Shown: positions 1-64,000 of the stretch, one piece after another
How positions within the stretch are numbered: position 1 is the first letter of the stretch
Layout of the letters: each line of letters starts with the position of its first letter
NCBI RefSeq assembly: GCF_016919405.1
Contig: NZ_CP070352.1
Coordinates: 992,001 to 1,056,000 of the forward strand
DNA: 64,000 nucleotides
Source of the DNA: Ensifer sp. PDNC004
GTDB lineage: Bacteria; Pseudomonadota; Alphaproteobacteria; Rhizobiales; Rhizobiaceae
Direction: 5' to 3'
Position numbers and translations under genes: made by a program
The notes under the pieces: generated by a model
Databases searched by the model: none
Told to the model about the DNA's origin: nothing
The model's input: only the letters and a program-made list of their open reading frames with translations

Positions 1-52
1 AGGACGCCTGCTGGAACAAATTTACTCGCCGCCAGAATGGGATATTCTAACG

Positions 53-72
53 TTCGTCCATTGACGGACGAA
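53..72. repeat. Short inverted repeat upstream of first gene
   Basis: TTCGTCC (53-59) and GGACGAA (66-72) form a perfect 7-bp inverted repeat with a 6-nt spacer, ending 17 bp before the first start codon. It could be an operator or a small hairpin in the leader. No T-run follows it, so it is not an obvious terminator. Confidence 0.35.
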
Positions 73-89
73 AGCGTTGGCAGAGGCCC

Positions 90-572
90 ATGGCAAGATT
101 TCATGAGATCCTACTTCTGATCGGACAACTCAACTATACGTGGACCAATACGGAGAGTTTGCTCATCTACCTCATCGCCGGCCTCGCCCGGGTCGACAAG
201 GAAACCGCGATCGTCATCTTCCTGACGCTGAACACGACGCGGGCCCGCATCGAACTCGTCGAGCGGCTGACCAAGATGGGAAAGACACCTGCCGCCCAGC
301 GGCAGGAAATTCTGGCGATCACCCAACAGCTTGGCCGGCAGGCGAAGCTCCGCAACAAATACAGCCACTGCATCTATTCCTTCGACGAAACCGGCGATCA
401 GGCGAGCACGCAACTGATGGCGATCTTCGACAGCAAGGACACGATCAAGTACGGCAAGATCGAGCAGATCAACGAGGCGGAGATCGCGCGGATCAACGAG
501 GTGATCGAGCAGCTGCAGGAGGTCAACCGGGAAATCTGGGCGATCGTCGACCGTTACGCCTTCCCGCGCTGA
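90..572 (+). CDS. Hypothetical protein, possible HEPN-like
   Basis: A 160-residue, soluble, mostly helical protein that I cannot place firmly in a family. Near residues 88-93 it carries LRNKYSH, which fits the Rx4H signature of HEPN-type helical proteins (many HEPN RNases have RNxxxH). The last 50 residues are charged and heptad-like, suggesting a coiled coil or long helix. No signal peptide or membrane segment is seen. The next gene on the same strand starts about 160 bp downstream. The HEPN link is an inference from one short motif; a toxin or RNase role is not shown. Confidence 0.65.
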   Translation: MARFHEILLLIGQLNYTWTNTESLLIYLIAGLARVDKETAIVIFLTLNTTRARIELVERLTKMGKTPAAQRQEILAITQQLGRQAKLRNKYSHCIYSFDETGDQASTQLMAIFDSKDTIKYGKIEQINEAEIARINEVIEQLQEVNREIWAIVDRYAFPR

Positions 573-730
573 TCGACCGCCACGAACGCTGCTTGCGGCC
601 TGTCGCCATCCTGCCGCCTGCGGGCGGTGACGGACGCGCGGCGGCCCCACACGGCCCGGTTTCCACCCATCCACAATTCAACCGCATTGTCAGGCCATCG
701 CACGAGCGATGGCAACGGGAGGCGATGCGG

Positions 731-1675
731 ATGGTTGGAAAGCCCGAAGAGAGGCGGCTTACGAGCCTTGAGGCGCGCATCGACGCTGCGGCCCATGGCG
801 TGCTCGACCGGCTTCCGGCAAGCGGCCCCCTTGGCGGCCTGACCGAATTTCTGGTGTTCGGCATCAAGCAGGCCTTCGCCTGCCTCTTCGGCGGCGCCAT
901 GCTGGCCCTGATGCTGGCAACGAAATTCTACTGGCCCGAAGGCAGTGGTCTCGCGCGCTACGACTTCCTGTTCCTGAGCGCCATCGCCATCCAGGTCTCG
1001 CTGCTCGTCTTCAAGCTCGAGACGATGGCCGAGGCCAAGGTCATCCTGATCTTTCACGTCGTCGGCACGCTGATGGAAATCTTCAAAACCTCCGTCGGCT
1101 CCTGGATCTATCCGGAGCCGAGCTTCTTTCGCATCGGCGGCGTGCCTTTGTTTTCGGGCTTCATGTATGCAGCGGTCGGCTCCTACCTGGCGCGCGTGAC
1201 CCGCATTCTCGACATGCGCTACAGCAACTACCCGCCACTCCTTGCCACCCTGCTCTTGGCTTTTGCCATCTACGTCAACTTCTTCAGCCACCACTACATC
1301 ATCGACCTGCGCTACGCGCTCTTCGGGTTGACCGCGATTCTCTTCCTTCGCACCACGGTGCACTATCGCGTTTTTCGCTTTCGCCACCGCATGCCGCTGC
1401 TTCTCGGCTTCCTGCTGGTCGCCCTCTTCATCTGGTTCGCCGAAAACATCGGCACATGGTCGCGGGCCTGGATCTATCCCTCGCAGCATGCCGGCTGGAC
1501 GCTGGTCTCCGTGCAAAAACTCGGCGCCTGGTATCTGTTGATGATCCTGTCCTTCGTACTCGTCACGCTCGTGCATCGTCCACGCGCGGTTGTCGCTTCG
1601 GCCGCCGGGGCCGAGAGGAAGGCCGCCGAGATGGGCGATTCAGCCGCCGCCGCAAAGGGTGTCGTCGCGCGATAG
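731..1675 (+). CDS. DUF817 family integral membrane protein
   Basis: About 314 residues with roughly eight hydrophobic segments from residue 45 to 285, and the conserved aromatic-rich pattern of DUF817 (B. subtilis YoaT type), for example FKTSVGSWIYPEP and WAFAENIGTWSRAWIYP-like stretches. The function of the family is unknown; it is an inner-membrane protein. The reading frame is open far upstream, but coding character begins here. A GGGAGG at 718-723 sits 7 nt before ATG 731, which is why this start is preferred over ATG 725. The C-terminus is an Ala/Lys-rich cytoplasmic tail. Confidence 0.8.
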   Translation: MVGKPEERRLTSLEARIDAAAHGVLDRLPASGPLGGLTEFLVFGIKQAFACLFGGAMLALMLATKFYWPEGSGLARYDFLFLSAIAIQVSLLVFKLETMAEAKVILIFHVVGTLMEIFKTSVGSWIYPEPSFFRIGGVPLFSGFMYAAVGSYLARVTRILDMRYSNYPPLLATLLLAFAIYVNFFSHHYIIDLRYALFGLTAILFLRTTVHYRVFRFRHRMPLLLGFLLVALFIWFAENIGTWSRAWIYPSQHAGWTLVSVQKLGAWYLLMILSFVLVTLVHRPRAVVASAAGAERKAAEMGDSAAAAKGVVAR

Positions 1676-1772
1676 CGCAACCCTAGAGATGGGCCGGATC
1701 TCCCCGGGAGTTGCAAAACGGCGCGCGCTGGAAAACGATACCGAATCAATCGCTTTCGCAACGAGGGGAAAC

Positions 1773-4700
1773 ATGCGGCGTTTCTTTCTTTGCCTGCTGG
1801 CGCTCGGCGTGCTCGCTGTCGTTTCAGTCATGATCCTGCCCAGCTTCGTTTCGAGCGACTGGATGCGCGCCGAACTGGGGCGGCAACTCTCGAACGCGAC
1901 CGGCAGCGCAATCGCGCTCAACGGCCCGGTCAGGCTTTCCGTCGTCCCGCACCTGGCGGTGGTGGCCGAAAACGTTTCGCTCGATGCCGATGGCATGGCC
2001 GCAGAGATCGGCGAAGTCGCGGGCTCGGTGACGCTCTCCTCGCTCTGGTCCGACCGCCTGCACGTTAGGGAAGTAAGGCTTGTGCGCCCTGTCGTGGCGC
2101 TGCGGCCGAAGGCCGAGGCCGCCGCGGCCGCCCAAGACGGGGGGGAGGCGGGACAGGCGAACACGGGCGAAACACGCGATCCGCTCGCCGCTCTCGTGGC
2201 GTTCCTCGAAAAAAGCGCCATCGACAAGATCTCGATCAGCGAGGGAACGCTGCGGCAGGAGGACGCCGGCGGTTCGGTCGATGTCGTCAAGGATCTCGAC
2301 CTCACGCTCGCCGTTCCGGATATCGATGGCGAATTGTCGCTCTCGGCCGGCGCCGGCGTCGAGGGCCGGCGCTACGAGGTGACGCTTGCCGTCTCGCCGT
2401 TGCGTCCGTTGCTCGAGCACAAGCCCGCCGAACTCAGCCTCTCGCTGCAGGCCGAGCCTCAGCTCGCGGCCGGGCTCACCGAACTGACCGCCAGCGGCCA
2501 GGTGGCGCTGAATGCCAATGGCGGTTACCAGATCCGCGGCGGCAAGCTTACGATCGGCGACGAAGCGCTCGGGCTCGACGCGCTGTTCGTGCCGGGCAGC
2601 CGCCCGCGGTTCCTCGCCGACCTCAATGCCGAGCGGCTGGATCTGAGCGCGTTCCTCGAGGGCGGCGAGACCGCCGCATCCTCCTCGCAGCCCGAGGAAC
2701 CGGCAGGCCGGACGGACAAGGCCAAGGCCAAGGCGGCAGCGGGCCTGCAGGCGCTGGCCGGCTTTGACGCCGATATCAGCGTCAATGTCGGCGCCCTTGC
2801 CGCCGGCGACATTTCCGCATCCGACGTCACGCTGACGGCGACGCTCAAGGACGGACAACTGACCGGGCGGCTCGAGCATCTCGGCATCGACGCCGGCAGT
2901 GTTGCCGCCGATCTCGCCGCCGACGTCAGCGCCGCCGAGCCGATTTTCCAAGGCCGCGTCGTCAGCAACGGGCTCGACGTTTCCAAACTCGCGGCTCTGG
3001 CCGGCCAAGCGGTGCCGCTGACGGGGACCGTGACGATGGACACGACCTTCGCGTTTCGCGGACTGAGCGCAAGCTCCGTGCGCAAGACGATCAACGTGAC
3101 CGGCGGCGCAAGCCTGCGCGACGCGACCATCGTCATTCCCGGCATCGCCGATCCGGCCATGGCCGAGGTGAAGGCAAAGAAGCTCACCCTCAAGATCGAG
3201 GACCTGGCCAAGCCAATGCGTCTTGCGGGCAGCCTTGAGTGGCGGGGCAAACCGGCCGAGATCGATCTTACCCTACCGGTCCGCGACCTGCTCATGGACG
3301 CCAATGCCCGTGCGGGCGACATCCCGCTGAAGCTCGACCTGCGCTCGAAGGAAGCGACGCTTGCGCTGGATGGCAACGCGGCGCTTGCGGGCAGCTACGC
3401 CGGCAAGGTGAACTTCGCGGCCGCAGACCTGCGAGCGCTTCTTGCCTCGATCGGCCAGGCGGACGCGGGCGGCATCACGCAATTCGCCTTCAACGGCGAC
3501 GTGCAGGCAAGCGCCGCCGGCGTCGCGTTCCAGAGGGCCACGCTCTCGGTCAACGGGGTGGAGGGAAGCGGCAACGGCGCGGTCGAACTCGGGACCCCGC
3601 TCAAAATTTCGAGCGCGCTCCATTTCAAGGAACTAGACCTCGCGCGGCTGGCCGGCGCGCCTTCGGCCGCGCCGCAGGCGAAGGCCAAAAGCAAAGCGAG
3701 TGGTGGCCCTGCAACGGATGCTCCTCTGGATCTGTCCGCTCTTCGCTCCATCGATGCCTCCATCAAGGTCGATGCCGAGAAGCTCGGTTACGGCCGCGTC
3801 GTCGCCGGGCCGGTCGCAACCTCCCTGAGGATCTCCGAGGGCATTGCAAACCTCGACATTCCCGAAAGCCCCTTCTATGGCGGCCAGGTGGCCGCAAGCC
3901 TCACCGCAGACGGCTCCGGCACGGAGCCGTCGATCGCGGTCAAGGCCTCGATTTCCGGCGCTTCGGCCGCACCGCTGCTCACCGACCTTGCGAACTTCAA
4001 GCACCTTGAAGGGGCGCTGCAGACGACGTTCGACATTGCAGGCGCCGGCGGCACGACGGGCGCGCTCAAGCGAGCGCTCAAGGGCACGGCGCAGGTGCGT
4101 TTCTCCGACGGCGCCATTCGCGGGATCGACGTCGCCGACGTCTACAACAATCTCGTCGGCTTGATGTCGTCCGGCTTCAAGCAGAACGACAGCAAGGCGA
4201 CCGGCTTTACCGAGCTCGGGGCGTCCTTTGCGATCGAGAACGGCGTTGCCCGCACCGACGACATCAAGCTCGTCGGTCCGCTGGTGCGGATGAGCGGCAA
4301 GGGCGAGGCAAACCTGCCGGAGGACGAGTTGAACTTCCGGCTCGATCCACGCGTCGTCGCATCCTTGCAGGGCCAGGGCGCCGATATCGCGACGGAAGGC
4401 ATCGGCGTGCCCGTCATCATAGAAGGGTCGTTTGCTGCTCCGCGTATCTATCCTGACCTTTCGGGCCTTCTGAAAAACCCCGATGCCGCGCTTTCGACCT
4501 TGAAGAAGCTCGGATTGCCGACCGGCAAGCTGGGGCTCGACGAACTCCTGTCCGGCGAAGGCAAGGGAGGAAAGCTGCGCGATATCCTCAGCGGTGCGAT
4601 CGGCAAGCAGCCAAAGGATGAAGGCAGCGAACTCTCCATCGAGCAGATCATCGGCGGTGGCGGCGGCGAGCCCGAGGCGGCACCGGCTGTCGAAGGGCAA

Positions 4701-4832
4701 ATTCCGCCCGACACGGCTGCGGAACAGCCGTCGCCGGAAACGCCGCAGCCTGAGCAGCAACCCGCCGCAGAAGCCGAGCAGCCGGCACAGGACAGGAGCA
4801 CCTTGGGAAAGCTGTTCAAGCTTCTTCAGTGA
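1773..4832 (+). CDS. AsmA family envelope protein
   Basis: About 1019 residues: one N-terminal membrane anchor (residues 3-25), then a long beta-rich periplasmic region typical of AsmA/TamB-like proteins, which are thought to bridge the envelope and help lipid or outer-membrane protein traffic. An AsmA N-terminal domain covers roughly residues 1-170 and a C-terminal AsmA-like domain about 600-870 (pattern GALKRALKGTAQVRFSDGAIRGID). The tail is a Pro/Glu/Gln-rich low-complexity stretch (about 945-1005) ending in a short amphipathic segment. ATG 1773 was chosen because it begins the anchor and follows GAGGGG. A specific cargo cannot be inferred. Confidence 0.85.
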   Translation: MRRFFLCLLALGVLAVVSVMILPSFVSSDWMRAELGRQLSNATGSAIALNGPVRLSVVPHLAVVAENVSLDADGMAAEIGEVAGSVTLSSLWSDRLHVREVRLVRPVVALRPKAEAAAAAQDGGEAGQANTGETRDPLAALVAFLEKSAIDKISISEGTLRQEDAGGSVDVVKDLDLTLAVPDIDGELSLSAGAGVEGRRYEVTLAVSPLRPLLEHKPAELSLSLQAEPQLAAGLTELTASGQVALNANGGYQIRGGKLTIGDEALGLDALFVPGSRPRFLADLNAERLDLSAFLEGGETAASSSQPEEPAGRTDKAKAKAAAGLQALAGFDADISVNVGALAAGDISASDVTLTATLKDGQLTGRLEHLGIDAGSVAADLAADVSAAEPIFQGRVVSNGLDVSKLAALAGQAVPLTGTVTMDTTFAFRGLSASSVRKTINVTGGASLRDATIVIPGIADPAMAEVKAKKLTLKIEDLAKPMRLAGSLEWRGKPAEIDLTLPVRDLLMDANARAGDIPLKLDLRSKEATLALDGNAALAGSYAGKVNFAAADLRALLASIGQADAGGITQFAFNGDVQASAAGVAFQRATLSVNGVEGSGNGAVELGTPLKISSALHFKELDLARLAGAPSAAPQAKAKSKASGGPATDAPLDLSALRSIDASIKVDAEKLGYGRVVAGPVATSLRISEGIANLDIPESPFYGGQVAASLTADGSGTEPSIAVKASISGASAAPLLTDLANFKHLEGALQTTFDIAGAGGTTGALKRALKGTAQVRFSDGAIRGIDVADVYNNLVGLMSSGFKQNDSKATGFTELGASFAIENGVARTDDIKLVGPLVRMSGKGEANLPEDELNFRLDPRVVASLQGQGADIATEGIGVPVIIEGSFAAPRIYPDLSGLLKNPDAALSTLKKLGLPTGKLGLDELLSGEGKGGKLRDILSGAIGKQPKDEGSELSIEQIIGGGGGEPEAAPAVEGQIPPDTAAEQPSPETPQPEQQPAAEAEQPAQDRSTLGKLFKLLQ

Positions 4833-4954
4833 GCGGGCGCCTCCGCTGAAGGAGCCCGAAGCCCGAGACATGCCCAGAAGACCGTATGTGCCGGCTTCCA
4901 ACCACGGCCGGCAGTGCTAAAGCTGTCTGCGATTGCTGCAAGGACAGAAAGTTC

Positions 4955-6220
4955 ATGAGACACGACCCGTTGTTCGAGCGTCTGTGGGACGGCACGGCTC
5001 CGATGGAAGAATGGACCGCCGCGGTCTCGCATGGTGCCATCACGCACGTCGCCGACGATATCGTCACCGTCCATACGACCTATTTCTGCGGCAGTGTGAC
5101 GGCCATCCGCACGCGCGAAGGCCTAGTCCTGATCGATACCGCGAAGCCGGAAACGGCAAAGCAGACCCTCGACGTCATACGCTCGTGGGACGACAGCCCC
5201 ATACACACCGTCGTCTTCACACATGGCCATATCGACCATACCAGCGGGATCACGGATATCGACCGGGAAGCGGATACGCGCGGACTGGCGCGGCCGCGGA
5301 TCGTCGCCCACCGCAACGTGAAGCGACGAATGGAGCGCTATGAAGCCTCGCATGGCTACAACAGCATCGCGCAGAGCCAGCAGTTCAACAATCCGGGCTA
5401 CGTCTACCCGATCGGCCAGCGGCGACCGGACGTGGTCTATGACGACACCCTGTCGCTCTCCATAGGCGGTGAGCGGATCGAACTCTTTCACGGCAGGGGC
5501 GAGACCGACGACGCAACATTCGTCTGGCTGCCGGAACGGCGCGTCCTTGCGAGCGGCGATTTCGTCATCTGGGTGTTTCCGAACGCCGGCAATCCGCGCA
5601 AGGTGCAGCGTTATGCTGCCGATTGGGCGACGGCACTCCGGCGGATGGAGGCGCTCGCCCCGGCGGTCCTCATTCCCGGTCACGGTCCGGTCGTCTTTGG
5701 CGACGAGCGCGCGGCCGAGATGCTGCGCGACGGGGCAGAGGCGCTCGAGCATCTTGTGCGCGAAACGCTCGCGCTCCTCAACAGGGGCGCAACACTCGAC
5801 GAAGTCCTGCATGCGGTGAAGGTGCCGGATGCATATCGGGCCAAACCCTATCTGGCAGCCAAATACGACGACCCGGAATTCCTCGTCCGCGGCATTTATC
5901 ACTTCTATGCCGGCTGGTTCGATGGCGATGCGGCCCACCTCAAGCCGCCGCGGACCGCCGACCTCGCATCGGAACTGGCCGCTCTTGCCGGCGGCGCCGA
6001 AAAGCTTGCAGAACGAGCCGTGCGCCTATCGGAGGAAGGGAGTTTCCGCCTTGCGGTGCAGCTCATAGAATTCGCCAGTGCAGCCGCACCCGACGACCGT
6101 GCCATTCAGGCAACCCGCGCGGCGGTCCTGCGACAGAGCATCGAGAACGAGAAGTCACTGATGGGCAAGGCCTTCCTCGCGGTCTACGAACGCGAGGCCG
6201 CGCAGCGGTCCAAAGGCTAA
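4955..6220 (+). CDS. MBL-fold hydrolase, alkylsulfatase-like
   Basis: A 421-residue metallo-beta-lactamase-fold enzyme. The metal motif THGHIDH is visible near residue 88, followed by a later HGRGETDD and PGHGP, which supply the remaining zinc ligands. After the catalytic domain (about 30-260) comes a helical segment resembling the dimerisation domain of SdsA1/Bds1-type alkylsulfatases. There is no signal peptide from this start, so it is probably cytosolic, unlike secreted SdsA1. An AAGGA lies about 10 nt upstream of ATG 4955; the frame stays open to 4886, but the extra residues look non-coding. The natural substrate (alkyl sulfate or another ester) is uncertain. Confidence 0.8.
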   Translation: MRHDPLFERLWDGTAPMEEWTAAVSHGAITHVADDIVTVHTTYFCGSVTAIRTREGLVLIDTAKPETAKQTLDVIRSWDDSPIHTVVFTHGHIDHTSGITDIDREADTRGLARPRIVAHRNVKRRMERYEASHGYNSIAQSQQFNNPGYVYPIGQRRPDVVYDDTLSLSIGGERIELFHGRGETDDATFVWLPERRVLASGDFVIWVFPNAGNPRKVQRYAADWATALRRMEALAPAVLIPGHGPVVFGDERAAEMLRDGAEALEHLVRETLALLNRGATLDEVLHAVKVPDAYRAKPYLAAKYDDPEFLVRGIYHFYAGWFDGDAAHLKPPRTADLASELAALAGGAEKLAERAVRLSEEGSFRLAVQLIEFASAAAPDDRAIQATRAAVLRQSIENEKSLMGKAFLAVYEREAAQRSKG

Positions 6221-6319
6221 CGCATGCCGCGCAACGATTTGCGACAACGCTGTAAAAACAAGAGTTTAATTCCTGTCGCGTGAAGCCTCTTCACCAGGCA
6301 CGCGTTCGAACGAGTTTAC

Positions 6320-6889
6320 TTAGAAGCCAAAGGACTGCTGTGCGGGCTTTGGCTGTTGCTCTTCCAGGTGGACGCCTTCCAGTTCGAGCATGCGCGTCTT
6401 GGTGGTCGATCCGCCGGGCGCCGAAAACCCGCCGATCTTGCCGCCGGCGGCCAGCACCCGATGACAGGGGATGATCAGCGACACTGGGTTTTTCGCCATA
6501 GCCTGGCCGACATCGCGCGCGGCTTCCGGCCCGACGCCCAATTCCTTGGCGAGCGCGCCATAGGTGGTGGTCTGGCCCCAGCGCAGCGCCCGCGCGGCCG
6601 CGTAAATGCGCAGGAAGAGCTCGTTCTGGCCTTGCAGGTCCACCGCAAAGCCGGAGAAATCGACCTCCCTGCCTTCGAAGTAGCGCTGCACGGCTTCCAC
6701 CGCCGCCTCTATTTCAGGTGTCGGCTCCGATGCCCCGCCAGAAGGCAGCCGCCGTAGCAACAGCCGTTCGGTCGCATCTCGCGTGCTGGTCGGCAATTGA
6801 AAGCGCGTGATGCCGACATCGTTCCAGGCAATGCCGCAGAACCCGGCTGCGGTCTCAAAGATGAAATATCGATGCATCGCCTGGCCCAT
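6320..6889 (-). CDS. ogt: Methylated-DNA-protein-cysteine methyltransferase
   Basis: A suicidal DNA repair protein that moves the methyl group of O6-methylguanine to its own cysteine. The active-site PCHRV is present in the stretch SLIIPCHRVLAAGG, with the helix-turn-helix region GQTTTYGALAKELG ahead of it. At about 189 residues it has the Ogt architecture, without the Ada AraC domain. The start at 6889 follows GGAGG with an 8-nt spacer; a second ATG lies 12 nt downstream. It is divergent from the diguanylate cyclase gene across 187 bp. Confidence 0.93.
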   Translation of the reverse strand: MGQAMHRYFIFETAAGFCGIAWNDVGITRFQLPTSTRDATERLLLRRLPSGGASEPTPEIEAAVEAVQRYFEGREVDFSGFAVDLQGQNELFLRIYAAARALRWGQTTTYGALAKELGVGPEAARDVGQAMAKNPVSLIIPCHRVLAAGGKIGGFSAPGGSTTKTRMLELEGVHLEEQQPKPAQQSFGF

Positions 6890-7076
6890 CGACCTTGCCT
6901 CCACTTGTGCGCCTCCCTCAAAAATCGTGCAGGACGCCGCCGAATTCAACCCGTTTCCTGCCTATGCGACCGCCGTTTTGGCACAGATTGCCCGAAGCTC
7001 CGCACGCCGCCCCTCGCCGTCATTTGCGAAAGCTTTACGCTTGTCGGGCATGGTTTCGCGCGAACATCAGGAGACG

Positions 7077-8351
7077 ATGGTGGACATCCTGCATACCCCG
7101 ACGATCATGCTCAGTTCGTTCGCGACACTGGTGATCTTCGCCGCTTTCTTCGGACTTGCCTGGCGACAGGAGCGCAAAAGCCTCGAACTGCTTCTGTGGT
7201 CCTCGGCCTTCGCCATCGGCGCGCTCGGCTTCGTCCTGTTGACGCTGCGCGGCGACGGCTACAACTTCATCACCATCTCGCTCGGCAACGCGCTCGCGGT
7301 GCTGGGGCTGGCGATGATCTGGCTCGGCCTGCGCGCCTTTGACAATCAGCCGCTCAAGATCGCCTCCGCGCTCATCGGGCCGATCCTGTGGATCGTCGTC
7401 ACCTACTCCTCAGACTATGTTCGCGAGAGCGTCACCAGCCGGATCGTGCTCTATTCCATGCTGATCTTCGCCTATTCGGCACTGATCGCGCACGAGATCT
7501 TCCGGTCGGAGAATTTCCGCAAGCTCCCCAGCTCCTACATCGTCGCTTTCGTCTTCGCCACCCACGGCTTGCTCTACCTCTCCCGCATTCCACTGATCCT
7601 GATCTGGCCGCTCGCCGGCAACACGGCGGCGGGAACGGCGCAGCCGCTCTGGTACCAGTTGCTGACCTTCGAGCTGTTTCTTCACAGCCTCGCCGGTGGT
7701 TTCGCCTTCTTCGCCATGGTCAAGGAGCGAACCCAGCAACGCTACAAGCTCGCCTCGGAGACCGATGCGCTGACGGGTGTGCCGAACCGCCGCTCGTTCC
7801 TTGCGCAGCTGGAGAGCCATCTCGCCACGCAACCGGCCAGGGGAGCGCTGCTCTATCTCGACATCGATCACTTCAAGGCGATCAACGATCGCTTCGGCCA
7901 TACGGTGGGCGACCAGGTGCTCGTGGAATTTGCCGGGATCCTCTCGAAAGCCGTGCCGCGCAGCGCCGTGATCGCGCGCATCGGCGGGGAAGAATTCGCC
8001 GCCTGCCTGCCGCAGGCGGATCGCGCCGACGCGATCGCCATTGCCGACAGCATTCGCACCTCGCTCGAGGCGCGCCGGATGAGCACGGCCAAGGGCGTGC
8101 TGTCGGCAACGGTCAGCATCGGCATTGCCTTTGCCGACCGGCACGAGGATGTGCACGCGATCATTTCCGCCGCCGACGCCGCGCTTTACGCCGCCAAGGC
8201 CGCCGGCAGAAACAGCGTTTGGTCGGATGATCCGTCGGGCGTGCCGCAGTTTGCAGCGGGCTCGATCGCACCCGCCGAAACGGCGGCGACGCTTCTATCA
8301 TTAAGCCCTGCCAGAAGCAGTGCTGCGACACGGCGGCCCACCGGCTCCTGA
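7077..8351 (+). CDS. Membrane-bound diguanylate cyclase (GGDEF)
   Basis: About 424 residues. The N-terminal 210 form six or more hydrophobic segments of an uncharacterised sensory membrane region. A GGDEF domain follows, with TDALTGVPNRR, LDIDHFKAIND and an intact GGEEF active-site loop, so it should make cyclic di-GMP from GTP. The inhibitory I-site (RxxD nine residues before GGEEF) is replaced by P-R-S-A, suggesting it lacks normal product inhibition. No EAL domain is present. ATG 7077 has AGGAG only 3 nt upstream; GTG 7080 or ATG 7050 are alternatives. Confidence 0.88.
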   Translation: MVDILHTPTIMLSSFATLVIFAAFFGLAWRQERKSLELLLWSSAFAIGALGFVLLTLRGDGYNFITISLGNALAVLGLAMIWLGLRAFDNQPLKIASALIGPILWIVVTYSSDYVRESVTSRIVLYSMLIFAYSALIAHEIFRSENFRKLPSSYIVAFVFATHGLLYLSRIPLILIWPLAGNTAAGTAQPLWYQLLTFELFLHSLAGGFAFFAMVKERTQQRYKLASETDALTGVPNRRSFLAQLESHLATQPARGALLYLDIDHFKAINDRFGHTVGDQVLVEFAGILSKAVPRSAVIARIGGEEFAACLPQADRADAIAIADSIRTSLEARRMSTAKGVLSATVSIGIAFADRHEDVHAIISAADAALYAAKAAGRNSVWSDDPSGVPQFAAGSIAPAETAATLLSLSPARSSAATRRPTGS

Positions 8352-8410
8352 ACCTTCCGCATCCCGAAAACGAACAATCGGCCGAGCACCCCGTTATCGC
8401 GACCCGCCGC

Positions 8411-9055
8411 CTATCCGTTGACGCGCTTTACCAGCGCGAGCGAGGCAGCCGAGACAAGCAAGGCGCCGCCGCAGCCTCGTTCCATCCAGCGCCGCATCGA
8501 CGAGGCGGCAAACTGCGTCGTCTTGAAGCCGACAAGGGCGTAACCGAACATGACGGCAAACTCGACGACGGTGAACACGGCGGTAAGCGCCAGGAACTGC
8601 GGCAGTTGCGGCGCGGCCGGGTTGATGAACTGCGGCAGCAATGCGGAGAAGAACAGGTAGGCCTTGGGGTTGGTGATGGCCACGATCATGCTGTGGCGGC
8701 AGATCGCGAGTGCGGATTCCGTGCGAACGAGATCGGCGTTTTCCGAGTTCTGTCCTTCGGCTTTTTCGGTTCTGCCGGGCCGAAGCATCTTGTAGCCGAG
8801 CCAGGCGAGATAGCCGGCGCCTACATATTTGACGACCGAGAACCAGAACTCCGAGGCGGCGAGGATGGCGCCGAGGCCGGCTGCCACGGCGGCGATCAGG
8901 AAGAAGTCGGAAAGGAGCACGCCGATCATCCCGGCAACCGCCTTTTTCATGCCGAAACGAGAGCCATTGGCCATCGCCAGGATCACGTCCGGGCCGGGCG
9001 TGACCACCGCGATGAAGGTGACGGCCGCAAAGGCAGCCATGGTGCTGATGTCCAT
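8411..9055 (-). CDS. LysE/RhtB family amino-acid exporter
   Basis: A 214-residue inner-membrane protein with about six hydrophobic segments and the family signature VTPGPDVILAMANG near the N-terminus, plus NPKAYLFFSALLPQF in the middle. Members export amino acids such as lysine, arginine, threonine or homoserine lactone; the substrate here cannot be told. It stands alone, with its 3' end facing the 3' end of the diguanylate cyclase gene 59 bp away. A GGGAGGAG sequence sits just before its ATG. Confidence 0.88.
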   Translation of the reverse strand: MDISTMAAFAAVTFIAVVTPGPDVILAMANGSRFGMKKAVAGMIGVLLSDFFLIAAVAAGLGAILAASEFWFSVVKYVGAGYLAWLGYKMLRPGRTEKAEGQNSENADLVRTESALAICRHSMIVAITNPKAYLFFSALLPQFINPAAPQLPQFLALTAVFTVVEFAVMFGYALVGFKTTQFAASSMRRWMERGCGGALLVSAASLALVKRVNG

Positions 9056-9140
9056 GAACGAGCTCCTCCCGTGAGCGGCCTATCTTTGGCCGTTCAGATC
9101 GAACGTGTAAAGCACCGCCCGCTCAACCACGCATCGGTTC

Positions 9141-10043
9141 TCACCTGGCGAATTGCGCGTTGCGTGAAGGAACACGCCCGTCGAAGGACAGTTGAACCGC
9201 CTTTCCGGATCCGGCATCGACGGCATGAATGTGCAGATGCGGCTCCGTGCTGTTGCCGGAGTTGCCGACGGCGCCGATCGGGTCGCCGGCGAAAACCCGC
9301 GCCCCGACCGTCGCGGTCACGCTCCCCTCGCGCAGATGCGCCAGTTCCACCCGCATGCTGTCGCAGGCGACGATCACGTGGTTTCCGGCCGGGTTGTCCC
9401 GGTCCGCCTCGGGCGGCGGCAGGTCGGGAAGCCCGTCGACGACCGCAACGACCTCTCCCTCGCAAGGACTGACGACGGTCTTGCCGAAGATGGCGTAGTC
9501 GGCGGGATCCCTGGGCAGCAGTCCGAACGCCCGGAAGCCGGCGTCGCCGATCGCCGTGATGTCGAGAGCGTGGTGTTGCGCCGGGTGATCGCTGTGATGA
9601 TTGAGCACGCCGATGCCGCCGCCCTGCGCGACGACGAAGCGACCGCCGGTCAGCGGAAAGGTCAGCGCGCGCGGATCGTGCCGTGCACCAATGCCCCAGG
9701 TAACATAGGCGAGTGCTGCACCGAAGACGACGAGAGAGGCTACGGTCGGCACCAGGCTGCGCGCCAATGCGCCACGATCGAGCGACAGCCAGGGCCGGCG
9801 CCAATGTCGGGGCAACGAAACCAGAGCCGCTGCGACCGCGAGCGCGGCAAGCGCCGCCCGGGTCCAGAAGCCGGCGATATCCCAACGATTGAGAAGCCCG
9901 ATCAGGGCGAGCAGGACGACGGTTTCTGCAAGCGCCAGCAGCCAGCCAAGCCGGGTCGGCTCGTTCAACCACCACAGTCGCCAGATGAAGGCAAGCGGCA
10001 ACAGGATGCTGAGAGCAAGCAGAAAGCCGATGACAACGACCAT
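9141..10043 (-). CDS. M23 family metallopeptidase, membrane anchored
   Basis: A 300-residue protein with about four N-terminal membrane segments (residues 1-130), then a LytM/M23 domain at 150-295. The HxH motif HLHIHA and the earlier NHHSDHPAQHHALD-type histidine and aspartate cluster would bind zinc. M23 enzymes cut peptide cross-links in peptidoglycan or act as scaffolds. The catalytic part would face the periplasm. The gene is divergent from the Rrf2 regulator, so the operator-like site between them could affect both. Confidence 0.8.
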   Translation of the reverse strand: MVVVIGFLLALSILLPLAFIWRLWWLNEPTRLGWLLALAETVVLLALIGLLNRWDIAGFWTRAALAALAVAAALVSLPRHWRRPWLSLDRGALARSLVPTVASLVVFGAALAYVTWGIGARHDPRALTFPLTGGRFVVAQGGGIGVLNHHSDHPAQHHALDITAIGDAGFRAFGLLPRDPADYAIFGKTVVSPCEGEVVAVVDGLPDLPPPEADRDNPAGNHVIVACDSMRVELAHLREGSVTATVGARVFAGDPIGAVGNSGNSTEPHLHIHAVDAGSGKAVQLSFDGRVPSRNAQFAR

Positions 10044-10090
10044 GACCCCACCTGTTGCACACGCCGGCGCTGTTTACACAGGGAAAAAAT

Positions 10091-10110
10091 AGGGATATTT
10101 TTTGTCCTTA
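10091..10110. promoter_or_regulatory. Candidate Rrf2 operator upstream of rrf2-like gene
   Basis: A 20-bp imperfect inverted repeat, AGGGAT-N8-TCCTTA in outline, 48 bp before the Rrf2 start. It matches the site at 13473-13492 in 16 of 20 positions. Rrf2-family repressors usually bind AT-rich dyads near their own promoter, so this is a candidate autoregulatory operator; the link is inferred from position and duplication. Confidence 0.6.
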
Positions 10111-10157
10111 ATAGATGCGAACGGCATCTGCCGGACGAAAAATGATCGTTAGAGCGT

Positions 10158-10646
10158 ATGATCCTTAAGAGCCAAGTCGAATGGGCGTTGCACTGTTGCG
10201 CCATTCTCGCCGGCCTGCCCGAGGGCCGCTACCTATCGACCAAGGCGCTGGCCGAATTCCACGGACTTCCGAAGGAGTATCTGTCGAAGGCGCTGCAAAG
10301 CCTGTCACAGGCAGGCCTCGTCCACACGACCCTCGGCCCTTCGGGAGGCTACCGGCTGGCGAAAGCGCCAGCGGAACTGACCTTCCTCGAAATCGTCGAG
10401 GCGGTCGAAGGCAGGACGCGCACCTTCGTCTGCACCAACATCCGGGCCGACAATCCCTGCCGGGCGCCCGGTTACTGCGACGAGACGCCCTGCGCGGTGG
10501 CGCGCATCATGTGGGAGGCGGACGAAGCCTGGCGCGACAAGCTGCGAAGCGTGCGCCTGTCCGATCTGATCGAGACGCTCTCGAAGGAACTCCCCGCCGA
10601 TCTCTGGAAGCGAAGTTTCGCCTGGGTGCTAGAGCGCGCCGGATGA
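10158..10646 (+). CDS. Rrf2 family transcriptional regulator
   Basis: A 162-residue winged-helix repressor of the Rrf2 family. The recognition region is LSTKALAEFHGLPKEYLSKALQSL with wing GPSGGYRLAKAP. A cysteine set (C-T-N-I..P-C-R-A-P-G-Y-C..P-C) at about residues 93-112 matches the region where IscR and NsrR bind an iron-sulfur cluster, so redox or nitrosative sensing is plausible. The same operator-like sequence occurs here and in front of the AhpD-like operon at 13.5 kb, making that operon the likely target. The 3' end overlaps the convergent mscS gene by 18 bp. Confidence 0.9.
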   Translation: MILKSQVEWALHCCAILAGLPEGRYLSTKALAEFHGLPKEYLSKALQSLSQAGLVHTTLGPSGGYRLAKAPAELTFLEIVEAVEGRTRTFVCTNIRADNPCRAPGYCDETPCAVARIMWEADEAWRDKLRSVRLSDLIETLSKELPADLWKRSFAWVLERAG

Positions 10647-11633
10647 GCGGCGCCCTGCCGTGGTTTCAGCCGGCGAGATGTAGAGATACGCCGGCAGCGC
10701 GAGCGACAGGCCATCTTGCCGGCATTGCTCATGGACGCGTGCGATCACCTCGTTTCGCGCGGGCGTCCTTTCCGCCGGGCTTCTGACGCGAAACTGCAAC
10801 TCGATCTCGATCGCCACGGCGTCGATCGCCTTGAGGGCCACGGCCGGCGGCGGATCGTGCACGATCCGGGTGCATGCCTGCAAGGCGATCCGCAAGACCT
10901 CTTCGGCCCGGCCGGGCGAGTGATCCGCAGCAATGCGGATCAGCAACGAGATCTGATGGGTTTCGTCAGGGCGGCTGAAGTTGGTGAGCCCGACCTTGGC
11001 GAGCGCGCTGTTCGGCAGGACGACGACATTGTGGGCGCTGGTGAGCAGAAAGGTGGAGCGCCAGTTGTTTTCGATGACCCGTCCCTCGGTTCCGTCGCCG
11101 AGCGCCACCCAATCGCCGATGGCGAACGGCCGCCCCAGCGTCAAGGCAATCCCGGAAAAGACGTCGCCGAGCGTGTTCTGAAGCGCAAGCCCGAAGATGA
11201 TGGCGACGACGCCTGACGTGGCGACGAGCGTGCCGATCGGCGCTTTGAAGACGAACCCCAGGATCGACAGCGCCACGCCGAGATAGACGGCAGCGACGAT
11301 GAGATCCTGCAGAAGGCGGGCTTCCTGTGGCCGCCGGTCAAGAACGATGTAGAGGCGAACGAAGCCGACGAGCGACCAGGCGAGGTGTGTCCACCAAAGT
11401 ACCCGCGCCGAGGTCGCGAGGAACGCCGCTGCGCCTTGCAGATGCTGGTCGTCGCCGCGATGCGGCATCATCCCGGCAAGGAGGAGAACCGCGGTCATGA
11501 TGGAGAAGAACAGGATCTGGACGATCAGCCGCGCCATCAGACGGCGGCGACCCTGCAGAAGCCAGACGACGATGCCGGCAGCCCCCAGAAGATTGATCAG
11601 GATCAGCGGCAAGGGCAGGTGTTCGGCGAACAT
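10629..11633 (-). CDS. Small-conductance mechanosensitive channel (MscS family)
   Basis: About 334 residues. Three or four membrane helices precede the MscS pore helix and beta domain: GVVAIIFGLALQNTLGDVFSGIALTLGRPFAIGDWV is the family hallmark (pore-lining TM3 running into the beta domain). It releases solutes on hypo-osmotic shock. ATG 11633 follows GGAG; an upstream ATG at 11684 would add 17 residues without a good ribosome site. It lies 69 bp after the cupin gene, so read-through from the AhpD-like operon is possible. Confidence 0.9.
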   Translation of the reverse strand: MFAEHLPLPLILINLLGAAGIVVWLLQGRRRLMARLIVQILFFSIMTAVLLLAGMMPHRGDDQHLQGAAAFLATSARVLWWTHLAWSLVGFVRLYIVLDRRPQEARLLQDLIVAAVYLGVALSILGFVFKAPIGTLVATSGVVAIIFGLALQNTLGDVFSGIALTLGRPFAIGDWVALGDGTEGRVIENNWRSTFLLTSAHNVVVLPNSALAKVGLTNFSRPDETHQISLLIRIAADHSPGRAEEVLRIALQACTRIVHDPPPAVALKAIDAVAIEIELQFRVRSPAERTPARNEVIARVHEQCRQDGLSLALPAYLYISPAETTAGRRSSGAL

Positions 11634-11702
11634 GGCAGGCTCCAACAATTGAGCCGAAAGAAGGACCGGGCGCGCGATTGGCACCCGGCCCTTGGCATCA
11701 CG

Positions 11703-12110
11703 TTATTTCGTCATCGGAAAGGTCAGTTCCTTTTCGGCGGTGTCGACGACGAAGACGGCCAGCAGCTTAGCTGGCGCGGTCTTGCTGCCGTTGGCGCTGA
11801 CGCCGTGACGGTCGCCCGGCATTTCGGAGAAACTCTCACCGGCCTTGTATTCCTTCACCGGGCCGTCATTGACCTGGCTGAGGATCGAGCCTTCAAGCAC
11901 GGTCGCATAGATGAACGCCGTGCTCGCATGGGTATGCGCCTCGGACGAGCCGCCAGGCCCGTATTCCACCAGGACACCCTTGATGCTCTTGCCGGGAACG
12001 TTCGGCAATTCATGCTCATAGACAAGCGTCACCTTGGCAGCCTCACCGGCGACGGCGGTGCCGAACAGGGTTGCAGTAACGGCAAGAGCGGCGAGGAAAG
12101 ACTTGATCAT
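11703..12110 (-). CDS. Exported cupin-domain protein
   Basis: 135 residues with a clear signal peptide (MIKSFLAALAVTATLFGTAVAG) and a single cupin barrel; the HTHASTAFIYATVLEG and PGDRHGVSANG pieces supply metal-binding histidines. Small periplasmic cupins of this type are of unknown activity. It is the last gene of the AhpD-like / NmrA-like / cupin set, 52 bp after the reductase, all on the minus strand. An AAAGGA precedes ATG 12110. The neighbours suggest an oxidative or electrophile stress setting (inference). Confidence 0.85.
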   Translation of the reverse strand: MIKSFLAALAVTATLFGTAVAGEAAKVTLVYEHELPNVPGKSIKGVLVEYGPGGSSEAHTHASTAFIYATVLEGSILSQVNDGPVKEYKAGESFSEMPGDRHGVSANGSKTAPAKLLAVFVVDTAEKELTFPMTK

Positions 12111-12162
12111 GTCGAAAATCCTTTCAGACGAGGGAGACGCGCGACGCGCACCTCCGGTTCGG

Positions 12163-12916
12163 TTACTTGCGGGGCGCCGTTGCGAACCACTCTTCGAAGG
12201 TGATGCGGCCGAGGCGGGGATGGTTGTCGGAAACAAGCGAGCCGTCCTCGAGCAGAGCGCCGAAATAACGCGCCTCCCGGGCGGGCTCGACCTTGCGATT
12301 GTCGCCCATCGCCTTGAGATAGCGGGCGACGAGATCGCTGAGGCGCGAGCGTTCGGGACCGGCAATCTCGATCGTGCCATTGACGGGAGCGGCGAGCGCC
12401 ACGTCGGTCATGGCATCGGCAACGTCGTTAGACGCGATCGGCTGCACATAGGCCGGCGACAGGCGCACGACGTCGCCGACTGTTCCCGGATTGCGCGATC
12501 CCGCTCAGGAACTCCATGAACTGGGTCGAGTGCACGATCGTGAAGGGCACGCCACCGGCCTTGATCAGCTTTTCCTGGGCAAGCTTGCCGCGGAAGTAGC
12601 CGCTCTCCTGCAGCCGCTCGGTACCGACCACGGAAAGCGCGATATGGTGTTTGACACCGGCAGCTTGTTCGGCGGCAAGCAGGTTGCGGCCGGACGTCTC
12701 GAAGAATTCGAGCACCGCCTTGTCCTCGAACGAAGGGGAGTTGGCGAGGTCGACGACGACATCGCAGCCGCTGAGCGCTTCGGCGAGCCCCTCGCCCGTG
12801 ATCGTGTTGACGCCGGTGTTCGGCGAGGCGGCGATCACCTCGTGTCCACGCTTGCACAGGCGTTCGACCGTCTTTGAACCGATGAGGCCGGTTCCGCCGA
12901 TGATGACGATTTTCAT
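12163..12916 (-). pseudogene. NmrA-like NAD(P)-binding reductase, frameshifted
   Basis: The N-terminal part begins MKIVIIGGTGLIGSKTVE, a classic GxxGxxG Rossmann motif, and continues normally to about residue 143 (FMEFLSGIAQSG). There the frame breaks: the natural continuation TVGDVVRLSPAYVQPIASND lies in the next frame, through to the stop at 12163. One extra base within 12478-12488 (GACTGTTCCC on the plus strand) explains it; removing one T restores a full-length protein of about 250 residues. The protein would be an atypical SDR of the NmrA/YwnB type. GGAGG sits 5 nt before ATG 12916. It is either a recent mutation or a sequencing error. Confidence 0.8.
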
Positions 12917-12975
12917 GGGATCCTCCATTGGCGGCGCCCTTCGCGCCGCCTTGCATGACGGCTGTTGAGGCGCGC

Positions 12976-13455
12976 TCAGTTGAGCCCGGCTTTGTCGAGC
13001 CCATAGAGCTTGTCGGCCGAGCCGGGCACGGACTTGAAGGCGACACTGACGCGGTTCCAGGCGTTGATGGCCATGATGGAGAAGGTCAGATCGGAGATTT
13101 CCTTCTCCGAGAGCTGGCCGCGCACGCGCTCGTAGAGTTCGTCCGATACGCCGCCCTCGGGCAATTTCGTCAGCGCCTCGGTCCAGGCAAGTGCGGCGCG
13201 TTCGCGCGGCGCAAACAGGTTCGATTCCCGCCAGATCGCCACGTGGTAGAGGCGCAATTCGCTCTCACCGTGGATCTTCGCCTCTTTCACATGCATGTCG
13301 ACGCAGAACGCGCAGCCATTGATCTGCGAAGCGCGCAGATTGACGAGATCGCGGATGGCCTGCTCGATGACGCTATCCTTCAGGCTGAGGCTGAAGTCGG
13401 AGATTTTCTTGAAAAACTCGGGTGACTGCTGGGCGTAGTTGAGGCGCTGGGTCAT
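12976..13455 (-). CDS. Carboxymuconolactone decarboxylase (AhpD-like) family protein
   Basis: A 159-residue helical protein of the CMD/AhpD family. The catalytic core NGCAFCVDMHVKEA contains the CxxC and downstream histidine of AhpD, which reduces disulfides or peroxides. First gene of a minus-strand set with the frameshifted NmrA-like reductase (59 bp on) and the cupin. Its promoter holds two operator-like dyads. TAGGAG lies just before ATG 13455. Similar AhpD-like/NmrA/cupin groups are often controlled by redox regulators; the Rrf2 gene 3 kb away is the obvious candidate. Confidence 0.88.
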   Translation of the reverse strand: MTQRLNYAQQSPEFFKKISDFSLSLKDSVIEQAIRDLVNLRASQINGCAFCVDMHVKEAKIHGESELRLYHVAIWRESNLFAPRERAALAWTEALTKLPEGGVSDELYERVRGQLSEKEISDLTFSIMAINAWNRVSVAFKSVPGSADKLYGLDKAGLN

Positions 13456-13472
13456 GGATTTGCTCCTAAATT

Positions 13473-13511
13473 AAGGACATTTGTTATCCTTATGGATACA
13501 AAGTATCCTTA
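13473..13511. promoter_or_regulatory. Tandem operator-like dyads upstream of AhpD-like operon
   Basis: Two dyads in tandem: AAGGAC-N8-TATCCTTA-type at 13473-13492, and GGATAC-AAA-GTATCC (13494-13508, perfect 6-bp arms) extended by TTA to 13511. The first matches the Rrf2 promoter site at 16 of 20 positions. They lie 18-56 bp before the AhpD-like start, where a repressor would block the promoter, and 76 bp or more from the divergent LysR gene. Confidence 0.65.
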
Positions 13512-13586
13512 ATTGACGGACAGTAAAGCGCGTCCGGCGTAAACTCGGCGCATAAGGCTTATGTCGAAACGTTTGGGGGAAGCCGG

Positions 13587-14492
13587 ATGGACATCGTTTC
13601 TGCGCTCAGAGCCTTCCTGCGGGTGGCAGAGACCGGCTCGTTCTCCGCCGCCGCCAACGACCTCGGCCTGACCCAGCCGGCCGTATCACGCCAGGTCTCG
13701 GCGCTCGAGGAGCACCTGAGCACGCGCCTTCTGCATCGGACGACGAATGCGCTGGCGCTGACCGCCGAGGGCGAGCACATGATCCCGATGGCGATTAAAG
13801 TGGTCGAAGCGGTCGACGCTCTCACCGAAGCCTCCTGCGGCGAGACCGGCCTCGTGGCGGGCCGCGTGCGGCTCACCGTGCCCGCACCGCTCGGCCTCTA
13901 TCTCAGCGATCGCCTGGCAGCCCTGCTCGCCCGTCATCCGGGCCTGTCGGTCGAGCTGCTGTTTCGCGAGGAGCCCTCGGACCTGGTCGGAGAGGGTATC
14001 GATCTGGAAGTGCGCTTGGGCCCGGTGTCGGAGAGCGGCCTGATCTGCCGGCGGATCGGCTGGACGACCGCGTTTCTGGTGGCGACACCCGACTATCTGG
14101 ACCGGCGCCCCGCGCCCACGTTACCCGACGACGTCGGGACGCATGAATGCATTTGCTACAGCCGCGCCGGCGACGGCCGCCAGTGGACGTTTTCCGACGG
14201 CTCCGACGACGTTTTCGTGCGCATCGCGCCCCGCCTCGTCGCCAACAATGCCTTGGCCGTGCATCGCGCGGTGCTCGCCGGCAACGGCCTTGCGATCCTC
14301 TCCCATATCCTGGCCTGCCCCGACATCGACGCAGGCCGCCTGGTCAACGTCATGCCGGCATTCCCACCGGCGCGCCTGCCGATCAGCGTCGTCTACCCTT
14401 CGCGCAGAAACGTGCCGCTGCGCGTGCGCACCGTCCTCGATTTCCTGGTGGAGGTGGTCCGGGAAGACCCGCTGATGGCGTCCGCCTCCTGA
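13587..14492 (+). CDS. LysR family transcriptional regulator
   Basis: 301 residues: N-terminal winged HTH (residues 1-60, with FSAAANDLGLTQPAVSRQVSALEEHL) and a periplasmic-binding-fold effector domain from about 90 to 295. Divergent from the AhpD-like operon, which is a common arrangement for a LysR target, but the operator-like sites in the gap resemble Rrf2 sites, so its target is open. The effector is unknown. Confidence 0.92.
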   Translation: MDIVSALRAFLRVAETGSFSAAANDLGLTQPAVSRQVSALEEHLSTRLLHRTTNALALTAEGEHMIPMAIKVVEAVDALTEASCGETGLVAGRVRLTVPAPLGLYLSDRLAALLARHPGLSVELLFREEPSDLVGEGIDLEVRLGPVSESGLICRRIGWTTAFLVATPDYLDRRPAPTLPDDVGTHECICYSRAGDGRQWTFSDGSDDVFVRIAPRLVANNALAVHRAVLAGNGLAILSHILACPDIDAGRLVNVMPAFPPARLPISVVYPSRRNVPLRVRTVLDFLVEVVREDPLMASAS

Positions 14493-14504
14493 CCGCCGCT
14501 TGGG

Positions 14505-14990
14505 TCAGCGCTGGCCGGCCGAGGCACGAAGGGGCAGCCCGCCATAGGCCTTGATCTCCTTCAGCACGAAGGTCGTCTGCATCTCCTTGATGCACGGCAG
14601 GCGCCGCACGACCTTCATGGCAAAATCCGAATAGGAATCGAGGTCGGCAGAGACGACCTGGAGCAGAAAGTCCGCATCGCCGGCGATGCTGTAGCAGGCA
14701 ACGACGCTGTCGAGCTTCATCACCTCGTCGGCGAAGGCGTCCGCTTCCGCCTCCGTGTGGCTGTCGATCTTCACGCGGATGAAGGCAAGCACCCCAAGGC
14801 CGATTTCCCGCCGATTGAGAACGGCCATGTAGCCCTGGATCACGCCGTCGTCCTCCAGCTGCCGCACGCGCCGCCAACAGGGCGAGGTCGACATGCCCAC
14901 TTCCTCCGAAAGCGCCTGGTTGCTCAGGCGCCCGTCACTTTGCAGCGCGTTCAGGATCTTTACATCGGCGGGCGTTAGGGTCGCGGGCAT
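14505..14990 (-). CDS. Lrp/AsnC family transcriptional regulator
   Basis: 161 residues: HTH at 5-60 (LSNQALSEEVGMSTSPCWRRVRQLEDDGVIQGY) and an RAM/ligand-binding beta-alpha domain after it (VKIDSHTEAEADAFADEV, CYSIAGDADFLLQV). Such proteins sense amino acids and assemble as octamers. The gene is divergent from the DUF2000 gene across 142 bp that contain a GAGGTA...TACCTC dyad, so it probably controls itself and that gene. Its 3' end faces the LysR gene at a distance of 12 bp. Confidence 0.92.
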   Translation of the reverse strand: MPATLTPADVKILNALQSDGRLSNQALSEEVGMSTSPCWRRVRQLEDDGVIQGYMAVLNRREIGLGVLAFIRVKIDSHTEAEADAFADEVMKLDSVVACYSIAGDADFLLQVVSADLDSYSDFAMKVVRRLPCIKEMQTTFVLKEIKAYGGLPLRASAGQR

Positions 14991-15005
14991 CTTCTATCTC
15001 AATTC

Positions 15006-15031
15006 GAGGTATACTCGGTAAAATCTACCTC
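15006..15031. promoter_or_regulatory. Candidate Lrp-type operator dyad
   Basis: GAGGTA (15006-15011) and TACCTC (15026-15031) form a perfect 6-bp inverted repeat with 14 nt between arms, 16 bp upstream of the Lrp start and about 100 bp upstream of the DUF2000 gene. Position fits autoregulation; no experimental support. Confidence 0.45.
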
Positions 15032-15132
15032 ATCTTTGCAATTCCTCGCAACATCCGAAAGAAACTGCCTCGCCGCACGGTCTATTCTCCTGTCCGGCAG
15101 CCGCCTTGAGATAGAGAGAGGAAACAGACCAC

Positions 15133-15549
15133 GTGCTTCAGGACACCCGCCTCGCCATAATCGTCAATCCCGAACTGGCACCCGGCCATCTCGCCAACAC
15201 GATCGCGGCGATCTCCATCGGCATCGGCTCGGCGATGCCCGGTCTCGGTAACCAGAAGCTGACGGACAGCAGGCAGAACACCATCGATATCAGCTCCAAC
15301 CGGCCGGTGCCGATCCTTCAGGCCGATGGCGCGACGATCCGTGCGCTGCTCCTGAAGGCGCTGCAGAAAGACAACGACCGTGTCGTCGTGCCGTTTCCCG
15401 CCTTCGCGCGCTCGCTGCACAGCTACGCGGACTACGAGACGCAATTTCCGGAACGCGACCTTTCGCAGGAGACGATCGACGGAATCGGCCTTGCCGGCGA
15501 CGGAAAGTGGGTCAAATCGCTGACGGGATCGCTGAAATTGCTGCGATAG
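15133..15549 (+). CDS. DUF2000 family protein
   Basis: 138 residues starting at GTG 15133 with GAGAGAGG upstream. It matches the compact DUF2000 fold, which is related to peptidyl-tRNA hydrolase 2: opening strand LAIIVNPELAPGHLANTIAAISIGIG and the later PVPILQADG segment. Function is unknown. It is divergent from the Lrp regulator, and DUF2000 genes next to Lrp/AsnC regulators hint at an amino-acid-related role (inference). Confidence 0.82.
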   Translation: MLQDTRLAIIVNPELAPGHLANTIAAISIGIGSAMPGLGNQKLTDSRQNTIDISSNRPVPILQADGATIRALLLKALQKDNDRVVVPFPAFARSLHSYADYETQFPERDLSQETIDGIGLAGDGKWVKSLTGSLKLLR

Positions 15550-15855
15550 GGCAAAAGCCTCGCAACGGCGCGGCGGGTCGGGGTCCGCCCCTGCCCGGCA
15601 TGTACATTTTTTTCACCCGAACCAGACCAATGCGCGGATTGGTGGCGACACATTCGCAACACCAACAGCCATTCGCTCGGAAAGGCAGCGCTTTCCGACT
15701 TGCCGGCCTCTTCGCGCCTTGACGGGGCCCGGTCTGCGCGACAAGCTCTGAAAACATTCAGAATATCAGAATTCCTTCACATACCGCATCGGCTCGACGG
15801 CTCCCGCCGTTGCCGAGGGTGCATCGCGCGACACGCTATCCGGGGAACAAAACGC
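15550..15855. other. 306-bp intergenic region, no gene seen
   Basis: Between the DUF2000 gene and the MFS transporter gene. No convincing coding sequence on either strand. A T7 run at 15606-15612 (ATTTTTTTCACCC) resembles one half of the FecI-type promoter element of this window but lacks the -10 half. An AT-rich patch around 15755-15780 is the likeliest promoter area for the transporter. No clear hairpin terminator was found. Confidence 0.4.
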
Positions 15856-17034
15856 ATGACCAATCAACGGCTCATCATGCTGATCTTCTTCCTGCAACCG
15901 ATCGCCTTCGGCGCCTGGTTGCCGCGCATTCCCGACGTGCAGCAAAGGCTCGGACTCGGCCCGGCGGAACTGGCGATCGCGCTGCTCGGCATGCCCGTCG
16001 GCATTCTGCTGACGCTGCCCTTTGCCGGTCGTTTCGTCGCCTGGATCGGCGGACGTGCAACCATCCTCTACGGCTTCGTCGTCTTTCTGGCGCTCGTCTG
16101 GCTGCCGACATGGGCTCCGAACATCGAGGTGCTCTTCGTGGCGCTCGCCATCGTCGGCGCGGCGCTGACGACGCTTGAACTCGGCCTCAACGTCGAGGCC
16201 GACGCGATCGAAAAGCACTCCGGGAAGCTGATCATGAGCACCTGCCACGGCTTCTGGAGCCTCGGTATCATGACCGGCAGCCTGGTTGGCGTCGGCTTCG
16301 CGGCGCTGCATGTGGCGCCGGAATGGGCGGTGCCGCTGACGGCTGCCGGCATGCTTCCGATCAGCGTCTATTTCGCCCGGAAGCTGCCGCTCCTGAAGAC
16401 CGGCGAGGCCGCGGCTGCCGAGGCGGCACCATCCAGGCGCAAGCTGCCGGGCTGGGCATTGCTCGGGGTTTGCTTCTTCGTCTTCGGCATCACCATGACC
16501 GAGGGCGCCGTCGCCGACTGGTCGGCAGTCTTCCTGCGCGACATCTTCGGGCTTTCCAGCGCCAGCGCCGGTTTCGGCTACTCGATCTTCGCCTTCATGG
16601 TGGCGGCCGGGCGCTTTGCCGGCGACCGGCTGAAGGCGAGCTACGGCCCGGTTGCGGTGGCGCGCGCCTGCGGCATCGCCAGCATTACCGGGCTCATTCT
16701 GGTGGTGGTAAGCCCCGCTGCCTGGGCAGCGCTTCTCGGCTTTGCCGCCATGGGCTTCGGCGTATCGGTCGGCTTTCCCTTCGCCGTCACCGCCGCCGCC
16801 GACCAGAAGGACCGGCCGGCGGCCGCAAGCGTCGCCATTCTGTCCTTCATTGCGCTGCTCGGCTTCCTGCTCGGGCCGCCACTGATCGGCCTGATCGCCG
16901 AATACAGCGACATGCGTTTCGGGCTTGGCGTGCTCGTGCCCTTCCTCGCCGTCAGCTTGCTCTTGACCGGCCGGCTCAAGCCCGCCGCCCGTGTGGGCGT
17001 GCAGGACGCCCAGCAAGCCGCCAGCCGCGCGTAA
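15856..17034 (+). CDS. MFS transporter
   Basis: 392 residues with twelve predicted membrane helices split 6+6 by a cytoplasmic loop (about residues 185-205, rich in Ala and Lys). Resembles the bacterial YbjJ/fucose-permease-like branch (for example LGLNVEADAIEKHSGKLIMSTCHGFWSLG). The substrate is unknown. ATG 15856 begins the first helix; no strong ribosome site is visible (GGGGAACAAAACGC). It ends 25 bp before a strong terminator. Confidence 0.85.
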   Translation: MTNQRLIMLIFFLQPIAFGAWLPRIPDVQQRLGLGPAELAIALLGMPVGILLTLPFAGRFVAWIGGRATILYGFVVFLALVWLPTWAPNIEVLFVALAIVGAALTTLELGLNVEADAIEKHSGKLIMSTCHGFWSLGIMTGSLVGVGFAALHVAPEWAVPLTAAGMLPISVYFARKLPLLKTGEAAAAEAAPSRRKLPGWALLGVCFFVFGITMTEGAVADWSAVFLRDIFGLSSASAGFGYSIFAFMVAAGRFAGDRLKASYGPVAVARACGIASITGLILVVVSPAAWAALLGFAAMGFGVSVGFPFAVTAAADQKDRPAAASVAILSFIALLGFLLGPPLIGLIAEYSDMRFGLGVLVPFLAVSLLLTGRLKPAARVGVQDAQQAASRA

Positions 17035-17059
17035 CGGCTACGGCAAGACGAGAACGCAA

Positions 17060-17092
17060 AAAGCCCCGGCCATGCCAGGCCGGGGCTTTCGT
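17060..17092. terminator. Bidirectional rho-independent terminator
   Basis: AAAGCCCCGGCC (17060-17071) pairs perfectly with GGCCGGGGCTTT (17078-17089) around a 6-nt loop. A/T tracts flank both sides, so it can end transcripts of the MFS gene (plus) and of the isochorismatase-like gene (minus), which converge here. Confidence 0.9.
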
Positions 17093-17112
17093 CGTTCCTC
17101 GTCTGGCGCGTC

Positions 17113-17739
17113 CTACTTGCGTGCCGCCATGGTGTTGTAGCTGGTGATGAGGTTGCGGTAGTCCGGGATGTGGTTCGAAAACAGCGTGCCGAGGCCTTCG
17201 ATGTCGTTGCGCCAGTCGCGGTGCAGTTCACAGGCAACGCCAAACCAGGTCATCAGCTGAACGCCGGCGGCGGTCATGCGCGACCATGCGGAATCGCGGG
17301 TCACCTCGTTGAAGGTGCCGGAAGCATCCGTGACCACGAAGACCTCGAAGCCTTCCTCGATCGCCGAAAGCGCCGGGAAGGCCACGCAGACCTCGGTCAC
17401 CACGCCGGCGATCAGCAACTGCTTCTTGCCGGTGGCCTTTACGGCCTTGACGAAGTCCTCGTTGTCCCAGGCGTTGATCTGGCCCGGGCGGGGAATGAAG
17501 GGCGCATCGGGAAACTGTTCCTTCAACTCCGGCACCAGCGGGCCGTTCGGGCCGTCCTCGAAGCTGGTGGTCAGAACCGTCGGCAGCTTGAAGTACTTGG
17601 CGAGATCACCAAGCGCCAGCACGTTGTTCTTGAACTTGTCCGGGTCGAAGTCGCGCACCAGCGACAACAGGCCGGTCTGATGGTCGACGAGCAGGACGGC
17701 AACATCATCCTTGTTGAGGCGTACGTAGGGCTTGGTCAT
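17113..17739 (-). CDS. Isochorismatase-like cysteine hydrolase (YcaC type)
   Basis: 208 residues. The cysteine-hydrolase triad is visible: Asp in VLLVDHQTGL, Lys in KAVKATGKKQLLI, and Cys in GVVTEVCVAFPALSA with the preceding cis-peptide pattern. Members hydrolyse amides or ethers; YcaC-like ones have no agreed substrate. ATG 17739 follows AAGGACTTCCG. Divergent from a LysR regulator across 143 bp, which probably governs it. It is not next to siderophore genes, so a link to 2,3-dihydroxybenzoate synthesis is unlikely. Confidence 0.87.
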   Translation of the reverse strand: MTKPYVRLNKDDVAVLLVDHQTGLLSLVRDFDPDKFKNNVLALGDLAKYFKLPTVLTTSFEDGPNGPLVPELKEQFPDAPFIPRPGQINAWDNEDFVKAVKATGKKQLLIAGVVTEVCVAFPALSAIEEGFEVFVVTDASGTFNEVTRDSAWSRMTAAGVQLMTWFGVACELHRDWRNDIEGLGTLFSNHIPDYRNLITSYNTMAARK

Positions 17740-17882
17740 CGGAAGTCCTTTCCTTCGTTTGGTTTCATCACCGCCAGCGACCGTCGTTGCCGCTTGATCC
17801 ACTGTGATTGAACGTAAGCTACTGCAGGACCGTCACCGCAAAAAGATTGTGAATTTCGACGCAGCGTCCTATCAATAGAACG

Positions 17883-18830
17883 ATGCAAGATCTGAACGAC
17901 CTCTATTATTTTGTCCAAGTCGTCGAGCACGGCGGCTTTGCGGCTGCGGCGCGGGCGACCGGTACGCAGAAATCGCGGCTGAGCCGGCGCATTGCTGTCC
18001 TGGAAGACCGGATCGGCGTCCGGCTTATCCAGCGTTCGCCACGCCGGTTCTTCGTTACCGATGTCGGCCGCGAATATTACCAGCGCTGCGTTGCGGTGTT
18101 AATCGAGGCGGAAGCGGCCGATGCCTTCATCGCGCAGCATCAGGGAGAGCCGCAGGGCATCATCCGGGTGAGCTGCCCGACCGCGTTGATCTCGTTCCAG
18201 TTCGGCCGGCTCTTTGCCCGGTTCATGACCGCTCATCCCCGGATCGGCCTGCATCTGGAAAGCACCAACCGGCGCGTGGACGTGATCGCCGAAGGCTTCG
18301 ACGTTTCGATCCGTGTCCGGTTCCCGCCGCTGGAAAAGAGCGAACTGGTGATGCGCAAGCTTGACGACAGTTCGCAATATCTCGTCGCCAGGCCCGGATT
18401 TCTGAAGGCGCCGATTGGCGAGCCCGCACAACTGACGGGATTGCCGAGCCTTGCCTGGACCTCGGCGACGCACACCTATGAATGGCGGCTGGAAAGCGCC
18501 GATGGAGAGCGCGCCGTCGTCCGCCACGAGCCCCGCTTCCTGACCGACGACATGGCTGCGCTGCGCGAAGCGGCACTCGACGGCGCGGGTATCGTGCAAC
18601 TGCCGACGATGATGATCTGGAAGGACCTGGCAGCTGGTACGCTGGTGCCCGTCCTGCCGCAGTGGCGCCCCGCGTCCGGCGTCGTGCACGCCGTCTTCCC
18701 TTCGCGGCGCGGGCTGCTGCCCTCCGTCCGTACCTTCATCGACTTTCTTGCCCAGGAATGCGCCGCCGATCGCCTGACGATCGACGAGAGCCTGGCATGG
18801 CAGGCAACGCCACCCCATATCACTGCCTAG
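17883..18830 (+). CDS. LysR family transcriptional regulator
   Basis: 315 residues: HTH at 1-60 (FAAAARATGTQKSRLSRRIAVLEDRIG) and a LysR substrate-binding domain from about 90. The divergent isochorismatase-like gene is the natural target. The effector is unknown. Confidence 0.92.
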   Translation: MQDLNDLYYFVQVVEHGGFAAAARATGTQKSRLSRRIAVLEDRIGVRLIQRSPRRFFVTDVGREYYQRCVAVLIEAEAADAFIAQHQGEPQGIIRVSCPTALISFQFGRLFARFMTAHPRIGLHLESTNRRVDVIAEGFDVSIRVRFPPLEKSELVMRKLDDSSQYLVARPGFLKAPIGEPAQLTGLPSLAWTSATHTYEWRLESADGERAVVRHEPRFLTDDMAALREAALDGAGIVQLPTMMIWKDLAAGTLVPVLPQWRPASGVVHAVFPSRRGLLPSVRTFIDFLAQECAADRLTIDESLAWQATPPHITA

Positions 18831-19064
18831 CGCATCCGGCGGTCAAGCGGGCTCACGTCAAGGTGCCGTCCTCGGCGGGCCTCCCGCGGACCCATGCGCC
18901 GGCCGCATGGGTGCCATTCCTTGCATATCCGGCCGCAACGCACGATCTTGATGGAGAAGCCGCGTTCGACGCCGGCTCCCCTCCTGGACCCACCCCAGTC
19001 GTAGACTTTTCCCCCGGCTTCGGCCGGCGCGGCCATTTCGGCTTGAACAATAGGGAAGGTAATC

Positions 19065-19358
19065 ATGCAGACAACTGCCAAGACCCCCGACGCCAAGACA
19101 CTGGATGCCATGACGCTGGATGAACGTTCGAACATGATGGCGCTGGTAGCAGAAGCGCTCGAGGCAACGGCCGAGAAGGCCTACGAGATCGGCGACGACC
19201 GGTTCGCTGAGAACTCGATCAGCCTCGCCAACATCATCATCGGTTGTGCGGACGACCTGGTCGTCGGCGACTTGCCAGCCGCCGAACTGCTTTTGCAACA
19301 GGGCATCGCACTTCTCAGCCTGTTTCCGGGCGAGCCCCGGGAATTCACCCTGCACTAG
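19065..19358 (+). CDS. Hypothetical small helical protein
   Basis: 97 residues, acidic, with helical repeats of Ala/Leu/Glu (for example MALVAEALEATAEKAYEIGDDRFAE). Not recognised. No signal peptide or membrane segment. It lies 234 bp after the LysR gene, and that gap holds nothing convincing. The codon pattern looks coding. Confidence 0.65.
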   Translation: MQTTAKTPDAKTLDAMTLDERSNMMALVAEALEATAEKAYEIGDDRFAENSISLANIIIGCADDLVVGDLPAAELLLQQGIALLSLFPGEPREFTLH

Positions 19359-19394
19359 CCCGTGCGATCACGGCCGACGGCCAGTCGGCCGTGG

Positions 19395-20093
19395 TCAGGC
19401 GTCCCCGAGCGCGAGATCGACCGCGGCAAGCGCGTGGATCTCAGTCGTGTCGAACACCGGGACCGGGCTATCGGCCTGCGAAATCAACAGCATGATCTCG
19501 GTGCAGCCCATGATGATCGCTTCGGCGCCGGCATCCACGAGCCGTGCGATGATGGTGCGGTAAGCGTCACGTGAGCTGTCCTTGACGATACCGGCCACGA
19601 GTTCGCGGTAGATGATCTCGTGCACCTTCGCCCGGTCTTCCGCCTCCGGCACCAGCACATCGAGACCGAATTTTTCCGCCAAGCGACCCTTGTAGAAGTC
19701 CTGCTCCATGGTGAAGGCCGTTCCGAGCAGGCCGACCTTGCGAAGGCCTGCCGCCTTGATCTTTTCTGCCGTGGGGTCGGCGATATGCAAGAGCGGAATG
19801 GAGACGGCGGCCGAAACGTCCGCTGCCATCTTGTGCATGGTGTTGGTGCAGATCATCAGGAAATCGGCGCCGCCGGCCTCAAGACGCCGCGCCGCGGCGA
19901 TCATCTCTCCCGTCAAAGCCGGCCAGTCGCCGTGATGCTGCAGGCGTTCGATCTCGCCGAAGTCCATCGACCACATCAGCGATTTCGCCGAGTGCACGCC
20001 GCCAAGGCGCTCGCGAACTGTCTCGTTGATGATGCGGTAATACTCCGCCGAGCTCTCCCAGCTCATGCCGCCGATCAGGCCGATGACCTTCAT
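19395..20093 (-). CDS. Aspartate/glutamate racemase family protein
   Basis: 232 residues. The two cysteines of the PLP-independent racemase mechanism are present in MICTNTMHK (first half) and IIMGCTEIMLL (second half), and GLIGGMSWESSAEYY is the family N-terminus. It would interconvert L- and D-aspartate or a related acid. ATG 20093 follows GGGAG; a longer start lies 18 nt upstream. Divergent from the binding-protein gene of the Opp-type operon, so it may belong to the same catabolic unit (inference). Confidence 0.88.
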   Translation of the reverse strand: MKVIGLIGGMSWESSAEYYRIINETVRERLGGVHSAKSLMWSMDFGEIERLQHHGDWPALTGEMIAAARRLEAGGADFLMICTNTMHKMAADVSAAVSIPLLHIADPTAEKIKAAGLRKVGLLGTAFTMEQDFYKGRLAEKFGLDVLVPEAEDRAKVHEIIYRELVAGIVKDSSRDAYRTIIARLVDAGAEAIIMGCTEIMLLISQADSPVPVFDTTEIHALAAVDLALGDA

Positions 20094-20231
20094 TTTCTTC
20101 TCCCTTTTCAATCCGGACTCCGGGCTAACAAATCCCGCGCCGTCGCGATAGCGCCCACCCGTTTATGCACCTCCAGGACAAGGGGTCCTGCTTGCCGCTG
20201 CCGGCGGTTGTGACACGACGACGACAGCCGG

Positions 20232-20299
20232 TTGACATTTGCAGCTTTGTGCCGTTTTATATTCCAAAATAAAGAACGACATAGCATAACTATGGAATA
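20232..20299 (+). promoter_or_regulatory. Promoter region of the Opp-type operon with TATTCC/GGAATA half-sites
   Basis: A TTGACA at 20232-20237 is followed after 17 nt by TTTTAT (20255-20260), a plausible sigma-70-type promoter. TATTCC (20260-20265) and GGAATA (20294-20299) form an inverted repeat with a 28-nt gap. The same half-sites flank an 8-nt gap at 26491-26510 in front of the IclR gene; the 20-nt difference is about two helical turns. Confidence 0.5.
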
Positions 20300-20314
20300 T
20301 GAGGAGGAGCAAAT

Positions 20315-21844
20315 ATGAAATCGACTAAACTCGCATTGCTTATTGGAACCGCATTGGTGGCATCGGCAACCCTCGCCTTTGCACAGGAAAAGGGCGGCGT
20401 GATCACCGTCGCAACCGTCGGCGAACCGCCGACCCTTGACCCGATGGCATCGACGGCCGACCTCGTCGGCATCGTCTCGCAACACATTTTCGAAACGCTC
20501 TACACCTTCGACAAGGACTGGAAGCCGACGCCGCTGCTCGCCGCCAGCCTGCCGGAGATCAGCGCCGACGGCAAAATCTACACGATCAAGCTGCGTTCGG
20601 GCGTCAAGTTCCACGACGGCACCGATCTCGACTCGAAGGACGTCGTCGCCTCGCTCGAGCGTTGGACCAAGGTCGCCTCGCGCGGCAAGCAGACGGCAAC
20701 GACGATTTCCGGCATCGAAGCGGTCGACCCGCTGACGGTAAAGATCTCGCTGGCCACCCCTTACGCACCGCTCGTCTCGCTGCTCGCCTTCAACAACTCC
20801 GCGGCAATCGTGCTTCCGTCCGAAAAGCAGGCCGAGCCGATGACCGATTTCGTCGGCACCGGCCCCTACCAGCTGAAGGAGCGCAAGGCGGACCAGTATA
20901 TCCAGCTGACCCGCTACGACGCCTACAAAACGCCGGAAGGCGAGGCCAACGGCTATGGCGGCGCCCGCCACCAATATGCCGACGAAATCCGTTTCGTGCC
21001 GGTTCCGGATCCGAACACCCGCGTCGAGGCCGCCGTTTCCGGCCAGTACGACTATGTCGATAGTCTGCCGGTCGAATCCTTCGAGCGCGTCAAGGGTTCG
21101 AGCGCCTCCGAACCCGTGATGCTGCAGCCGTTCGGCTGGCCGGTCTTCGTCTTGAACTCCGGCAACGGCATGACCAAGAACCTCGACCTGCGCAAGGCGA
21201 TCCGCGCTTCGCTCAGCATGGAAGACATGATGGCCGCCGCCTTCGGCACCACCGACTTCTATGCGCTCGACGCCGCTCTCTACCCGTCGCAGTTCACCTG
21301 GCGGACCGATGCCGGCACCGAAGGCGCCTACAACATCGCCGATGCGGAAAAGGCCGGCGAACTCCTGAAGGCCGCCGGCTACAAGGGCGAGCCGCTGCGC
21401 ATCCTGACCAGCCGCCAGTACGAGTTCCACTACAAGATGGCGCAGGTCGCCGCCGAGTACCTGAAACTCGCCGGTTTCACCGTCGATCTGCAGGTGGTCG
21501 ACTGGGCAACGCTCACCCAGCGCCGCGCCGACCCGACGCTCTGGGACATCTACATCACCCACAGCCCCTTCCTGCCGGAACCGGCGCTGATCGGCATGAT
21601 GTCGACGAAGGCGCCCGGCAACTGGGATACGCCGGCGCGTGCCAAGGCGGTCGATGCCTTCAACGCCGAATCCGACCCGGCCAAGCGCGTGGCGCTGTGG
21701 GCCGACGTGCAGAAGGTGATCTTCGAAGAAGTGCCGTTCATCAAGATCGGCGACTTCAACGCGCTCTCGGCCAAGTCAAAGACGCTTGAGGGCGTCTCAC
21801 CGGCCCCGTGGCCGTACTTCTGGAACGCTTCGATCAAGAAGTAA
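20315..21844 (+). CDS. ABC transporter substrate-binding protein (family 5, Opp/Dpp type)
   Basis: 509 residues with a signal peptide (MKSTKLALLIGTALVASATLAFAQ) and a family 5 extracellular solute-binding domain (GEPPTLDPMASTAD, LRSGVKFHDGTDL). It captures a peptide-like or oligo-ligand in the periplasm for the permeases that follow. GAGGAGGAG lies just before the ATG. It is the first gene of an operon that also encodes an amidohydrolase and a RidA protein, which suggests an acylated amino acid or similar ligand rather than a general dipeptide (inference). Confidence 0.93.
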   Translation: MKSTKLALLIGTALVASATLAFAQEKGGVITVATVGEPPTLDPMASTADLVGIVSQHIFETLYTFDKDWKPTPLLAASLPEISADGKIYTIKLRSGVKFHDGTDLDSKDVVASLERWTKVASRGKQTATTISGIEAVDPLTVKISLATPYAPLVSLLAFNNSAAIVLPSEKQAEPMTDFVGTGPYQLKERKADQYIQLTRYDAYKTPEGEANGYGGARHQYADEIRFVPVPDPNTRVEAAVSGQYDYVDSLPVESFERVKGSSASEPVMLQPFGWPVFVLNSGNGMTKNLDLRKAIRASLSMEDMMAAAFGTTDFYALDAALYPSQFTWRTDAGTEGAYNIADAEKAGELLKAAGYKGEPLRILTSRQYEFHYKMAQVAAEYLKLAGFTVDLQVVDWATLTQRRADPTLWDIYITHSPFLPEPALIGMMSTKAPGNWDTPARAKAVDAFNAESDPAKRVALWADVQKVIFEEVPFIKIGDFNALSAKSKTLEGVSPAPWPYFWNASIKK

Positions 21845-21964
21845 GCTCCCCCCTCCCAAGGGACTTCGGCGGATGTTCGGGCAAAAGCCCGGCGTCCGCC
21901 TGAAGGGGCGCGTCGCTCCGCCTCCACCTTTCGGCGGGGCGCACAGGAAAGGTTCGAGGCCACC

Positions 21965-22906
21965 ATGTTACGCTACATCTTCCAACGGCTGATGGGCATG
22001 ATCGTCGTCATGGCGATCGTCGTCACGATCGTCTTCGTCATCGTCCGCGTGACGCCTGGGGACCCGGCCGCCGTCATGCTCGGTCCGGAAGCGACCCAGG
22101 AGGACATTTCGGCGCTGCGCACCCGGCTTGGCCTCGACCAGTCGCTCGGCCTGCAATATGTCTACTATATCGGACAGCTGCTGCAGGGCGATCTCGGCCA
22201 GTCGATCTTCCTCAACCAGCCGGTCACGTCGGCCTTGGCAGAGCGTGCCGAACCAACCTTCTTCCTGACGCTTTTCTCTATCCTGATCGCCTGCGCCATC
22301 GCGCTGCCGATCGGCATCTACGCCGCCTACAGGCGCGGCTCCTTCGTCGACCAGGCGGCAACGACACTCGCCATGTTGGCGGCGAGCATACCGAGCTTCT
22401 GGCTCGGCCTGATCCTGATCCAGGTGCTGGCGGTGCGCTTCGGCTGGTTCCCGGTCTCCGGCTATGGCGGCCCCGGTTCCTCCTTCGCGGACCGCATGTA
22501 CCACCTGGCACTGCCGGCGATCGCGCTCGGCGTGGTCTCCTCGGCACTGATCCTGCGCTTCACCCGCGCCTCGATGCTCGACGTGCTCGGCGACGACTTC
22601 ATTCGCACCGCCCGGGCCAAGGGCCTTGGCGAACGCAAGGTGGTTATGAAACACGCGCTGAAAAACGCGCTGATCCCGATCCTGACGATCATCGGCCTCA
22701 CCGCCGCCGTGCTGATTTCCGGCGCCGTCGTCACCGAAACCGTCTTCGGCCTGCCCGGCGTCGGCAATCTCGTCGTCTCCGCCGTGCTTCGCCGCGATTA
22801 TCCGGTCATCCAGGGCGCGCTGCTCGTGATTGCAGCACTCTACGTGCTGATCAATTTCGCGATCGACATGCTCTATCTCCTCGTTGATCCAAGGGTGCGC
22901 TACTGA
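21965..22906 (+). CDS. ABC transporter permease (DppB type)
   Basis: 313 residues with six membrane helices. Typical DppB/GsiC N-terminus MLRYIFQRLMGMIVVM and the EAA-like loop DDFIRTARAKGLGERKVVMKHALKNALIPI that docks the ATPase. Ribosome site AGGAAAGGTTCGAGG precedes it. Its TGA overlaps the ATG of the next permease by one base, giving translational coupling. Confidence 0.94.
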   Translation: MLRYIFQRLMGMIVVMAIVVTIVFVIVRVTPGDPAAVMLGPEATQEDISALRTRLGLDQSLGLQYVYYIGQLLQGDLGQSIFLNQPVTSALAERAEPTFFLTLFSILIACAIALPIGIYAAYRRGSFVDQAATTLAMLAASIPSFWLGLILIQVLAVRFGWFPVSGYGGPGSSFADRMYHLALPAIALGVVSSALILRFTRASMLDVLGDDFIRTARAKGLGERKVVMKHALKNALIPILTIIGLTAAVLISGAVVTETVFGLPGVGNLVVSAVLRRDYPVIQGALLVIAALYVLINFAIDMLYLLVDPRVRY

Positions 22907-23775
22907 TGGCTATCACCGTATCCGCCCCCTCCGAGAGCGAGGGCCGCAAGTTCATCCGCCGGCTGCTGAAGCGCAAGACCGTTGCCTTCGGCCTGATCGT
23001 TCTCACCGTCTTCGTGCTGCTCGCCGCCTTCGCGCCGCTGATTGCGCCTTACGCACCCGGCAAGCTCTCGATCGTCAACCGCCTGCAGCCGCCGAGCCTG
23101 CAATGGTTCTTCGGCACGGACGAGTTCGGTCGCGACGTCTTTTCCCGCACCATCTATGCGGGACGCCTGTCGCTGTTTGTCGGCGCCGCCGTCGTCACGC
23201 TCGCAACCGTGATCGGCGTGGTGCTCGGCCTTCTTGCCGGCTTCTTCCAGAAGCTCGACACGCCGATCGCCCGCGTCATCGACGCGATGATGGCTTTTCC
23301 GGACATCCTGCTGGCAATCGCGCTGGTCGCCGCCCTCGGCCCGTCGCTGACGACCGTCATCATCGCGCTCAGCATCGTCTACGCGCCGCGGCTCGCCCGC
23401 GTCGTACGCGCCTCTACGCTGGTCATCCGCGAGCTACCCTATGTCGAGGCGGCGCGTGCGCTCGGCATCTCGACGCCGCACATCATGACGCGGCACGTGT
23501 TGCGCAACCTGCTGTCGCCGGTCCTCGTCCAGGGCACCTTCCTCTTCGCCCATGCGATGCTCGCCGAAGCCGGCCTTTCCTTCCTCGGCGTCGGCGTCAG
23601 CCCGGAAATCCCCACATGGGGCACGATGATCGCCTCGGGCCGGCAATATATCGGCCAGGCCGACTGGGTAACGCTCTTCCCGGGCATCGCCATCGTGCTT
23701 TCGGTGCTGTCGCTGCAGATGGTCGGGGACGGCCTGCGCGACATGCTCGACCCCCGCCTCAGAAAGGATCTGTAA
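22906..23775 (+). CDS. ABC transporter permease (DppC type)
   Basis: 289 residues. DppC-type layout: N-terminal cytoplasmic tail, one helix, periplasmic part with FGTDEFGRDVFSRTIYAGRLSL, then five helices including the EAA-like loop YVEAARALGISTPHIMTRHVLRN. Partners the preceding permease. It begins inside the stop codon of that gene and is followed after 3 bp by the amidohydrolase gene. Confidence 0.94.
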   Translation: MAITVSAPSESEGRKFIRRLLKRKTVAFGLIVLTVFVLLAAFAPLIAPYAPGKLSIVNRLQPPSLQWFFGTDEFGRDVFSRTIYAGRLSLFVGAAVVTLATVIGVVLGLLAGFFQKLDTPIARVIDAMMAFPDILLAIALVAALGPSLTTVIIALSIVYAPRLARVVRASTLVIRELPYVEAARALGISTPHIMTRHVLRNLLSPVLVQGTFLFAHAMLAEAGLSFLGVGVSPEIPTWGTMIASGRQYIGQADWVTLFPGIAIVLSVLSLQMVGDGLRDMLDPRLRKDL

Positions 23776-23778
23776 GTC

Positions 23779-24990
23779 ATGGCTAACGAAACCAGCAGCA
23801 AGGGGCCGGTCCTGCTCCGCCAGGTGAAGCCCGTCGCCTTCGGCATGGCCGCACCGGCAGAAACCATCGACATCCTCGTCGACGGCGAAGGTCGCATCGC
23901 CGCACTCGGCCGGAACCTTCAGGCCCCGGACGGCGCACGCCGTATCGAAGGCAATGGCGCCTGGATCTCGCCCGGCTGGATCGACCTGCACGCCCATGTC
24001 TGGCATGGCGGCACCGATATCTCCGTTCGCCCGCAGCTTTGCGGCATGGAGCGCGGCGTCACCACCATCGTCGATGCGGGCTCGGCGGGTGAAGCCAATT
24101 TCCACGGTTTCCGCGAATACATCATCGAGCCGTCGCGCGAACGCATCAAGGCGTTCCTCAATCTCGGCTCGATCGGCCTTGTCGCCTGCAACCGCGTCAG
24201 CGAACTCTCCGACATCCGCTCGATCGACATCGACCGTATCATCGCCTGCTACCAGGAAAACCGCGAACACATCGTCGGCCTGAAGGTGCGCGCCAGCCAT
24301 GTGATCACCGGTTCCTGGGGTGTCACGCCGGTGAAGCTCGGCAAGAAGATCGCCAAGATCCTGAAGATCCCGATGATGGTGCATGTCGGCGAACCGCCGG
24401 CGCTTTACGACGAAGTACTCGAAATCCTCGGACCCGGCGACATCGTCACCCATTGCTTCAACGGCAAGGCGGGCTCCAGCATCATCGAGGACGAGGACCT
24501 GTTCGAGCTTGCCGAACGCTGCGCCGGCGAAGGCATCCGTCTCGATATCGGCCATGGCGGCGCCTCGTTCTCCTTCCGCGTCGCGGAAGTGGCGATCGCC
24601 CGCGGTCTGCTGCCCTTCTCGATCTCCACCGACGTGCACCTGCGCAGCATGAACCAGTCCGTCTGGGACCTCGGCACCACCATGTCGAAGCTGCTCAGCG
24701 TCGGCATGCCCTTCGAAAAGGTGGTCGAGGCCGTGACCCAGGCGCCGGCTTCGGTCATCCGCCTGCCGATGGACAATCTGCTTACCGTCGGCGCCCGCGC
24801 CGAATTCACCCTCTTCGACCTCGTCGATAGCGAGCTCCGGGTCTTCGATTCCCTCGGCGCCGAAGCCCATCTCAACCGCCTCTTCGAGCCCCGCTACGCG
24901 GTGATGGGCACCGAGGTGGTTGCCGCCAACCGTTACCAGCCGCAGCATGTCGAATGCCCCGACCACAGCCACGGCTTCAGCTACCGCTGA
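23779..24990 (+). CDS. COG3964-type amidohydrolase/deacetylase
   Basis: 403 residues of the amidohydrolase superfamily. Metal-binding pieces are visible: DLHAHVWHGG (HxH), GLKVRASH (probable carboxylated lysine), MMVHVGEPP and VTHCFNG (histidines), and RLDIGHGGASF (aspartate). The closest studied group is COG3964 (Atu3266, EF_0837); these enzymes hydrolyse acetylated hydroxy acids such as acetyl-(R)-mandelate in vitro, while the physiological substrate is unclear. It lies 3 bp after the permease gene and is followed by ridA, so it probably acts on the imported compound. Confidence 0.85.
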   Translation: MANETSSKGPVLLRQVKPVAFGMAAPAETIDILVDGEGRIAALGRNLQAPDGARRIEGNGAWISPGWIDLHAHVWHGGTDISVRPQLCGMERGVTTIVDAGSAGEANFHGFREYIIEPSRERIKAFLNLGSIGLVACNRVSELSDIRSIDIDRIIACYQENREHIVGLKVRASHVITGSWGVTPVKLGKKIAKILKIPMMVHVGEPPALYDEVLEILGPGDIVTHCFNGKAGSSIIEDEDLFELAERCAGEGIRLDIGHGGASFSFRVAEVAIARGLLPFSISTDVHLRSMNQSVWDLGTTMSKLLSVGMPFEKVVEAVTQAPASVIRLPMDNLLTVGARAEFTLFDLVDSELRVFDSLGAEAHLNRLFEPRYAVMGTEVVAANRYQPQHVECPDHSHGFSYR

Positions 24991-25027
24991 GGCAAGGCAC
25001 CAGAATTCAGAAATGACAGGATATCGC

Positions 25028-25528
25028 GTGAACAGTCTGGATCAGAAGAAGACCACCTCTGCTGCCGTCTCACCCTATGAGCGGCTGCAAGCCCTCGGCA
25101 TCGATCTACCACCGGCGCCACCGCCGATCGCCAACTTCGTCACCCATGTGCAGGAAGGCAATATTCTCTACCTCTCCGGCCAGGGCCCGCGCGAAGTCGA
25201 CGGCCACCTGCATGCCGGTAAGGTCGGCGCCGAGGTTGACGTCGACAGCGCCTACCAGCACGCGCGACTGACGGGCATAAACCTCTTGGCCGTCATGCAT
25301 GACGCGCTCGGTGATCTCGGGCGGGTCAAGCGGATCGTCAAGCTGCTCGGCATGGTCAACGCCGTGCCCGATTTCGAGGAACATCCGCGCGTCATCAACG
25401 GTTGCTCGGATCTGCTGATGGATGTTTTCGGAGAGGCCGGCAGCCATGCCCGCTCGGCGGTGGGTTTCGGGTCGCTACCCGGAAACATCACCGTCGAGAT
25501 CGAGGCGATCGTCGCTCTGCACGACTAA
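25028..25528 (+). CDS. RidA family protein
   Basis: About 166 residues of the YjgF/YER057c/UK114 family; RidA proteins hydrolyse reactive enamine/imine intermediates released by PLP enzymes. The core is NILYLSGQGPREVDG and VKLLGMVNAVPDFEEHPRVINGCSDLL. This is a longer variant than RidA itself (about 130 residues), with an extra N-terminus. GTG 25028 has AGGA 6 nt upstream; ATG 25013 is the alternative. It sits 37 bp after the amidohydrolase. The SelA-like PLP enzyme nearby would be a natural source of an imine substrate. Confidence 0.88.
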   Translation: MNSLDQKKTTSAAVSPYERLQALGIDLPPAPPPIANFVTHVQEGNILYLSGQGPREVDGHLHAGKVGAEVDVDSAYQHARLTGINLLAVMHDALGDLGRVKRIVKLLGMVNAVPDFEEHPRVINGCSDLLMDVFGEAGSHARSAVGFGSLPGNITVEIEAIVALHD

Positions 25529-25543
25529 CGACAGGAGTTTGGA

Positions 25544-26362
25544 TCAGTGGCTGCGCCAGCCCATCATCTTTTCGATCCGCTCGGCGGAAACCCTGACGTG
25601 ATCGGCGTAGAACGCCCGGTCGTCGAGGATTTTCTGCTCGGGCAGCACGATCGAGATCGTGGCGGCGCAATTGCCCTTGTCGTCGAGGATCGGGGCGGCG
25701 ACGCAGGCGACCGCATAGTCGGATTCACCCGCCTGGATCGACAGCCGTGCCGCAAGCGCGCTCTCGGCCTGGTCGGAAAGGGCGGCCGGATCGATGTCAG
25801 CGCGACCGGTCGGCGAGGTGCGGGCACAGCGGCGGAACAGCTCGAGCCGTTCATCGGCCGGAAGATGCCCGACGAGCAGGCGGCCGGACGCCGTCCAGTT
25901 GAGCGGCACGCGGGTACCGACGCGCGAGGTCACCTGGAAATGGCCGGGACCGTCGGCCATGGCGAGCACCTGCATGTAGTCGCCGTCGCGACCGCAAAGC
26001 TGGATCGTCTCGGCGACTTCGCGGCCGAGGTCGTGCATTTCGCGGGTGGCAACGCCGAGAAAATCGAGCGAGCGGGCATAGGCAAGGCCATAGTGATAAA
26101 GCCGGTCGCCGAGCCAGACGAGCCCGTCGGCGTCACGACTGAGCAGGTTCTTCTCGACCATGTCGTCGACAGTGACGTAAGCGGTCGACAGCGGCGCGCC
26201 GACGGCCTTGGCAATGGCGTAGACGCCGCTCGGGGAACCCGTCTCATAAAGGAAATCGAGCACCTGCAAGGCGCGATCCATGCCGCTCACGCGCGAACGG
26301 CGCGGCTTGCCGGTCGTTTCGATATCGTCGGTCGGCTCGACGCCGGTCATCGTCTTGTCCAC
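25544..26362 (-). CDS. IclR family transcriptional regulator
   Basis: 272 residues: winged HTH at about 25-85 (RALQVLDFLYETGSPSGVYAIAKAVGAPLSTAYVTVDDMVEKN) and an IclR effector-binding domain from about 105. It sits inside the catabolic unit between ridA and the SelA-like gene, on the opposite strand. GTG 26362 is preferred because AGGAG lies 7 nt upstream; ATG 26350 also possible. The palindrome at 26485-26517 in the divergent promoter is its likely operator. Confidence 0.9.
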   Translation of the reverse strand: MDKTMTGVEPTDDIETTGKPRRSRVSGMDRALQVLDFLYETGSPSGVYAIAKAVGAPLSTAYVTVDDMVEKNLLSRDADGLVWLGDRLYHYGLAYARSLDFLGVATREMHDLGREVAETIQLCGRDGDYMQVLAMADGPGHFQVTSRVGTRVPLNWTASGRLLVGHLPADERLELFRRCARTSPTGRADIDPAALSDQAESALAARLSIQAGESDYAVACVAAPILDDKGNCAATISIVLPEQKILDDRAFYADHVRVSAERIEKMMGWRSH

Positions 26363-26484
26363 TGCTTCACTCCTGCACCGCTCGAAGGGCGTGCTGCCGG
26401 TAAAATCTCGGCTTCCGCTTTCGCCGCGCCGCCGATGGCGGCCGCGCCAGGTGGCGGAAAGCCTCACTCATACTTCATTACTAT

Positions 26485-26517
26485 GGTAGATATTCCGCGA
26501 AAACGGAATAGTCTACC
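26485..26517. promoter_or_regulatory. Palindromic candidate IclR operator
   Basis: TATTCCG (26491-26497), CGAAAA spacer, CGGAATA (26504-26510): a perfect 7-bp dyad. It extends outward to GGTAGA (26485-26490) and TCTACC (26512-26517) with one bulged G at 26511. It lies in the divergent gap between the IclR gene and the SelA-like gene, 51 bp before the latter. The half-sites recur in the promoter of the binding-protein gene. Confidence 0.65.
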
Positions 26518-26567
26518 CGTTCCGACCGCCAGAAAATCGCCTGCCAGAAAATCATATGGAGACCACT

Positions 26568-27767
26568 ATGCCTGACCGTGACATTCGCGAAGCTCTCGGA
26601 CTTCGCCCCGTTATCAACGTCTCCGGCACGATGACGGGCCTCGGCGCATCGATCGTGGTCCCGGAAGCGATCGCGGCCATGACAGGCATACTGCCGCAGT
26701 TCGTCGAGATCAACGACCTGCAGCGCAAGGTGAGCCCGGTGATTTCGCGGCTGACGGGTGCCGAAGCCGGCTTCATCACGGCGTCGTGCTCCGCCGGCAT
26801 CAGCCTCGCCGTTGCCGGCACCATGACCGGAAGCGATCTTGCCGCCATCGAGCGCCTGCCCGACACGACCGGCCTCAAGAACGAGGTCATCCTGCAGATG
26901 GGCCATGTGGTCAGCTACGGCGCGCCCGTCGACCAGGCGATCCGGCTCGCCGGCGCCAAGCCAGTATTCGTCGGCCAGGCCACGTCCGCCTATCGCTACC
27001 ATATCGAAGGCGCCATCAACGAGCGCACCGCCTGCGCCGTCTATGTCGTCTCGCACCATGTCGTGCAGTACGGCCTCGTGGGCCTCAGGGAATTTGCCGA
27101 GGTCTGCCATTCCAAGGGGGTACCGGTCATCGTCGACGCAGCCTCGGAATACGACCTGCGCATCTTCCTCGACGAGGGCGCCGACATCGTGCTCTATTCC
27201 GGCCACAAGTTCCTGGGCGGCCCGACCTCGGGCATCGTCGCCGGCAAAAAGGAAATGGTGCGCAACACCTTCCTGCAGAACCTCGGCATCGGCCGCGGCA
27301 TGAAAGTCGGCAAGGAAAGCATGCTCGGCGTGATGGCGGCGCTTCAGGCCTGGGAAACCCGCGACCATGCCGGCATCCGCGAGCGCGAAACCGGTTACCT
27401 GAACCTCTGGCGCGAGACGCTCGACGGCCGTCCCGGCATCAAGCCGGTGATCGAGGCCGACCCGACCAACAACCCGCTCGACCGGCTGCGCGTCAACATC
27501 GACCCGCAGGAAGCCCATATCACCGCCTGGGATCTCGCCGATGCGCTGGCCCGCGGCGCGCCGCCGATCATCGTTCGCGACCACGAGGCCGAGCACAACT
27601 ACTTCTACCTCGATCCCTGCAACCTGCATCCGGGCCAGGAAAAGATCGTCGCCAGCCGTCTCGCCGAGGAACTCGACAAGGCGAGAGCCTCGAACGAGAT
27701 CATCGCCACGTCGCTCGCCGAACGCAACGCACGCCGCTTCGCCGGCCTGCTGCGCTGGCCCGACTGA
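26568..27767 (+). CDS. SelA-like PLP-dependent enzyme (DgaE-type)
   Basis: 399 residues, aminotransferase class V-like fold I. The PLP lysine is in [27 protein letters not shown] contributes the cofactor-binding aspartate. Resembles the SelA-related group that includes D-glucosaminate-6-phosphate ammonia-lyase (DgaE) and annotated L-seryl-tRNA selenium transferase-like proteins. No selenium-related genes are nearby, so a lyase acting on an amino acid or hydroxy-amino acid is more likely. GGAG is 6 nt before ATG 26568. Encoded between the IclR gene and the transporter ATPase, as part of the unit. Confidence 0.82.
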
Positions 27768-27814
27768 CCCGACGACCAACGACGACACGCGCAGCATCTG
27801 ACGGAGGAAACGAG

Positions 27815-29650
<1,836 letters not shown>

Positions 29651-29983
29651 CAGCGCACCATACCGACCGAACAACCGTGGCATCAACCGCGGGCCGACGC
29701 GCGTCCATATCGTGGGCGCGCGATCGCCGTTGCTGTCGGCGCTTCGAGATTGACGCACTTCGACGGACGCGGCCAACTTCCGTGCGCCAGGGGTGTGGCT
29801 TGAGCCACGCCGTAAACATCTCCACTCGACGAAGTTTTAGGAAACAGTCATCCACGCGACGCGGACCAGTCGGCCAAACCCCAGGTCGAACACGGGCAGT
29901 ATATTCATCTTTTCGTTGCAATCCCGTTGCAAGAGACCTATAGGGGCAGCGGGCGGGTTTCAGACTGAGTTGAGGATGAAACA
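29651..29983. other. 333-bp intergenic region with repeated TTGCAA box
   Basis: No credible gene. Near its right end CGTTGCAA occurs twice (29914-29921 and 29925-29932), 11 bp apart, i.e. on the same face of the helix, about 50 bp before the ABC exporter start. It could be an operator for that gene. No clear terminator for the upstream operon was seen. Confidence 0.4.
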
Positions 29984-31684
29984 ATGTTTCGACACACCAA
30001 GCCCGATCTCCTGCGGCCGATTTCCGAGGTGCTGCGCGCCTATTGGCGCGCCGATCGCTGGATGCTCTTGGCCGTGGCGACGATCGTGCTCGTTTCGAGC
30101 GTCTGTAGCGTTGCCGCTCCCTATGTCTTTTCCAGGCTGATCGACACGCTGTCGCAGGAAACCCTCGTACCCGGTCTGCTATGGGGCTTCGTGATCTATG
30201 CGACGCTTCTCGGCCTGTCGGCGGCCCTGCAGCACATGGTACAGTATCTGTCGTTCATGACCGCGGAAAACCTCGGCTTCATTGCCAGCACCCGCTTCTT
30301 CGAACGCATCCTCAAGAAGACGACCGCCTTCTTCGTCGAGCACAATCCGGCGCAGATCCAGAACGCCAATGCGCGCGGGCGCAGCGCGCTGATCACATTG
30401 GTCGAGCTGGGGCTCGTCGCCTTCATCCCCGGCGCCGTCCAAATCCTGCTGACGCTTGCAACCCTCGGCGCCCTCATCAACGCCGAAGTGGTCGCGATCA
30501 CGGTGATCTACGGCACAGCAGCGATAACGGTCACGCTGCTTTCCGCCCGCCGCGCCCGCGTCTATCTCGATCGGGCCGTGGAGGCCGGGCAGGAAAATGC
30601 CCGCTTCGTCGGCAACGCCATGAACGCCATGGAAACGTTGCGCCATTTCGGCAGCCACGCCTGGATGAGCCACCGCTTCTCGGCCAAGGTGCGCGACAAT
30701 TGGCGCGCCTACGTGCTGCAGCGCATCGGTTCGATCGCCCTCATCGGTCTTGGGTTGGCGATCCAGTTTGCGGTGACGTTCTGGCTGCTGCTACCGCGCT
30801 ACGAGGCGGGCGCTCTGTCGATCGGACAGATCGTCTTGTTCAATACGCTGCTGCTCCAGCTCAACATGCCGTTCGAGATGATTGCCCACGCCATCGACGA
30901 CGTCGCGCGCTCGCGCGCCGACCTGGGGCCGATGGCGAGAATGTGGAGCGCGCCGGAAGAACGGCAGGTGTCGCACGCATCGGCGTTCACGCCACGCGAA
31001 GGGCGCGTCGTTTTCGACAATGTAGGCTACGCTTACGACAATGGCCGCGGGCTGAGCGCGGTCAGCTTTGCCGCCAGCCGCGGCGGCATCACCTTTCTTA
31101 CCGGCGAGACCGGCTCCGGCAAGTCGACGATCTTCAAGCTGGCGCTGAAATCGATGGAGCCGGACAGCGGACGCATCCTTGTCGATGGCATCGATCTTGC
31201 GACCATCGACCGGGCCGACTGGTACGGCGCGATTGCCGTCGTGCCGCAGGACGTCGTGCTGCTGAATGAGAGCCTGGAAGACAATATCCTGCTCGGTCGC
31301 CCGCGCGACGAGGCCAGATTGCGCGAGGCCGCCGAGAAAGCGGCGATCCTCGCCTTGATCGCGGCGCTGCCCGCCGGCTTCGACACCACCGTCGGCGAGC
31401 GCGGCCTGAAATTATCCGGCGGCGAGCGCCAGAGGATCGCCATTGCCCGCGCGCTCTACGGCAATCCCGCCATCCTGTTTCTCGACGAAGCGAGCTCGGC
31501 GCTCGACGAGGCGACCGAGCGCGATATCATGGAACATATCCGGCTGCTTGCCCGCGATGTGACGGTGCTGGCGATCACGCACAGGCGATCGGTGATCACT
31601 GAGGCCGACACGGTTATCGCACTCGGCGACACCAAAGCCGCCCCGAAAGAAGCCCTCGCACCGTCCGCTGAGCGCGCGTTCTGA
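29984..31684 (+). CDS. ABC exporter half-transporter (permease-ATPase)
   Basis: 566 residues: six-helix ABC exporter membrane domain (about 25-310) then an ATPase with Walker A TGETGSGKST, Q-loop VPQDVVLLNESL, signature KLSGGERQR, Walker B ILFLDEASSALDE and H-loop ITHR. It should work as a homodimer. No partner gene or cargo is adjacent. The nearest downstream genes are an unknown protein and a GH5 enzyme, so polysaccharide or lipid export is conceivable but unproven. It is 4 kb from the siderophore cluster on the opposite strand, so siderophore export cannot be assumed. Confidence 0.9.
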   Translation: MFRHTKPDLLRPISEVLRAYWRADRWMLLAVATIVLVSSVCSVAAPYVFSRLIDTLSQETLVPGLLWGFVIYATLLGLSAALQHMVQYLSFMTAENLGFIASTRFFERILKKTTAFFVEHNPAQIQNANARGRSALITLVELGLVAFIPGAVQILLTLATLGALINAEVVAITVIYGTAAITVTLLSARRARVYLDRAVEAGQENARFVGNAMNAMETLRHFGSHAWMSHRFSAKVRDNWRAYVLQRIGSIALIGLGLAIQFAVTFWLLLPRYEAGALSIGQIVLFNTLLLQLNMPFEMIAHAIDDVARSRADLGPMARMWSAPEERQVSHASAFTPREGRVVFDNVGYAYDNGRGLSAVSFAASRGGITFLTGETGSGKSTIFKLALKSMEPDSGRILVDGIDLATIDRADWYGAIAVVPQDVVLLNESLEDNILLGRPRDEARLREAAEKAAILALIAALPAGFDTTVGERGLKLSGGERQRIAIARALYGNPAILFLDEASSALDEATERDIMEHIRLLARDVTVLAITHRRSVITEADTVIALGDTKAAPKEALAPSAERAF

Positions 31685-31730
31685 CCGGCAGATCAGCGCC
31701 AATAGGTGCAAGGCGGAGCGATGTTCGCCT

Positions 31731-31742
31731 TTCGTTAACGAA
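31731..31742. repeat. 12-bp perfect palindrome in promoter region
   Basis: TTCGTTAACGAA, about 85 bp before the unknown protein gene. Probably a regulatory dyad; the cognate protein is unknown. Confidence 0.35.
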
Positions 31743-31826
31743 CACCCTCTAACGTTGCTCATAGTTAACAACACAACCTTAAGATCACTCGATGTTCGGG
31801 GCGGTGGAGGTTTAGAGGAACAGCCG

Positions 31827-32522
31827 ATGATGTCCATCTCCTCCACGAGTTCCGCCGCACTCATCGTCTTGCAGCAGGTGCAGGCGCCTGAGGATCGGGG
31901 CAACGACACCAAGCCGAATGCGGTCGACAAGATCGCCGCCATCGTCAACGGCGGTACGGGCGGCGACAGCCCGGAGAAGACCAGAGCGGCGGCCCGGATC
32001 AACAGCGGACTGCTGGATGCCCAGCAAGCCAAGGGCGATGCCTCTGCCGCGTTGACCTATCTGGAATCGGGAAAGTTCAAATCGGGCGATCCCAGCGTCA
32101 AGCAGACGCTCAAGATGTTGATAAGCGAAGACAGCGAGCGCTTCGCGGCGTTGGTCGAGGAAGAAAAGGCAACGAAACCCGGCATTACGAACGACAACGC
32201 GATCGCTAATGCAATCTACAGCCTCATCGAGAGCAATCGCGAACAATTCCCGGCCGGCGAATTTGTCATTGGCTTCCGCTTCGCAAACGGCGGATCGAAC
32301 CTCATCAACATGCCGGATGCTAACGGCAACAGCACCAGCGGAGCCCTGTCTGCCCGCCACTCCGCCAACATAGCTGCGCTGATCACCGCGAGCGAGACGG
32401 GCACCCCCGAAGGATCCGCCTCCGACGGCGGCAAGATGAAGGATGCCGTCCGGTCGCTGCAGGCCAGCATGTCCGATCAAGCCGCGTGGAGCAAACGTTG
32501 GTGGGACGCATTCGGCTTCTGA
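31827..32522 (+). CDS. Hypothetical protein
   Basis: 231 residues, not recognised. The N-terminus is Ser/Thr-rich without a signal peptide; the middle is charged and helical (ALTYLESGKFKSGDPSVKQ), followed by a Gly/Asn/Ser-rich stretch (GGSNLINMPDANGNSTSG) and a Trp-rich C-terminus (WSKRWWDAFGF). AGAGGAA precedes ATG 31827. It is transcribed with, or just before, the GH5 gene (gap 117 bp). The composition is compatible with a secreted protein lacking a Sec signal, but that is speculation. Confidence 0.7.
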   Translation: MMSISSTSSAALIVLQQVQAPEDRGNDTKPNAVDKIAAIVNGGTGGDSPEKTRAAARINSGLLDAQQAKGDASAALTYLESGKFKSGDPSVKQTLKMLISEDSERFAALVEEEKATKPGITNDNAIANAIYSLIESNREQFPAGEFVIGFRFANGGSNLINMPDANGNSTSGALSARHSANIAALITASETGTPEGSASDGGKMKDAVRSLQASMSDQAAWSKRWWDAFGF

Positions 32523-32639
32523 CGCCGACCCTTCGGTTTTTCGAGCCGGGATAAGCGCGGCCGTGTTCCCCAGGGAACATCGCGGAAACGATCCGCCGGT
32601 AGGTTGCAGCGCCAACCCGAAACCTGCAGGATCGAACAC

Positions 32640-33824
32640 ATGCGCTTCGTAGCCTCCGCCCTTCTTGCCCTGAGCCTTGCATCACCAGCCGGCGCCGCTG
32701 ACCTCATCGGCTTCTGGGACAAGCCCCAGCATGGCGGCAACAGCTTCAACCGGCTGCCGCCGGACGACGCCTATTTCAAGGCCCTCGCGGGTTACGGCGC
32801 CACCTGGGTGCGTCTCTCCTATGACAAGTGGAAACCGGCCAAGCGCGACTATCTGATCGGCGATGCCGACAAGTACGCGGGCATTCCGGCCGCTGACCTC
32901 AAGACGCTCAAGGAGACGCTCGATCGTGCCGACAAGGCGGGGCTGAAGGTCGTCATCGCGCCGCTGTCGCTGCCCGGCATGCGCTGGGCGCAGAACAACG
33001 GTAACCGGTTCGACGGCCGCCTCTGGCAGGACAAGGTCTGGTGGGACCAGGCAGCAGCCTTCTGGCGAGATCTGGCCCGCGAACTGAAGGACCATCCGGC
33101 CGTCGCCGCCTACAACATCGTCAACGAGCCGGCCCCCGAAAAGAAGAACGGTCTTGCCGAGCATGCCGACAGAGAGACGATGCAGACATGGTACGGCGAC
33201 AAGGCGGGCAGCGCCTCGGACCTCAAGGCCTTCTACGGGACGGTGATCGCCGCCATCCGGACGGTCGATCCGGCAACGCCCGTCATGGCGGATGCCGGCT
33301 GGTATGCGGCCGCCGACGCCTTTTCCTATTGGCCAGCCGCGCTCACCGACCAGAAGGTGCTCTACAGCTTCCACATGTACGAACCCTATGCCGCGACAAG
33401 CGCGCCCAACATGAAGCGCGACACACCCTATGCCTATCCCGGCAAGGTGCCTTTCGGCGATAGTGAAGAGACGTGGGACAAGGCGCGCGTCGAAGCCTAT
33501 CTGGCAGAGCCGGTGCGATGGGCAAAAGACAAGGGCGTGCCGCTCAATCGCCTGGTTGCGGGCGAGTTCGGCTGCATGCGCCTCTGGTCCGGTTGCAAGG
33601 CCTATCTTGAAGATGTGCTGACAGCTTTCGACAAGGAGGATCTGCATTGGGCCTTCTACAGCTTCCGCGAGGATGCCTGGGACGGCATGGATTACGAACT
33701 GGGATCGAAGAAGGTCGGATGGAAATACTGGCAGCAGATGGAGGCCAACGAGCGCGACACGACGCCACGCAAGGCGACGCCCGAGTTCGCGCCGATCAGC
33801 AAACGGCTGCAAAAGGCAGATTGA
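32640..33824 (+). CDS. Glycoside hydrolase family 5 (cellulase-like)
   Basis: 394 residues with a signal peptide (MRFVASALLALSLASPAGAA). A TIM-barrel GH5 domain follows: general acid/base in YNIVNEPAP and nucleophile in VAGEFGCMR, as well as YSFHMYEPY. These enzymes cleave beta-1,4-glucan, mannan or similar chains; in rhizobia such enzymes often trim bacterial exopolysaccharide or plant cell wall. The substrate cannot be told. The protein should be periplasmic or secreted. Confidence 0.88.
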   Translation: MRFVASALLALSLASPAGAADLIGFWDKPQHGGNSFNRLPPDDAYFKALAGYGATWVRLSYDKWKPAKRDYLIGDADKYAGIPAADLKTLKETLDRADKAGLKVVIAPLSLPGMRWAQNNGNRFDGRLWQDKVWWDQAAAFWRDLARELKDHPAVAAYNIVNEPAPEKKNGLAEHADRETMQTWYGDKAGSASDLKAFYGTVIAAIRTVDPATPVMADAGWYAAADAFSYWPAALTDQKVLYSFHMYEPYAATSAPNMKRDTPYAYPGKVPFGDSEETWDKARVEAYLAEPVRWAKDKGVPLNRLVAGEFGCMRLWSGCKAYLEDVLTAFDKEDLHWAFYSFREDAWDGMDYELGSKKVGWKYWQQMEANERDTTPRKATPEFAPISKRLQKAD

Positions 33825-33935
33825 CGCAGGGCCGGAAAGGTCGGCACGCGCTTGGAAAAAAGCCCAAAACAGCTAGAAGACGGTGCACTTCCTGCAGAGC
33901 GACGCGAATTGCGAGCCCCTGCTGCAACATGAGGC

Positions 33936-35765
33936 ATGCGCGTGCAGATCACCAAGCCGGCTGACGCCGAAAAACGGACCCGAACCATTCGTCTGTCGCG
34001 CACGCTGGCGATCGTGATGGCAGCACTGGTCGCCTTGACCGCGGCCGTCATCCTGTCAGTCGTCTGGTTCATGTCGGCCGGAACGACGCGTGATCTGCTG
34101 GTGCAATCGGCGCATCTCGGGCTGGAGGCGGTGCAGACGCAAATCGGCAGCCGCTTTTCACCCGTGGAGGACCAGCTCGCATTTCTGGCACGGGAGGTCG
34201 GCGCAGGTCGTCTCGATCCAACGGATACGCTCGAACTCGAACGTGTGATGACCGGTGCCCTGGCGGCAACGCCGCAGGTTCGCGTGCTCTCCTTTGTCCG
34301 GCCAAACGGCGAGATCCTCGGCGTGACGCAGGGGCCCAAGGGTGTCTTTTCCTTCGCCGACAAGGTGACGAGCGATAACGAGCGTTCGGAGATCGAGGAA
34401 GCGCGACGCAGCGGCACGCCCCACTGGGGGCCTGTCTACTTCGTGCCCGATCCGGCGATCCGCACCTCGGTCGCGAACCTACAGCAGCCGGCGAACCTCG
34501 GGGACGAATTTGCCGGCATGTTCCGAGCGACCATCACGGTCGATGCCATGTCCGATTTCCTGCGCCAGATAGCGCTCTCGAACCCCGGGACGACGCCCTT
34601 CGTTCTCTACGGCCGCGACCAGGTGCTGGCCCATCCGCTGATGGCCGCGGGCCATCCGCTGCTGTCGGCAGAACACCGGTTGCCGACGCTTGACGAACTG
34701 GGCGATCCCTATCTCGCCGAACTGTGGAAAGGACCACCCGAGACTTTCGACGACACCGACATGGAGGTGCGGGCGGTCAAGCTTGGAAGAGATGACGGGC
34801 GGGTCATCCTGACGCGCGAAATCCGCGGCTACGCATCGGCCCCGCTCATCATCGGCGTCGAGGTTCCGATCGAATCGGTGGAGAAGCCGGTCTGGGATCT
34901 GCTGCGGGCCGGTCTTGCCGGTCTCGCCGTCCTGTTCGTCGCGATCGTCATCGCGTGGATTGTCGGGCGGCTGATCGTTCGTCCCGTCACCAGCATGGCC
35001 CGTGAGGTCCGTGCCGTCGGCATGCTCGATTTTGCGGCGCTCCGTCCGCTTCCCGGCAGCCTGTTCACCGAGCTCAACGAACAGGCCAAGGCCTACAACA
35101 CGATGCTGACTGGCCTTCGCTGGCTCGAGACCTACGTGCCGAAGAAACTCGTGCGCCACCTGATCGGCAGCGAAGACCTGGCCTCGACCCAACGCGTCGT
35201 CACCATCATGTTCACCGACGTGGTCGACTTCACCGCCACCGCCGAGAAGACCAGCGCCGGCGACGTCGCCGCGCTCTTGAACAGCCACTTCGACCTGCTC
35301 GGCCACTGCATCGAGAGCGAAGGCGGAACCATCGACAAGTTCATCGGCGATTGCGTCATGGCCTTCTGGGGCGCGCCCGATGCGCAAAAGGACCACGCCG
35401 ATCGCGCCGTCCGCGCGGCGCGCGGCATTGCCCGGGCGATCGCCAAGGACAATGCGGAGCGACAACGACAGGGCCTGCCACCACTCCGCCTGCGCATCGG
35501 CATCCATTCCGGCCCCGTCGTTGCCGGCAATATCGGAATGACCGGACGCTCGGCCTACACGATCGTCGGCGACACCGTGAATGCCTGCAACCGGCTGGAG
35601 CAGCTCGGCAAGGCGGTCGCGCCCGGCGAGGAGGTGGTGATGCTGCTGAGTGGAGAGACCTTCGACCTGGTGGCCGAGGATCGCTCCGATCTCATCCCGC
35701 TCGGCAAGCATTGCCTTGCCGGACGGACGGAGCTTACGGAAATCTACAGACTTCCTACGGTGTAG
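33936..35765 (+). CDS. Membrane class III adenylate/guanylate cyclase
   Basis: 609 residues: N-terminal helix (about 22-48), a periplasmic dCache-like sensor region (50-315), a second helix (320-345), a HAMP-like linker and a class III cyclase domain (about 410-580). The catalytic metal aspartates are in MFTDVVDFT and KFIGDCVMAFWG. It would make cAMP (or cGMP) in response to an external ligand; rhizobia carry many such cyclases. ATG 33936 is very close to GAGG; GTG 33942 has a better spacing (7 nt). The 3' end faces asbF. Confidence 0.9.
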   Translation: MRVQITKPADAEKRTRTIRLSRTLAIVMAALVALTAAVILSVVWFMSAGTTRDLLVQSAHLGLEAVQTQIGSRFSPVEDQLAFLAREVGAGRLDPTDTLELERVMTGALAATPQVRVLSFVRPNGEILGVTQGPKGVFSFADKVTSDNERSEIEEARRSGTPHWGPVYFVPDPAIRTSVANLQQPANLGDEFAGMFRATITVDAMSDFLRQIALSNPGTTPFVLYGRDQVLAHPLMAAGHPLLSAEHRLPTLDELGDPYLAELWKGPPETFDDTDMEVRAVKLGRDDGRVILTREIRGYASAPLIIGVEVPIESVEKPVWDLLRAGLAGLAVLFVAIVIAWIVGRLIVRPVTSMAREVRAVGMLDFAALRPLPGSLFTELNEQAKAYNTMLTGLRWLETYVPKKLVRHLIGSEDLASTQRVVTIMFTDVVDFTATAEKTSAGDVAALLNSHFDLLGHCIESEGGTIDKFIGDCVMAFWGAPDAQKDHADRAVRAARGIARAIAKDNAERQRQGLPPLRLRIGIHSGPVVAGNIGMTGRSAYTIVGDTVNACNRLEQLGKAVAPGEEVVMLLSGETFDLVAEDRSDLIPLGKHCLAGRTELTEIYRLPTV

Positions 35766-35809
35766 CGGCCGGCCAAGGGCCAAGCCGCCGGGCGATGTCG
35801 ATCACCGCG

Positions 35810-36655
35810 TCAGAAGCCCGCCGTTCTGCGGGCAGGCGCGCGCGCTTCGACCATGTGGTTGATCTGCTGGCGGTCTCCACGCAGGGTCTCGAAGCAATCG
35901 TTTCCGAACCATTCCAGCGACGCATCGGCCTGCGGGTCGCCTGTGATTTCTGAGAGGAAGCGGTCGTAGTCGACGGTGCCCTCAAACAGCGGCGTCATGC
36001 CCCGCCGGCTGCCGGCGGCGGCATAGACATTGGCGGGCTCGAACACGGTCAGGTCGGTGCGGTCGACAATGTTCTTCAGGTGATAGTGCCGGATATGCGG
36101 CTTCATCGACCGGTGCACCGCGACCGGATCGTCGCCGCCCTCCCACACATGCAGCGTATCGAAGTTGATCGCAAAGGCGGGGTGGCCGACCTCCTCGATC
36201 AACCGCACGGTCGAGGCCGCCGTGTCGGCCAGCGTTTTCGGATGGGTCTCGGCAAGCAGCTGGATGCCGTAGCCCGCGGTGATCGCGCAGATGTCCTTCA
36301 GCCGCGAAACGATCCGCTGCCGCTCGTCGGCGCTGACCTCGGCGCTGCCGCGATTGCCGGCAAAGGTCCGGATCTTGCGCGTCCGCCACCGGCGCGCCAG
36401 CCGGCAAAGCTCGACCGTCTTGGTGCGCAGCGTTTCGGCGTCGCCGTCGAGCGGCAGGTAGTCGCTGATCATCGGCACCGAGAGGCCATAGCCATCCAGC
36501 CATTCCGCATTACGGTCCGGGCGCGGCGCGAGATTTCGCGCATGCGCACCCCAGAGTTCGATGCCCTGGAAATCATTGGCTTCGGCCCAGGCGGCGATCT
36601 CGTCCAGCGATATGAGGTGATGCCGGAAGGTGATGGTGCAAAGCGAAACTCTCAT
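35810..36655 (-). CDS. asbF: 3-dehydroshikimate dehydratase (AsbF)
   Basis: 281 residues, TIM-barrel of the sugar isomerase/AP endonuclease superfamily. It resembles B. anthracis AsbF through much of its length (SLCTITFRHHLIS, GIELWGAHARNL, KIRTFAGNRGSAE, HVWEGGDDPV, FEPANVYAAAGSRRGM). Probable metal ligands are Glu136, Asp166, His192 and Glu248. AsbF converts 3-dehydroshikimate to 3,4-dihydroxybenzoate, the catechol used in petrobactin. Its ATG overlaps the stop of asbDE (ATGA, 4 bp), so it is the last gene of a coupled operon. Confidence 0.93.
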   Translation of the reverse strand: MRVSLCTITFRHHLISLDEIAAWAEANDFQGIELWGAHARNLAPRPDRNAEWLDGYGLSVPMISDYLPLDGDAETLRTKTVELCRLARRWRTRKIRTFAGNRGSAEVSADERQRIVSRLKDICAITAGYGIQLLAETHPKTLADTAASTVRLIEEVGHPAFAINFDTLHVWEGGDDPVAVHRSMKPHIRHYHLKNIVDRTDLTVFEPANVYAAAGSRRGMTPLFEGTVDYDRFLSEITGDPQADASLEWFGNDCFETLRGDRQQINHMVEARAPARRTAGF

Positions 36656-37965
36656 CGCGCAACTCTCTTCAAGGGGGTGTGGCTTTCCGCGGGGATGGCA
36701 AGGTCGCACCAGCGTTCGAAGACTTCGGCGAGCTTGGTTTTCAGTCTCGTTTCGAGCCGGTCCGCCTCGTCGAGGCGCTCGAAGACCGGCGCGGCCAGAG
36801 CGCGGTCGCCGGTCTGGGCCAGCTTCATGCAGGCGTAGTGCAGGGTCTTCAGCGCCTGGACCAGCGCCTCGATTTCCTCGCACCACCCTTCGAACTCGCC
36901 CGACGGCAGCTTCAGCGCCCGCCAGTAGAAGGCGAAACCGTGCTCATAGGCATATTTTCGGATGGTGATGACCGGCAGCTCACGCACCGCCGCGCCGAGA
37001 TCTGTAAGCATCACCCCGTTCGTGCCATCGAGATGCGCGGCAACGATCGCTCTGACGGCATCGACGAACGGATTGCGTTCCCGGACGAAGCAGGCCTCGA
37101 AATAGGCTTTCAGATCTTCGGCAAACGGCGCGCGTGCCTCGGCATTGTCGAAGACATAACCGCCACCGACGGTCGGCTGCATGATGGCGTGAATGACCTT
37201 CTCGCGGGCGATCTCGCCCTCCCAGCGATAGTCGGGATCGTGCACGAACCATGTGTCGGGATCGGCCGTCTCCTGCAGCATCAGATAGTGCGGGAAGGGG
37301 TTCTGGTTGAACTTGTTCTCGCGTTCCGGCAGGTGGAACATGTCGAGCATGACCATGACCGAGCCGGTCTCGCCGCGCTGCTTCAACAGCCCGAGGAGCA
37401 CCGCGAGGTTGTCGAGCTTGGTGCGCTGCGGGTCGTACCACTCGACGACGGAGACGCCGTAAAGCCGCTCGAACCAGCCGCGGAAAAATTCCTGGGTGAT
37501 GTCGGGTGCATGATAGAGAAGCTCGAAACGCTCGCTGACCGCGAATTTCGCGTCCCAGACGCCGAAATAGAATGGCCGCTGGTCCAGCCCGTTTCGCTTC
37601 AGGCCATCCGAAACGCAGCTGACAAAGCAATGGACCTTGATGTCGTAATAGGCCTCGCCGTGCACGCCTTCGTCGGTCGTCCCGCCGGTGAGCGGAAAGG
37701 CCGGCACGATGGTCGCGGTGGGCTTGGGCACATAGAGCGCGACGAGATCGGCGACCGTTTCGATCTCCTGTTTCGCGATCGCCTCTTCCGGCACCGACAG
37801 CCCGTATTCGAGCTCGAGATTGAGGAAGATTTCGAGGATCAGGACGGAGTCGAGATAAAGATCTTCGTTGAGGCGGGCGTCGAGGCCGAAGCCGTCCATA
37901 TGCCCATGCGCCATCTTGTCGGTCAGGACGGCCTCGACCGCCACCAGAACTTCGCTTTCGGTCAT
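36652..37965 (-). CDS. asbDE: Fused aryl carrier protein - condensing enzyme (AsbD-AsbE)
   Basis: 437 residues. Residues 1-80 form an acyl-carrier domain with RLNEDLYLDSVLILEIFLNLE, close to AsbD; Ser40 in the DSV motif should carry phosphopantetheine. After a Pro/Thr linker (about 77-100) comes an AsbE-like domain to the C-terminus (for example FYFGVWDAKFAV, FHLPERENKFNQNPFPHYL). In B. anthracis, AsbD and AsbE are separate proteins; AsbE joins carrier-bound 3,4-dihydroxybenzoate to spermidine. The coding frame is uninterrupted, so this is a true fusion. Overlaps asbC and asbF by 4 bp (ATGA) at either end. Confidence 0.9.
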   Translation of the reverse strand: MTESEVLVAVEAVLTDKMAHGHMDGFGLDARLNEDLYLDSVLILEIFLNLELEYGLSVPEEAIAKQEIETVADLVALYVPKPTATIVPAFPLTGGTTDEGVHGEAYYDIKVHCFVSCVSDGLKRNGLDQRPFYFGVWDAKFAVSERFELLYHAPDITQEFFRGWFERLYGVSVVEWYDPQRTKLDNLAVLLGLLKQRGETGSVMVMLDMFHLPERENKFNQNPFPHYLMLQETADPDTWFVHDPDYRWEGEIAREKVIHAIMQPTVGGGYVFDNAEARAPFAEDLKAYFEACFVRERNPFVDAVRAIVAAHLDGTNGVMLTDLGAAVRELPVITIRKYAYEHGFAFYWRALKLPSGEFEGWCEEIEALVQALKTLHYACMKLAQTGDRALAAPVFERLDEADRLETRLKTKLAEVFERWCDLAIPAESHTPLKRVAR

Positions 37966-39242
37966 GATGCGGCTCCCGCAATCGGTTTGTTGAATTCGCC
38001 TGCCAGATGACGGGCCGCGACGTCGCGGCGGCTGATCTTGCCGTTCGCCTGGCGCGGAACCGCGTCGATCTGCAGGATTTCCATCGGCAACTGGTGAGAT
38101 GCGAGGTGGCGGCTGCACCATTCGCGCACGGCTTGCGGCGCCACCGGCGCCTCGGCGCTGAAGAGCAACGCGACACGCTCCCCGGCAAAACGGTCGGCCT
38201 TGCGGAAGGCCACCGCATCGGTAACCTCCGGCATCGCCATGACCGCATCCTCCACGTCCTTCGGATAGACGTTGAGGCCGGAGACGTTGATCATGTCGTC
38301 CAGGCGGGAAACGAAGATGAGCATGCCGTCGGCGCGGCGGTAGCCGAGGTCGCGCGTGTGGATCGGCGCGCCGTCGCCGTTGCTGACGACGATCTCGCCC
38401 GTATCCTCGGCGCTGTCGCCGGTGGCGGCGATCAGATGCGGCAGGACGAAGCCCATGTCGCCGGCAGACGTCACATCGGGATTGATGGCGATGCAGCCGG
38501 ATTCCGAGCAGCCATATTGCTGGAACATGAAACGGCTCTTGGCGCGGATATCGGCAAACCACGGCTCGGGCAGCAGCGTGCCCGAGGTCATCGTCGCGTG
38601 GATCTGCTCGCCCGCGGGCATCAGCCGCGCTAGCGTATGCAGGATCGCCGGCGAGGAGTAGAGCAGCGGCCGTTCGGTCTCGCGCAGCACCTTCAGGAGA
38701 TATTTCGGGTTCGCGGTATTGACGATGACGGGTGTCTGCCCGCGCTTCAGTGCCACCAGGATACCGCAGATCAGCCCGTAGGAATGGGTGGCCGGGCAGG
38801 CGATGACCGGCGTCATGTCCTCCGGCTCGCGGAAGGTGCCGACATAGCTTTCGATCTCGGCATCGATTTCGGCCCACCTGCGCGCCACGCATTTCGGCGC
38901 GCCAGTCGTGCCGGAGCTCATCTGCAACAGCGTGCCTTCAGGCGAAAGCTGGCCGGATGGTTCGAGAACGTCGGCCGTCAGGCTGTTGTAGAACAGCCGG
39001 TCGCAGCTAGCACCGATCGCGAGCTTGCGCGCGGCCGGATAGGGTGTGCCCGGATGGATCGGCAGCACGCTCGCCCCTGCCTTGCGGATGGCAAAGAACA
39101 GCGCCAGCCAATCGGCCGTTTCCGAGAAGCAGACGGCGTAGCGGCCGGTGTCTTGCGCGCTCAGGCCGATCTCGGCTGCGAGCTCTGCCGATCTGGTGCT
39201 GAAATAGGCCTCGTCATAGAGCCTGTCGTCGATACGGATCAT
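37962..39242 (-). CDS. asbC: 3,4-dihydroxybenzoate-AMP ligase (AsbC)
   Basis: 426 residues, ANL adenylating family. Core motifs: A3 SSGTTGAPK (109-117), A5 YGCSESG, A7 HTRDLGYRRADG, A8 SRLDDMINVSGLNVYP, and the catalytic lysine of A10 in ANGKISRRD. AsbC activates 3,4-dihydroxybenzoate and loads it on the AsbD carrier, which here is the N-terminal domain of the next protein. Short for the family (usual AMP ligases about 500 residues), but AsbC itself is short. Starts in the stop codon of asbB (ATGA overlap). Confidence 0.92.
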   Translation of the reverse strand: MIRIDDRLYDEAYFSTRSAELAAEIGLSAQDTGRYAVCFSETADWLALFFAIRKAGASVLPIHPGTPYPAARKLAIGASCDRLFYNSLTADVLEPSGQLSPEGTLLQMSSGTTGAPKCVARRWAEIDAEIESYVGTFREPEDMTPVIACPATHSYGLICGILVALKRGQTPVIVNTANPKYLLKVLRETERPLLYSSPAILHTLARLMPAGEQIHATMTSGTLLPEPWFADIRAKSRFMFQQYGCSESGCIAINPDVTSAGDMGFVLPHLIAATGDSAEDTGEIVVSNGDGAPIHTRDLGYRRADGMLIFVSRLDDMINVSGLNVYPKDVEDAVMAMPEVTDAVAFRKADRFAGERVALLFSAEAPVAPQAVREWCSRHLASHQLPMEILQIDAVPRQANGKISRRDVAARHLAGEFNKPIAGAAS

Positions 39243-40975
39243 GGCTTTCTCCTTCGTTGGAGCGTTCTTGCGGCCAAGGCGTTCGCCACCTCGTGGTGGT
39301 ATTCCGGCTTGAGCGCGAGCAGCTTCCTCGTCATCAGGGATTCGGTCAGGATGCGGGGAAGGTCGCAGGCAAGCTGCGCCAGCCGCTCCGTCGCGCCGTG
39401 CTCCGCCTCGTAGGCGGCAAGCACGGTCTGGACGCGCTGCCAGAAGAGCGTTTCCGGCAGGTCGTAGCAGTGGTCGAGAAGGTGGGAGATCTCACTCAGA
39501 TTGTAGACGAACAGCGTGTCCATCACCAATTCGCGCAGCGAATCCAGGTTGTCCGTCCAATAGAACTGGTCAGGCTCCGCCTCCCGGTAAGCTGGATGGA
39601 GCGACAGGAAATCCGGCGCCTTTTCCGGCGCGCGCAGGAAGCCCGGCGAAAACTCGATGCTCTCGTGAAAATCACGAAGGATCAGCCGCACCGGCCAGCC
39701 ATCGCGATGGACCAGAAGCATGTTCTGCCCATGCGCTTCAACCGCCAGCCCATGGTGCACCAGGAGGTGCCAGACGGGTAGGACGGCGACTTCAATCAGG
39801 CGGTTGATCCAGGGCATCAGACCGAAGCGCTGGATCCAGTCGTCGGCGAAGGCACGCCCGTCCGCTTCGACCATCATCAGCGCGTTGAAGGGAATGACGG
39901 CCTCGCCTGAGCCAAGCGTCGCTTCCGCACTCTCGCGCCAGATGGCTGCGACCTGTCCGGCCAAAGGGCCGTCGCTGTCGGCGATGATGCCGGCATATTC
40001 CTGCAGGACGGTGAGCGGATAGCGGTCGCGAAAGGCCGGATCTCGGGCAACCATCCCGGCGATCCAGCGCGAGATCACCGGCGCCGTGCACACCGAATGC
40101 GCCTCAAGGATGCGGCGCGACGAGGTGTTGACCATGTTGAGCGGCAGCTTGATGCTCGCGGCCAGCGGCCGATCCTGGTTCAACAGGGAACGAACTGACT
40201 GCGTCGCCGTGTACCGGTCACCCGCCGGACCAAGGCAAAAGGCTTCACCCGCGGTGATCCAGCCCGAAAGCTCAGTCTCGCTGAGTTCGCGCCACTGCCA
40301 GGGATGCAGCGGCAGAAGGCCGAACAGGTCAGGCGAAACATCGCACTCGTGCCGCTTCGCCCGGAGTTCGGACCAGGTTTCCTCGCCCAGTTCCGTTTCC
40401 CAGAAGGCATCCTCATCACCAGGGATCGCGCAGCGAAGATGCTTGCGCGCCACCAGCAACCAGACGAGCTGGAACGCGCCCCCCATTTCGGGTCCATAGG
40501 CTGCATGGTCGGCGACGGAAAAGCCGGTACGTGCCTTATAGCAGGGGTGGTAGGGATGGCCCTCGTCCAGCGCTCCCTCCAACTCGGCAAATGACAAGGC
40601 GCGGCGCAGCCGCGTCGGTACCTGACGCTCGTTCCAGGCGCTGAAGGCAATCGTCTGCGTCAGTTCGTTGAGCAGCTTTCCGCGTGTCGGTCCGCTGCCC
40701 GGCAGGACGGATACCAACTGCGCCAGCGGCGGCACGACCCAGCCGTCGGCGTCATCGCGCATTTCTACCGATCCGGCAGCCAGCCGCAGCCGGCCAAAGG
40801 GACCGATGGCGCCGCAGCAGCGGAACTGCCGACCACCGAGCGACCAGTGGAAGGTGGTGATATCCCCGTCCGTGTGCTCGCTGGCCTCAACGATGCCTTC
40901 GAACAGCAGCGCGGCAACGAGCTGGCGGAGCACCCGCTCGTCCGGGCGGCCCTTGAGATCAAGAGGCAATGGCAT
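39239..40975 (-). CDS. asbB: NIS siderophore synthetase (AsbB, IucA/IucC family)
   Basis: 578 residues, IucA/IucC synthetase with ATP-binding stretch ATQSVRSLLN, catalytic HPWQWRE and C-terminal FhuF-like region. The HGQNMLL and LRDFHES pieces are family hallmarks. AsbB-type enzymes condense a (3,4-dihydroxybenzoyl-)spermidine with the second carboxylate of citrate. GAGG is 7 nt before ATG 40975, inside the 3' end of asbA (17-bp overlap). Confidence 0.92.
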   Translation of the reverse strand: MPLPLDLKGRPDERVLRQLVAALLFEGIVEASEHTDGDITTFHWSLGGRQFRCCGAIGPFGRLRLAAGSVEMRDDADGWVVPPLAQLVSVLPGSGPTRGKLLNELTQTIAFSAWNERQVPTRLRRALSFAELEGALDEGHPYHPCYKARTGFSVADHAAYGPEMGGAFQLVWLLVARKHLRCAIPGDEDAFWETELGEETWSELRAKRHECDVSPDLFGLLPLHPWQWRELSETELSGWITAGEAFCLGPAGDRYTATQSVRSLLNQDRPLAASIKLPLNMVNTSSRRILEAHSVCTAPVISRWIAGMVARDPAFRDRYPLTVLQEYAGIIADSDGPLAGQVAAIWRESAEATLGSGEAVIPFNALMMVEADGRAFADDWIQRFGLMPWINRLIEVAVLPVWHLLVHHGLAVEAHGQNMLLVHRDGWPVRLILRDFHESIEFSPGFLRAPEKAPDFLSLHPAYREAEPDQFYWTDNLDSLRELVMDTLFVYNLSEISHLLDHCYDLPETLFWQRVQTVLAAYEAEHGATERLAQLACDLPRILTESLMTRKLLALKPEYHHEVANALAARTLQRRRKP

Positions 40976-42743
40976 GGTCGGTCCTCGGCGCAGTCAGAAC
41001 GGCCGGCGCCCGGAGCGGGTTCGGCACAGGGCGATAAAGGGACGGCGCGTTGCTGGATTGCAGTTCGTCGACGTCGTAGAGGCGCGTCGTCAGGTTAGCC
41101 TTGGAGACGATCGTCGGCAGATCGAGCACGTGACGGGCGAAGTCGCGACCGGCGCCACTCATCCGGGTGGCATAGCGCTCGATATGCGCGCGCAATTCGC
41201 GCAGGAGCAGGCTCTCGTCGCAGAGCCCGTCATGGCCCATGCGGCTGATCACCGAGAAGACCTGATTGACGATCAGGTAATAGGCGAAGCGATCCCGGAT
41301 CTCGCTCTCGGCAAAATAGAGGGACGCGATCCTTTCAGTCTCGGGCACATGCCCGGCAATCAGGCTGCGATACCGCTCCGAGAGATAGAAGCCCTGATTG
41401 TCGCGGTAGTAGCTGACGGACGGATAGCCGGTGCCAACGTCCAACAGGCTGTTTTGCTGGTGGGCTTCAAGCGCTATCCCGTAGTCGTCATAGAGACGGA
41501 GCAGCGGTTCGACGGCGCAGTCGAGATAGCGGCGAAACCAGGCAAGCGCCGCATCCGCCAGGTTTTCGCCGGCGCGCAGAGCAGCCCTCTCAACCAGCCT
41601 TGCCAGCCGGGATGGCGCGCCGGGTAGCGGATCGGCGGTCAGGGCCGCGACGGTGACGACGCCCCGCCCGCCGCTCCCGAAAAACGGGTTCTCCCGCAGG
41701 ATGACTTCAAAGCCGCTCTCGCCGCGTCCCGGCACGTCGAGCGTGATGTAAGCGGGGTCCTGAATGATGCGGAAGTTTCGCGAGCGCTCGGCAAAACCGA
41801 TCCGGTCGATCAGCTTTGCCATTGCGACGCCCGCTTCGAGTTCCTGGCGACGGTTCAGCCGCACGGAGTTGGTGATGCGCACGGGCAGGGAGAACTTGAG
41901 CATCCAGTCGGCATCGGCGCCGTAGACCGTGCGCACCGACGAGGTCGCGGTGAAGGCCGGACCGGCGGGACCGAGATGCCGCAGCCGCCCCTCCCCCAAC
42001 AAGCCGCTGATATCGGGATCAAGCAGCAGCGCTTCGGCCTGGAGCGGATGCATCGGCAGCAGATATTCGTCGTCGCCGATCGCGAAGCCGTCAGTATCCG
42101 GTCCGACCAGCGACCGCACGATCTCGGGCGCTGCAACCGCGCGCGCGCAATCGTGCCTGATATCGCCGCGTTTTGCCGCGAAGTAGTGCAGCTTGAACTG
42201 GCCGCGCAGTTCCGGCGCGTAGCTCTCCTGCTGCCAATAGGTCATGCCCTGGCGGCTCTTCGGTGTCGGGTGCTGCCAATGGCCGAAAACGAGCGACTGC
42301 TCCGCTTCGATGAAATGTCCGCCGTCCGCCGGTTCCGGCGCGGCCCTGTCGATATAGAGTGCGGTCTGCTGGTAGCTTTCGAGCACGCGCATCAGCAGTT
42401 CGAGTTCGAAGCCGCGCAGGGCGTCCGCCTGGGCCTCGTCGACCTGGCGGTAGCACTCGTGCACCAGGATATGGAGCGCCGAAATCAGTTCGATCTGGCG
42501 CCAGGTGGCGTCGGACACGCCTCTGCCCCATACCCGGCCGAAATGGTGGGGGCCGCAGAGCGACGGCGACGTCACCTCGGCGCGCAGGATCATCTGCTGC
42601 CTGGGAAGAGACCATTCCACGCAGTCGACGGCGCGGCCTGGGGCGCGATGCATGGCCCGGATGCCCGGATTGACTTCGCGCAGGTAGCAGTTTGCGAAGC
42701 TTTGAAAGGTGGCTATTTCTGCGATTTGCCTAGACGATTGCAT
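40959..42743 (-). CDS. asbA: NIS siderophore synthetase (AsbA, IucA/IucC family)
   Basis: 594 residues. Close to AsbA of B. anthracis in many blocks: RQIAEIATFQSFANCYLRE, FIEAEQSLVFGHWQHPTPKSR, LLPMHPLQAEALL, TSSVRTVYGADADWMLKFSLP, EAHQQNSLL, YYRDNQGFY, LTTRLYDVDEL. AsbA couples spermidine to citrate with ATP in the first NIS step of petrobactin synthesis. ATG 42743 was chosen because GAGG is 6 nt upstream and alignment with AsbA starts there; an upstream ATG would add 12 residues. A weak FecI-type promoter element lies at 42796-42818. Confidence 0.93.
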   Translation of the reverse strand: MQSSRQIAEIATFQSFANCYLREVNPGIRAMHRAPGRAVDCVEWSLPRQQMILRAEVTSPSLCGPHHFGRVWGRGVSDATWRQIELISALHILVHECYRQVDEAQADALRGFELELLMRVLESYQQTALYIDRAAPEPADGGHFIEAEQSLVFGHWQHPTPKSRQGMTYWQQESYAPELRGQFKLHYFAAKRGDIRHDCARAVAAPEIVRSLVGPDTDGFAIGDDEYLLPMHPLQAEALLLDPDISGLLGEGRLRHLGPAGPAFTATSSVRTVYGADADWMLKFSLPVRITNSVRLNRRQELEAGVAMAKLIDRIGFAERSRNFRIIQDPAYITLDVPGRGESGFEVILRENPFFGSGGRGVVTVAALTADPLPGAPSRLARLVERAALRAGENLADAALAWFRRYLDCAVEPLLRLYDDYGIALEAHQQNSLLDVGTGYPSVSYYRDNQGFYLSERYRSLIAGHVPETERIASLYFAESEIRDRFAYYLIVNQVFSVISRMGHDGLCDESLLLRELRAHIERYATRMSGAGRDFARHVLDLPTIVSKANLTTRLYDVDELQSSNAPSLYRPVPNPLRAPAVLTAPRTDHAIAS

Positions 42744-42795
42744 CCTGATCCTCGGCACGCGACACGCATAGCCGCGCAATTGCGTTGGGCGCTTT

Positions 42796-42818
42796 CGACC
42801 AACACATTGAATTTTCTG
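42796..42818 (-). promoter_or_regulatory. Weak candidate ECF promoter before asbA
   Basis: On the plus strand CGACCAACAC and GAATTTT match parts of the element upstream of fecR (CGATCAGCAC and GAATTTT) with a one-base spacing change, but the CGTC of the -10 part is missing. It lies 53 bp before asbA, a distance like that of the receptor promoter. Low confidence; asbA may simply be read through from the receptor gene. Confidence 0.3.
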
Positions 42819-42844
42819 ATCCGAACTGTTTTGAAGCGGGCCGC

Positions 42845-43135
42845 TTAGCCGCCGGCTTGCCAGGCAAGCGGACCGGGCTCTTCCCGGAATGCAAAGCGCA
42901 GAAGATGGCTTTCGATCACCGATTTCGTGTCGGCGAGTTCGGCATCGTCGGGCGAGCGGGCGCGAATGCTGAGGCCATCGGCGGTCGCGTGGAGATAGCC
43001 GGTGCCGCAGTAGAACCGGAGCTCGGCGCGATCGCCCGCCTGTTCGACGTCGATCTTGTGGGCGAAATGCTTGCAGAGTTGCGTCAGGTACTTCTGGCCG
43101 TCTTCCGTCGCAAAATGGGTGGTCGCTTCTTGCAT
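42845..43135 (-). CDS. DUF2218 family protein
   Basis: 96 residues. Typical DUF2218: THFATEDGQKYLTQLCKHFAHKIDV at the N-terminus, a short beta-rich core (RAELRFYCGTGYLHATADGLSIRA) and the C-terminal helix VIESHLLRFAFREE. Function is unknown, but DUF2218 genes recur in siderophore and iron-uptake loci. Here it lies between the receptor and asbA on the same strand, with AGGAAG before ATG 43135. A role in iron release or in handling the ferric siderophore inside the cell is an inference. Confidence 0.85.
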   Translation of the reverse strand: MQEATTHFATEDGQKYLTQLCKHFAHKIDVEQAGDRAELRFYCGTGYLHATADGLSIRARSPDDAELADTKSVIESHLLRFAFREEPGPLAWQAGG

Positions 43136-43248
43136 CTGGAACTTCCTGTCTTTCGGCTTTCGCTGCTCTGGCGGCCGGGACTGACCGCCTGAGCGTCTTG
43201 GGCGGCTGCCGCCGGGAGGATCCGTCAGCCGCAGTCGGGACCGCCGAC

Positions 43249-45558
43249 CTAGAAGGTCGCTCTGGCGGTCAGGATAAAGGAACGTCCGGGCTCGTAGAGC
43301 GGCGTGACTTGACCGAATTCCTGACCGTAGGTCGCGCGGTCCGAATAGGTTTCGTCGAAGATGTTCTTGAGTTCGGCGCGCAGCGTCAGGTTTGGCCGCT
43401 GCGGCGGCACATATTCGACGAAAGCGTTGAAGACCTCGTAACCTTGAAGGGGCTTGGAGCCGGCGGCCACGTCGTCGTAGTCGAGCGCGATTTCGGCATC
43501 GGCGCCAAAGGTGACGCCCCAATCCGTCAATGTGTGCACCGCCTGCAGGGTGATGATCTGCCCGGCGGGGGTGGCGAGATAGGTGCCGAGGTCGGAATCG
43601 GCCGGCTTGCCATCGATCTCGACGTCGATATTGGCGTATTTCACCTTGAAATAGCCGTCGCCCCAGTTGTAGCCGCCGCCGATCTCGAACCCGCGTGAGC
43701 GGACGTCATGGGCCTCGATCCCGCGCGCAACGGCAAACCGTGGCGTGCGGGCGTCGTCGAGATCTGTCTGGAAAACGCTGCCTTCCACGGTAAAGCCGTT
43801 GTAGTTTGCCTCCAGCCCGAGGATGTAGTTGTCTGCCGTCACCGGCTTCGGGCCGTTGCCATAATCCCAGTTGGGATTGATGATGAAATTCTCGGCGAGC
43901 GGAATTCCGGCCCACACATGCGAGTAGCCGGCTTTGGCCGTCAACAGGTCTTCGACGAGGTCGTATTCGCCCGAGACGTTTCCGCTGAAACCGGAGTTGT
44001 TCCACGTCTGGCCGGTGGTGCCGGTAAAGCGCTGATTGTCGCCGCGCGCACCGAAGGAGAGGCGTGTGCGCTCGAAGGGCTCCAGCCGCGCCTGGGCATA
44101 GAGACCGACATTGCGCGCCTTCTCCGAGCCCGGATCGAAGAGATCCCTGAGCTTTGCCTCGTCATCGTAGAAATCGATGCCGGCGACGACGTTGCCGATA
44201 TCGAAGGAGAACTTGTTCTCGAACTTGCCGTTGAAGCTGTCCGACGCGCCGACACCCTGGTAGCTCACAGGAATGCCCGGCGTCGGCTTCGGATAAACAG
44301 GCACCTCGACTTCGGTCTTGCTGTAGGCGAGCAGCAATGTCGGATCCCACCAGCCCTCGGGCGTGCTGTCGGTATAGGTGAACACCGTGTTGCCCCGTTC
44401 GAGCGTGTAGTCGCGGATGCGTGGCTCCCAGGGCTTGCTGCCCGTCGTCGATCCCATATTGGCGCGGAACGGTCGCGGTGCATCGTCGCGTATGCTGTCG
44501 TGGCTGATCTCGAAGCGGTCGCCGCTGTCGAACTCGTAGGCGAGTTTTCCAAGCCCGCTCAAGAGGTCGGTGGAGGTTCCCTGCACTTCCTGGCCGTTGC
44601 CGGCGGTGAAATCGTTGCCGGTTCCGAAGTTGAAGTACCCGAGGAACTCCAATCCGTCTCGCATGCCGTAGGCCGAGAGCCCGGTTGTCACCGTGTTGCT
44701 GTTGAAATTGTAGCTGGACGTGACGGAGCCGCCAAAGCCGTCGCCGTCCAGCAGATCGCGCGCATCGATCGTTTCATAGGAAATCGCGCCGGCGAGCGCC
44801 CCCGGACCGGCATCGGCCGGCGCGACGCCGGCATCGACGTTGACGGCCTTGAGCAGGCCCGGATCAATCAGGTTCGTGCCGTTGTGATGAAAGACCTTGT
44901 TGTTCTGCCGGCCGCCGTCCATCGTCACCGCGAGGCTGGTTTCCTCGATGCCATGGACATAGACCTTCTGCGACATCGGCAGCGAACTGCCGACCGAAAT
45001 GCCGGGCTCGCCGGAAAACACGTCGGCAATGTTGGCGGGGTTCTTGCGCTTCAGGTCTTCCGACGAGATGACGATCTCGCCAGCGCCGAGCGGCCCGGCG
45101 CCGAAGGCCGAAATCGGATCGAGCACCGTTGCGCCGTCCGCAGCGACAGCAGCGCTGCCACCCGCCGAAACGGCCGAACCGACCAGCGCGGTCCCGCCCG
45201 ATATCCTGTAGGAAATGCCTGTGCCGGACAAAAGCCGGGCAAGCGCCTGGTCCGCCGTCATCGTTCCGCTGACCTTGGCCGAGCGAAGCCCCTGCGATGT
45301 TGAAGCCGCCAGGGTCACCTGCAGGCCGGACTGTCGCCCGAAGGCGTTGAGCGCGGTGGAAAGCGGCTGCGACGGGATGTCGAAGCTGCGGGCATTGCTG
45401 ACGCGCGACGCGGTCTGCTGGGCGGAGACCGTGGAAACGGGCATCAGCGCGAGGGAGGAAAACGCGGCGATCGCCGTCGTCGTCAGCAGGCGCCGTCTTT
45501 CACGGCGACGTCCCGTATCGAATTTCAGATGTCCCTTGCGGCATTTCGGCGAACGCAT
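43249..45558 (-). CDS. TonB-dependent siderophore receptor with STN signalling domain (FecA type)
   Basis: 769 residues: signal peptide (about 20-50 after a basic N-terminus), an STN domain at about 55-125 (FDIPSQPLSTALNAFGRQSGLQV, DQALARLLSGTGISYRI), a plug domain (VHGIEETSLAVTMDGGRQNN) and a 22-strand barrel ending in the terminal Phe. The STN domain contacts FecR-like anti-sigma proteins, matching the adjacent fecR and fecI genes. Probably takes up the ferric petrobactin-type siderophore. ATG 45558 follows GGGGGTAAG. Confidence 0.92.
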   Translation of the reverse strand: MRSPKCRKGHLKFDTGRRRERRRLLTTTAIAAFSSLALMPVSTVSAQQTASRVSNARSFDIPSQPLSTALNAFGRQSGLQVTLAASTSQGLRSAKVSGTMTADQALARLLSGTGISYRISGGTALVGSAVSAGGSAAVAADGATVLDPISAFGAGPLGAGEIVISSEDLKRKNPANIADVFSGEPGISVGSSLPMSQKVYVHGIEETSLAVTMDGGRQNNKVFHHNGTNLIDPGLLKAVNVDAGVAPADAGPGALAGAISYETIDARDLLDGDGFGGSVTSSYNFNSNTVTTGLSAYGMRDGLEFLGYFNFGTGNDFTAGNGQEVQGTSTDLLSGLGKLAYEFDSGDRFEISHDSIRDDAPRPFRANMGSTTGSKPWEPRIRDYTLERGNTVFTYTDSTPEGWWDPTLLLAYSKTEVEVPVYPKPTPGIPVSYQGVGASDSFNGKFENKFSFDIGNVVAGIDFYDDEAKLRDLFDPGSEKARNVGLYAQARLEPFERTRLSFGARGDNQRFTGTTGQTWNNSGFSGNVSGEYDLVEDLLTAKAGYSHVWAGIPLAENFIINPNWDYGNGPKPVTADNYILGLEANYNGFTVEGSVFQTDLDDARTPRFAVARGIEAHDVRSRGFEIGGGYNWGDGYFKVKYANIDVEIDGKPADSDLGTYLATPAGQIITLQAVHTLTDWGVTFGADAEIALDYDDVAAGSKPLQGYEVFNAFVEYVPPQRPNLTLRAELKNIFDETYSDRATYGQEFGQVTPLYEPGRSFILTARATF

Positions 45559-45610
45559 CTTACCCCCGTCTCGGCATTCCACGCGGCCTTGCGGGCGCGC
45601 GTTTCCAACC

Positions 45611-45640
45611 AAAGACGACCGGCCCCGGATTTTTTTTCAC
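45611..45640 (-). promoter_or_regulatory. ECF (FecI-type) promoter element before receptor gene
   Basis: In minus-strand sense: GTGAAAAAAAATCCGG (-35 region) and TCGTCTTT (-10 region), spanning 30 bp. It is identical in 26 of 30 positions to the element upstream of fecR. The CGTC core is typical of -10 elements of ECF sigma factors. It ends 53 bp before the receptor start. Confidence 0.75.
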
Positions 45641-45675
45641 CGGCGCGCGATTTTTTCCTGATTTTTTTACTCCAA

Positions 45676-46674
45676 TTAAAACCGCGTCAGGATGCGGCCA
45701 TAGCGGGTCACTTCGCGCACTTTGCCGCCGAAGGGCTGCACCAGCGCCTGGAGCGCACGATCCGGATCCTTTAGGTCGTAGACGCCGGTCACGCGCCGCG
45801 CCGCGAGATCGGGCTGCGGAATGGAGATCCAGGCGGAATGGTAGCGCTGCAGCCGCTCGGCGGCTGCAGCGACCGTCACATCATTGACGAACATCCTGCC
45901 GCTTCGCCAGGCGCCGATCTCGTCTTCCGCGATCGCACTCCGCACGACCGCGCCGGTCGCATGGCTCACCGTCGCCATTTCTCCCGGCGCCAGTTCGAAG
46001 TTCTGCCTGTGCGCGTTGGCGCTGTAGGAGACGGCGACCGTGCCGTGCGCCAACTCGACGGTCGTCTCGGTGCTCGCCAGCTGCACATCGAACGCGGTCC
46101 CGAGCACGGACACCTCGACGCCCCCCGCCTCGACGACGAAAGGACGCGAGGGATCGCGGGCCACGTTGAAAAAGGCTTCGCCCTTCAGGAGCCTGACATG
46201 GCGGGTCCCGGCGCCGATGTCGGTGGCGATGGCGCTGCCGCCGCCCATTTCGATGATCGTCCCGTCCACGAGCGTAACCGTCCTGTTTTGCGCCGTCTCG
46301 GTCACATGATCGGCCTGCCACCACACGAAAAGCGACGGCACGGAGACGAAAAGCGCGAGGCAGGCAGCAAGCGCCAGCGCCACGCCGGCGGCCAAGCCGC
46401 TCGTCCCCATCCGGCGGCGTTGGCGGATCGTTGTTTCGACGGCAACGGACGGTCTTGCCCCGCGCCAAAGATGCTCGTTCACCGGCGGCACCTCGCCGAG
46501 CAGCTGCCAGGTCCGCAAAGCCGTCTCCCAGGCCTGGGCATGCAGATCCGACTGGCCCAGCCACGCACGGAACCCGGCCTCCGTCTCGCGACAGTTCGGG
46601 CGCGCCTTCAACTCGAGGAACCAGTCCATGGCCTCCTCGAGCAGAGCCTCCGATATGTGGTTGTCCTTGGTCAA
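45676..46674 (-). CDS. fecR: FecR family anti-sigma regulator
   Basis: 332 residues: an N-terminal cytoplasmic part that should bind the sigma factor (about 1-90, WFLELKARPNCRETEAGFRAWLGQ), one membrane helix (about 100-120, LAAGVALALAACLALFVSVPSLF), and a periplasmic FecR domain (FVEAGGVEVSVLGTAFDVQ) that receives the signal from the receptor STN domain. The start is a TTG at 46674 with AAGG upstream. A 165-bp gap to fecI contains an ECF promoter element, so fecR has its own transcript as well. Confidence 0.92.
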   Translation of the reverse strand: MTKDNHISEALLEEAMDWFLELKARPNCRETEAGFRAWLGQSDLHAQAWETALRTWQLLGEVPPVNEHLWRGARPSVAVETTIRQRRRMGTSGLAAGVALALAACLALFVSVPSLFVWWQADHVTETAQNRTVTLVDGTIIEMGGGSAIATDIGAGTRHVRLLKGEAFFNVARDPSRPFVVEAGGVEVSVLGTAFDVQLASTETTVELAHGTVAVSYSANAHRQNFELAPGEMATVSHATGAVVRSAIAEDEIGAWRSGRMFVNDVTVAAAAERLQRYHSAWISIPQPDLAARRVTGVYDLKDPDRALQALVQPFGGKVREVTRYGRILTRF

Positions 46675-46791
46675 AGCCTTGCCTGCCGCTTGGATGATCG
46701 ACGCCCTAGCACCTTGTTTCTGTAGCCCCCTACCCCGTCAAGCGGCGTCACCGGGAAGCGGGACGCTTCCGTGGTTCCTTCGCACTGTCTT

Positions 46792-46821
46792 AAAGACGAT
46801 CAGCACCGGAATTTTTTTCAC
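46792..46821 (-). promoter_or_regulatory. ECF (FecI-type) promoter element before fecR
   Basis: In minus-strand sense: GTGAAAAAAATTCCGG, then TCGTCTTT; same 30-bp architecture as the element before the receptor (differences at 4 positions). It lies 118 bp before the fecR start, within the gap downstream of fecI. Confidence 0.72.
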
Positions 46822-46839
46822 ACGGGGACCCCTGAAATT

Positions 46840-47382
46840 CTAGGAGGCGCCGCCGGCAAGCGTTGTCGCAACCCGCATCATGGCGGAGCGCACGTGGCGG
46901 TGTGCCGTCGCGACGGAGATGTCGAGGTGGGCTGCGATCTCTTCCAGGGTATAGCCGCCGAAACGGTGCATCTCGAGTGCAACCCGCACGTCCTCGGGTA
47001 GGTCTTCGAGAATACCGGAGATGCGTCTTATTTCATCGCTGACGAGGATGATGTCTTCGGGCGTCGGCACCTCGATCGGCATGGACCAGAACGGCGGCTC
47101 GCTCTGCTCCTCCCGCGCTTCGATCTTGCGTCGTTTCAGGAGGTCGAGGGACAGGTTGCGGACGATCTTGTAGAGATACGCGAGCGACAGGCCGGACGGC
47201 CCCGCCGAGGGCGGACTGCCGGTATTTGCCGGCGCGAATCGGATGAAGGCCTCCTGCACGATATCTTCGGCCGTTTCCCGCGATCCGACGATCCGCGTGG
47301 CATAGGCGACCAGGGCAGTGCGGTTGGCGAAATAGACCTGATGGCGCGTGTCCGTGTCGACCACTGTGTCTGATCCGATCAA
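46840..47382 (-). CDS. fecI: ECF RNA polymerase sigma factor (FecI-like)
   Basis: 180 residues: region 2 (VAYATRIVGSRETAEDIVQEAFIRF, YLYKIVRNLSLDLLKRR) and region 4 (LPEDVRVALEMHRFGGYTLEEIAAHLDISVATAHRHVRSAMM). It should direct RNA polymerase to the two conserved elements in front of fecR and the receptor when the receptor is occupied. The start codon is TTG 47382 with no good ribosome site; GTG 47364 is an alternative. First gene of the siderophore locus. Confidence 0.92.
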   Translation of the reverse strand: MIGSDTVVDTDTRHQVYFANRTALVAYATRIVGSRETAEDIVQEAFIRFAPANTGSPPSAGPSGLSLAYLYKIVRNLSLDLLKRRKIEAREEQSEPPFWSMPIEVPTPEDIILVSDEIRRISGILEDLPEDVRVALEMHRFGGYTLEEIAAHLDISVATAHRHVRSAMMRVATTLAGGAS

Positions 47383-47506
47383 ATAATTTCGATTTGGCGC
47401 GCCGTGCGCACCCCTGCCGGCAGGCGATCGATGGCCAGGGACCGACCGAGCGCGGTGTCTCTTAGCACGCAGAAATAAACTTGTCTGTAATACTCATGTT
47501 AAAATT

Positions 47507-48451
47507 TCAAGGCACGCACGAAGGCGTGGAGAGAGCGTGCGCTTCGGGGGAGCGGGCGTTCCCGGAGCGAAGCTCCCGAACCAGATCGATCAAGGCACGC
47601 AGTTTCGCCGGCACGTGTCGGCGGCCAGGAAAATAGAGGCAGAGTCCGTCATATGGCGGCGTCCACTCCTCCAGCACCGGAAGCAGGCGCCCGGCCTTGA
47701 CGTGGTCGCGCACGTGGTGATCGGAGAGATAGGCCAATCCCACCCCGCAAAGGGCCGCCTGAAGCATGAGCTCGCTGTCGTCGAGAGTGAGCGGTCCCGG
47801 CACATCGATTTCGGTGCTTTCTCCACGCCGGGAAAACTCCCAGTGGTAGATCCTGCCGCTCGCCATGCGCGCCCGGATGCAGGCATGTTGCATCAGATCG
47901 CCCGGCCGCAGCGGCACCGTTCTTTCACGAAAATACTCCGGCGACCCCACGACGATCATGCGTGACTGAGGCGCCACCGGAACGGCGATCATATCTGGCG
48001 GAACCGCTTCGGCGAGGCGAAACCCGGCATCGAAACCGAGTGCCACGATATCCACCAGCGCATTGTCGGTCGCAACCTCCAGCGCCATGTCCGGGTAGCG
48101 CCGCAGATACTCGATCAGCAGCGGCCGCAGAACCATCTTCGCCGCTCCCGGCGACGTGTTGAGCCGCAGCATTCCGCTCGGCCGCGCCTGGGATTCCGTC
48201 GCCCGCTCGACCGCGTTGTCGATGGCGGCAAGCGCCGGCAGGATCTCGGCAACGAAAGCCTCGCCGGCCGTCGTCAGCGCCACCGATCGCGTCGTGCGGT
48301 TGAACAGGCGCACGTTGAGCCGCGCCTCCAGGGCCAGGACGGCATGGCTCAACGACGAGGACGAAACCCCGAGTTCCCGGGCAGCGGCCCGAAAGCCGCC
48401 GAGCCGCGCGATCGCCGCCACGGCCTCCAGTTCGGGCAAGCTCGCCTTCAT
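47507..48451 (-). CDS. LysR family transcriptional regulator
   Basis: 314 residues: HTH (GFRAAARELGVSSSSLSHAVLALEARLN) and effector domain. Divergent from an aldehyde dehydrogenase gene across 96 bp, the probable target. A GATAA-TC-TTATC dyad at 48485-48496 in this gap may be the LysR site. The open frame continues far upstream but ATG 48451 begins the family homology. Confidence 0.92.
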   Translation of the reverse strand: MKASLPELEAVAAIARLGGFRAAARELGVSSSSLSHAVLALEARLNVRLFNRTTRSVALTTAGEAFVAEILPALAAIDNAVERATESQARPSGMLRLNTSPGAAKMVLRPLLIEYLRRYPDMALEVATDNALVDIVALGFDAGFRLAEAVPPDMIAVPVAPQSRMIVVGSPEYFRERTVPLRPGDLMQHACIRARMASGRIYHWEFSRRGESTEIDVPGPLTLDDSELMLQAALCGVGLAYLSDHHVRDHVKAGRLLPVLEEWTPPYDGLCLYFPGRRHVPAKLRALIDLVRELRSGNARSPEAHALSTPSCVP

Positions 48452-48484
48452 TGCACTATCTAACTCATCAGAGTGTCTTCGATT

Positions 48485-48496
48485 GATAATCTTATC
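48485..48496. promoter_or_regulatory. Dyad in LysR/aldehyde dehydrogenase gap
   Basis: GATAA (48485-48489) and TTATC (48492-48496), separated by TC, 52 bp before the aldehyde dehydrogenase ATG. A candidate LysR binding site by position only. Confidence 0.35.
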
Positions 48497-48547
48497 CTGA
48501 CGATCGTTCGGATGCATATCCCTGTCATCGCAACAGGAAATCGGACG

Positions 48548-49963
48548 ATGAAGATCATTGAGCAGATGTATGTCGATGGCGCTTTCGTTGCGCCTCACGG
48601 CGACGAGCGCTTCGCGCTTTTCAATCCCGCCACGGAGGAAAAGATCGGCGAGGTTCGGCTGGGCGACGCGCAGGATGCACGCGCGGCGATTGCTGCCGCG
48701 AAACGTGCTTTCCCTGCCATGCGACGAACGACACCGGCCGAACGGATCGCCATGCTGCATGCGTTGAGGCAGGCCGTCGCTGCCAGCGCCGATACCCTTC
48801 GCGCGGCCATGGCCACCGAGTACGGCGCGCCGCAGTCCTTCCTCGCCTTCTCCGTGCCGCACGCGGCAAACGTGTTCGACGTCGCGGCAAAGACCGTGGC
48901 CGACTACGCCTTCACCCGACGCGTCGGTAATGCGGAGGTGGTGATGGAACCGGTTGGCGTGGCTGCGGCAATCACGCCCTGGAACAGCAATATCGGCTTC
49001 ATCTGCACCAAGCTTGCAACCGCGATCGCCGCCGGCACGACCATCGTGATCAAGCCGTCGGAAATGAGCGCCATCCAGACCCAGATCCTCCTCGAAGCCT
49101 TGCACGAAGCGGGACTACCCGATGGCGTCCTCAACGTCGTCAACGGCTACGGCCATTTGGTTGGCGCGGAACTCAGCCGGCATCCGGACATCGCCAAGGT
49201 GACCTTCACCGGCTCGACGACGACCGGTCGGGAGATCCTGCGCAGTGCGGCGGAAAGCTTCAAGCGCGTGACGCTCGAACTCGGCGGCAAAGGCCCTCAG
49301 ATCCTGCTGGATGACGCGGATCTCGACCGCGCGATCCCGCATATTCTGGCATCTGCCTTCCGCAACAGCGGACAGGCCTGCATCGCCGGAACCCGGCTGC
49401 TCGTCTCAAGGCAGAGCCATGCGGAAGTGATGTCGCGCCTTGCGCAAGCCGTTTCCGCGTTGCGCACCGGCCCTTCGAGCGATCCGGCTTCCGATATCGG
49501 CCCGATGGTGAGCGCTCGCCATTGGGAACGCGTTCAGTCTTACATCCGTCTCGGGCAGGAGGAAGGCGCAACGCTTCTGGTCGGCGGCGAAGGTCGACCG
49601 GATGGCTTGGACCGGGGCTGGTTCGTTCGCCCGACCGTCTTTTCCAACGTGGCCAATGACATGCGGATTGCGCGCGAAGAAGTCTTCGGCCCGGTGCTCA
49701 GCGTTCTTTCCTACGACACGGAAGCAGAAGCGATCGCCATTGCCAATGATAGCGAATACGGGCTGCAGTCCTATGTCCTTGGAACCGATGCCGAACGGAT
49801 GCGCGGTGTCGCCCGTCGGTTGGAGACAGGCCGCGTCGTCATCAATGAAGCTCCGGCCGGCACACAGGCGCCCTTCGGTGGTTTCAAGCACTCGGGCATC
49901 GGGCGCGAATTCGGATCGTTCGGCCTCGACGCCTTCCTCGAACCGAAGGCGATCATCGGATGA
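48548..49963 (+). CDS. Aldehyde dehydrogenase family protein
   Basis: 471 residues, NAD(P)-dependent aldehyde dehydrogenase. Catalytic Cys in NSGQACIAGTR, general base Glu in LELGGKGPQ, cofactor loop FTGSTTTGREI and oxyanion Asn in ITPWNSN. It oxidises an aldehyde to an acid; the substrate is unknown. ATG 48548 follows AGGAAATCGGACG. A strong hairpin lies just after the stop. Confidence 0.92.
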   Translation: MKIIEQMYVDGAFVAPHGDERFALFNPATEEKIGEVRLGDAQDARAAIAAAKRAFPAMRRTTPAERIAMLHALRQAVAASADTLRAAMATEYGAPQSFLAFSVPHAANVFDVAAKTVADYAFTRRVGNAEVVMEPVGVAAAITPWNSNIGFICTKLATAIAAGTTIVIKPSEMSAIQTQILLEALHEAGLPDGVLNVVNGYGHLVGAELSRHPDIAKVTFTGSTTTGREILRSAAESFKRVTLELGGKGPQILLDDADLDRAIPHILASAFRNSGQACIAGTRLLVSRQSHAEVMSRLAQAVSALRTGPSSDPASDIGPMVSARHWERVQSYIRLGQEEGATLLVGGEGRPDGLDRGWFVRPTVFSNVANDMRIAREEVFGPVLSVLSYDTEAEAIAIANDSEYGLQSYVLGTDAERMRGVARRLETGRVVINEAPAGTQAPFGGFKHSGIGREFGSFGLDAFLEPKAIIG

Positions 49964-49969
49964 TACCTT

Positions 49970-50002
49970 GCCCGGACGGCCCGGACCCAGAGCCGTCCGG
50001 GC
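49970..50002. repeat. Inverted repeat after aldehyde dehydrogenase gene
   Basis: GCCCGGACGGC (49970-49980) pairs perfectly with GCCGTCCGGGC (49992-50002); 11-nt loop. No T-run follows, so it may stabilise the mRNA 3' end rather than terminate by itself. A second hairpin lies about 60 bp on. Confidence 0.6.
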
Positions 50003-50065
50003 GACGGCCACTCCACAGCGCCCTTGGGGGCAAAGTAAGAGCGATCCCGGCAAGGGCAAAACGAT

Positions 50066-50102
50066 CGCGGCGGCCTCCTCTCGAAGGCCGCCGCGTTTCT
50101 TG
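50066..50102. terminator. Rho-independent terminator
   Basis: CGCGGCGGCCT (50066-50076) and AGGCCGCCGCG (50085-50095) form a perfect 11-bp stem with an 8-nt loop, followed by TTTCTTGT. It lies between the convergent aldehyde dehydrogenase and TerC-family genes. Confidence 0.8.
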
Positions 50103-50125
50103 TCACGGTCGGATGAGCTCGGGCG

Positions 50126-51094
50126 TTATGCCGGCAGTTGCTCATCCTTGGTCTTTATCAGGCTCCAGACAACGCCCGAAGCGATGATCGCGAAGGTGAC
50201 GCCGAGCGACAGAGCCGCCGGGAACTTCTCGAGCCCCAGGAGATCGGCCACGAAGATCTTCGAACCGATGAAGATCAGGACGACCGCCAGCGCCGGCTTC
50301 AGGTAGCGGAAGCGATGGATCATGGCAGCAAGCGCGAAGTAGAGAGCGCGAAGGCCGAGGATTGCGAAGATGTTCGACGTGTAGACGATGAACGGGTCCG
50401 TGGTGATCGCGAAGATCGCGGGAACCGAGTCGACGGCGAAGATCACGTCAGCCACCTCGACCATGACCAGGGCCATGAAGAGGGGCGTGATGAACCAGGT
50501 CATCTTGCCGGTCTTCGGGTTCACGAGCTTCACGAAGAAGCGTTCGCCGTGATGCTCTTCGGTGACGTTGAAACGGCTGCGCATGAAGCGCACGAGCGCG
50601 TTGTCCGAAACGTTGGGCTCGGCCTCCTTCATCACCAACATCTTGATGCCGGTAAAGACGAGGAAGGCAGCGAAGATGTAGAGAACCCAGGAGAACTGAG
50701 CCACGAGCGTCGCGCCGACGCCGATCATGATCGCGCGCAGCACGATGACGCCGAGGATACCCCAGAAGAGCACGCGGTGCTGGTAGATGCGCGGGACGGC
50801 GAAGAAGGAGAAGATGAGGGCGATGACGAAGACGTTGTCGAGCGCAAGCGTCTTCTCGACGACGAAGCCGGTCATATAGGCAAGGCCGGACTCGGCACCC
50901 AGATACCACCAGACGAAGCCGCCGAAGCTCAGGCCGAGGGCGATATAGAAGGCGGAAAGCTTGACGCTTTCGGCAACGTTGATCTCCTTGTTCTCCTTAT
51001 GGAGAATACCAAGGTCGAACGACAGGATAGCGATCACGAGGGCGAAAAAGCTCGCCCATAGCCACAGTGGCGTTCCCAGCCACACTACAGACAT
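50126..51094 (-). CDS. TerC/Alx family membrane protein
   Basis: 322 residues with about nine membrane helices. Length and sequence match the Alx branch (EKTLALDNVFVIALIFSFF, VEVADVIFAVDSVPAIFAITTDPFIVYTSNIFAILGLRALYF), with the acidic intramembrane residues thought to handle manganese or other metals. Alx exports Mn2+ in E. coli. The start at 51094 is set by homology; no clear Shine-Dalgarno sequence is present. About 250 bp of non-coding sequence precede it, including a 7-bp hairpin. Confidence 0.88.
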   Translation of the reverse strand: MSVVWLGTPLWLWASFFALVIAILSFDLGILHKENKEINVAESVKLSAFYIALGLSFGGFVWWYLGAESGLAYMTGFVVEKTLALDNVFVIALIFSFFAVPRIYQHRVLFWGILGVIVLRAIMIGVGATLVAQFSWVLYIFAAFLVFTGIKMLVMKEAEPNVSDNALVRFMRSRFNVTEEHHGERFFVKLVNPKTGKMTWFITPLFMALVMVEVADVIFAVDSVPAIFAITTDPFIVYTSNIFAILGLRALYFALAAMIHRFRYLKPALAVVLIFIGSKIFVADLLGLEKFPAALSLGVTFAIIASGVVWSLIKTKDEQLPA

Positions 51095-51134
51095 GAAGGA
51101 AAAGTCCACAGACGGGTCCCCAATCGGCACATGT

Positions 51135-51154
51135 TGTCGGAATAAGGTCCGACA
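51135..51154 (-). other. Hairpin in the leader of the TerC/Alx gene
   Basis: TGTCGGA (51135-51141) and TCCGACA (51148-51154) form a perfect 7-bp stem with a 6-nt loop, 40 nt upstream of the start codon. In the mRNA the loop reads CCUUAU. It may be part of a regulated leader; no known riboswitch class was recognised. Confidence 0.45.
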
Positions 51155-51346
51155 TCGCAAGAGTGCCGAAGCTCTCGCCAGAGGGGCCCGGACCAGCGGG
51201 TTAGGCAGCAGATGGGAGCTCGGTTTTCCGGTATCAAGAGAGGCTCGCGATTTTTTTGTGAGGACTCGGCCGCGCTTGCCGGCGGCCGAACCGTTGTGGT
51301 CAAAAGGACCGACGAGATCGTTTCTTGCAGCGTGTGAGGTTGGACC

Positions 51347-51766
51347 GTGACGGCAGAAGACCGGACCGAAGCACCCGCGTTCGCCTGGCGCGGGCCGTTC
51401 GAAAACAGCGAAGTGAATACCCTGCACGCCGAATGCTTCGATCACGCCGTGACCGAAGACGACTGGTGGGACCAGGTCAACCGCTTCAGCCTCGGCTGGG
51501 TCACCATGCGGATTTCAGGCACGCTCGCCGGCTTCGTCAACGTCGCCTGGGACGGCGGCGTGCATGCGTTCCTGCTCGATACGATGGTGACGTCAGCGTT
51601 GAGGCGTAAGGGTTACGCCACGCTGCTCGTCGAAGAGGCCGTAACCCACGCCAAGGCCTCGGGCTGCGAATGGCTGCATGTGGACTTCGATCCTGAGCTT
51701 CGGGATTTTTACCTCGATCGGTGCGGCTTCGTGCCGACGGATGCCGGTCTCATCCAACTTCGATAA
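51347..51766 (+). CDS. GNAT family N-acetyltransferase
   Basis: 139 residues with a GNAT core: strand-helix VTSALRRKGYATLLVEEAVTHAKASGC contains the acetyl-CoA loop (R-R-K-G-Y-A), and LRDFYLDRCGFVPT is the usual C-terminal part. The substrate is unknown. GTG 51347 has GAGG 7 nt upstream. Divergent from the TerC/Alx gene. Confidence 0.88.
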   Translation: MTAEDRTEAPAFAWRGPFENSEVNTLHAECFDHAVTEDDWWDQVNRFSLGWVTMRISGTLAGFVNVAWDGGVHAFLLDTMVTSALRRKGYATLLVEEAVTHAKASGCEWLHVDFDPELRDFYLDRCGFVPTDAGLIQLR

Positions 51767-51894
51767 AAAAATTCTCCAGCATCTGGCCTTTGAGCATGGT
51801 CGTCCTCGCAGCCAAGTCGATGTGGTGGCTTGATAAACTTCCTATATAAGCGAACGCGACGTTCGAGGTTTCCGCCAAGACAAGGACAGATTTG

Positions 51895-52809
51895 ATGACC
51901 GAAAAATCCCCCGCTGACAATTTCCCCGCCGGCTACGACGTTCCCAAGGTGTGGACCTGGGACAAGGGCAATGGCGGCGCGTTTGCCAGCATCAACCGCC
52001 CGACCGCCGGAGCGACGAGCGACAAGGACCTGCCGGTCGGGAAGCATCCGCTGCAGCTATATTCGCTGGCGACGCCGAACGGTGTGAAGGTCACGATCAT
52101 GCTCGAAGAGCTGCTGGCGGCCGGCCATAAGGACGCCGAATACGATGCCTGGCCGATCCGCATCGGAGACGGCGACCAGTTCGGCTCCGGCTTCGTCGAC
52201 GTCAACCCGAACTCCAAGATCCCGGCGCTGATGGATCACGCGCCCAAGGGCGGCGGCACGCCGGTGCGCGTGTTCGAATCGGCCTCGATCCTCACCTATC
52301 TCGCCGAGAAATTCGGTGCCTTCCTGCCGAGCGAGCTTCGCGCCCGCACCGAAACCCTGAACTGGCTGTTCTGGCAGATGGGCTCGGCACCGTTTCTGGG
52401 CGGCGGCTTCGGCCATTTCTATGCCTATGCGCCGATGAAGATCAAATACGCCATCGACCGCTACGCCATGGAGGTGAAGCGCCAGCTCGACGTGCTCGAT
52501 CGCCATCTCGCCGAAAACCGGTTCCTCGCCGGCAACGAATACACCATCGCCGACATGGCCACCTGGCCCTGGTATGGCAATCTGGCGCTCGGGCAGGTAT
52601 ATGGCGATGCGGGTACCTTCCTCGAGGTCCAGAGCTACGAGCACGTCCAGCGCTGGACGGCAGAGATCGCCGCCCGTCCGGCGGTCAAACGCGGCCGCAT
52701 GGTCAACCGCTTGAGCGGCAACCCGTCCGAACAATTGCATGAGCGCCACGACGCCTCCGACTTCGAGACGAAGACTGAGGACAAGATTGGCGAGAAGCAG
52801 ACCGCCTAA
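51895..52809 (+). CDS. yghU: Glutathione S-transferase family, YghU-like disulfide reductase
   Basis: 304 residues with strong resemblance to E. coli YghU along the full length (KVWTWDKGNGGAFASINRPTAG, LPVGKHPLQLYSLATPNG, EYDAWPIRIGDGDQF, APFLGGGFGHFY, VKRGRMVNRL, QLHERHDASDFET). YghU/YfcG-type GSTs bind two glutathiones and reduce organic disulfides. Cytosolic. AAGGA is 8 nt before ATG 51895. Followed 10 bp later by a small unknown gene, probably co-transcribed. Confidence 0.94.
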   Translation: MTEKSPADNFPAGYDVPKVWTWDKGNGGAFASINRPTAGATSDKDLPVGKHPLQLYSLATPNGVKVTIMLEELLAAGHKDAEYDAWPIRIGDGDQFGSGFVDVNPNSKIPALMDHAPKGGGTPVRVFESASILTYLAEKFGAFLPSELRARTETLNWLFWQMGSAPFLGGGFGHFYAYAPMKIKYAIDRYAMEVKRQLDVLDRHLAENRFLAGNEYTIADMATWPWYGNLALGQVYGDAGTFLEVQSYEHVQRWTAEIAARPAVKRGRMVNRLSGNPSEQLHERHDASDFETKTEDKIGEKQTA

Positions 52810-52819
52810 GGAGAATAGA

Positions 52820-53197
52820 ATGGCCAAGCTGGCTGATATGACGAAACACCGGGGTTTTCCCTACGCCATGCCGGGCACGGGCATCCAGTTCGTCATCCGT
52901 CGGGCCAACCCCAAGGGAGCAACGCCGATTAAGGCACTGCCCCGCCATGCCCGGCCGGGCTCCGGAGCGCACCGCATCGATGCGGCCTTCCTCCACGCCC
53001 TCTGGCATCATTTCGGCGCAGAACCATTCGAGCGTGGCAATCTCGATGCCGCTCGGCTGAACCTCCTGTTCGGACGCGAGGTGCTGCCGGTCGACAAGGA
53101 TTTCGATCCGGTGTCCTACGAAGCTTTGCTCGTCATCAACGAGAAGGTTGCCCGGCAAAGCTTCCCGGAATCGTTCGTCGACGTATTCGAGGTGTGA
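52820..53197 (+). CDS. Hypothetical protein downstream of yghU
   Basis: 125 residues; no family recognised. Contains RIDAAFLHALWHHFGAEPFERG and a basic, Pro-rich N-terminus, no signal peptide. AAGGAG is 6 nt before ATG 52820, and the gene starts 10 bp after yghU, so they form an operon ended by the terminator at 53230. A thiol-stress link is inferred only from the neighbour. Confidence 0.75.
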   Translation: MAKLADMTKHRGFPYAMPGTGIQFVIRRANPKGATPIKALPRHARPGSGAHRIDAAFLHALWHHFGAEPFERGNLDAARLNLLFGREVLPVDKDFDPVSYEALLVINEKVARQSFPESFVDVFEV

Positions 53198-53229
53198 TGT
53201 CCGCGGCGGCCTGGCCGCTGCAAATATCT

Positions 53230-53268
53230 GAGGTGGCGCACCGCCTGCCGGTGCGCCACCTCGCTTTT
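53230..53268. terminator. Strong rho-independent terminator
   Basis: GAGGTGGCGCACCG (53230-53243) pairs perfectly with CGGTGCGCCACCTC (53249-53262) across a 5-nt loop and is followed by GCTTTT. It ends the yghU operon and lies 6 bp from the 3' end of the convergent GST gene. Confidence 0.92.
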
Positions 53269-53273
53269 CCAGA

Positions 53274-54011
53274 TCACGCGCGGAGTGCGCCCGTCATCCG
53301 CAACACATCCTCGAGCGGGACGAGGCCCTTCATCGCACCGCTGCCGGCGGCAGGTTCGCCATCCTCGATCGCCACGGCGAAACGGAAGGCGGGATCGGCC
53401 TCGATGCGCTGGCGCAGCGCGTGGATGCGCGGGTAGCTGCGCGCATAGTCCTTCGGATCGATCGCCTCGTGGAAATCGACCCAGCGGGCCACGCCGGCAA
53501 AAACCGCATCGGCAAGCGTCGGTCGGTCGCCGAGCAGGTAATCGCTGTCGCCCATCATCGCTTCCAGCTGATTGTGACGCTTGGCGACGAATTCGCGGCC
53601 GAAGGCGCGCAGGGTTTCGCGGTACTCCTCCGTGGCGTCTTCGGTTTCCAGCGCCACCCACATCGTGAAGAAGGCGCCGGTGAAGCCGGTGTTGAGGAAG
53701 GCGATGAACTGGTGCATGCGGGCCGCCTCGAAAGTGCCCGGGGCGAAGCTGATGCGGCGCTGGTGATCGCGCGCCTCCAGCCACAGTGCGATCGCCATGG
53801 TCTCGGTCAGCACGTCGCCCTTATCGGTCACCAGCGCGGGCGTTTCGACCCGGCCGTTGAAGCGCTCATAGGCGTCGGTGCGCATTTCCCCAAGCATGTC
53901 GACACGGGTGAGGCGATAGGGTTGGCCGAGCCATTCGAAGGCGGTGACCAGGCCGGCGGAGCTGCCGAGCGGAAAGCCTGCGGTAAAGATCGCTTCAGAG
54001 ACAGAAGGCAT
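53274..54011 (-). CDS. Glutathione S-transferase family protein
   Basis: 245 residues: N-terminal thioredoxin-like domain (GSSAGLVTAFEWLGQPYRL, ETPALVTDKGDVLTETMAIALWL, where the Glu-Thr pair binds glutathione) and a C-terminal helical domain (YLLGDRPTLADAVFAGVARW). Role in detoxification or thiol chemistry; substrate unknown. AGAAACGACACC precedes the ATG. Confidence 0.9.
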   Translation of the reverse strand: MPSVSEAIFTAGFPLGSSAGLVTAFEWLGQPYRLTRVDMLGEMRTDAYERFNGRVETPALVTDKGDVLTETMAIALWLEARDHQRRISFAPGTFEAARMHQFIAFLNTGFTGAFFTMWVALETEDATEEYRETLRAFGREFVAKRHNQLEAMMGDSDYLLGDRPTLADAVFAGVARWVDFHEAIDPKDYARSYPRIHALRQRIEADPAFRFAVAIEDGEPAAGSGAMKGLVPLEDVLRMTGALRA

Positions 54012-54146
54012 GGTGTCGTTTCTCCATTGTTGGTGTCATGGATATATCGACGTGGACGGCGGCTCTGTAGTCGGCCAAAATTGGACTTATCGTCCGCAAA
54101 TGTAGACGACAAAGTTGAGGGCTGCGCGAACGAGGCCTGATTTTCG

Positions 54147-54170
54147 CCGAACGCCCTCGCGGGCGTTCGG
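54147..54170. repeat. Perfect hairpin downstream of SDR gene
   Basis: CCGAACGCCC (54147-54156), TCGC loop, GGGCGTTCGG (54161-54170). It lies 36 bp after the SDR stop. There is no T-run on the minus-strand side, so termination is possible but unproven. Confidence 0.6.
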
Positions 54171-54206
54171 CAATGTGCGGGATCGGCCGCTGATTTGGCC
54201 CCGCCG

Positions 54207-54971
54207 CTACGCGGAGCGAACCGGAGACGGATAGAGGCCGCCTTCGTCGGCATCGACGGTGATCGACAGGGTCACGTGCCGCGGCCGCGTCAAGGCGAAC
54301 AGCACCGCTTCGGCGATGTCCCGGTTGGTTGCCGCCTCGCCCTTCTTGCGACTGCCGGCCGCCTCCCATGCGCCATCAAGCGGAGAGACATCCTCGAGGT
54401 AAGGCGGGTGCACGACGATCGAACGGGTGGGTGTACCGGCGAGCTTCTGGCGCAAACCATCGGCGAGGGCGGCCTGCGCCCGCTTGGCGGCATAGAAGGG
54501 GACGGACACGGTCTGGAGCGCTGCGTTGGGCAGGCCGCTGATCGAGCCGATCGTGACGATATCCGGCCGGGCCGAGTGAGCGAGCAAAGGCAGCAGACCC
54601 TGGGTAAACAGGAAGGTTCCGGTAACGGCCGCGTTAATGACACTGATGACCGCATCATCAGGATGATCCTCGTCGCTGTCTTCGAGCCACATGGCGCCAT
54701 TGTTCACGAGGATATCGACGCGGGTGTTCTCCGCCCTGATGCCCTCGACCGCCGCAGCGACGCTTTTCGCATCGGCAAGATCGAGCGCAACGGTTTGTAC
54801 CCGTCGCCCGAGATTGCGGGCAATCGGTTCGGCTACGTCCTTGAGGGCACTCTGGCTGCGCCCGCACAAAACGAGATCGCACCCCGCTTCGGCCAGGGCA
54901 TAGGCCAATGCCGCTCCGAGCCCGCGACCAGCGCCGGTAACCACTGCAACAGTTCCATTCAGTTGTATCAT
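54207..54971 (-). CDS. SDR family NAD(P)-dependent oxidoreductase
   Basis: 254 residues, classical short-chain dehydrogenase: cofactor motif TGAGRGLGAALA, NNGA (here VNNGAMW), Ser in IGSISGLPN and YxxxK in FYAAKRAQ. It reduces a ketone or oxidises an alcohol; substrate unknown. AGGGG sits 6 nt before ATG 54971; ATG 54977 is an alternative. Confidence 0.9.
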   Translation of the reverse strand: MIQLNGTVAVVTGAGRGLGAALAYALAEAGCDLVLCGRSQSALKDVAEPIARNLGRRVQTVALDLADAKSVAAAVEGIRAENTRVDILVNNGAMWLEDSDEDHPDDAVISVINAAVTGTFLFTQGLLPLLAHSARPDIVTIGSISGLPNAALQTVSVPFYAAKRAQAALADGLRQKLAGTPTRSIVVHPPYLEDVSPLDGAWEAAGSRKKGEAATNRDIAEAVLFALTRPRHVTLSITVDADEGGLYPSPVRSA

Positions 54972-55224
54972 CCGCATCCCCTAAGGCGCGCGAGGAGAAG
55001 CCCCGCGCGCGTATCGAAGCCGCACAATTAGGTATCAGGGGTTGAATTTCCAACGGGAAACCGGCGGATGCGACGACCCGGCGCATGTGGATCGGGCCGA
55101 CATTGCACCCGGCAAACGCCCCCGCCTGGGAATATCAGGGTGGAGAAACGGGGGCGCCGACCTATCTCGCAGGGCAGGTGGCGAAGGAAACGGCCCATCC
55201 GGCTTCAAAACGAAAGGACGCGTC

Positions 55225-55698
55225 ATGGCCAAGAACACGATCTGCCTCTGGTACGACAAGGAGGCCGAGACGGCCGCTCGCTTCTACGCCGAGATCTTTC
55301 CCGATAGCCGGGTCAGCGCCGTACACCGCGCGCCCGGCGACTTTCCGTCCGGCAAGGCGGGAGACGTGCTGACGGTGGAATTCACCGTCGCCGGCATTCC
55401 CTGCCTCGGTCTCAACGGCGGCCCGATGTTCAAGCACAACGAGGCCTTCTCGTTCCAGATCGCCACCGACGACCAGGAGGAGACCGACCGCTACTGGAAC
55501 GCCATTGTCGGCAATGGCGGCCAGGAGAGCGCCTGCGGCTGGTGCAAGGACAAATGGGGCATTTCCTGGCAGATCACGCCACGGGTCCTGACCGATGCGC
55601 TGGCGGCCGGCGGCGCCGAGGCAAAGCGCGCCTTCGAGGCGATGATGACCATGGGCAAGATCGACGTCGCCGCGATCGAGGTGGCGCGGCGCGGCTGA
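55225..55698 (+). CDS. VOC family protein (PhnB/3-dmu-9_3-mt type)
   Basis: 157 residues of the vicinal-oxygen-chelate fold, PhnB-like: ICLWYDKEAETAARFYAEIFPDS, TVEFTVAGIPCLGLNGGP, WCKDKWGISWQITPRVL. Activity is unknown; many such genes accompany SRPBCC proteins and ArsR regulators, but here it stands alone. AAAGGA precedes ATG 55225. Confidence 0.88.
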   Translation: MAKNTICLWYDKEAETAARFYAEIFPDSRVSAVHRAPGDFPSGKAGDVLTVEFTVAGIPCLGLNGGPMFKHNEAFSFQIATDDQEETDRYWNAIVGNGGQESACGWCKDKWGISWQITPRVLTDALAAGGAEAKRAFEAMMTMGKIDVAAIEVARRG

Positions 55699-55939
55699 CG
55701 CCGCCTCTCTGAGGGAACTTTCCGGCCCGCGACGGCTTACCCAAGGGTGTGCGCGCCGTGTCAACCGGACGTGACAGGGATGGCGAACATGGCGGTTTTT
55801 CCGGTTTCCCGCCATGGCCGACGCAATGGCAGTCGAGCGCCCCACCTGTCCGGTGCGCCACACGCTGTCGGCGAAGCATCGCCGGCAGCACGATCGGAAG
55901 GACTTTGCCGGACTTTCAAAATGCCCGGCGACGCCGAAC

Positions 55940-56638
55940 TCAGGCGCTCAGGAGATCGCGAAGCGCCTCGCCGACCCCGGTCGCCGACTGCGGGTTCTGG
56001 CCGGTGATCAACCGGCCATCGACAACCACCTTCGATGTCCAGTCCGCGGCCGGATGATGAGTCGCACCGCGCTCGACAAGCGTGCTTGCGAGAAGGAACG
56101 GCACCGTCTTGTCGAGGCCGACGGCGCGTTCTTCGGAATCGGTAAAGGCGCTGACATTGCGGCCGGCGACCAGGTAGCGGCCGTCGGAAAGCCTGACATT
56201 CACGAGGGCTGCCGGACCGTGGCAGACCGCCGCGACGGCACCGCCAGCCTCAAACACCGAACGCGTCACCCGGTCGACGGCGCTGCTTTGAGGCAGGTCC
56301 CACATCGCACCGTGACCGCCGGCGAAGAAGATGGCCGCGTAGCGGTCGGGGTCGACATCGTCGAGCCTGGCTGTTGTGCGGATCGCGGCGCGAAACGCCT
56401 CGTCGTTCCAGTAGCGTCGATTGGTGTCATCCTCCAGGTCGAGGCCGTCAACCGGCGGCTCGCCACCCTTGATCGACGCGAATTCGACCGCAATGCCGGC
56501 GGTTTCGAGCACGGAAAGCGGATGGGTGACCTCGCCGAGATAGAAACCGGTCGGCTGCCCGCTATCCCCCTTGGTACCATGGCTGGTGAGGACAAAGAGT
56601 ACGGGCTTCTTCGGATTAGCGTTGGTGTTCGGCATCAT
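55940..56638 (-). CDS. DJ-1/PfpI family protein (Hsp31-like)
   Basis: 232 residues. Nucleophilic elbow Cys in AAVCHGPAALV, GGHGAMWDL upstream, and FASIKGGEPPVD in the middle, as in class I glutamine amidotransferase-like Hsp31/HchA enzymes that act as glyoxalase III or chaperone/deglycase. AGGAAAAG precedes the ATG pair. Divergent from a LysR gene that probably regulates it. Confidence 0.9.
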   Translation of the reverse strand: MMPNTNANPKKPVLFVLTSHGTKGDSGQPTGFYLGEVTHPLSVLETAGIAVEFASIKGGEPPVDGLDLEDDTNRRYWNDEAFRAAIRTTARLDDVDPDRYAAIFFAGGHGAMWDLPQSSAVDRVTRSVFEAGGAVAAVCHGPAALVNVRLSDGRYLVAGRNVSAFTDSEERAVGLDKTVPFLLASTLVERGATHHPAADWTSKVVVDGRLITGQNPQSATGVGEALRDLLSA

Positions 56639-56757
56639 CTTTTCCTGTTTGAAGCGGGTCTGAGCTTGCGACCGTTGACTGATGCTGCTTATTTATTACT
56701 TCGATTTGCGGCGATAAATGCGCCGCCGTGGAAATGATTTGGTCTTGAGAGGCAAGA

Positions 56758-57645
56758 ATGCGGCGCTTCGATCATCTCGCCGACGTCGAGGCCTTTATCA
56801 CCGTCATGGACAAGGGATCGCTGACCGCCGGGGCGGTGGCGCTCGCCACCACGCCTTCCGTGCTCAGCCGTGCGATCACCCGCCTCGAAACCAAGCTCGG
56901 CACGCAGCTGGTACGGCGCACCACGCGGCGCATCAGCCTCACGGAAGCGGGCCGCGCCTATCTGGATCAGGTCCGCGTGGCCTTTGACGCGATCGACCAG
57001 GCGGAGCGGGCCATCCAGGGCGAAGGCGCGCTTGCCGGCCGGGTCCGTCTCAGCGCCTCCACGACCTTCGGGCATTTCCAGCTACCGGAGAAACTGGCGC
57101 GTTTTGCGCTGCGCCATCCAGGCGTTACGGTCGAACTGTCGATCGCCAACCGCAATGTCGATCTCGTCGCCGAGGGCTACGACCTCGCCATCCGCCTCGG
57201 CCAGCTTCCAGACAGCGGCCTGGTCGGACGCAAGCTCGGAGACGCTCCGTTGAGGCTGGTGGCCTCTCCCGGCTACATCGCCCGGTGCGGCGCGCCGCAA
57301 TCGGTCGAAGATCTCGCGGCCCACACCTGCCTGCCCTTCGTCATGCCGAGCACCGGCCGCCCGGCTCCCTGGCTGTTGCGGGTCGACGGTTCGGATGTCG
57401 ACTGGGTGCCCCATGGTCCCGTGCAAGTCGAGGACGATGTGCTGGGCACCGTGTCGCTGGCGGAGGCGGGTCTCGGCATATGCCAGACCTATGACTTCGT
57501 CGTGCGCGATCGGCTCTTGCGCGGCAGTCTGGTCGAGCTTCTGCCGGAATCCGGTGGCCGGTCGCGTCCCTTCTCCCTCATTTATCCGCCGCACAAAAAC
57601 CTTGCGGCTGCGACCCGAGCATTGATCGACTGCCTCATGGAGTAA
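56758..57645 (+). CDS. LysR family transcriptional regulator
   Basis: 295 residues: HTH (LTAGAVALATTPSVLSRAITRLETKLG) and effector domain with typical CrgA-like layout (VRLSASTTFGHFQLPEKLARFALRHPGV). Divergent from the DJ-1 gene across 119 bp; likely responds to an electrophile (inference from target). Confidence 0.92.
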   Translation: MRRFDHLADVEAFITVMDKGSLTAGAVALATTPSVLSRAITRLETKLGTQLVRRTTRRISLTEAGRAYLDQVRVAFDAIDQAERAIQGEGALAGRVRLSASTTFGHFQLPEKLARFALRHPGVTVELSIANRNVDLVAEGYDLAIRLGQLPDSGLVGRKLGDAPLRLVASPGYIARCGAPQSVEDLAAHTCLPFVMPSTGRPAPWLLRVDGSDVDWVPHGPVQVEDDVLGTVSLAEAGLGICQTYDFVVRDRLLRGSLVELLPESGGRSRPFSLIYPPHKNLAAATRALIDCLME

Positions 57646-57740
57646 GCCTGAAGGATGAGCTTGTCGGCTCAGCCGCGGAAATCGACCTCTGGCGTGCAAA
57701 GCTGGTCGCCCGGGCCAAGGCCCCAGCGACCGGCCTCATC

Positions 57741-58382
57741 CTAACCGTGCCAGTGCGAGCAGCGGATCACGCTGCAGAAGTTGCCGCGACGGGAGTGCGG
57801 TTCCTTGTCGGCGATGACGTCGGCCTTGACGTTGCCGAAGGTGGTGTCCGGCTTGTGCCTGATGCCGTCGTAGAAGGCCTGGATGATGTCCTCCTTGAAA
57901 GTCGGCGTGCGCGGGAAGGCGCTGACCACCGCCTCGCGCTCGGCGTCGGAATATTGCCTGTAGGTCAGCCCGAGCACGTCCATCTCGACGCCGGCCGTCA
58001 CCAGCGCCACGACGGGATGCATGTGTTCGGGCCCGCCCGGCGTGGTATGGAGCGCGATCGCCGTCCAGACCGTGTAGGCATCCGCCTCCGAAATGCCGTG
58101 GCTGCGCAGGAAATCGCGGCCGGCATGGGCGCCATCGACTTCGAAGCGCTCGGTCTGGCTGCTATGGCTCGGCATCAGGCCGATGTCGTGAAACATCGCG
58201 CCGGCATAAAGCAGTTCGCGGTCGAACGTCAGGCCGCGATGAACACCCGCAAGCGCGCCGAAATGGTAGACGCGGCTCGAATGGTTGAAGAGCAGCTCCG
58301 TTTCCGTATCGCGGATGTATTCGGTAATCGCCCTGGCAAGCTTGCTATCGGGAACGGTCGCATCTTCGGCAAGGAATGGCAT
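57741..58382 (-). CDS. HD domain hydrolase, cyanamide hydratase-like
   Basis: 213 residues. The HD pair is in AGAMFHDIGLMPSH, with earlier NHSSRVYHFG and later IALHTTPGG contributing metal ligands. The layout resembles the Ddi2/cyanamide hydratase group of HD proteins, whose members act on small nitriles; bacterial versions are mostly untested. AGGAGA precedes ATG 58382. Divergent from a GlxA-like AraC regulator across 106 bp. Confidence 0.85.
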   Translation of the reverse strand: MPFLAEDATVPDSKLARAITEYIRDTETELLFNHSSRVYHFGALAGVHRGLTFDRELLYAGAMFHDIGLMPSHSSQTERFEVDGAHAGRDFLRSHGISEADAYTVWTAIALHTTPGGPEHMHPVVALVTAGVEMDVLGLTYRQYSDAEREAVVSAFPRTPTFKEDIIQAFYDGIRHKPDTTFGNVKADVIADKEPHSRRGNFCSVIRCSHWHG

Positions 58383-58488
58383 CGTCTTCTCCTGGGTTTC
58401 TAAGCACCCAAAGGATAGAACCGCCTGGATTGTCTGTAATCGACGTGATACGTCAAATAAGGACAAATCCGGTTTGGAGCGGCCGCGG

Positions 58489-59475
58489 ATGCAGGAGAAG
58501 ACCAGAACCGTCGTGATGGTGGCGCTGCCCGGCGTGCAGCTCCTCGACGTCTCCGGCCCGCTCGACGTCTTTGCCGAAGCCAATGCGCAGGTCCGCCGGG
58601 AGGCTTACAGTCTTCTCGTCGCGGCGGCCGGGCCGGAGCCGCTGCGCAGCTCATCCGGCGTGCGGCTGATTGCCGACCGCGTGATCGGCCGCGACTTAGA
58701 CGATCCGATCGATACCCTACTTGTTGCCGGCTGCCCCAATGCCATGGACGTGCCCGCCGGCGGCATCGTCCTTGATTGGCTGCGGCAGCGTGCACCGACG
58801 GTCCGGCGCTACGGTTCCGTCTGCAGCGGCGCCTTTTTCCTGGCGGCCGCCGGCCTGCTTGACGGGCGGCGCGTGACGACGCACTGGGCCGTCGCCGCGC
58901 GGCTGGCGCAGCGTTATCCCGAGGTCACGGTGGACGAGGATGCCATCCATGTCGGCGACGGTCCCGTGCGCACGGCCGCCGGCGTGACGGCCGGTCTCGA
59001 TCTGGCGCTTGCTCTGGTGGAGGAGGATCTCGGGCACGAGATCGCCATGCGGGTGGCAAGCCAGCTGGTGATGTTCTTCAAGCGGCCGGGCGGGCAGATG
59101 CAGTTCAGCCGCAAGGGCGAGGCCATGCCGGCCGGCCGCTCGGCGCTCCAGGAGTTGCAGCGCTGGGTCGTCGCCAATCCCGGACAGGATCACAGCGTCG
59201 CGATGCTTGCAAAACGCATGGATCTCAGCCCGCGCCATTTTTCACGGCTTTTCCGCAGCGAGGTCGGCATCACGCCGGCGAACTGGGTGGAGGAAGCCCG
59301 TGTCGCGGCCGCCCGGCGCCTGCTCGCGCAGGGACAGGACGCCCCCAAGCAGGTCGCCGCCCGCTGCGGCTTTGCCGATGCCGACACGCTCCGGCGCGCC
59401 TTCATGCGCCATGTCGGCGTCACGCCGGCCGAATATCGCAAGCGCTTCGCCAGCCCGGCTCTTTCCGCGGAATGA
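58489..59475 (+). CDS. GlxA family AraC-type transcriptional regulator
   Basis: 328 residues: a DJ-1/PfpI-like sensor domain at 1-195 (VVMVALPGVQLLDVSGPLDVFAEA, VCSGAFFLAAAGLLDGRRVTTHW) and a C-terminal double HTH of the AraC type (about 220-320; MLAKRMDLSPRHFSRLFRSEVG, VAARCGFADADTLRRAFMRHVG). Divergent from the HD hydrolase gene, the probable target. The ligand is unknown. Confidence 0.92.
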   Translation: MQEKTRTVVMVALPGVQLLDVSGPLDVFAEANAQVRREAYSLLVAAAGPEPLRSSSGVRLIADRVIGRDLDDPIDTLLVAGCPNAMDVPAGGIVLDWLRQRAPTVRRYGSVCSGAFFLAAAGLLDGRRVTTHWAVAARLAQRYPEVTVDEDAIHVGDGPVRTAAGVTAGLDLALALVEEDLGHEIAMRVASQLVMFFKRPGGQMQFSRKGEAMPAGRSALQELQRWVVANPGQDHSVAMLAKRMDLSPRHFSRLFRSEVGITPANWVEEARVAAARRLLAQGQDAPKQVAARCGFADADTLRRAFMRHVGVTPAEYRKRFASPALSAE

Positions 59476-59493
59476 GCCGGGCCGGCGCTATTC

Positions 59494-59709
59494 CTACTCC
59501 GCCGCCTGCATTCTGCTCTGCTGCTTGCCCAGATAGGGCAGCGCAAAGAGATAGAGGCCAGTCGGCACAAGCACGGCCAAGGGCGGCAGTGGCGTAAGAT
59601 AAACCCACTCCGGAAGCGTCGTCAGGGCCATGCCGGCGAAGATCGCAGCAACGGCAAGCGAAAAGATCAGCGATGTCCAGCGATGGATCGTTCGTATAAG
59701 AGAGGTCAT
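59494..59709 (-). CDS. Small membrane protein of ArsR-SRPBCC operon
   Basis: 71 residues with two hydrophobic helices (IFSLAVAAIFAGMALTTL and PPLAVLVPTGLYLFALPYLG) and a short basic C-terminus. Not recognised as a named family. GAGGT is 6 nt before ATG 59709, 44 bp after the SRPBCC gene, so it probably belongs to that operon. Confidence 0.8.
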   Translation of the reverse strand: MTSLIRTIHRWTSLIFSLAVAAIFAGMALTTLPEWVYLTPLPPLAVLVPTGLYLFALPYLGKQQSRMQAAE

Positions 59710-59753
59710 TGCGATACCTCGCGTTTGAGAAACGGTGATGGCACAAGCGGATG

Positions 59754-60164
59754 TCAGTCGAGCCTTGCGACGACCTCGGAAAGCTGGTCGATGAAGCGCC
59801 GCCATCCGACGGTTGCACCCTGGTAGTAGGACTTCTGGTCCGCCTTGAAGCCACGCTGCTCCATGCGCAGGCTGGTCCCGCCGCTGGTCGGGACAAGGGT
59901 CCAGGTGACGACGCTTGAGAGATCCTTGGTGTCCCAGCGATAGGCGAGCGAGCGATCCTTCTCGATCGTCTCCACCTGACAGTCGACGTGGCCCCAATCG
60001 GCCGACAGCGTGAACCGGCGGCCGACTTCCGGCACGAAATCGTTGCGCATCAGCCATTCGGCGATCAGATGCGGCTGGGTCAGCGCCCGCCAGAGCTTTT
60101 CCGGCGCATGGGCAAATTCGCGTTCGACGACAACGGAGCGGGTGGTTTCGGTTGTTTCGGTCAT
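59754..60164 (-). CDS. SRPBCC (AHSA1-like) domain protein
   Basis: 136 residues of the Aha1/START-like fold (EFAHAPEKLWRALTQPHLIAEWLM, WTLVPTSGGTSLRMEQRGF). It binds hydrophobic ligands in a barrel; activity unknown. Its ATG overlaps the stop of the ArsR gene (ATGA, 4 bp), giving tight coupling, a very common ArsR-SRPBCC pairing. Confidence 0.9.
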   Translation of the reverse strand: MTETTETTRSVVVEREFAHAPEKLWRALTQPHLIAEWLMRNDFVPEVGRRFTLSADWGHVDCQVETIEKDRSLAYRWDTKDLSSVVTWTLVPTSGGTSLRMEQRGFKADQKSYYQGATVGWRRFIDQLSEVVARLD

Positions 60165-60484
60165 TGATCCATTCTCTTTAACAAATCATCGAGATCATCG
60201 AAGCGGTCCTGCCAGAAGCCGGCCATCTCCGTCGTCCAGTCAACCAGCGTCGTGAGCGCTTCGCGCCGGGCGCTGTAATAGGTGTAGCGGCCCTCGTGCC
60301 GGTCGTGCACGAGCCCCGCAGCCTTCAGGATCTTGAGATGCTTGGACACGACCGGCTGCGAGACCCCGGCGTCGGCGAGCAATCCGACGACCGTGGTATC
60401 CCCCTGCCGGCAAAGGTGTTCGAAGAGCCCACGGCGTGTGGGATCGGCGAGCGCCCGAAAAACCGAGTCCTGTAGTTGCGACAT
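60161..60484 (-). CDS. ArsR family transcriptional regulator
   Basis: 107 residues, winged HTH (RRGLFEHLCRQGDTTVVGLLADAGVSQPVVSKHLKILKAAGLVHDRHEGRYTYYS). No cysteine metal-binding motif of the ArsR/SmtB arsenic type is visible, so it belongs to the metal-independent group paired with SRPBCC proteins. Two copies of a 16-bp palindrome lie right before its start. Confidence 0.92.
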   Translation of the reverse strand: MSQLQDSVFRALADPTRRGLFEHLCRQGDTTVVGLLADAGVSQPVVSKHLKILKAAGLVHDRHEGRYTYYSARREALTTLVDWTTEMAGFWQDRFDDLDDLLKRMDQ

Positions 60485-60489
60485 GTTTC

Positions 60490-60531
60490 ATACCCGATTG
60501 GCTATGAGATGACATATAGCCAATTGGGTAT
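60490..60531. promoter_or_regulatory. Two-copy ArsR operator
   Basis: ATACCCGATTGGCTAT (60490-60505) and its near-exact inverse ATAGCCAATTGGGTAT (60516-60531) differ at one position when compared in the same orientation. Each is itself nearly palindromic around CCAATTGG. Centres are 26 bp apart, and the first copy starts 5 bp from the ArsR start codon, ideal for autorepression. Confidence 0.75.
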
Positions 60532-60694
60532 GCGTTTGTCAAACGCTTATGTTGTGCCCGCCGACACCCGTTTCAAGCCCGCTGCCGCTATCCACTCCGG
60601 CACCGAGAAAGCTTGTGCTTGTTGGCGAAATGCAGCGCCCCTATAGAAGACGCATGATCGGTCAATGTCCGCCAACGGCGGCTGAGGTAGTCAG

Positions 60695-61273
60695 ATGGTT
60701 TCGCATATTCGTGCCGTTCCTCTCGAAAAGGCGTACCGGCTGCTGAACCATGGGCCGACGGTCCTGGTTTCCGCCCGCCATGGCGGCGTCGAGGATGTGA
60801 TGGCGGCAGCCTGGGCCTGCGCGCTCGACTATGATCCGCCCAAGCTGACGGTGGTGCTCGACAGCGCCACCCGTACCCGCGGCCTTGCAGAGGAAGCGGG
60901 CGTGTTCGTCATCCAGGTGCCGACCGCCACCCAGGCGGTTCTGACCCATGCGGTGGGCACCACGAGCCTCCACGACGATCCCGACAAGCTGCGCAATGCC
61001 GGCGTCGAACTGTTCCAGATGCCTGACCATGACCTTCCGCTCGTCGCCGGCTGTTCCGCCTGGCTTGCCTGCCGGCTGATCAGCGAGCCGTCGATCGAGA
61101 GCCGATACGACCTGTTCATCGGCGAAGTCTTCGCGGCCTGGGCCGACGATCGGGTGTTTCGCGACGGGCATTGGATGTTCGAAACGGCCGATCCTGCCTT
61201 GCGCAGCCTGCACTATGTCGCGGGCGGGCATTTCTACGCTATCGGCGAGGCGATCGACGTAACGTCCCGATAG
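60695..61273 (+). CDS. Flavin reductase-like (FMN-binding split barrel) protein
   Basis: 192 residues, flavin reductase domain: RLLNHGPTVLVSARHGGVEDVMAAAWACALDYDPPKLTVVLD and SLHYVAGGHFYAIGEAID. It probably binds FMN and reduces flavin or a small substrate. GAGGTAGTCAG precedes ATG 60695. Upstream 200 bp face the ArsR gene divergently. Confidence 0.85.
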   Translation: MVSHIRAVPLEKAYRLLNHGPTVLVSARHGGVEDVMAAAWACALDYDPPKLTVVLDSATRTRGLAEEAGVFVIQVPTATQAVLTHAVGTTSLHDDPDKLRNAGVELFQMPDHDLPLVAGCSAWLACRLISEPSIESRYDLFIGEVFAAWADDRVFRDGHWMFETADPALRSLHYVAGGHFYAIGEAIDVTSR

Positions 61274-61442
61274 GCCGAACGCGACCGCCAACGGTGGCGC
61301 GCCGGGATGGTTACGCTCGGCTCTACACATGGAGAAGACCCGGCCGCGCCCTTTAGCACGACCGGGGCCCGCCCCGGGAGGCTGCGCACCTTTAAAAAGC
61401 ACGCCAGATGCCTGGCGGCAAAGCGAGGGCCGTGACGTTGCC

Positions 61443-61979
61443 TCAGCTCTTTCCGGACAGGGCAATCACCCGGTCGAGCGCTGCGGCAAAGCCCTTGAGC
61501 GAGACAGCGAACGCTACGTCCTTTTCGCTGTCGCTCGCAAACGCGCCGATCTTCAACGCCGTTCCGCTGCGCAGCAGCACAACTGTCGATTCGGTAAAGG
61601 TCAAAGGCACGATGCAGCCGAGCGGCAGGCAGGTGCGGAAGCCGGTCGGCTTGCCGCCGGTCGCCTCGTCGACACCGAGCGTCACGCCCTTATCCAGGTA
61701 GAGACCGAAGGGGAGCGCGAGGCTCCCCTCGAGGCCCGCGTCCGCCGCCGTGCGGAGCTCGATCGTCAGCACATGCTGACCGCCCTTGTGGAACTGGCGC
61801 TGCGAGAGGAGGCAATGCTTCTTCCCCTCGATCTCGGCGCAGGCGACGCTCCAGTCCTCGTAGGTCTCCGAAAGCTGGGAGGGCGCTGCCGGCTTTCCGG
61901 CGGCGTCTTGCCCATAAAGCGGCGTCATGGCGACGAAGGTCGCCATCAGCATTGTCGAGAGCCAGACGAACCTGCGCAT
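61443..61979 (-). CDS. Invasion-associated locus B (IalB) family protein
   Basis: 178 residues with a signal peptide (MRRFVWLSTMLMATFVAMTPLYG). IalB-type features: YEDWSVACAEIEGKKHCLLSQ, and FRTCLPLGCIVPLTF with a probable disulfide. IalB proteins are periplasmic and widespread in Rhizobiales; function is unclear. Its ATG overlaps the TGA of the autotransporter gene by one base, so the two are translationally coupled. Confidence 0.88.
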   Translation of the reverse strand: MRRFVWLSTMLMATFVAMTPLYGQDAAGKPAAPSQLSETYEDWSVACAEIEGKKHCLLSQRQFHKGGQHVLTIELRTAADAGLEGSLALPFGLYLDKGVTLGVDEATGGKPTGFRTCLPLGCIVPLTFTESTVVLLRSGTALKIGAFASDSEKDVAFAVSLKGFAAALDRVIALSGKS

Positions 61980-64000
61980 CAGAAGCGCACGTCGAGTTTG
62001 GCGTCCACGGCATTCTGCGTCGTGCCGGAGCCGAACTGGCCGGTATAGGTGATGCCAAGGCTCGCGTTGCCCGTCAGCGCGAAGTCGATGCCGGCCTCGA
62101 TGATCGCCGCATCCTCGGCGATCGGCGTACCGGCGACCGAGAAGGCACTGCCCGTGCCGAACGCCATCGACGAGAACGGTGTCGTATCGCCGAAGGCATG
62201 CTGCCAGCCGAGCATGCCGCGCAGCTTTGCTTCCGTGGCGCCGAGAGCGAGCGGAGCCGAGGCGCGAAGACCAAGCGTCGTGAACGTCGTGTCTGTCGTG
62301 TTGCTCCTGCTCGACAGCGCCGCTGCGGCACCGCGCTCGGTAAAGCCATCGGTGTGCAGGCTGACATAGGCGAGGTTGGCGAAGGGCTCGAGCGCGACAC
62401 TCGGCAGATCGATGCGGTAGCCGACTTCACCGAAGGCCTGGAAGGTGCCGGCGTCATAATCGGCCTTCAACTGATCGCTGAAGCCCGGGAAGGCGACATT
62501 GCGCGACGTGTTGATCGAGTGCCAGGTGTAGGCGAGGCCCGAGCGCAATGCGACGTCGCCCCAACGGCTGCCGCTATAGACGCCGAGGTGGTAGTTGTCG
62601 CTGTTGCCGCTCGCCGAGCGGCTGTCCACGTCGAAGCTGGTGCGGCTGTAACCGGCCATGATACCGACGATCGCATTGTCTGCGATTGCCGCATCGAAAC
62701 CGGTGACGAAGCCGCCGGTCGACTGGTCGAGCGCACCGGCGTTGCCGTTGCCGTCGGTGTTGGTCCAGGAGCCGAATACCTGGCCCCAACCGACCATGGC
62801 CGGCGGCGCCACGGGGACAGAGTTCACCGCCGCGACTGCGCCTGTCGTGATCTTGTCCTCCGGACCGTAGGCCAGAACCGGGACGTTTGCCGCGCCGACA
62901 TCGCCGAAAGCATCGCGGATGCGGTCGTTCGCCGCGTTGCGCAACAGGCTGCTGTCGTTGATCAGCGCGGTCTGCGCCGATGCATGGACTTCGCCGGAGA
63001 GCTGATCAAACGCATGGCGTGCCCCTGCCCCATCGAGCAACGTCAGCGCGTTGTAGAGGCCGACCGACGGGCCGCTCTGGGCAAGCGTGTTGAGCGCAAG
63101 TGCCGTCTGCCGCTGGTTGCCAGTGGCAGCCTCGCCTTCGAAGACACCAGGCTTGGGCTCTCCGCCCGGTTCGCCCGGCTTCGGTTCTCCACCCGGTTCG
63201 CCCGGTTTGCCCGGCTCTTCGCCGCCCGGCGTGCCGCCGTTCTTGACCTTGATCGTCAGATCGACCTGCTTTTCCTTCTGGTCGAGGGATATCTCGAGGA
63301 AGGCGGATTTCGAAATCGCTTCAGCGAACTTGCCTTCGATCGCACGATCGGCAGTCAGGATCGTGTAGGTCTGGCCGGTCTTGTAGCTGGTGTTGGCATC
63401 GAGCGCCGTCACCTGGACATTGGTGCCGGTTCCGATCTTGGCGATACCGGTGTTGTCGTTGGTGCCTATGCTCTTGACAACGATCCGGTCGGAACGACCA
63501 TCGCCGGCGATATCGGCCTCATAAATCGAGCCAGAGGCCATATCCAGCCGGCCCATGATCGTCAGCGTGCCGGTCGAATTGTTGCCCGGCGAAATGATCG
63601 CATTCTTGTCGATAAACGTGTCGCCGACCGTGCCGGAGCCGCCGAGCCTGCCGAAAGCGGTCGAGTTCGGATCGCGGATGCGGTTCAACTCGCCGAGCAC
63701 ATTCACTTCATTGGTATAGAAGCGATCGCCCTCAACACGTCCCGTTTCGCCATCGACGATCAGGGTGCCGCCGCTCACTTCGAAGCGGGTCTCGCTGAAG
63801 TCCACGGGACCGTTGTCCGGGTCGTTGTCGATCGTGTCGATATTGCCCTTCAGGACCAGCTTGCCGCCGGAGACATTGACCTTGCCGTAGAACTTCGACA
63901 GGTCGCCGCCAACGATGGTCTCGCCGGAGAAGTTGGTGATCGTGCCCTTGCCGACCATCGTGTTGGCGAACTCGTAGCCAGTGTTCGTATGGTTGAAGTT
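61979..64000 (-). CDS. Autotransporter outer-membrane protein (N-terminus beyond window)
   Basis: Partial: the frame runs through the right edge without a stop, so the true start is outside; at least 673 residues are visible. The passenger (to about residue 240 of the visible part) shows beta-helix repeats with SGGTLIVDG and ISPGNNSTGTLTIMGRL. A Gly/Pro/Glu linker with repeats of GEPGGEPKP follows, then an autotransporter beta-barrel domain (GWGQVFGSWTNTDGNG, GVYSGSRWGDVALRSGLAYTWH) ending in a C-terminal Phe. The barrel inserts in the outer membrane and displays the passenger. The passenger function is unknown. Confidence 0.9.
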   Translation of the reverse strand, partial: NFNHTNTGYEFANTMVGKGTITNFSGETIVGGDLSKFYGKVNVSGGKLVLKGNIDTIDNDPDNGPVDFSETRFEVSGGTLIVDGETGRVEGDRFYTNEVNVLGELNRIRDPNSTAFGRLGGSGTVGDTFIDKNAIISPGNNSTGTLTIMGRLDMASGSIYEADIAGDGRSDRIVVKSIGTNDNTGIAKIGTGTNVQVTALDANTSYKTGQTYTILTADRAIEGKFAEAISKSAFLEISLDQKEKQVDLTIKVKNGGTPGGEEPGKPGEPGGEPKPGEPGGEPKPGVFEGEAATGNQRQTALALNTLAQSGPSVGLYNALTLLDGAGARHAFDQLSGEVHASAQTALINDSSLLRNAANDRIRDAFGDVGAANVPVLAYGPEDKITTGAVAAVNSVPVAPPAMVGWGQVFGSWTNTDGNGNAGALDQSTGGFVTGFDAAIADNAIVGIMAGYSRTSFDVDSRSASGNSDNYHLGVYSGSRWGDVALRSGLAYTWHSINTSRNVAFPGFSDQLKADYDAGTFQAFGEVGYRIDLPSVALEPFANLAYVSLHTDGFTERGAAAALSSRSNTTDTTFTTLGLRASAPLALGATEAKLRGMLGWQHAFGDTTPFSSMAFGTGSAFSVAGTPIAEDAAIIEAGIDFALTGNASLGITYTGQFGSGTTQNAVDAKLDVRF

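Follow-up and report, generated by a model that had tools for sequence, protein, structure and literature searches.

Does the run of asb genes in Ensifer sp. PDNC004, together with the regulatory genes that precede it, form a petrobactin-type siderophore locus whose parts work as a single cell-surface-signalling regulon? We consider this very probable. In the window, by which we mean the whole stretch of 64,000 nucleotides analysed here, the locus spans positions 47382-35810 of the minus strand, with all nine reading frames open and in the order fecI, fecR, a TonB receptor with a signalling domain, DUF2218, asbA, asbB, asbC, asbDE and asbF:

46840..47382 (listed ORF, TTG start 47382), minus strand: fecI, ECF sigma factor (Pfam Sigma70_r2/r4; NCBIfam sigma70-ECF, 86 bits)
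45676..46674, minus strand: fecR, anti-sigma factor (Pfam FecR, 71 bits, and DUF4880)
43249..45558, minus strand: TonB-dependent receptor, fprA orthologue (Pfam STN, Plug and barrel)
42845..43135, minus strand: DUF2218 protein (Pfam DUF2218, 88 bits)
40959..42743, minus strand: asbA, NIS synthetase (Pfam IucA_IucC and FhuF)
39239..40975, minus strand: asbB, NIS synthetase (Pfam IucA_IucC and FhuF; solved AsbB 3to3)
37962..39242, minus strand: asbC, aryl-adenylating enzyme (Pfam AMP-binding; NF006167)
36652..37965, minus strand: asbDE, aryl carrier domain fused to a DUF6005 (AsbE) condensing enzyme (NF005798 and DUF6005 in a single frame)
35810..36655, minus strand: asbF, 3-dehydroshikimate dehydratase yielding 3,4-dihydroxybenzoate (AP_endonuc_2, 90 bits; solved AsbF 3dx5)

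The start of fecI is probably the GTG at 47364 (174 aa) rather than the TTG at 47382, because the GTG aligns with the ATG of most relatives; that of the receptor is probably the ATG at 45558.

The locus is not new in itself, as earlier work on close relatives has dealt with an orthologous locus. What is new is the comparative part, namely the pattern of promoters before asbA across rearrangements and the genomes with asbF-less loci, in which no clear AsbF is found. An earlier note, made from the sequence alone, had described petrobactin synthesis as a matter of Bacillus and marine gammaproteobacteria; this picture is out of date, since alphaproteobacterial petrobactin-type loci are in print, including this one in Ensifer/Sinorhizobium, whose control by FecI was shown by experiment (PMC8822346, PMC11317620, PMC13251462). 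Its central proposal of such a locus under FecI/FecR/receptor control in a member of the Rhizobiaceae is borne out by domains, active site, promoters and orthology to Sinorhizobium fredii.

On the biosynthetic side, Pfam and NCBIfam confirm the note's homologues of all asb functions (A, B, C, D+E and F) in one direction, with asbD and asbE as one fused gene. The two NIS synthetases, AsbA and AsbB, score 191 and 223 bits against IucA_IucC. In the structure database, the closest solved chains to AsbA are IucA and AcsD, and AsbB finds solved AsbB (3to3; E=1.6e-99, 337 bits) far ahead of the next chain (160 bits). AsbC reaches 549 bits against NF006167 (cut-off 513), a family whose name does not mention AsbC, and the single asbDE frame scores 59.7 bits against the AsbD model NF005798, below its cut-off of 100, and 487 bits against DUF6005. 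Residues 1-265 of AsbF align with its best match, solved AsbF 3dx5 (E=1.7e-75), and all 11 of the 11 active-site residues named in PMC9324987 are present. The locus thus holds the full set of a petrobactin-type NIS locus: two NIS synthetases, AsbC, the AsbD carrier with AsbE, and AsbF with an intact active site.

Chance assembly of look-alike genes is rejected, given the open frames, relatives with the same gene order and the marker gene asbE, which we found in every one of 16 species of the genus. The locus points to Ensifer species as consistent potential producers of a petrobactin-type siderophore made under receptor-linked sigma-factor control. This matters for competition for iron in the rhizosphere and, judging from the work on S. 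fredii, for iron overload inside nodules. A close counterpart lies on plasmid pCasidaAA of Ensifer adhaerens Casida A (NZ_CP015881), with 90.4% DNA identity over 99% of the locus; it is treated in section 11 of PMC8822346. In a tree of the 76 loci (of 81) whose A, B, C and DE were each matched over 80% or more of their length, the window stands beside E. adhaerens L18/ST2, followed by S. fredii. Against S. fredii USDA 205 (L036), the window's proteins show 72-87% identity, with 80% for both the receptor and the DUF2218 protein; these figures refer to USDA 205, not to CCBAU45436.

The regulatory genes comprise an ECF sigma factor, a FecR-domain protein and an STN-domain receptor in adjacent positions, as in FecI/FecR cell-surface signalling systems. 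The C-terminal part of FecR matches the solved FecR-like chains 6ovk_R and 4m0n. For control of the FecI/FecR/FecA type, as the earlier note had it, Pfam bears out FecI, FecR and the STN receptor; the relatives of the receptor by sequence are HasR/haem and FrpB receptors. We reject the receptor as a FecA orthologue, as the FecA model covers just the N-terminal signalling part (residues 55-164) and scores 53 bits there (cut-off 1100). The DUF2218 protein, whose solved relative 2jpi is a hypothetical protein, is probably, judging by position, the counterpart of S. fredii c14010.

Two near-identical promoter-like sites would connect these regulators to their putative targets:

46792..46820, minus strand: ECF (FecI-type) promoter of fecR, TGAAAAAAATTCCGGTGCTGATCGTCTTT (exact genome-wide match; kept in relatives)
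45611..45639, minus strand: ECF (FecI-type) promoter of the receptor and the downstream operon, TGAAAAAAAATCCGGGGCCGGTCGTCTTT (exact genome-wide match; kept in relatives)

Like the gene identities, these sites are read directly from the window, and they place an ECF promoter before the target genes, as in FecI/FecR systems. Across the 6.78 Mb genome, the pattern TGAAAAAA-N13-TCGTCTTT is matched exactly at just two places, before fecR and before the receptor; with two mismatches, it has three further matches, as against one in the control. In the window, the pattern derived from the two promoters matches those two alone with 0.00 expected, which is partly true by construction. Downstream of the second promoter, no terminator-like sites were found on the minus strand between the receptor and asbA, in a region where such sites occur at chance level. 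Two candidate operators accompany the promoters:

47475..47500, minus strand: conserved block ahead of fecI that contains TGA-N9-ACA, candidate for a promoter with a RirA-type operator (14-sequence alignment)
45659..45673, minus strand: candidate RirA-type operator, GGA-N9-TCA, directly ahead of the receptor promoter (one base off in the window)

The block upstream of fecI is recognisable across the 14-sequence alignment, most strongly among Ensifer, and is a putative operator one base off TGA-N9-TCA. Neither of the two control regions of the window (fecI and receptor) contains the strict motif; at the receptor-promoter position, this motif is perfect in 6 of the 14 loci examined (L037, L038, L042, L046, L047 and L070). 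Across the window, the bare motif is found 21 times against an expectation of 9.83.

Taken together, the parts suggest the following mechanism. AsbF would convert 3-dehydroshikimate to 3,4-dihydroxybenzoate, which AsbC would load onto the carrier domain of AsbDE. In the Asb pathway, the siderophore is assembled from two aryl units, two polyamines and citrate by AsbE together with the two NIS synthetases, and the AsbE part, AsbA and AsbB of the window would do the same. The ferric siderophore would re-enter via the STN receptor, which would signal through FecR and lead to the release of FecI; freed FecI would transcribe fecR and, from the second promoter, the receptor, DUF2218 and the entire asb operon. 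Under iron-replete conditions, fecI and the receptor promoter would be repressed, probably by RirA.

For the window strain, we infer FecI activation and RirA repression from experiments on the S. fredii orthologues. For S. fredii fecI-fecR-fprA-c14010-asbABCDEF, PMC8822346 reports direct activation by FecI and repression by RirA, with FecI-Flag located at the promoters of fecR and fprA, RirA ChIP peaks, co-transcription from fprA to fatB by RT-PCR and FecI-dependent expression of asbA. The likeness to the window extends to the gene order, the gene in the DUF2218 position, the family Rhizobiaceae and the binding of FecI ahead of fecR and of the receptor gene, as the window promoters predict; the difference is that the roles of FecI, RseP and RirA were tested in S. 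fredii, whereas the window is known from its sequence. The earlier note's idea of a direct coupling to cell-surface signalling, possibly including synthesis, thus gains support from the promoters and from this orthology. Receptor-driven induction may be modest, as deletion of the receptor in an S. fredii rirA mutant lowered asbA transcripts only slightly (PMC8822346).

A comparison of loci with different arrangements speaks to the control of synthesis. The ECF promoter type precedes asbA wherever asb lies ahead of fecIR (16/16 loci) and in 6 of 7 split loci, where asb is located elsewhere in the genome, an arrangement seen for instance in E. oleiphilus HO-A22 (L040); it was found before asbA in none of 28 loci without a close fecI match nearby, and FecI-type sigma-factor control of asb synthesis therefore seems to be kept across rearrangements. 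This widens a single-strain regulatory finding to a testable family-wide rule. Among the fec-first loci, where asbA comes after the receptor, the motif precedes asbA in 0 of 28, and the relaxed motif was missed before the receptor in four and before fecR in two of these 28. L065 (no AsbA match) and L084 (AsbA cross-match to its asbB only) were excluded from these counts; in L046, the relaxed motif fails at the receptor, where the spacer is shorter and a stricter regex succeeds.

In E. coli, FecI governs transport only, and by analogy FecI and FecR could govern the receptor alone, leaving asb to an iron-regulated promoter of its own; the gaps of about 100 bp between receptor and DUF2218 and between DUF2218 and asbA are long enough to hold one. 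The distribution of the motif before asbA in asb-first, split and fec-first loci argues against this, as do the co-transcription and the FecI-dependent asbA expression in S. fredii (PMC8822346), and we consider it very improbable. We judge it slightly less probable still that the receptor serves haem or a foreign siderophore and lies next to asb incidentally. Solved FrpB/HasR chains are among its best matches and its best family models are the haem receptor models TIGR01785 (176 bits) and TIGR01786 (164 bits), but both scores fall below their cut-offs (317 and 324), the receptor has kept either its linkage to asb or the promoter type of asb in the various lineages of the Rhizobiaceae, and fprA mutations in S. 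fredii suppress both the rirA phenotype and the overproduction of siderophore (PMC8822346).

Within a single regulon of receptor, DUF2218 and asb, the product would be petrobactin or an analogue. That a real pathway makes an analogue, whether like rhodopetrobactin, in a homospermidine or acetylated form, or like methylolanthanin, with 4-hydroxybenzoate, is possible if somewhat doubtful. Members of Rhodopseudomonas and Methylorubrum make rhodopetrobactin or methylolanthanin (PMC11317620, PMC13251462); loci of these genera, from members other than the tested strains, are related in our tree, and the AsbDE fusion is common to the window and both known loci (PMC11317620). Moreover, spermidine supply comes down to one nspC homologue, just under the cut-off (397 against 409 bits). 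Against an analogue stand the whole active site of AsbF, which argues for 3,4-dihydroxybenzoate, and the lack of a GNAT acetyltransferase among the locus genes and the 10 flanking ORFs scanned; the former argument is weakened by the AsbF homologue of the methylolanthanin locus (PMC11317620). In S. fredii, the product seemingly was not identified by mass in PMC8822346, whose main text has no occurrences of ‘mass spectro’ or ‘spermidine’.

The known loci share much with the window. The mll/mluARI locus for methylolanthanin in Methylorubrum extorquens AM1 has AsbA/B/C/DE/F homologues, DUF2218, a TonB receptor and sigma and anti-sigma factors, but its asbBC are fused, GNAT and DUF4142 genes are present, and its product carries 4-hydroxybenzoate and serves lanthanides (PMC11317620); the window's ECF motif precedes asbA in 0 of 28 related loci. 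The rhodopetrobactin locus of Rhodopseudomonas palustris likewise has AsbABC, the AsbDE fusion, AsbF, DUF2218, a receptor and sigma/anti-sigma genes, but differs in its acetyltransferase and gene order (PMC11317620, PMC13251462), and Rhodopseudomonas FecI and FecR are only 24-30% identical to those of the window. The petrobactin asbABCDEF genes of Bacillus and Marinobacter cover all six functions, with solved AsbF and AsbB being the best structure-database matches; in Bacillus, asbD and asbE are separate (PMC11317620). A Gram-positive also has no outer-membrane receptor.

The missing asbF genes raise a clear chemical question. In 18 of 18 genomes whose asb loci lack asbF, a whole-genome search found no clear AsbF elsewhere; L081, where the contig ends, was excluded. 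Neorhizobium galegae (L049) is an example of an asbF-less species. A tentative reading, to which we give somewhat less than an even chance, is that the Rhizobiaceae regulon is united by its sigma promoter rather than by linkage, and that asbF was lost repeatedly, with the aryl unit coming from protocatechuate metabolism. On this reading, receptor-sensed control of synthesis would be under selection, as relocated asb genes still stand behind the same promoter type, and many producers would draw their aryl unit from general protocatechuate metabolism, as asbF was lost and the other pathway genes were kept. If true, repeated asbF loss would tie siderophore synthesis to aromatic catabolism. PobA exceeds its cut-off in 17 of 18 asbF-less and 7 of 10 asbF-bearing genomes, without cleanly separating the groups, and a sequence comparison of AsbC from loci with and without asbF revealed scattered differences and no parallel change toward another aryl substrate.

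A further difference from S. fredii concerns the end of the locus: asbF of S. fredii is followed by fatBDCE, that of the window is not. USDA 205 has four ORFs after asbF, the first encoding a Peripla_BP_2 protein. A fat ABC importer adjoining the window's locus was rejected, as none occurs among the flanking ORFs scanned; the best FatB-like protein of the genome, 40% identical, is encoded on contig C2 inside an ABC cluster.

The locus is encoded on the minus strand, and its outer limits are those of the earlier note, 35810..47382; every gene named there was found, with all frames open. In the order of transcription these are fecI (sigma factor), fecR (anti-sigma factor), the TonB-dependent receptor with its STN domain, a DUF2218 gene, asbA, asbB, asbC, asbDE (asbD and asbE in a single fused gene) and asbF. 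From asbA through asbF, successive genes overlap by a few bases, and the stretch from receptor to asbA holds no terminator-like site on that strand. The best solved relative of AsbF is AsbF itself (3dx5, E=1.7e-75) and that of AsbB is AsbB itself (3to3, 337 bits versus 160 for the next chain); AsbA is closest to IucA and AcsD, and FecR to two putative anti-sigma chains and 6ovk_R, deposited under the name siderophore-interacting protein. A 609-aa ORF (33936-35765, plus strand) that carries a catalytic domain of the adenylate/guanylate cyclase type is convergent with asbF. Two FecI-type (ECF) promoter elements stand within the locus:

46820-46792, minus strand: ECF element TGAAAAAA-N13-TCGTCTTT before fecR
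45639-45611, minus strand: ECF element TGAAAAAA-N13-TCGTCTTT before the receptor gene

They are the only exact matches in the whole genome; with two mismatches, three more appear, versus one in a reversed-pattern control.

Both the locus and its mode of control are already known, since the S. fredii, Casida A and related loci have been published. According to excerpts of PMC8822346, the genes from fprA (the receptor orthologue) to fatB form one transcript by RT-PCR in S. fredii CCBAU45436, FecI-Flag occupies the promoters of fecR and fprA in that strain, the double mutants rirA fecI and rirA rseP express less asbA, RirA also binds the S. fredii locus, and E. adhaerens Casida A carries FecIR homologues at the same syntenic locus. 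Our locus is 90.4% identical in DNA to that of the Casida A plasmid pCasidaAA over 99% of its length. Excerpts of PMC11317620 describe a related locus, mll/mluARI, with sigma and anti-sigma genes. The literature matches listed held no other study on FecI control of a petrobactin-type locus in rhizobia, and no report of such control being kept across linkage changes.

This last point was addressed in the window and 80 further loci, which are the best 80 among 81 confirmed matches from a scan limited to close relatives; L065 and L084 were excluded from the promoter counts. A relaxed motif (one mismatch tolerated in the -35, -10 as TCGT[CA][TC]) was sought up to 500 bases upstream of each gene, and reversed sequence gave 0 matches in every arrangement class. 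Where the fec genes come first (n=28), it precedes fecR in 26 loci, the receptor in 24 and asbA in 0; where the asb genes come first (n=16), it precedes the receptor and asbA in all 16 and fecR in two. In the seven split loci, whose fecIR-receptor set sits at another genomic site, it stands before asbA in 6/7, and in the separate fec stretches before fecR and receptor in 7/7 each. None of the 28 loci without a close fecI match in the stretch around the locus has it before asbA; a distant FecR (27-36% identical) is nearby in 17 of them, and these therefore have other Fec systems. With a stricter regex and 700 bases, the counts were 17 (fecR), 14 (receptor) and 0 (asbA) in fec-first loci, and 0, 16 and 16 in asb-first loci, the fec-first shortfall being mostly due to the Peteryoungia-type group (10 loci), whose -10 is mostly CGTAT. 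Whole-genome searches of the seven split genomes with at most one mismatch gave 3, 3, 3, 3, 2, 1 and 3 matches, against zero for the control; in one genome (G318), contig positions place the three before fecR, receptor and asbA. The plain reading of these patterns is that FecI control of synthesis, beyond uptake alone, would persist through linkage changes; the loci share descent, so that the counts are non-independent, and the arrangement label changes at least seven times on the tree.

Three split Ensifer loci (L039, L040, L041) have an asbA promoter that matches, exactly or almost exactly, the one before the receptor in fec-first Ensifer, 409-469 bases upstream with a leader of >400 bases, and their own fecIR-receptor set is more distant (FecI 55-57%); it looks as if the receptor was replaced and its promoter retained. 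In another genome (G323), the receptor adjoining fecIR is split over two reading frames (L155, C35:27939-30217), through either sequencing error or decay, and asbA (L044) lacks the ECF motif.

RirA may act at two sites in the window. A block, AACATGAGTATTACAGACAAGTTTAT, upstream of fecI is recognizable in 14 aligned loci, most strongly in Ensifer, and GGA-N9-TCA sits upstream of the receptor's ECF element, where six of 14 loci (L037, L038, L042, L046, L047, L070) have a perfect TGA-N9-TCA. Excerpts of PMC8822346 place S. fredii RirA peaks at fecI and fprA. Because the bare motif is common in the window (21 versus 9.83 expected), we regard both as candidate RirA-type operators only.

AsbF was aligned to the characterized protein (3dx5), as the earlier note had proposed, and the 11 active-site residues given in the excerpt of PMC9324987, mapped by hand, are all kept: Tyr70 (Tyr66 in the window's protein), Arg102 (Arg96), Glu142 (Glu136), His144 (His138), Asp172 (Asp166), His175 (His169), His198 (His192), Lys200 (Lys194), Phe211 (Phe205), Tyr217 (Tyr211) and Glu253 (Glu248). 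Each column is at least 98% conserved across 56 AsbF rows. AsbF favours 3,4-dihydroxybenzoate as the aryl unit of the product. AsbDE fusions occur in rhodopetrobactin and roseobactin loci (PMC11317620, excerpt), and M. extorquens PA1 yields rhodopetrobactin B (PMC13251462, excerpt); no GNAT acetyltransferase was found among the locus genes and flanking ORFs scanned, which argues against an acetylated rhodopetrobactin form. The polyamine may be spermidine or homospermidine; the genome's nspC homologue scores 397 bits, below its cut-off of 409.

After asbDE, asbF is absent in 24 of 75 rows, requiring at least six changes on the tree. With an E limit of 1, these 24 loci gave a single short match, and no clear AsbF was found anywhere in the 18 genomes, many in draft form, that were searched in full (L043, L048-L051, L054, L059, L063, L071, L073, L076, L077, L080, L083, L085, L087, L097, L103; best 28% over ~100 residues); both controls were recovered with E below 1e-160. 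The short match, in Rhodopseudomonas pentothenatexigens (L103:11311-11379; AsbF N-terminus, 24 residues, 58%, E=0.041), sits at the expected place just after asbDE and is possibly an asbF remnant. PobA makes protocatechuate; it exceeds the cut-off in 17/18 asbF-less versus 7/10 asbF-bearing genomes, a suggestive link only.

The AsbE marker (DUF6005) occurs in all 16 genomes of the genus, our own included, and in 29 of 297 drawn evenly from the family. In a FastTree phylogeny of AsbA+B+C+DE (76 of 81 rows, computed without bootstrap, several long branches flagged), the window sits beside E. adhaerens L18 and ST2; other Ensifer come next, and S. fredii USDA 205 after them. The fat importer genes, which follow asbF in S. 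fredii, were absent from the flanking ORFs scanned around our locus; the nearest FatB-like protein in the genome is 40% identical, and its gene belongs to a FecCD/ABC cluster of contig C2. At L119:3094-6934 of this genome, a FatB-like binding protein gene is divergent from those of two FecCD permeases and an ATPase, a candidate importer for the siderophore.

Elsewhere in the window, a terC RNA (RF03067, 62.9 bits, 51140-51199, minus strand) falls within the listed stretch of a same-strand TerC-family ORF, probably upstream of its true start, and the Rhizobiales sRNA Atu_At1 (RF02496, 115.9 bits) lies at 55749-55856 on the plus strand.
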